Made by a program: the position numbers and the translations under genes. A DNA stretch of 21,096 nt from a virus: positions 1 to 21,096 of IMG/VR virus record IMGVR_UViG_3300032217_000663. The stretch is one strand, 5' to 3'. Under the pieces are notes generated by a model. That model was not told the origin of the DNA. It did not search any database and saw only the letters and a list, made by a program, of their open reading frames with translations. Shown one piece after another: positions 1 to 21,096 of this stretch (positions are counted from its first letter, which is position 1; the number at the start of each line of letters is the position of its first letter).

Positions 1-93
1 AAAACAATGATGACTCCAGACTTCTCGGCTTTGCTGGCTGGGACAATTAATTTCTGGTTCCTCGACCGTACTTTGGCTAAACGTGGGCTATGA
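1..93 (+). CDS. C-terminal end of a small protein, possibly a holin (partial, 5' end outside window)
   Basis: Frame 1 is open from the window edge and stops with TGA at 91-93, giving 30 residues. They include a hydrophobic aromatic stretch (FSALLAGTINFWFL) followed by a short basic end (DRTLAKRGL). The stop overlaps the lysozyme start as ATGA, so the two genes are translationally coupled. Holins often precede the endolysin, and some three-helix holins end in a hydrophobic segment plus charged tail. The lysozyme has no export signal of its own, so a holin is expected nearby. The holin call is inference from position and a 30-residue fragment; the existence of a coding end here is better supported. 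Confidence 0.5.
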   Translation, partial: KTMMTPDFSALLAGTINFWFLDRTLAKRGL

Positions 94-533
94 ACTTAGA
101 GTTAGCCGCCTCTCTGTGCCGTCAGTTTGAGGGCTATCGTGCCAAGCCGTACCTGTGTCCGGCTGGCATTCCCACGATTGGTTATGGTTCTACCTACTAC
201 GCAGACAAGCGCAAGGTAACTTTAGAAGACCCGCCGATGGATGAACCCACGGCTCGGGCACTTTTGATGGTTGAGCTAAACCATACGTATTTACCGGGAG
301 TTCTGCGTAACTGCCCCGGCCTGATTACTGACGAGCGTAAGTGCAATGCCATAGTTGACTTTTGTTACAACCTTGGTGTAGGACGCTTGCAAACATCTAC
401 GTTAAAGAGGAAAATCAACGCCAATGATTGGGAAGGAGCCAAGGAACAACTGATGCTCTGGACTAAAGGTGGCGGTAAAGTACTGCCGGGACTGTTTAAA
501 CGCCGCACGGCTGAGTGCGCACTGTTGGATTAA
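90..533 (+). CDS. Phage endolysin, GH24 (T4/P22-type) lysozyme
   Basis: Muramidase that cleaves the MurNAc-GlcNAc bond of peptidoglycan to release progeny at the end of infection. At 147 aa it has the usual size for a single-domain phage lysozyme. The catalytic signature is clear: Glu14 in QFEGYR, then eight residues to Cys23, then five to Thr29 in PTIGYG. This is the E-8-(D/C)-5-T layout of the family, here with Cys in place of the Asp of T4 lysozyme, as also occurs in phage relatives. The later DFCYNLGVG and the C-terminal LFKRRTAE segment are also typical. The N-terminus is not hydrophobic, so neither a signal peptide nor a signal-anchor is present and export should need a holin. It overlaps the preceding gene by 4 nt and sits only 3 nt from the next, so it is read in the structural operon. 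Confidence 0.93.
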   Translation: MNLELAASLCRQFEGYRAKPYLCPAGIPTIGYGSTYYADKRKVTLEDPPMDEPTARALLMVELNHTYLPGVLRNCPGLITDERKCNAIVDFCYNLGVGRLQTSTLKRKINANDWEGAKEQLMLWTKGGGKVLPGLFKRRTAECALLD

Positions 534-536
534 CCG

Positions 537-2624
537 ATGGCACTTAAAAAACTTGTACTAAAACCGGGGGTTAACCGGGAGAACACCCGTTATACCAACG
601 AAGGTGGCTGGTTTGAGTCCGACAAAGTGCGGTTTCGTCAGGGCACGCCTGAAAAGATTGGCGGTTGGGCACGCATATCCATATCTACGTTTAAAGGTAT
701 CTGCCGTTCTATTTGGAACTGGACAACGCTATCCAACCTTAATCTGCTGGGTATTGGCACTAACCTAAAGTTCTATTTGGAAAATGGTGGCGCGTATTAC
801 GACATCACCCCAATCCGTACAGCAGCAGTTCTAAGCAACCCATTTAAAACAACTAACCTAAGCGCAACCGTAACGGTAACTGCCTCTACACATGGCGCAG
901 TCACTGGAGATTTTGTTACGTTCAGCAACGTTGCAACTGTAGGTGGCCTAGACCTTAATGGTGAGTACTCTATTACGTATGTGGATGCAAACACCTACAC
1001 CATTACTGCATCTAGCGCGGCCACATCAACTGTGGCAGCAGGCGGTGGCACAACCGTTCAGGCGGTTTATGAGATTAACGTAGGCTTGGAGTATGAGATT
1101 CCCCTTACCGGTTGGGGTGCTGGCCCATGGAACTCAGGAACTTGGGGTAACGGCGGTACATCTACTTCTGCCTTACGTCTGTGGAGCCAGTCAAACTTTG
1201 GCGAAGACTTGGTTTTGGGATTCCGTGGCGGCCCAATCTATTATTGGGATGCAGCATTTGGAGCGGATAAATCTGCGTTTACAGTAACAATTGCTTCGCC
1301 TGCGGTAGTTACTTCTGCTCTTACATTGCCAAACAACACACCTGTTATCTTAACCAACACGGGCTACCCATCGGCATTGCCTACCGGTTTAACTGTGGGA
1401 ACTACTTACTACGTTAAGAATGCGTCTGGCAACACATTTAATTTGTCTGCCACACCGGGTGGAGCGGCCATTAATACCTCCGGCACACAGTCTGGAACAC
1501 ATTACATCCTTAACAACGCAGTTCCGGTGACATCTTTATACGGTGCCTCAGATGTGCCAATTATCCAAAATTACCTGTATGTGTCCGACATTAGCCGTTT
1601 TGTATTTGCTTATGGGTGCAATGATTACGGCTCTACAGTACAAGACCCAATGTTAATTCGCTGGTCGGATCAGGAATCGGTGGTTAACTGGACGCCTTCG
1701 GCTACCAATCAAGCAGGCAGTGTGCGTTTGTCTCACGGCTCAAGCATCATTACATCTATTCAAACTCGTCAGGAGATTGTGGTTTGGAGTGATTCTGCGG
1801 TGTATTCTTTGCAATACATCGGCGCTCCGGTAGTTTGGTCTAGTCAATTACTGGGCGACAACATCTCTATCATTGGTCAGAACGCAGTTGCTCAGGCTTC
1901 TGGTGTTGTTTATTGGATGGGTGTTGATAAGTTCTACGTGTACGATGGCCGTGTAAATACATTGAATTGCGACCTGCGCCGTTATGTGTACCAAGATATT
2001 AATTTGGGTCAAGCTCAACAATGTTTTGCAACCACCAACGAAGGCTTTAATGAAGTCTGGTTCTTCTACTGTTCTTCTGGCAGTAATACAGTAAACAGAT
2101 ATGTAGTCTATAACTACATGGAAAAAGTCTGGTACTACGGCACGATGGCACGATCAGCATGGCTGGATTCTGGTCTAAGGGATTACCCTATTGCGGCCAC
2201 ATACAATTACAACATTGTCAACCAAGAATACGGTCTGGATGATAACGAGACTGGAACGCCAGCCGGTATTGAGGCGTACATTTCTTCTGCTGAGTTTGAC
2301 ATTGACGATGGCGATAAGTTTGGGTTTGTTTGGCGTATGTTGCCTGACCTGACATTCTCAGGATCAGATGCAAGTCCTACACCCGAAGTTACGTTTACAC
2401 TGTATCCCATGCAGAACTCTGGTTCCGGAACAGGAACCCCCGCGGTCAAACCTGTGGATCAACTAACCGGTGCGCAGTACACAGTCACTGAAGGATTTAC
2501 TGGACAGATTAATACTCGTGTGCGTGGCCGTCAGCTTATTTTGAAGGTAGGTTCTAACCGCTTAGGTACTAACTGGCAGTTGGGTTCTACCCGTATTGAC
2601 ATCAGACCGGACGGCAGACGATGA
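537..2624 (+). CDS. Tail nozzle / DNA-stabilisation-like structural protein with two inserted beta modules
   Basis: A 695-aa virion protein of a type common in short-tailed phages. It starts MALKKLVLKPGVNRENTRY and continues with GGWFESDKVRFRQGTPEKIG, a conserved N-terminal block of proteins resembling P22 gp10 and T7 gp12 (tail hub or nozzle). That assignment rests on remembered family resemblance, not on a search. Two Thr/Ala/Gly-rich beta modules are visible at about residues 99-176 and 247-324. Both carry the pattern 'gate, value, YyV, NTyt/NTFnlS' seen in small barrels often annotated as FCCH-like in phage structural proteins. The rest has WS/NW blocks typical of beta-propeller-like nozzle proteins. 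The likely role is to extend the portal channel and retain packaged DNA. A GGA lies upstream of the ATG, and the stop overlaps the next start as ATGA. Confidence 0.68.
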   Translation: MALKKLVLKPGVNRENTRYTNEGGWFESDKVRFRQGTPEKIGGWARISISTFKGICRSIWNWTTLSNLNLLGIGTNLKFYLENGGAYYDITPIRTAAVLSNPFKTTNLSATVTVTASTHGAVTGDFVTFSNVATVGGLDLNGEYSITYVDANTYTITASSAATSTVAAGGGTTVQAVYEINVGLEYEIPLTGWGAGPWNSGTWGNGGTSTSALRLWSQSNFGEDLVLGFRGGPIYYWDAAFGADKSAFTVTIASPAVVTSALTLPNNTPVILTNTGYPSALPTGLTVGTTYYVKNASGNTFNLSATPGGAAINTSGTQSGTHYILNNAVPVTSLYGASDVPIIQNYLYVSDISRFVFAYGCNDYGSTVQDPMLIRWSDQESVVNWTPSATNQAGSVRLSHGSSIITSIQTRQEIVVWSDSAVYSLQYIGAPVVWSSQLLGDNISIIGQNAVAQASGVVYWMGVDKFYVYDGRVNTLNCDLRRYVYQDINLGQAQQCFATTNEGFNEVWFFYCSSGSNTVNRYVVYNYMEKVWYYGTMARSAWLDSGLRDYPIAATYNYNIVNQEYGLDDNETGTPAGIEAYISSAEFDIDDGDKFGFVWRMLPDLTFSGSDASPTPEVTFTLYPMQNSGSGTGTPAVKPVDQLTGAQYTVTEGFTGQINTRVRGRQLILKVGSNRLGTNWQLGSTRIDIRPDGRR

Positions 2625-2968
2625 GCTACATCATTACGTCCGACTACGAACTCAACAAGATTGCCGCGCCTAATCTTCCGTTGGCTACGCTTGAGTATGA
2701 CCGGCAATATATTGACCAGTTAAATAACGTTATGCGTTTGTATTTCAACAGGTTAGACGCGTTGACGGGGCAGTTGGTAGCCAATACAGTTATGCCCCCA
2801 CTTACAAACTACACAGTTGCCACATTACCAAGCGCAGTCACTTCCGGTAAAGGTGCAAGGTCTTTTGTAACCGATGCTTTAGCTCCAACGTTTGGAGCAA
2901 CCGTTGTGACTGGCGGGGCAATAGCTGTGCCTGTGTATTCTGACGGAACAAATTGGAAGGTTGGATAA
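2621..2968 (+). CDS. Small virion-associated protein following the nozzle gene
   Basis: A 115-aa protein of unknown exact role. The N-terminal half (about 1-65) is probably helical (EYDRQYIDQLNNVMRLYFNR). The C-terminal half contains a beta-rich end, SGKGARSFVTDA followed by PVYSDGTNWKVG. This GAR-FVTDA ... VPVYSDG-NW ending recurs at the C-terminus of many phage tail and virion proteins (family memory). Its start overlaps the nozzle stop (ATGA) and its stop overlaps the next start (TAATG), so it is tightly coupled within the structural operon. It could be a tail adaptor or a small receptor-side decoration; neither can be shown here. Confidence 0.7.
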   Translation: MSYIITSDYELNKIAAPNLPLATLEYDRQYIDQLNNVMRLYFNRLDALTGQLVANTVMPPLTNYTVATLPSAVTSGKGARSFVTDALAPTFGATVVTGGAIAVPVYSDGTNWKVG

Positions 2969-5199
2969 TGGCAGTTTCAGACGCAGACATTCTTGGTTGG
3001 CTTAATGCCAATCCCAATGCAGACGATAAACTAATCGCCACTACCATGCGCGAGGCTGGAGTGAGTCCAGAGCGTATGGCTCAAGTTACAAATACTGACG
3101 TAGGCAATATTCAATCTCGGTATGACGCAGCCTTAACGCCCACTACATCTGCCGCCGCAGCGCAACAGCAAACATCCGCGCCGGTTACCAAAGCCGCTAC
3201 AACAGCTGCAACAACTACTGCAGCCAAAACAACCCCTGCAAAAGTTACAGACGCAGACATCCTTGGCTGGTTTAACGCTAATCCCGACGCCGATGCCGCC
3301 GCAATGAGCAAGGCTATGCAAGATGCCAAAGTATCGGGCACTCAAGTTTCTAATGCACTTAAAGCATCTCCAGCGGCAGCACAAAAGTACCTGACTGCAC
3401 AGATTCTTAGCCAAGGCTTGACATCCAAATGGCAAGGTGAAGGTCTTGGTTCGCCAGAAAAGAATGCCGCCAACATGGCTAAGATTTTGGCTGACACGGG
3501 CATTACAGATATTAAACAGCTTGGTGAAGTTGCGCTTACTCAACCAGTACAAGAGGCTGGTAAACAATACAACGGTCAACTGGTCAGGCCCCAATACGAT
3601 GAAAACGGGGAATATACGGGCAAACAGGTTTATTACAAAGACACTGGTCAAACTGACGAAGATGGTAATCCAATTAAATCATTAGTTGAAGTTCCAAAAG
3701 ATGCCAAGCTGACAACAATCTACGGCGTGCCGGACAATGAGGGCGGCTTAGCCACAGTTGACCCGTCAAAAATTATCAAAGACGCAAGTGGCAATCTGGT
3801 GGTTGACACTGGACTAAAAACGTTTGGCAATAAGTTAACCGGCCAAGCCGTTGCCAATACATACAGCGAACGCCAGACAGGCAATGCTTTTGGTGGTACG
3901 TTTGCGGGTAAAGGAAACACTGGCTATCGAGTGCAATTTACACCCGATGGCACACCTATTTTTTACACCACTGGCGCATCCTCCAATGATCTTGCAAACT
4001 TAATGCAAGACCTTGGCCCTATAGGTAACATCGCACTTACTGCTATTGGTGGCCCAATGGCTGTTGCGGCTGTAGCGGCGCTTTCTGGTAAATCCCCAAA
4101 GGACATTCTTAAGTCTACGGCCTTGTCGTATCTTGGCAGTCAGGCTGGCAGTTTTGTATCCGGCACGGAAGGTATCACAGATTTATTAGGCGAAACAGGT
4201 ACAAATTTAGCCGCCAACGCCGCCAAGCAGTATGTTGGTAGTGGTGGTAAAGGAATCAATCCTCTTGGCCTAGTGCTCGGTAGCGGCGTAACTAACGGGC
4301 TATTTGATAATGGAACTACTGGCCCCAACAGTGCAGATTTTGAAGAAGGCTACTTTAACCCCGGCGGGGAAGGCTACAACATCCTCAACAGCGACACAAC
4401 CGACGACTTCTTAAAGTCTATTGGTATCAACAGCGTTGATGAGCTTACTGACAGCGGGTTAAGTAATGCTGATATTTTAAATTTGGTTACTGGCGGTTAT
4501 GGCGATTTAACCGGCCTTGAGGATTTTGTTACTTCTGGTGATGGCACGGATGTTACCGGCAATGAGGTTACGGGTGATGGCACTGACGACACTAGCGGTG
4601 GGTTAGATGGGTTAAGCGGGTTAAGTAAATTAAGTGCGTTAACTGGGACAAATGGCGGGTCTAAAACTGCCACAACTACAAATAACGGCACGCAAACAAC
4701 TGCTACGCCTACAAAAGTTGTTCCAACTAAAACTACGCCAAAAACTATATATGACGATTTTGGGGGCACTGATACTGATTCAATTAGTGCAACTCCTGTT
4801 ACTAAAAAAGTTACGACGTCTACTAGCCCCAAAATTTCAAACGTAGCCAAAACTGTTGCGGGCTTGGTATCCGGGGTAAAGGCTGCTAAAACTGCCGCGC
4901 CTACAGCAGTAAAAACCGCAGTAGCATCCGCGAGTCCAGCCGTAGATACCATTGCAAGCCAAGCTCAACAGCAGCAGAACCAACAAACTAACTTACTCAA
5001 CTTGCTGGGTAGTAGTAAAGATGAGCTTGCTAATATAAAATCATACAAAGACCTTTACGGGCATGACTTGTTTGGGGACAATTACGTACCCCCATCAGCA
5101 GGCGGAGCCGAAGCTCAAGGTGCGGAAGAAGAATTTTTTAACGGCGGGCACGTAGATGATCTCAGCGTTGATGCCTTGTTACATATTTTAAGGAATTGA
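2968..5199 (+). CDS. Large Ala/Thr/Gly-rich internal virion-like protein with duplicated N-terminal DADILGW module
   Basis: A 743-aa protein read from ATG at 2968, which has GGAAGG 7 nt upstream and overlaps the previous stop as TAATG; a TTG at 2953 in the same frame is a poorer start. Residues 5-42 and 95-132 are two diverged copies of one helical module (DADILGW-NANP-AD...M---VS). An Ala/Thr-rich linker separates them. The middle (about 345-430) has a Gly/Ala hydrophobic segment (LGPIGNIALTAIGGPMAVAA). The region 500-690 is low-complexity Thr/Gly/Asp/Lys and is followed by a Gln-rich stretch. The extreme C-terminus reads EEEFFNGGHVDDLSVDALL, an acidic end with a GG-x-V motif also found in the next two proteins. 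By size, composition and place between nozzle and giant protein genes it is probably an internal or ejected virion protein; enzymatic motifs are not apparent. Confidence 0.72.
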   Translation: MAVSDADILGWLNANPNADDKLIATTMREAGVSPERMAQVTNTDVGNIQSRYDAALTPTTSAAAAQQQTSAPVTKAATTAATTTAAKTTPAKVTDADILGWFNANPDADAAAMSKAMQDAKVSGTQVSNALKASPAAAQKYLTAQILSQGLTSKWQGEGLGSPEKNAANMAKILADTGITDIKQLGEVALTQPVQEAGKQYNGQLVRPQYDENGEYTGKQVYYKDTGQTDEDGNPIKSLVEVPKDAKLTTIYGVPDNEGGLATVDPSKIIKDASGNLVVDTGLKTFGNKLTGQAVANTYSERQTGNAFGGTFAGKGNTGYRVQFTPDGTPIFYTTGASSNDLANLMQDLGPIGNIALTAIGGPMAVAAVAALSGKSPKDILKSTALSYLGSQAGSFVSGTEGITDLLGETGTNLAANAAKQYVGSGGKGINPLGLVLGSGVTNGLFDNGTTGPNSADFEEGYFNPGGEGYNILNSDTTDDFLKSIGINSVDELTDSGLSNADILNLVTGGYGDLTGLEDFVTSGDGTDVTGNEVTGDGTDDTSGGLDGLSGLSKLSALTGTNGGSKTATTTNNGTQTTATPTKVVPTKTTPKTIYDDFGGTDTDSISATPVTKKVTTSTSPKISNVAKTVAGLVSGVKAAKTAAPTAVKTAVASASPAVDTIASQAQQQQNQQTNLLNLLGSSKDELANIKSYKDLYGHDLFGDNYVPPSAGGAEAQGAEEEFFNGGHVDDLSVDALLHILRN
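2980..3363 (+). repeat. Diverged tandem duplication of a ~38-residue module (with linker)
   Basis: The stretches 2980-3093 and 3250-3363 encode two copies of the module beginning DADILGW. They are also clearly related at DNA level (both contain cagacgcagacat, then ttggttgg or ttggctgg), with mostly third-position differences. The 156-nt spacer encodes an Ala/Thr/Gln linker. This points to internal gene duplication followed by drift. Confidence 0.8.
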
Positions 5200-5200
5200 T

Positions 5201-7798
5201 ATGCCATGGACCGCAAACGGTGAATACATTGATGATGGCACATCATCAGACAATTCTGGCAACGACGCATATACAGGCGTAGGGGGGTATAACGCCGACA
5301 GTGATTCGTACTGGCCAACTAATACCACTGCTCCTACCGTAAATGGCACATATAACGCAAACAGCGATTCGTACTGGCCAACTAATACTGCATCCACTGC
5401 CGGGCAGATGGAAAACGTATTTGACCCAACCTTTGGTGGTAAATACACTGCAGTAGCAAATCCAACTCAAAACACTGGCGGCATTCTTAATTACCTGAAG
5501 TCAATGGATTTAACATCGGCTGGCGGCTTAGCCGGTGCAGCTCTTGGCGCAACAGGTGCGTTTACAAACAAACCTAAGAAAGCATACGAAGGCAGTATTC
5601 CCCAAATGCAAGCCATACGCAATATGGTTACTGCGCCCCCTCCAACATCAACGGGTTATCGCCCCGGCCAAGGCGGTGTTAACTGGAATGCGGATACTTA
5701 CTACGTACCTAAAGGGTCTGTAACCGCCGGAGAAGCCGGAAACATGGCTACCGCAGCCGCCGCAGCTAACGCAGCGCGTGCTGCAAATACCACTGCCGCA
5801 GCTAAAAAGAATTCAGCACTAAACAATCTTACAAAAGTAGCCGGGGCTGCTGGGATTGCTACTTTGCTGAACAATGTACTCACTGGCAAAACAGGGGTGG
5901 ATACTGCAACAGGCCTAAAGACATTAATTGATAAGATTACTGGTGGCACAAAAACCGGCACCACAACCACAAACGCTTCAAACGCAGCAAAAGCTGCTGC
6001 AGCGGCGGCTACACGGGGTCTTGGTGGTACATCGGGCGGTACAAAGGGCGGTACCTCAGGCGGCACAAAAGGCGGTACCTCAGGTGGCACTGGCACAAGT
6101 GACGAAACTGCAAATGCAGATCAACCTGTTTACAAAACTCAAGAAGAGGCCGATGCCGCAAATGCAGTGGCTGGAGAAAATGATTTGAGCATGGCGGGCG
6201 AAGTCAGCCCCTACAACGAAGACGGCACTTTAAAAGAAGGCTACGATTTGGACGAAGAGGGCAATCCTGTCTTTGTTAGCAGTGGCGATACATCAACCAC
6301 ATTTACCCCCGATGGAAGCATTGACAATAACGTCGATTTAACCGGTGGCGATACTACATACGATTGGTCTGGCGATATGTCCGATACTGATTATGGTAAT
6401 ACTGACTACTCCGGATTTGACTTTGGTAGTAATGACTTTAACTTAGGTGATTACGGCTTAGACGGTACTGATTTGTCCAATTATGATTTTGGCAATGATG
6501 ACAATTTTAATTTTGGTCTAGACGATTTTGAATTGGCAAAAGGCGGGGCAATTAACATGGCAAAAGGTCGTTACTTACAAGGAAATACCGATGGTATGGC
6601 CGACAAGATTCCCGCTCGTATTGGACAAGATCAACCCGCTGCGCTTAGCCACGGTGAGTTTGTTGTGCCTGCGGATGTTGTGTCTCATCTGGGTAATGGC
6701 AACTCTGATGCTGGAGCTAAAAAACTTTACCAAATGATGGACAAAATTCGTGTAGCCCGTACCGGCACTAAGAAGCAAGGCAAAGAGATTAATCCCGATA
6801 AGTTTATGCCCGGTGGTTTGGCTCAAGCTTATGCTAGTGGCGGCTCAGTAAATGGTTTTGCAGATGGTGGTACTACAGGCGCAACTGGACTTGGCGCTGC
6901 CGTAAATGCTGGTATTACTGGCACAGAAACCGGCCCAAATAGTTTTGCGGGCGACTACATAGCCAATATGCTTGGTAAAACTCAAGCGTTGTCGGAGTCT
7001 CCATATCAGCAGTACATGGGTCCCTTGACGGCTGGCGCTTCTGGTCTGCAAAACCAAGTGTTTACTGGTCTGCAAAATACCAACTTCCCCGGTAACTTGG
7101 GTCAATCATTTAGCTCAGCAGGTGCGTACCAAACCCCCGGTATGGCAACAAATGCTTACACTCCTAGCCCAATCGGCACGGGTGCTGGCGCAGGACAATT
7201 AGGAGATGGCGGTAACACACCGTCCGCACCGGCTCAGCCCACAGGTATTGCCTCGCAGTACATGAACCCATATTTGCAATCGGTCTTAACCCCACAACTG
7301 CAAGAACTACAGCGTCAATCTCAAATTAACTTGCAGCCCGGTTTGGCTAAGCTGACCCAAGCAGGTGGTTTTGGTGGTGGCCGTCAAGCCATTATGGAAT
7401 CTGAAGCTAATCGCAACTTGCTGCAAGAACAAAACAAAACCATCGGCCAAGGCTATGCCAACGCATACGATAAAGCTCAGCAACAGTTCAACGCAGAACA
7501 AGCGCAGGGTAGGTCATTGGCTGACCTCATGGCTCAGCAAGGCGCACAACAACGTGGTATTGAAGCAGAGGGTATTGCAGCAGACAAAGCTTCGTTTGAA
7601 GCCGCTAGGGAAAACCCCTACAAGATGCTCCAGTTCCAGCAGTCCATGCTCAACGGCTTGCCAATTTCTGCGACCAGCTACAACATTGCACAGCCCACCA
7701 AGGCTCAAGAAATTCTGGCAGGTGCGGCTGGCGGCGCAAAAGCAGTGGGCGCAAACAACAAAACAGTGGCTGATCTGTTGGCACAACTAGGCTTGTAA
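5201..7798 (+). CDS. Large internal/ejection-like virion protein with GEFVVPADVVS domain
   Basis: An 865-aa protein with AAGGA 7 nt upstream of its ATG, starting 1 nt after the previous stop. Regions in order: two 21-residue repeats containing SDSYWPTNT (about 31-70); an Ala-rich helical part (about 175-240); an eight-residue Gly/Thr/Ser repeat (about 275-298); an Asp/Gly/Asn/Phe-rich stretch with about 15 Asp and no Lys/Arg (about 387-444). Next is a conserved domain (about 453-536) with GNTDGMADKIPARIG, then HGEFVVPADVVSHLGNG and QGKEINPDKF; this domain is widespread in podovirus virion proteins with no known activity. A last domain (about 686-865) opens YMNPYLQSVLTP, holds GGFGGGRQAIMESEANRN and is a long Gln-rich helix, like other phage ejection or internal core proteins. 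No catalytic motif is visible. The role is inferred from context: a component ejected through or lining the DNA channel. Confidence 0.75.
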   Translation: MPWTANGEYIDDGTSSDNSGNDAYTGVGGYNADSDSYWPTNTTAPTVNGTYNANSDSYWPTNTASTAGQMENVFDPTFGGKYTAVANPTQNTGGILNYLKSMDLTSAGGLAGAALGATGAFTNKPKKAYEGSIPQMQAIRNMVTAPPPTSTGYRPGQGGVNWNADTYYVPKGSVTAGEAGNMATAAAAANAARAANTTAAAKKNSALNNLTKVAGAAGIATLLNNVLTGKTGVDTATGLKTLIDKITGGTKTGTTTTNASNAAKAAAAAATRGLGGTSGGTKGGTSGGTKGGTSGGTGTSDETANADQPVYKTQEEADAANAVAGENDLSMAGEVSPYNEDGTLKEGYDLDEEGNPVFVSSGDTSTTFTPDGSIDNNVDLTGGDTTYDWSGDMSDTDYGNTDYSGFDFGSNDFNLGDYGLDGTDLSNYDFGNDDNFNFGLDDFELAKGGAINMAKGRYLQGNTDGMADKIPARIGQDQPAALSHGEFVVPADVVSHLGNGNSDAGAKKLYQMMDKIRVARTGTKKQGKEINPDKFMPGGLAQAYASGGSVNGFADGGTTGATGLGAAVNAGITGTETGPNSFAGDYIANMLGKTQALSESPYQQYMGPLTAGASGLQNQVFTGLQNTNFPGNLGQSFSSAGAYQTPGMATNAYTPSPIGTGAGAGQLGDGGNTPSAPAQPTGIASQYMNPYLQSVLTPQLQELQRQSQINLQPGLAKLTQAGGFGGGRQAIMESEANRNLLQEQNKTIGQGYANAYDKAQQQFNAEQAQGRSLADLMAQQGAQQRGIEAEGIAADKASFEAARENPYKMLQFQQSMLNGLPISATSYNIAQPTKAQEILAGAAGGAKAVGANNKTVADLLAQLGL
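5303..5388 (+). repeat. Direct repeat pair, 23 nt identical, 63-nt period
   Basis: The 23-nt stretches at 5303-5325 and 5366-5388 are identical (start gattcgtactgg, end caactaatac). They lie within two 63-nt units that each encode a 21-residue copy containing SDSYWPTNT. The near-perfect identity suggests a recent duplication inside the coding frame. Confidence 0.9.
6026..6094 (+). repeat. In-frame 24-nt minisatellite encoding GTSGGTKG
   Basis: Almost three units of 24 nt (6026-6049, 6050-6073, 6074-6094) encode GTSGGTKG, GTSGGTKG and GTSGGTG. Units differ by a few third-position changes. This is a flexible Gly/Ser/Thr linker in the 865-aa protein and a likely site of copy-number variation between related phages. 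Confidence 0.88.
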
Positions 7799-7807
7799 GG
7801 AAACATC

Positions 7808-9520
7808 ATGGGTATTGAACAACTGGTAGATAGCTTTATGGGTAACCCCAAGCCTTTGGAAGCAAAGGTTGAACGGGACAACAAAGGGCTGCCCCCCGGC
7901 GCTATTCCTAGAGATTTGGAAGAAGCTATTGCTCTGCAAAAGATTGCGGAAGTACAAACCGGCGCTCAAAACCAACAAGCTATGCAAGCTGGGGGCGCTC
8001 AGCCTTCTGTAGTCCAAAAGCTACACCAGATGTTAGCTATGGCTCAACAACGCCAGCAGGCCCAGATGCCCCAAGGTGCACAACAAATGCCCGGTCAGAT
8101 GCCTAGACCCATGCCTCAAGGTATGCCTCAACAGCCCGTGATGGCTGCGCATGGCGGTAGCTTGGATCAGCTTATGTCTAACCTTGGCCGTCATTACGCT
8201 AACGGTGGAATTGTTGCATTCTCTAAACCCACCGAAGAAAACAACCGAAGTTTGGTAAAAGACCCAGATTCCGAATCGTCTCAATTTGTGCAAGACATTG
8301 GCAAATTACCCCAAGCGTTTGACGAAATGAAACAACGCGCTCGTGAAGAAGATGCCGTTAGAGCAGAACAAGATCGCCGTATGGCGGAACGCCAACAAGC
8401 GATGCAAGACGCTCGTAGAAAAACCAGTTTGTTTAACTATTTATTTGGTTCTCCTGCAACCGAAAAAGAAGGCTTAGCCAAACTTACAGAGTTGTCAAAC
8501 GCGCCATTGTCTACACCTGCGGGAACATCTACGGCAGCGCCAGCCGCTCCTTTGGATGCAGAGACTCAAAAGCTTTTAAGATTAGCCGCTTCTAAAGCAG
8601 ATACCGGCGTAAATACAAACCCCGCGTTGAAGCCAGTTGCTCCCGCACCCGCAGCTAATACAAACCCTGCTGCTCCTCGCGTTAATGTGCCGTCCACAAA
8701 TACTCCCGCGACTACACAAGCCATGGACCCCAACAGTTTGCGTGGTCTGCTTGAAGCCGGTATTAGAAAAGACCTTGGCAAAGATGAAGAAGCTGAGTGG
8801 CAAAAAGGCGCTACACGTCATGAACAGTTCATGGGTCTGGACAAACTGCTTGCACCAAAGAACGCTCGTATTGCAGAAGAACAAGCGCTTATCAAGAAGA
8901 TTCAAGGCGAACGCTTGCCTGCATGGGTAGCCGGTGCTGAACGTGCGTCTAAACCTATTTTGGCCGGTGGTATCGGCACAATGTTGAACCAACTTGGTTC
9001 TGGCATGCAAGGCCAACGTGAGGCATATAACACTGAAGACTTAGGCTTCCTCGACAAAATCGGGCGTATGCAAGACGAAGTTGACAAGCTTAAGATTGAA
9101 GGCAAATACAAAGCCGCTGCCGCTGGCGAAGCCTCGATCAAAGACGCTATCGCTGATAGACGACAAGCTATGCAGTCTGGCACAAGTCTGCTTAATACAG
9201 ATGAATTGATCGCCCAACGTAAACAAGCGGCTAAAGATGCTGCCGCGGCTCGTCTTGCAGCCACGGGTAATCGTGGCGAATTAGCGGCTGATAAACAACA
9301 GTTGGCTGAACTCAAAGCCCTGCAAGGCGCGGTCACATCACAGCTTAAAAATGCGTTTGGTACCGAAAGAAAACGCCTGCAAACTCAGCTAGAAGCTATC
9401 AATGGCGAGATTGCAAAAATGGCGGGTATGAGTACAATGGCTGCAGCCCCCGGCGCAGGAAGCCCCGGCGGAACCCCTGCTGATATTAACGCCCTTCTGA
9501 AAAAATACGGGGGCAAATAA
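7808..9520 (+). CDS. Internal virion-like coiled-coil protein with GGIVAFS motif
   Basis: A 570-aa protein whose ribosome site AAGGA overlaps the previous stop codon. Residues about 40-115 are Gln/Met/Pro-rich. A Gly-rich motif follows, AAHGGSLDQL and then YANGGIVAFS at about 130-138; the latter is a recurrent phage motif of unknown function. Residues 165-215 form a charged coiled coil (REEDAVRAEQDRRMAERQQA) followed by SLFNYLFGSP. A Pro/Ala/Asn linker spans about 235-300. The C-terminal half is mostly helical, with coiled coils from about 420 and a terminal DINALLKKYGGK. The composition matches its two neighbours and suggests an ejected or core protein made with them. Scaffolding is a less likely alternative, because scaffold genes usually sit next to the capsid gene. 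Confidence 0.7.
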   Translation: MGIEQLVDSFMGNPKPLEAKVERDNKGLPPGAIPRDLEEAIALQKIAEVQTGAQNQQAMQAGGAQPSVVQKLHQMLAMAQQRQQAQMPQGAQQMPGQMPRPMPQGMPQQPVMAAHGGSLDQLMSNLGRHYANGGIVAFSKPTEENNRSLVKDPDSESSQFVQDIGKLPQAFDEMKQRAREEDAVRAEQDRRMAERQQAMQDARRKTSLFNYLFGSPATEKEGLAKLTELSNAPLSTPAGTSTAAPAAPLDAETQKLLRLAASKADTGVNTNPALKPVAPAPAANTNPAAPRVNVPSTNTPATTQAMDPNSLRGLLEAGIRKDLGKDEEAEWQKGATRHEQFMGLDKLLAPKNARIAEEQALIKKIQGERLPAWVAGAERASKPILAGGIGTMLNQLGSGMQGQREAYNTEDLGFLDKIGRMQDEVDKLKIEGKYKAAAAGEASIKDAIADRRQAMQSGTSLLNTDELIAQRKQAAKDAAAARLAATGNRGELAADKQQLAELKALQGAVTSQLKNAFGTERKRLQTQLEAINGEIAKMAGMSTMAAAPGAGSPGGTPADINALLKKYGGK

Positions 9521-9530
9521 GGACTGAGCA

Positions 9531-12500
9531 ATGGCTGATCTAACCGCCCTTTACAACGCACTTCGCAACGCTGACGCTGCGGGAGACACGGAGGGGGCTA
9601 GACGGCTTGCTCAGTACATTCAACAAAGTCAAGGCCAAGCGGCTCCAATTCCAGAAGCCAAGCCTGCGCCGTTCTCGTTGGCAGATACCGCACTATCTGC
9701 AGGCCAAAGTGCTTTAGGTGCTACCAAATCACTGATTGAAGGCGTAACAGGTGCAGGTAGCGCCCCCGGTGAATATCTTGAAGGGTTGCAAAAATCACTG
9801 GGTGAGAAGTTGACCCCAGAACGCAAAGCTGAAATACAACGCCGTACTGCATTAGAAAAACAAGCTGCCGAAACTGGCAGGCCATTAGAAGAAATTGCTG
9901 CCGGTCTTGGCGGTGTTAAAGAAGCCCCACTTACTGTATTTGCGCAAGCCGCAGGCTCATCGGTACCTACCGTTTTGGGCGGTATTGGGGTTGCCGCTTT
10001 GGGCGCAACTTTAGGCGCTCCTGCTGCTGTTGCTGCAGGTGTTGGTATTGCCGCTAAGTACTTGCTCGGAGCCATTCAAGGTGGTGGTGAGGTCAAAGGC
10101 ACAATTTACGACGCAGTTAAAGACAAGCTAATGGAGAACAATGTTCCAGAAGCGACTGCCAAACGACAAGCTGCCGCCGCTCAAGATTATTTGGGTAAAA
10201 ACTGGGACACGATTGCGCAAGGTTTAGGTCTTGGCGCAATTGCCGGTGGTACTGGCGCGGAAACAGAACTCCTCAAACGATTTTCAAAACCAATTGCCAA
10301 ACAGATTGCGGCTAAAGAAGCCGCTAAAGTAGCTGAACAAAGCGCAGTCAAAGAGTTTGGTAAAGCGATTGGCAAAGAGTCGTTCACCGAAGGTTTGCAA
10401 GGCGGCCAATCACAATACGCTGAAAATAAAGCGTTGACTCGTGAGGGCTACATTACTGACGCACTGAAAGGTGTGTACGGCGCTGCTGCCCGTGATGCAG
10501 CTATGGGCGCTATTGGTGGCGGTGGTGTCCACGCTATTGCTGGAGGCCCAGCAGAAACTGTCAAACCCGCACCTGCGCCAACCCCTGAACCCGGCCCTCA
10601 GATTGCCCCTGAAGCGCCAAAAGGCACGCAAGGTGCGTTGTTTACCGAAGAGGAGATGGGCAAGCGTGTACCTGAGCCTAAAGAGAAACCAATTACCCAG
10701 CCTGCGGCCACAGCGCCCCAAGGTGAACAACTTGGACTTGGTTTAGATTTTCAGCGTGAGTACGCGGACATCGTTAAAGAACGTGAACGCCTCAAAGCAC
10801 TTCCACAAACAGCGGAAGTTAAAACTCGCATAAAAGAATTGTCAGACCAACTCATGTCCCTGCATGAGAATGAAGTTGAAAGCATCCGTGCTGAAAAAGC
10901 ACAGGAAGAAGAAGCCCGTAAAAAATTCCCCGGTCTTGCTGAAACTGCACCAATCATTCCTCGCACGCAAGCTGATTTGTTTACTGAGGAAGAAGCACCA
11001 ATCCCTGCGGCACAACAAACCGCAGAAGAAATTGCGGAGCCTGTAAAACGCGAACCCAAGGGTGGCTACCAATACAAACTGCCCTTGCGCACTGTGCCAG
11101 AAGGTAAAGAGCCAAACCGTGCGCTGCCTATCCCCGTACGACCTGATGAAATTACCATGCAGGACTTGGAAGACCTTGGGCTTCCCTTGCGCTCCGCTAA
11201 ATCGTGGCTGGAACAAAACGTTGTTGGTAAAACTCCTGCCGAGATTCGTGTATTGGTAGGTAATAACCCTGACTTACTGCTACAAAAAGGCTCTCGCGCT
11301 GAAGTATTGAAATACCTGACAGCACCCGTACCTGAAGGGTTTAAGGAGGCACCCCGTGTCAAGACCACTACCGAAACGAATTTGCCTAAGCAAAGACCTC
11401 AGCCCAGAGGAGGTCAGCCAAGCGTGGGAATATCTGGTCAGCCTGCCGGAGCCAAGTTGGTACAACCCAGAGCCGGAGTGCCCACCACCACCGGAGCACC
11501 TGCAACACCTAACCGACTCGGACTGGCACCTACTGGACAGCCTGCTGGCAAGGGAATTACTCCTACGACAACGGCTCAGCCTACACTAAATGCGCCTACA
11601 ACTACTCCTGTTGCTCCTAACACTGCTGCCCCTGCCGCACCTGCTAAAGGACCAAAGAAAGCTGCTAAGCCGACTCCTGAAGCTACCACTACCAAAGCGG
11701 CTGAAGCACCGGCTCCTGCTGGAATTACTGAAGTTGTAAAAAGCCAACACACGCGGCTTCAAGAAGTCATCGACAACGAGTCCCTGCCACAGGCAACGCG
11801 CAAGCAAGCCGAAAAGAACATGGACTTGCTGGATGATCCAGACATGAATGCCACTGCGGATGATCGTAAGGGCAATCAAACCTATGTAAACAACTTCTTA
11901 AATCGTGTTGAGGGGCTTAAGTCCGTAGCAGTCGCGGAAGGGCAATCACTCGACAGCCTAAAAGAAGAAGTTAAAAACACCAAAGGTATCCTTGGCGCGG
12001 CCCTGCGACGCATGGTTGCGTCTGGCAAAGTCGTATTAGAAGAAGCTCATCCGTCTGGCAAAAAGATTGGTGGCTTCTACGACGGTGAAAAAGTTACGCT
12101 ATACGCAAATGGCATTCCATCCGGTAGCTCAATGGCTGTTGCATTGCACGAAGTCGGTGCCCACCTCGGCATGGAAAGGTTGCTAGGCAAGAAGCAATAC
12201 AATGCAGTCATTGATCGTATCTTGGATATGGTTGCCAAAGCCGATGGTTCTACTGAAGCTAAGATGGCGCAGGCTGCGTACAAACGTATCCCTGTATCCG
12301 ACTTTAAACGCGGCGTTGGTCGTGACGAAATGGTTGCGTACTTTATTGAAGAAATGGCTAACTCCGAAGCGGCGGGTACACTGCCAAAGTTTGGACCATT
12401 GCGCAATCTGTGGAATCAAATTAGAACTGCGGTAATTACTTCAATCAACAAAGCTTTGGGTACTAATTTTGGTATCAATGATTTATCCGCCCAAGATATT

Positions 12501-15188
12501 TTGGGTATCGCTAAGTCTGCACTGGTGTCTGAATCTAAGACGGAAGTAACTAAAGGCGAAGACAAACAGATGTTCTCTGTGTCTGCGTCTACGGAATCTC
12601 TAGTTGACTCCATGGGGCCGCTTGATGCACAGACCAAGTCTGGCTTAAAAAATCTTATTGCAAGTGTTAAGTCTACGCCTGAGATTGACTACGTGACTCA
12701 GTTCCGTACGCAAGTAACGGACATTGCTGCCACTATTGAAAAGCGTTTGTCATCCAAATTTGATGGTGCGGTACGCGACTCGATGGGTAAGCTAAACCCC
12801 ATGGGCTTGTATCGTCAGGCGCAAGACTACACAAAGATGTTGCTGGAATACTTCCAAACCGGAACGCTGTACAAAGACCCTGCCACTGGTTTGTGGAAGT
12901 CTGGCATGGGGGAAGGCGTACGCCCACCCGCAGAAGTCTATGCGTCTATTGACAAATACGCTGCAAAGAATGGTTACAGCCGAGAACGCGCTACGCAAAT
13001 TGCTAGCCGCGTACTGGAAGGTGTCCGTCTTGATGAAATGCGCCGGTCAAACAAAACTGGCATGACCAACTTTGCCCTTCATCTGAAAGACAGCGAAATC
13101 GACCAGTTGGTGCGTGAATACAACGCTGATCCAGACTTGCAAGCAATGAGCAAGCTCATGGACGAGGCCCGTATTGCAATGGTCGACAACATGGTTAAGG
13201 TAGGTCGCTTGACTGCCGAAGAAGGCACTAAGTGGAAAGAAGTCGTAGGCTACGTACCGTTCGATCGCATTGAGGACTTTGCAACCAACTTCAACAAGGC
13301 TAAGAAGATTAGCGGTAAAGGTTTGGCACAACTTGGCAAGCTGCCGGAGTTAGTTGGTTCTATTAACCGCCCAGTGGGCAATGTGTTTGATAACTATATC
13401 AACACGCTTGGTTGGATGGTCGGCCAGACCATGAAGACTGATGCTACTTTGCAAACCTTGCGCAGTTTAGAAGACCTCGGCTACGCCAAACAGCTAGGCC
13501 CATCAACGCAAAACAAACCTAATGTGGTTGGCGCGTATGTGAAAGGTGAGATGCGTTATTGGTCAGTGCCAAGCAAGTACGACGTCATGGCGTTTAAAGA
13601 CCTGAACCCACCTAAGGCGGGTTGGCTACGTGCCATGGGCCAGTTCTCCAATGTGCTGCGTAAGACCGTGACCGTGCTGCCACCATTTGCATTAAAGCAG
13701 GTAACGGACGACGTGCAACGTGCCATCTTAACTTCCGGTGTGCGTAACCCCGGCGCTTTGGTGTGGATGTCTTTGACTAACTTCCCCAAGTTGGCACTGG
13801 CAGAACTGCGCGGCATTCAGCATCCAGCGGTTAAAGAATTTGGTCGCCTTGGCTTAACCGGTGAGTACGACTTTGAAGCCGGCAAGCCTGCTATATCTTT
13901 ACTAAAAGACTTAGGCTACAAGAAGCGTGGTAAGTTTGAAGCTTTGATGCACCGTTTGGATGGCATTACCCGTGCGTCTGACTTGGCAGTTCGTAAAGCT
14001 ATTTACGATCAAACTTTAAAAGAAAGCAACGATGAGTTGTTAGCACAGACCCGTGCCCGTGAATTCATCAACTTCCGCCGCCGTGGTGCAAGCGACTTTG
14101 TGGGTGCGATGGTTACGACTGTTCCGTTCTTTAACGCATACATCCAAGGTATGGACGTTCTGTACCGTGCAGCATCTGGCAAGGATTCAAGTGCTTCTGT
14201 CGATCGTGCGCAAGCGCGCCAATTGTTCTGGAGTCGCGCCGGTACAGTCATGGTGCTGAGTTCGCTGTATGCAATGGGCAAGGACGATGAAGACAAAGAC
14301 TACCAAGAGATGGACCTGCGCACCCGCGATGGCAACTGGATTCTTCCCGGCGGCTACAAGATTCCTGTGCCGGGCGAACTGGGCGCTATCTTTAAAGTCA
14401 TACCCGAACGCATCGTGGAATACATGCGCCGCCAAGGTACACCTGAGGAACAGACCGCATTTGAAGCCATGCGCACAACGCTGTCTTACATGTACGAACA
14501 ATACTTAGGTCGTGCAGTGCCAGTGCCGCAAGCTATTAAGCCAGTCATGGAAGCATGGGCAAACAAGTCATTCCTAACAGGCCGCGATTTGGAAGGCTAT
14601 CACCACAAGGCGATGGACCCCAGCATGCGTATGACTGAGCAGACTTCTGAGTTGGCCAAAGCGATTGCAGTATTTAGCCGCGACCAGATTGGTGTGGAAG
14701 TTTCCCCCATCATGATTGACAACGCGCTGCGCGGATACTTTGGCTCATCTGCTGCCATGGCCACGATGGTGACGGACAGCTTGCTCAACCCAACGCGAGT
14801 CGATCGCCCACTGCATAAGTACGCACTGCTTAGCAACTACATGTACGACCCAGTTGGCACACGCCGCATGACCGAGTTCTACGAGGAACGCGAAAAAGTT
14901 GGCAAAGCAAACAACACCTTGAATGAGTTGATGCGAACCGACTTGGCTCGTGCAGAACAATATGCCGAAGCCCATGCCGATGAGTTGCAGTTAGAAGGTG
15001 CAATTAACTCTACGCTTGAACAACTGGAACGCACCCGCGCTTACCGCAAGTGGCTTAACAGCCCCGAAGGTGCCGCTGACATGAGCAAAGAAGAACGCGA
15101 AGCCGAACTCAAAGAAATCAAACAGATGGAACTTGAGTATGTAAACTGGGTTCGTGAAGCTAAGAACGAGATTCGCAAGGTTCAGTAA
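9531..15188 (+). CDS. Giant polyvalent-like virion protein with zincin-like HExxxH motif
   Basis: An 1885-aa protein, the last gene of the + operon, with TAAGGA 8 nt before ATG. It opens with a helical block ALRNADAAGDTEGARRLA common at the N-terminus of very large phage proteins. Gly/Ala-rich hydrophobic segments at about 141-185 and 230-245 could insert in membranes. Gln367 and Gln480 start QGALF-TEEE and QADLF-TEEE, which resemble sliding-clamp-binding motifs. Residues about 615-730 are Pro/Thr/Ala linker. A zincin-like site lies at 873-878 (HEVGAH, preceded by VAL), with Glu933 and Glu940 downstream as possible third ligands. From about 1511 (EFINFRRRGASDF, then VPFFNAYIQG, DDEDKDYQEM, IPVPGELG) it resembles the LPD38 domain of phage/plasmid polyvalent proteins. 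Such proteins are proposed to be packaged and injected with DNA to counter host defences. The activity itself is inferred. Confidence 0.72.
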   Translation: MADLTALYNALRNADAAGDTEGARRLAQYIQQSQGQAAPIPEAKPAPFSLADTALSAGQSALGATKSLIEGVTGAGSAPGEYLEGLQKSLGEKLTPERKAEIQRRTALEKQAAETGRPLEEIAAGLGGVKEAPLTVFAQAAGSSVPTVLGGIGVAALGATLGAPAAVAAGVGIAAKYLLGAIQGGGEVKGTIYDAVKDKLMENNVPEATAKRQAAAAQDYLGKNWDTIAQGLGLGAIAGGTGAETELLKRFSKPIAKQIAAKEAAKVAEQSAVKEFGKAIGKESFTEGLQGGQSQYAENKALTREGYITDALKGVYGAAARDAAMGAIGGGGVHAIAGGPAETVKPAPAPTPEPGPQIAPEAPKGTQGALFTEEEMGKRVPEPKEKPITQPAATAPQGEQLGLGLDFQREYADIVKERERLKALPQTAEVKTRIKELSDQLMSLHENEVESIRAEKAQEEEARKKFPGLAETAPIIPRTQADLFTEEEAPIPAAQQTAEEIAEPVKREPKGGYQYKLPLRTVPEGKEPNRALPIPVRPDEITMQDLEDLGLPLRSAKSWLEQNVVGKTPAEIRVLVGNNPDLLLQKGSRAEVLKYLTAPVPEGFKEAPRVKTTTETNLPKQRPQPRGGQPSVGISGQPAGAKLVQPRAGVPTTTGAPATPNRLGLAPTGQPAGKGITPTTTAQPTLNAPTTTPVAPNTAAPAAPAKGPKKAAKPTPEATTTKAAEAPAPAGITEVVKSQHTRLQEVIDNESLPQATRKQAEKNMDLLDDPDMNATADDRKGNQTYVNNFLNRVEGLKSVAVAEGQSLDSLKEEVKNTKGILGAALRRMVASGKVVLEEAHPSGKKIGGFYDGEKVTLYANGIPSGSSMAVALHEVGAHLGMERLLGKKQYNAVIDRILDMVAKADGSTEAKMAQAAYKRIPVSDFKRGVGRDEMVAYFIEEMANSEAAGTLPKFGPLRNLWNQIRTAVITSINKALGTNFGINDLSAQDILGIAKSALVSESKTEVTKGEDKQMFSVSASTESLVDSMGPLDAQTKSGLKNLIASVKSTPEIDYVTQFRTQVTDIAATIEKRLSSKFDGAVRDSMGKLNPMGLYRQAQDYTKMLLEYFQTGTLYKDPATGLWKSGMGEGVRPPAEVYASIDKYAAKNGYSRERATQIASRVLEGVRLDEMRRSNKTGMTNFALHLKDSEIDQLVREYNADPDLQAMSKLMDEARIAMVDNMVKVGRLTAEEGTKWKEVVGYVPFDRIEDFATNFNKAKKISGKGLAQLGKLPELVGSINRPVGNVFDNYINTLGWMVGQTMKTDATLQTLRSLEDLGYAKQLGPSTQNKPNVVGAYVKGEMRYWSVPSKYDVMAFKDLNPPKAGWLRAMGQFSNVLRKTVTVLPPFALKQVTDDVQRAILTSGVRNPGALVWMSLTNFPKLALAELRGIQHPAVKEFGRLGLTGEYDFEAGKPAISLLKDLGYKKRGKFEALMHRLDGITRASDLAVRKAIYDQTLKESNDELLAQTRAREFINFRRRGASDFVGAMVTTVPFFNAYIQGMDVLYRAASGKDSSASVDRAQARQLFWSRAGTVMVLSSLYAMGKDDEDKDYQEMDLRTRDGNWILPGGYKIPVPGELGAIFKVIPERIVEYMRRQGTPEEQTAFEAMRTTLSYMYEQYLGRAVPVPQAIKPVMEAWANKSFLTGRDLEGYHHKAMDPSMRMTEQTSELAKAIAVFSRDQIGVEVSPIMIDNALRGYFGSSAAMATMVTDSLLNPTRVDRPLHKYALLSNYMYDPVGTRRMTEFYEEREKVGKANNTLNELMRTDLARAEQYAEAHADELQLEGAINSTLEQLERTRAYRKWLNSPEGAADMSKEEREAELKEIKQMELEYVNWVREAKNEIRKVQ

Positions 15189-15490
15189 ACCCGCCAGACT
15201 CTGGCACCGTACCGCCCGTATTCACAACGGGCGCGTACTTCTATTTTGATTTTAAGAAACCTAGTGGCCGGTAGGAGTGCGTCTCGCACCTGCGTGGGTG
15301 TTGCAGTGGTCGGGAGAAAGAACGAACTTCCAAGCGTCAACCGTTCCCAATGAAGATAATACTCAACTCCAAACAAGGTGAGTACTCTCTTGTCATCCGA
15401 CAGCTTTGGCTGCGGTTTAGGTTGGGGTTTAAGCGGCTTAGGTGTTCGTACTATTTTCCGCTTGCGCGAACGCCGTTTCGTCGATGCCAA
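15182..15490 (-). CDS. Small basic protein of unknown function, TTG start
   Basis: A 102-aa protein starting at TTG (15490-15488), with GGAGA 5 nt upstream, and ending at TGA 15182-15184. The N-terminus is strongly basic (STKRRSRKRK) and is followed by a Pro/Lys/Gln stretch. A folded part then reads FGVEYYLHWERLTLGSSFF, next a short helix, and ends CEYGRYGARVWRVY. The 'GSSFF-P ... EYG-yG-RVWRV' pattern matches a kind of small phage protein I recognise but cannot name. Its start lies inside the 3' end of the primase-helicase gene (53-nt overlap) and its stop overlaps the convergent + strand gene by 7 nt. The basic tail suggests nucleic-acid binding, which is inference. It explains the apparent gap between the two large genes. 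Confidence 0.68.
   Translation of the reverse strand: MASTKRRSRKRKIVRTPKPLKPQPKPQPKLSDDKRVLTLFGVEYYLHWERLTLGSSFFLPTTATPTQVRDALLPATRFLKIKIEVRARCEYGRYGARVWRVY
15209..15253 (+). terminator. Probable rho-independent terminator of the late (+) operon
   Basis: A perfect 7-bp stem (cgcccgt 15213-15219 with acgggcg 15227-15233) has a 7-nt loop and extends by gtac/gtac across a one-base bulge. The T-rich tract ttctattttgatttt follows at 15239-15253. It lies 21 nt after the stop of the giant protein gene, as expected for an operon terminator. It is embedded in the C-terminal codons of the convergent small gene. The T-tract is interrupted, so efficiency is uncertain. Confidence 0.6.
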
Positions 15491-18284
15491 TTACGTCTCC
15501 ATCAAAGATGTAGCAGCGCACTGCAATACCACTAAGCCCACCTACGGCTCCTGCACCAATACGAGTTGGATGTGACTTGCCCTCGTGCTTCAGATACCCT
15601 GCCGTGGTCAAGCGGGTTAAGCTATCTTTAACGTCCACTTGTCTGCTTGTAAAGTACTTACGCAGTTCAGCCACAGGGATTGCCAACGTTTTGGTATCAG
15701 GGTCGTATCGCATTACCAGCTTGCCCTTCGGAGTCATCGCGGGGCGCTCGGGCATACCGCCCTTGGGTGTGTATGCGGCAACCATAGCATTGTTGACGTT
15801 CTCGTTGATGAAAGCGCCAAGTGTTTCTTGTGCAATCGTCATTGGGTTGCCAACGCTGGATGTGTTAGAGGCAATTGATTCGCTAACTACCCCGAGTGCG
15901 TACTGATAAATGCGTGGAATCTCAATGGCAATTAAACCCAACTTTTCTGCAATCAGCGCGCCAACAAAAGCACACGTCAATATGCACGAATAGAAACGGT
16001 CTGTCTGGTCTAGTCCCAGTGCCTTGTCCACCTTGGCTTGCATCTTAGCCAGTAGGTTCATAACGTGGTCGTGGTTGTCAATGATGTATTGGATGTACAC
16101 AGGACCTGCCACGCCGTAGTTAGCGTTCAGTTTGCCAAACACTTCATCAATCTCAGTCTTGCTTGAGCCAGTGTACTTATGGAATGCAACTTCAAGCACC
16201 CGACGAAGCTCGCCATCTGCCGTACTCTTGAGGTTTTGCAGGGCATCCACAACCGAGGCGTTACCTGATGAGATTGTGATGTTGCACCACGTTGTGTTGT
16301 TAACTCGCAACTTATTACTCTGCGATTCCATACGGTGCTTGCCTCGCCCTGAGGTGAATCCATAAGCGTAGTCAGACAGAACCTCTGGCTTCTCGTTGGT
16401 AATCTCATCCACAGTAAATGCAATGCTGTTCATCATGCCAAGCAAGTGCATCTTGGACGCGTAGGTGTCGTCTTGTTTCAGCAAAAGCGTGTCAGGGTTT
16501 CCAAAGATAGAGTTGACCACCATCTGCGCCGTTGACTTGCCAGAGCCTGAGCCGTTGTGCTTGAGGTGAACTAGCGCGCCTTTTACGTTTTGCTTGGGGC
16601 CAATGAACTTCAGCAGAGGTGAGCCAAAGCCAAAGAACAAAGCCAAAGCATGCGGCTCAAGGCCGGGACGGTTGTAGAAGTTAGCGATCTTGCTCCACTC
16701 CTCCAGTGTGCCAGTTGGTTTGAATTGCTCAGCCAACTCTCGTGTACCGCTTGATGGGGGCGCAAGCTTAGTGCCCACTGCCGTGTATTCCAGTTCACCC
16801 ACGACGAAACCAAGTCCGTCAGGTGTCCATCCCATTTGGCTGCGTGTTTTGTTCGCAGCGTACTGCGACTGCAGTTTGCGTAGTGTCGAAGCAAAATAAG
16901 CCATGATTGCATCCAAGTGTTTTCCGTAAGCGACCACACCATTTTTGATAAGTAGGTCGCGCATTTTGTCTTTAGTGAACAGCGTAGTCACCGGCGCGTA
17001 GAACCTGCGGATACCGTCTTGCTTCATGTGCAAGTTAAGCCCCACCATCTCGCCTTCACCGTTGCCGTGCTGATCTGAGTCAAAGAACCGTTCTGTCAGG
17101 TATAGGTCGTATGGGTAGATTTCAACTTCCTTTTCCTCACCATCAGACGTACGTTCTTTTTTGTACACGCCACCTGCCGCACCACGAAAGTATGGGAATG
17201 GGTACGCGGGGATTGACGTTACAAGTGCCGGTGCAAATTCGTCCTCAGGAGTCTCGATGATGTACTGATCGTCCTCAACTGGCGCAGCCTCAATAAACTT
17301 ACCCAACAGAATTGGTGTAGAAATTTTGTGCGTGCAGCCTTCGCAACCAGACGGATTGTTGCTCCGATACCAGTCGCATGTATATGGGCCTTTGGTCTCA
17401 GCCGCTTTAGCGTCCGTATCCGCTGGATTGTATTCGGGATGTCCTTTGGACATCTTGTGGATAGCCCACTGCCCATCTTCACAACGCACGGCAATAGAAA
17501 GCGCGGCACGCCACAACGGTTCTTCAAGCGTAGCTGCATTCGTTACCGCATGTTGGAGTTGCCCACAGCCGGTCTTAGCCGCGCAGCGTATCATGATGCG
17601 TCTAAAAGAACACTTAGGGTACTCGCCACCTACGTCTTTGGACGTTTCGTCCATACCAAACTGCTTAGCCGCACTCAAGTCCATCGCAGGGGCGGGTAGA
17701 TATTCAATAAAGTCAGCAAGGGATACAGGCGCACCCACTGCAATAATCTGTACAGGTCTCGAGGTTTCGTTCTTAAAGTTATGTGTGCCGGGTATGCGTA
17801 AGATACGCGCGGCATCGGCAGTTACCGCAGGGTCAGCAAACAGTTTGTTTTGAGCGCACAAGCGCTTCAATGATTTTGCGTGACGCACCCAATCGGATGC
17901 AGGCACGTCTTCAGTCAAGGGCCAATAAACATGTAAGCCACCACCTGAGTTAACAAGCGTTGGGCTTGGGAGTTGTGTTGCGGTAATGAATACGGATAGT
18001 GCTTGGGCAGCGGCGGCTTGGTCGGCATAGGGCTTACCAGTTCCGCAGTCTAAGTCTAGAAAGAACGCTCGTAAAAACGCTGCGTTATCAACCTTGCGAC
18101 CTGAGTCATCGTTGAATGTGGCGAGTGCGAAGTACGCATCTACGCCTTGAGAATCCATACCCGAACCGACAGCCTCCACGTCTTCAATCGTCCGTTGAAA
18201 CGACTGCTTGACGGCACCTGACCGAATACCCACTGTGCAATAAATGCCTTGCGTAGGTAATACGGATTTGAGAAAGTCAGTCAC
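15438..18284 (-). CDS. Bifunctional primase-helicase: AEP-type primase fused to DUF927-like P-loop helicase
   Basis: A 948-aa replication protein expected to synthesise primers and unwind the fork. The N-terminal domain has archaeo-eukaryotic primase motifs: FFLDLDC with Asp77 and Asp79 (metal ligands), SGGGLHVYW at 113-121 (nucleotide-binding His118), and AARILRIPGTHNFK at 158-171. A helical region (258-290) precedes a zinc-binding cluster C303-x10-C314-x2-C317-x-H319. The C-terminal ATPase has Walker A GSGSGKST (578-585), Walker B FTVDEITN (Asp626, Glu627) and a sensor-like ITISSGN (669-675), with nearby RR 694-695 as a possible arginine finger. The start is GTG 18284-18282 with GAGG 4 nt upstream; no better in-frame ATG exists nearby. 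It follows a terminator and the HTH gene, and its 3' end overlaps the next gene. Comparable fusions occur in plasmid and phage replicons. The polymerase is not in this window. Confidence 0.88.
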   Translation of the reverse strand: MTDFLKSVLPTQGIYCTVGIRSGAVKQSFQRTIEDVEAVGSGMDSQGVDAYFALATFNDDSGRKVDNAAFLRAFFLDLDCGTGKPYADQAAAAQALSVFITATQLPSPTLVNSGGGLHVYWPLTEDVPASDWVRHAKSLKRLCAQNKLFADPAVTADAARILRIPGTHNFKNETSRPVQIIAVGAPVSLADFIEYLPAPAMDLSAAKQFGMDETSKDVGGEYPKCSFRRIMIRCAAKTGCGQLQHAVTNAATLEEPLWRAALSIAVRCEDGQWAIHKMSKGHPEYNPADTDAKAAETKGPYTCDWYRSNNPSGCEGCTHKISTPILLGKFIEAAPVEDDQYIIETPEDEFAPALVTSIPAYPFPYFRGAAGGVYKKERTSDGEEKEVEIYPYDLYLTERFFDSDQHGNGEGEMVGLNLHMKQDGIRRFYAPVTTLFTKDKMRDLLIKNGVVAYGKHLDAIMAYFASTLRKLQSQYAANKTRSQMGWTPDGLGFVVGELEYTAVGTKLAPPSSGTRELAEQFKPTGTLEEWSKIANFYNRPGLEPHALALFFGFGSPLLKFIGPKQNVKGALVHLKHNGSGSGKSTAQMVVNSIFGNPDTLLLKQDDTYASKMHLLGMMNSIAFTVDEITNEKPEVLSDYAYGFTSGRGKHRMESQSNKLRVNNTTWCNITISSGNASVVDALQNLKSTADGELRRVLEVAFHKYTGSSKTEIDEVFGKLNANYGVAGPVYIQYIIDNHDHVMNLLAKMQAKVDKALGLDQTDRFYSCILTCAFVGALIAEKLGLIAIEIPRIYQYALGVVSESIASNTSSVGNPMTIAQETLGAFINENVNNAMVAAYTPKGGMPERPAMTPKGKLVMRYDPDTKTLAIPVAELRKYFTSRQVDVKDSLTRLTTAGYLKHEGKSHPTRIGAGAVGGLSGIAVRCYIFDGDVIGIDETAFAQAENSTNT

Positions 18285-18288
18285 AGAA

Positions 18289-18304
18289 CCTCACTGGGTT
18301 GAGG
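18289..18304 (-). promoter_or_regulatory. Hairpin that could hide the primase ribosome binding site
   Basis: On the - strand CCTCA and TGAGG form a perfect 5-bp stem with a 6-nt loop; the 3' arm TGAGG is the Shine-Dalgarno of the primase GTG start. In addition AACCTC just upstream of the terminator (18348-18343) can pair with GAGGTT (18292-18287), giving an alternative fold that would include the terminator hairpin. Both pairings are visible in sequence; any role in control of translation is inference. Confidence 0.4.
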
Positions 18305-18306
18305 GG

Positions 18307-18340
18307 AAAAAATAGGGGCAACAGTGCTACCTGTCGCCCC
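18307..18340 (-). terminator. Intrinsic terminator between HTH and primase-helicase genes
   Basis: Read on the - strand: GGGGCGACAG, loop GTAGCA, CTGTTGCCCC, then TATTTTTT. The stem is 10 bp with a single G-U wobble and is followed at once by the U-run. It begins 7 nt after the HTH stop codon. There is no T-run on the other side, so it acts in the - direction only. No promoter is evident between it and the primase start, so primase mRNA would come from read-through or antitermination. Confidence 0.85.
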
Positions 18341-18347
18341 ACGAGGT

Positions 18348-18596
18348 TTACTTACGCTTGGATAAACGCGCAATAACTTTAGGCATCGCTGCCTGATGGC
18401 GAGCGCGTGGCACCGATTTACCAGTCAGCCAGTTGTACACGCTCGCACGAGTCACGCCTAACATCTGCGCAATCTCGGTAATTGGTGTACCTTTGTTGAT
18501 ACAGACATCAGCCAACTGCATAACAATCGGCCTCTGGTCTGCGTCTTCAACTTTCTGAATGAAAAGGGTGTCATGCCCCCGCAACCTATTACGCAT
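18348..18596 (-). CDS. Small helix-turn-helix DNA-binding protein
   Basis: An 82-aa protein from ATG 18596, or 89 aa from GTG 18617; neither start has a strong ribosome site, so the choice is uncertain. The C-terminal half is a canonical HTH: ITEIAQMLG (helix 2), turn, VTRASVYNWLTGK (recognition helix), then a basic end ARLSKRK. It resembles small phage repressor or regulator proteins of the Cro/XRE or Fis/resolvase-HTH kind. The start overlaps the end of the candidate ssDNA-binding gene and a strong terminator follows its stop. A perfect palindrome in the promoter of the same operon is an obvious candidate operator for it; that link is inference. An alternative is a DNA-organising accessory of the replication module. 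Confidence 0.82.
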   Translation of the reverse strand: MRNRLRGHDTLFIQKVEDADQRPIVMQLADVCINKGTPITEIAQMLGVTRASVYNWLTGKSVPRARHQAAMPKVIARLSKRK

Positions 18597-19479
18597 CTTC
18601 GTCAGTAGCCCAGTCACTCAAGATGTCAGACACATTCTTTGCCGCAGCAGGAGCCTCAGGCTTAGCTTTAGCGGGAGCGCGTTTCACAGGTTCAGCCACT
18701 TCTTCTGCCTCAACTTTAGCGGCAGGCGCTTCCTTGAATGCTTGTGGTAACGCGGGTGCGCTCTCGGCCTTGGATGGAACCATCTTCAGCTCAATTGCTT
18801 GACGCGCGTCTTCGGTTTGGCTCTGTGCTTTACCCAGTTCCCACTCTTCTTTCGTCAAGGGGCGTACAGCACGGAACTTCAACACGGGCACTGCTTCGGC
18901 TGTGTCGAAGCGAGCTTCGGTCACGATGCCTGTAATCGGAATACCGTGTCCTGACAAGAACTTACCAAAGGCTTGCAATGGCATCTTCTCACCTTCAGCA
19001 CGACCAAAGTATGACTTGGCAGGAACTGACAAGCGGTAGATGTTGCCACCAATGTCGTTCTCCAAAGCCACAGCCAAACGCTTGCTGTAACGGCAGGCAC
19101 GAGCCTTACCATCGCCTGAGCCTTCGATGTTCTGAGGGCAGGTAGCGCACGCTTTGCTTTGTGGGTTAGCCACTTCTTCGTTGGGCACAACGCCTTCGGA
19201 AGACCAGCATGCAGGCTTGATGTCCTTGCCTTCTTCGTATTTGTCTGCATAGAACGTGCGTGTCACGCCTTTGCCAGATGCAATTACCACGAAGTTCATG
19301 GCACGGTCTTCGTTCTTGGCAACTTCTTCGCCGCCTACGACCATGCGCCACACGCCGCCTTTGATTGAGATTTGCTTGCCACCAGAGCTACCTGCGATGT
19401 CTCGGGTAGTAGCGTCGGAAGCTTCGCGCAAATAGTCAGGGATAACGGAACCGGATTTGAAAAGTGTCATGTTACTCAT
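18589..19479 (-). CDS. Candidate ssDNA-binding replication protein with Cys4 site and acidic tail
   Basis: A 296-aa protein starting at ATG 19479 with AAGGA 8 nt upstream. Residues 35-205 look like a beta-rich single domain (SIKGGVWRMVVGGEE, RAMNFVVIASGKGVTRTFYA). Four Cys form a plausible zinc site: C91, C111-x2-C114 and C129, next to KARACRYSKRLAVAL. The C-terminal 60 residues are an Ala/Pro/Lys/Glu linker ending in the acidic, aromatic tail DILSDWATDEDA. OB-fold core, zinc site, flexible linker and acidic tail together recall phage ssDNA-binding proteins such as T4 gp32 (zinc, acidic tail) and T7 gp2.5 (acidic tail). No clear homology to either is visible by eye. The place between a Gam-like gene and the primase supports a replication or recombination role. 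I am confident it is a gene, and less so about its function. Confidence 0.6.
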   Translation of the reverse strand: MSNMTLFKSGSVIPDYLREASDATTRDIAGSSGGKQISIKGGVWRMVVGGEEVAKNEDRAMNFVVIASGKGVTRTFYADKYEEGKDIKPACWSSEGVVPNEEVANPQSKACATCPQNIEGSGDGKARACRYSKRLAVALENDIGGNIYRLSVPAKSYFGRAEGEKMPLQAFGKFLSGHGIPITGIVTEARFDTAEAVPVLKFRAVRPLTKEEWELGKAQSQTEDARQAIELKMVPSKAESAPALPQAFKEAPAAKVEAEEVAEPVKRAPAKAKPEAPAAAKNVSDILSDWATDEDA

Positions 19480-19500
19480 TTTGATTTCCTTAATGGGAAG

Positions 19501-19890
19501 TTACTTGGATGAACGGCGAACCGTGATCGAGTACTTAGCCTCGATATTCACACCTGCAGGCATTTTGTCTGGGTTCTCTTTGACGAACTGTGCAAAGTTA
19601 CCTTGCGCAATCCGACGCTCAAGAAGGTCAGGGGCATCATGCTCACGGATGAATTTGTACATACTGTCCCAGTCACTGGTCCAGTAGCGTGTCTTGACAG
19701 CCCGTGTAAACGAGCCGTATTGTGTTTTGCCACCGTCTTGGCCAGTGGTCTTGCAGATTTCTAGAAGCTCTTGCTCCACTGCGTCCAACTGCTGATCGAG
19801 GTCAGCAATCTCAGCTTCCATCTGCTTCTTGCGCATTTCTTTAGCGTCACGTATTTTGATATATACCTTGACTAACTGATTTGCATCCAT
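19501..19890 (-). CDS. Coiled-coil protein with Gam-like layout (possible nuclease inhibitor/recombination accessory)
   Basis: A 129-aa protein whose ATG at 19890 has AAGGA 7 nt upstream. Residues 10-48 form a charged coiled coil (KEMRKKQMEAEIADLDQQLD). A compact C-terminal part follows, with GKTQYGSFTRAVKTRYWTSD, DLLERRIAQGNF and PAGVNIEAKYSITVRRSSK. A long N-terminal coiled coil followed by a beta/alpha part ending in 'PPG-n-----sItvRr' is the layout of Mu Gam-like host-nuclease inhibitors. Similar short proteins are common next to ssDNA-binding and helicase genes in phages. Homology to Gam is suggested by layout only, so function is tentative. It sits 9 nt after the lipoprotein-like gene and 21 nt before the next, in the same operon. 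Confidence 0.7.
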   Translation of the reverse strand: MDANQLVKVYIKIRDAKEMRKKQMEAEIADLDQQLDAVEQELLEICKTTGQDGGKTQYGSFTRAVKTRYWTSDWDSMYKFIREHDAPDLLERRIAQGNFAQFVKENPDKMPAGVNIEAKYSITVRRSSK

Positions 19891-19899
19891 GGCGAATCC

Positions 19900-20118
19900 T
19901 TACTTGCGGTTCTGTGCCAACAGCGCACAGGTAATGCGTTCTGATTCAGTCTGGTCAAACAAGGCGCATGATGTAACCATAGGGTCGGCACCGTTTGCAA
20001 CGGCCTTCTCCCACTTGTCGCGCCTGTCGTGTGCTCCGTAAGTGCATGAGCCAATCATGACCACAAGCACCACAGCGCCCAGCTTCCAGATGTTTAGCCA
20101 AAAACTATTTTCTTCCAT
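19900..20118 (-). CDS. Small lipoprotein-like membrane protein, first gene after the operon promoter
   Basis: A 72-aa protein from ATG 20118 with AAAGGA 6 nt upstream. Residues 8-24 are a hydrophobic helix (LNIWKLGAVVLVVMIGS), and Cys25 is preceded by IGS, which fits a lax lipobox (I-G-S-C). The n-region is acidic (MEEN) with a single Lys12, so classic signal-peptide processing is doubtful and a simple membrane anchor is equally possible. The remaining 47 residues are soluble, with Cys51 and Cys64 able to form a disulfide outside the cytoplasm (CALF...ERITCALLAQ). It is the first gene downstream of a consensus promoter, so it should be made early. Small early phage membrane proteins sometimes act in superinfection exclusion; here that is only a hypothesis. 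Confidence 0.72.
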   Translation of the reverse strand: MEENSFWLNIWKLGAVVLVVMIGSCTYGAHDRRDKWEKAVANGADPMVTSCALFDQTESERITCALLAQNRK

Positions 20119-20153
20119 ATCATTTCCTTTGAATTACGTTGAACGAGTTTGAA

Positions 20154-20181
20154 ATTATACACTGTCAAATTTCAGTGTCAA
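20154..20181 (-). promoter_or_regulatory. Consensus sigma70 promoter for the replication operon
   Basis: On the - strand TTGACA (20181-20176) and TATAAT (20159-20154) are both perfect consensus hexamers with a 16-bp spacer. Transcription should start near 20147, leaving a leader of about 30 nt to the ATG at 20118. The -35 box lies within the last codons of the SNF2 gene. Two perfect hexamers in this arrangement are very unlikely by chance. Confidence 0.88.
20159..20178 (-). promoter_or_regulatory. Palindromic operator candidate inside the promoter
   Basis: ACACTG, 8-nt centre, CAGTGT: a perfect inverted repeat with 6-bp arms that fills the spacer and touches both hexamers (arms 20178-20173 and 20164-20159). 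A dimeric HTH protein bound here would exclude RNA polymerase. The HTH protein encoded in the same operon is a candidate. The same repeat could also form a weak hairpin at the SNF2 mRNA end, but it lacks a following U-run. Confidence 0.6.
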
Positions 20182-21096
20182 GCTCTTGTTTGTATAAATC
20201 TACCAAACTTAAGTGCAAGTCGATTTTGTTTTGCAGCATGGTGTACATCCGGCGCTCGACCGGACTGCCTTGCAAGTGCGTGACTGTAACTTTGTTTGTC
20301 TGCCCTGCGCGGTGTGCTCGGGAGTTAGCTTGCAAATAAATCTCAGTGGACGCCACTGGACCCCACCAGACAACTTGGTCAGCGCGAGTCAGCGTAATGC
20401 CGTGCGCAGTAGCCTGCGGCACCAACAACAAAATGCGTGGGTCGTCTTCCGTTTGGAATTGTTTAATGATGTCTGCACGTCGTGTAGAAGCAACGCCGCC
20501 ATGAATCGTCTGCACTGTGTATCCTTCTTTGAGCAGAGCATTTTCAACCATCTCAAGCGTGTGCCTATATGGTACAAACACCAATATCTTATGGTCGGTT
20601 TGCTCAATCACATTTAACAACTCAGCCATGCGATTGGCTACGTCAAACTCAACCACACCACCATCATCCGTATACACCGCCCCTTGCGCAACTTGCAAAA
20701 GTTTGTTAAGCATGGCCGCCGCGTTGACCGCTGTAATTTCCGAGCCTGCAGCGATGGTCATCATTTGCTTGCGAAGAGCGTCATAGTACTTAGCCTGCTG
20801 CGCTGTTAACGGAACTTCACGCGTTGAGTACAACAAGTCTGGCAAGTCCAAACATTCTTCCTTGGTGTATCTAATTGCAGGCTGCAATACTTGGTGAACG
20901 GTCTGCTGTGCGTCTTGTCTTGGCACCCATTTGTATTGCGTAAGTTTTAGCATCACCTTGTCACGAAACGCACCGAAGAACCTAGGCACCTTCTCGGGTG
21001 CCACAAGCTTAGCCAAGCCGTATGCGTCGAGCGGAGATTGCGATGCAGGCGTACCAGTCATCATCCATAGGCGGGTTGAAGGTTTAATAAGAGTAG
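20165..21096 (-). CDS. SNF2-type (SF2) helicase/ATPase, C-terminal part (5' end outside window)
   Basis: The frame is open to the right edge, giving 309 residues plus stop. The reading begins TLIKPSTRLWMMTGTP, which is SF2 motif III (the first ATG at 21064 is internal, not the start). The C-terminal lobe follows: motif IV region HKILVFVPYRHTL, motif V-like QATAHGITLTRADQVVWWGP, and motif VI QANSRAHRAGQ with the arginine finger. This is the ordered motif set of Swi2/Snf2 ATPases, which translocate on duplex DNA. Phage members are thought to aid replication, recombination or protein removal from DNA. The N-terminal lobe with Walker A and DExx should lie beyond 21096. Its stop overlaps the operon promoter, so it is probably transcribed from further upstream and reads into the same operon. 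Confidence 0.9.
   Translation of the reverse strand, partial: TLIKPSTRLWMMTGTPASQSPLDAYGLAKLVAPEKVPRFFGAFRDKVMLKLTQYKWVPRQDAQQTVHQVLQPAIRYTKEECLDLPDLLYSTREVPLTAQQAKYYDALRKQMMTIAAGSEITAVNAAAMLNKLLQVAQGAVYTDDGGVVEFDVANRMAELLNVIEQTDHKILVFVPYRHTLEMVENALLKEGYTVQTIHGGVASTRRADIIKQFQTEDDPRILLLVPQATAHGITLTRADQVVWWGPVASTEIYLQANSRAHRAGQTNKVTVTHLQGSPVERRMYTMLQNKIDLHLSLVDLYKQELDTEI

Follow-up and report, generated by a model that had tools for sequence, protein, structure and literature searches.

A fixed slot with exchangeable zincin families in a large phage LPD38 protein

Zincins are the commonest domain of polyvalent proteins, and the roles proposed for them are self-processing or attack on the host. 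Some of these metallopeptidases carry an HEXXXH motif, as described by Iyer et al. 2017, who also discussed how polyvalent proteins in general have taken up zincins repeatedly and listed LPD38 as a phage-only polyvalent domain (PMC5512222). HExxxH is also found in M49/DPP III and in MATCAP/TMCP1, where it is catalytic (PMC10499314). Several proteins of this kind, or close to it, are virion components. In phage JC1, mass spectrometry of virions detected 51 peptides of the LPD38 protein gp69 (PMC9144972), and the Dar proteins of phage P1, DdrB and DarB among them, are large internal head proteins that are co-ejected with the DNA (PMC12810830, PMC5512222). P1 DdrB has a C-terminal MPTase and is reported to be cut before packaging; its architecture differs from that of the protein studied here. 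A zincin is also present in the N4 virion RNA polymerase, which is packaged uncut (PMC5512222).

The window, i.e., the whole stretch of DNA that was analysed, is a complete virus record of 21,096 bases. The gene under study and its setting are as follows.

90..533, + strand: phage lysozyme (PF00959 match), upstream of the 1885-aa gene on the same strand
537..2624, + strand: virion structural protein (phrog_3287), upstream of the 1885-aa gene on the same strand
9519-9523: AAGGA, ribosome-binding-like, 5' of the ATG of the 1885-aa protein
9531..15188, + strand: CDS of the 1885-aa LPD38/zincin protein, a single uninterrupted frame with an ATG start
9531..10580, + strand: residues 1-350, N-terminal part, variable, its hydrophobic stretches rich in Gly/Ala
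10581..11765, + strand: residues 351-745, Pro/Ala-rich linker with QxxLF/QxxLxL motifs, 40-80% conserved among near relatives
about residues 745-1010: exchangeable cassette around the zincin domain
11913..12410, + strand: zincin domain, about residues 795-960, delimited by alignments and the AlphaFold2 model
12588..15185, + strand: residues 1020-1885, C-terminal scaffold, conserved (39-94% identical among relatives)
14292..14798, + strand: LPD38 (PF18857), residues 1588-1756, from Pfam

The initial annotation had described a giant open reading frame in a virion operon, with hydrophobic Gly/Ala segments and an LPD38-like C-terminus. All of this was borne out: the frame at 9531-15188 (+) encodes 1885 aa, it is preceded on the same strand by the lysozyme and by the phrog_3287 protein (whose relatives carry the annotations stabilization, needle-head or tail protein), the hydrophobic segments span residues about 140-345, and the match to PF18857 is significant (E 2.7e-29, 103 bits for a gathering score of 27). 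LPD38 was the only domain found by the Pfam scan of the protein, and no Pfam-A model matches the zincin domain. The PHROGs match, over residues 1241-1832, is to phrog_18222, to which no function is assigned. The recognised domains are the zincin, as the sole enzyme, and LPD38. The annotation had also called the protein polyvalent-like. This holds in that it is a polyvalent-type phage protein with a zincin and LPD38, but the strict sense of several activities applies only to those relatives that add an ADP-ribosyltransferase domain. The latter (ART-PolyVal) lies between the zincin and the scaffold in L008, L015, L030, L079, and L114 (in L015 below the curated cut-off) and is absent from the window's protein. 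Both HExxxH zincins and LPD38 are already known from polyvalent proteins. PADLOC gave no match.

We gathered relatives of the zincin domain from viral contigs and aligned 46 sequences, which are 22-90% identical to the window's. The positions that matter most are these.

12147..12164, + strand: HEVGAH, residues 873-878, invariant (n=46), on model helix 867-885
12327..12329, + strand: Glu933, predicted third metal ligand, in ExxA936, invariant (n=46), on model helix 930-947
12348..12350, + strand: Glu940, secondary, conserved at 90% or more

The only fully invariant columns are H873, E874, H878, G880, A916, E933, and A936 (H86, E87, H91, G93, A129, E146, and A149 in alignment numbering). This set is HExxxH plus ExxA, i.e., the presumptive metal ligands and general base. 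His873 and His878 are predicted to bind the metal and Glu874 to act as the general base, while the third ligand is probably E933 rather than E940, since E933 is invariant together with its ExxA and E940 is conserved at 90% or more. All these residues lie exactly where the initial annotation had put them. It had also remarked that HE-x3-H differs from the standard HExxH. The spacing is indeed unusual, but it has already been reported in polyvalent proteins (PMC5512222). The suggestion of a degenerate site was rejected: no catalytic or ligand position varies among the 46 sequences, and the predicted fold is that of a zincin. Comparison of the window with four relatives that share its domain gave dN/dS ratios of 0.03-0.05 for residues 820-960 and 0.06-0.16 for the C-terminal part. 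We considered a recent transfer of the zincin between the window and L001/L002 (82-98% identity in the zincin, 65% in the scaffold), and discarded it: synonymous sites are saturated in the zincin and the scaffold alike (pS 0.6-0.7), so the high zincin identity reflects purifying selection, and it does not count here as evidence for exchange.

The AlphaFold2 model of the 175-aa zincin core (mf598546cb0d9), computed with the 46-sequence alignment as input, has a pLDDT of 87.1 and a pTM of 0.78. It agrees with the zincin-type domain proposed from the sequence and has strands at 834-837, 848-850, and 855-858, a helix at 867-885 carrying HExxxH, and a second helix at 930-947 carrying E933. The modelled three-strand sheet, HExxxH helix, and Glu helix agree with the core reported for polyvalent zincins (PMC5512222). 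An earlier model of 250 aa had low-confidence ends and gave weak matches only, ArdC among them; the 175-aa core was used in its place. Foldseek found no significant match in the PDB: the first five entries were MATCAP (E 0.11-0.19), and IrrE/PprI, selecase, and jannalysin came lower. The first 38 VIA-align matches are almost all zincin-type chains, every one with Z under 8. The best are lethal factor chains (Z 6.8, rmsd 4.4, 135 residues), some aligned on their non-catalytic part; the others include IrrE (Z 5.5, rmsd 4.1, 92 residues; range of IrrE/PprI Z 5.0-5.5), MATCAP (Z 4.7, rmsd 5.6, 122 residues), and lugdulysin (Z 4.7). Against predicted viral proteins, a large polyvalent-domain protein came first (E 1.9e-4). 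As far as the model goes, these matches indicate a shared fold and not family membership. Sequence searches of the PDB with four alignments (A4, A5, A6, and A2) yielded no credible relative. MATCAP/TMCP1 and DPP III are zinc peptidases that share the HExxxH motif with the window's domain, but the PDB profile search revealed no sequence relation to them and returned no M49 chains; the shared HExxxH alone is insufficient for M49 membership. The zincin profile found no relative among 84,980 genomes of bacteria and archaea, and the scaffold profile had a single weak match there, on a 3-kb MAG contig. Since these searches gave nothing more, we make no host assignment.

Iyer 2017 described MPTases in phage polyvalent-type proteins that resemble the window's in having a three-stranded sheet and, after the HExxxH helix, a helix with Glu, but the main text of that work mentions neither clamp binding nor any swapping or shuffling of families at a single fixed slot (PMC5512222). 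We collected homologues by searching with the C-terminal scaffold, the whole protein, and the zincin, and obtained 69 distinct members, all on metagenomic contigs. Five of them reach the contig edge before the slot and were left out of the slot count. All 64 homologues that extend far enough upstream (64/64) have an HExxH or HExxxH domain there. Single-linkage BLAST clustering split these zincins into families Z1 (n=22, motif HE[LIM]GH), Z2 (n=21, HELLH/HEL[IV]H/HESVH/HEATH), Z3 (n=20, HEV[GA]AH, including the window), and a singleton (n=1). Each of the three large families has its own invariant motif and its own third Glu, and profile-profile comparison between them gave probabilities of 4-21%. 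We treat the four families as unrelated at this sensitivity, which is not a proof of non-homology.

A quick tree built from the C-terminal part requires at least 19 changes of zincin type, where the least possible is 3; even when only well-supported branches are counted, each large family needs 9-10. L003, which is the closest to the window on this tree, is 94% identical in the C-terminal part and has a zincin of type Z1. The clearest pair is L018 (Z1) and L012 (Z2), whose DNA is 94-96% identical on both sides of an unrelated cassette of ~1.1 kb. The encoded proteins are 96-100% identical N-terminal to the cassette and mostly 88-100% identical C-terminal to it, against 12-35% inside. These comparisons of sequence show that the zincin at the slot was swapped for apparently unrelated zincin families many times, and none was lost. 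A fixed slot with zincin replacement between near-identical phages seems new; we did not find it in the literature searched. One might object that the differences in the cassette stem from chimeric metagenome assembly, since every homologue used is a metagenomic contig. We give this hardly any credit: the changes, at least 19, are spread over many contigs, and all frames are open across both cassette junctions. Moreover, the arrangements repeat in independent samples (L011/L018, which encode the same protein; L010/L017; L052/L053), hence chimeric assembly does not explain the swaps.

Cultured phages have related proteins. A homologous C-terminal part was found by tblastn in the Escherichia phages PTXU04 and Pondi, in Vibrio phage 1.232.O, and in Achromobacter phage CF418P1, with only 24-27% identity to the window. 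Pfam recognises LPD38 in PTXU04 and CF418P1. All four have an HExxxH upstream of the C-terminal part (HEIIVH, HEIVVH, HELVVH, and HEVVGH), and the zincin profile matches the proteins of CF418P1 and Vibrio phage 1.232.O.

The N-terminal half has a feature of its own. The consensus of beta-clamp-binding peptides is QLxLF (PMC4549789), and the window's protein contains the following similar motifs.

10629..10643, + strand: QGALF, residues 367-371, clamp-binding-like
10728..10745, + strand: QLGLGL, residues 400-405, clamp-binding-like
10968..10982, + strand: QADLF, residues 480-484, clamp-binding-like
11070..11087, + strand: QYKLPL, residues 514-519, clamp-binding-like

Relative to shuffled sequences, QxxLF/QxxLxL is 10.9-fold enriched in the linkers of the homologues and 7.4-fold in their N-terminal parts, and occurs at 0.6-0.7 times the expectation in the zincin, the scaffold, and other ORFs; because the pattern was picked after viewing the window and the homologues are related, these counts are support and not a formal test. 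In 59 linkers, Q is found at position -3 in 107 instances and 29 distinct contexts (10 or fewer at other distances); relative to its own frequency, no other residue approaches it. The arrays resemble peptides that bind the beta sliding clamp, a likeness of motif that does not by itself show binding. There is no such enrichment in the LPD38 proteins of eight cultured phages (0-1 motifs each), which is why we take the arrays to be limited to the window's clade. Sixteen related contigs (34-68 kb) encode no DnaN-like clamp, so that the partner would be the clamp of the host. In the literature searched we found neither these arrays, which in this clade seem new, nor a paper joining polyvalent proteins with clamp binding. 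Two distant polyvalent proteins have near-perfect clamp consensus motifs, QLSLFR in L130 and QLGLFG and QLALFP in L132.

Our main reading, to which we give a probability of about 0.6, is that this is an ejection-type virion protein of a short-tailed phage, with a working HExxxH zincin between its N-terminal and LPD38 halves. We infer its location in the virion and its ejection from its likeness to JC1 gp69 and, for delivery with the DNA, to the P1 Dar proteins; the place of its gene in a virion gene cluster also links it to the virion. The chain would consist of the variable N-terminal part, the motif linker, the zincin, an optional ADP-ribosyltransferase (in relatives), and the LPD38 scaffold, and would enter the host together with the phage DNA. 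H873, H878, and E933 would bind one metal ion and E874 would activate water for proteolysis. The zincin might then cut its own chain near the junction of the N-terminal and C-terminal parts, during maturation or after ejection, and the cut would free the N-terminal effector half into the host. We see nearly even chances for this last part. Self-cleavage at the junction is favoured because the slot is fixed and unrelated enzymes can substitute for each other provided that the site they cut moves along with the cassette. No conserved cleavage site was found, and, judging by the uncut packaging of the N4 polymerase, self-cleavage is not guaranteed. A more speculative extension, which we hold to be rather unlikely, is an injected effector platform in which N-terminal peptides dock onto the host DnaN and the interchangeable zincin of the fixed slot releases or delivers that half. 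As part of the same joint and equally tentative proposal, the activity of the zincin would be indispensable and its family freely replaceable as a cassette.

The other readings differ in what the zincin would cut, if anything. The initial annotation had suggested an injected anti-defence or host-takeover factor. In line with this, the zincin may be an effector that, once injected, has a host protein (of defence, replication, or transcription) as its substrate instead of its own chain, with swaps reflecting host-specific targets or inhibitors. We consider this a serious possibility, of less weight than self-cleavage. The zincin is often the sole recognised enzyme of its protein, whole families are replaced between close relatives, and the adjacent slot may hold ART domains, which act on proteins. 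It would also be odd for a zincin to merely free other effectors when it is usually the only recognised enzyme. Yet a contested interface would be expected to change fast, whereas the HEVGAH family, with a dN/dS of 0.03-0.05, is under very strong purifying selection, and there is no known target. The zincin could instead act in trans on other virion proteins during capsid maturation, given that it belongs to a presumed virion protein encoded in a virion gene cluster. This seems improbable: we found no conserved partner or cleavage site, and the scaffold and neighbours of L018 and L012 are 93-98% identical, so a shared site would have to suit unrelated proteases. Finally, the departure of HExxxH from HExxH might suggest a domain with a degenerate site kept as a structural spacer. 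This is very improbable, as the site residues are invariant down to 22% identity, the substitutes are always other complete zincins, and HExxxH is catalytic in DPP III and TMCP/MATCAP (PMC10499314).

Since families were swapped many times and the zincin was never lost, any competent zincin seems acceptable at the slot. That one scaffold always kept a zincin while the family changed at least 19 times suggests that the activity is needed, not a particular enzyme. The pairs L012 and L018, and the window and L003, are matched material for finding the required substrate. The coliphages PTXU04 and Pondi, with HExxxH in their LPD38 protein and E. coli as host, make the question open to laboratory test, and the zincin-profile matches in Vibrio phage 1.232.O and CF418P1 likewise allow tests. 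The clamp-like arrays suggest a contact with the host that is not described in the papers found.

Further variation was observed along the protein. Residues 1-350 are 78-90% identical to L015 and only about 22-44% to L016, L033, and L001. Among relatives with similar scaffolds there are several unrelated or very divergent types of this N-terminal part, a second possible point of exchange. Some larger relatives have two zincin-like motifs per polypeptide: HEVGAH at 1905 and HEVQH at 2179 in L129, HELTH at 1730 and HEVGAH at 1965 in L155, and HEVGAH at 1600 and HELTH at 2050 in L158. An HEGRHR motif lies between the zincin and the scaffold in L120 and L121, and upstream of the zincin in L110. 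Downstream in the window, a 948-aa primase/helicase-like protein (15438-18284, - strand; DUF927, phrog_25314) is encoded convergently with the 1885-aa gene, and a 296-aa protein (18589-19479, - strand; phrog_27714) has a cysteine cluster, CWSS...CATCPQN...CRYSKR, that is possibly metal-binding.
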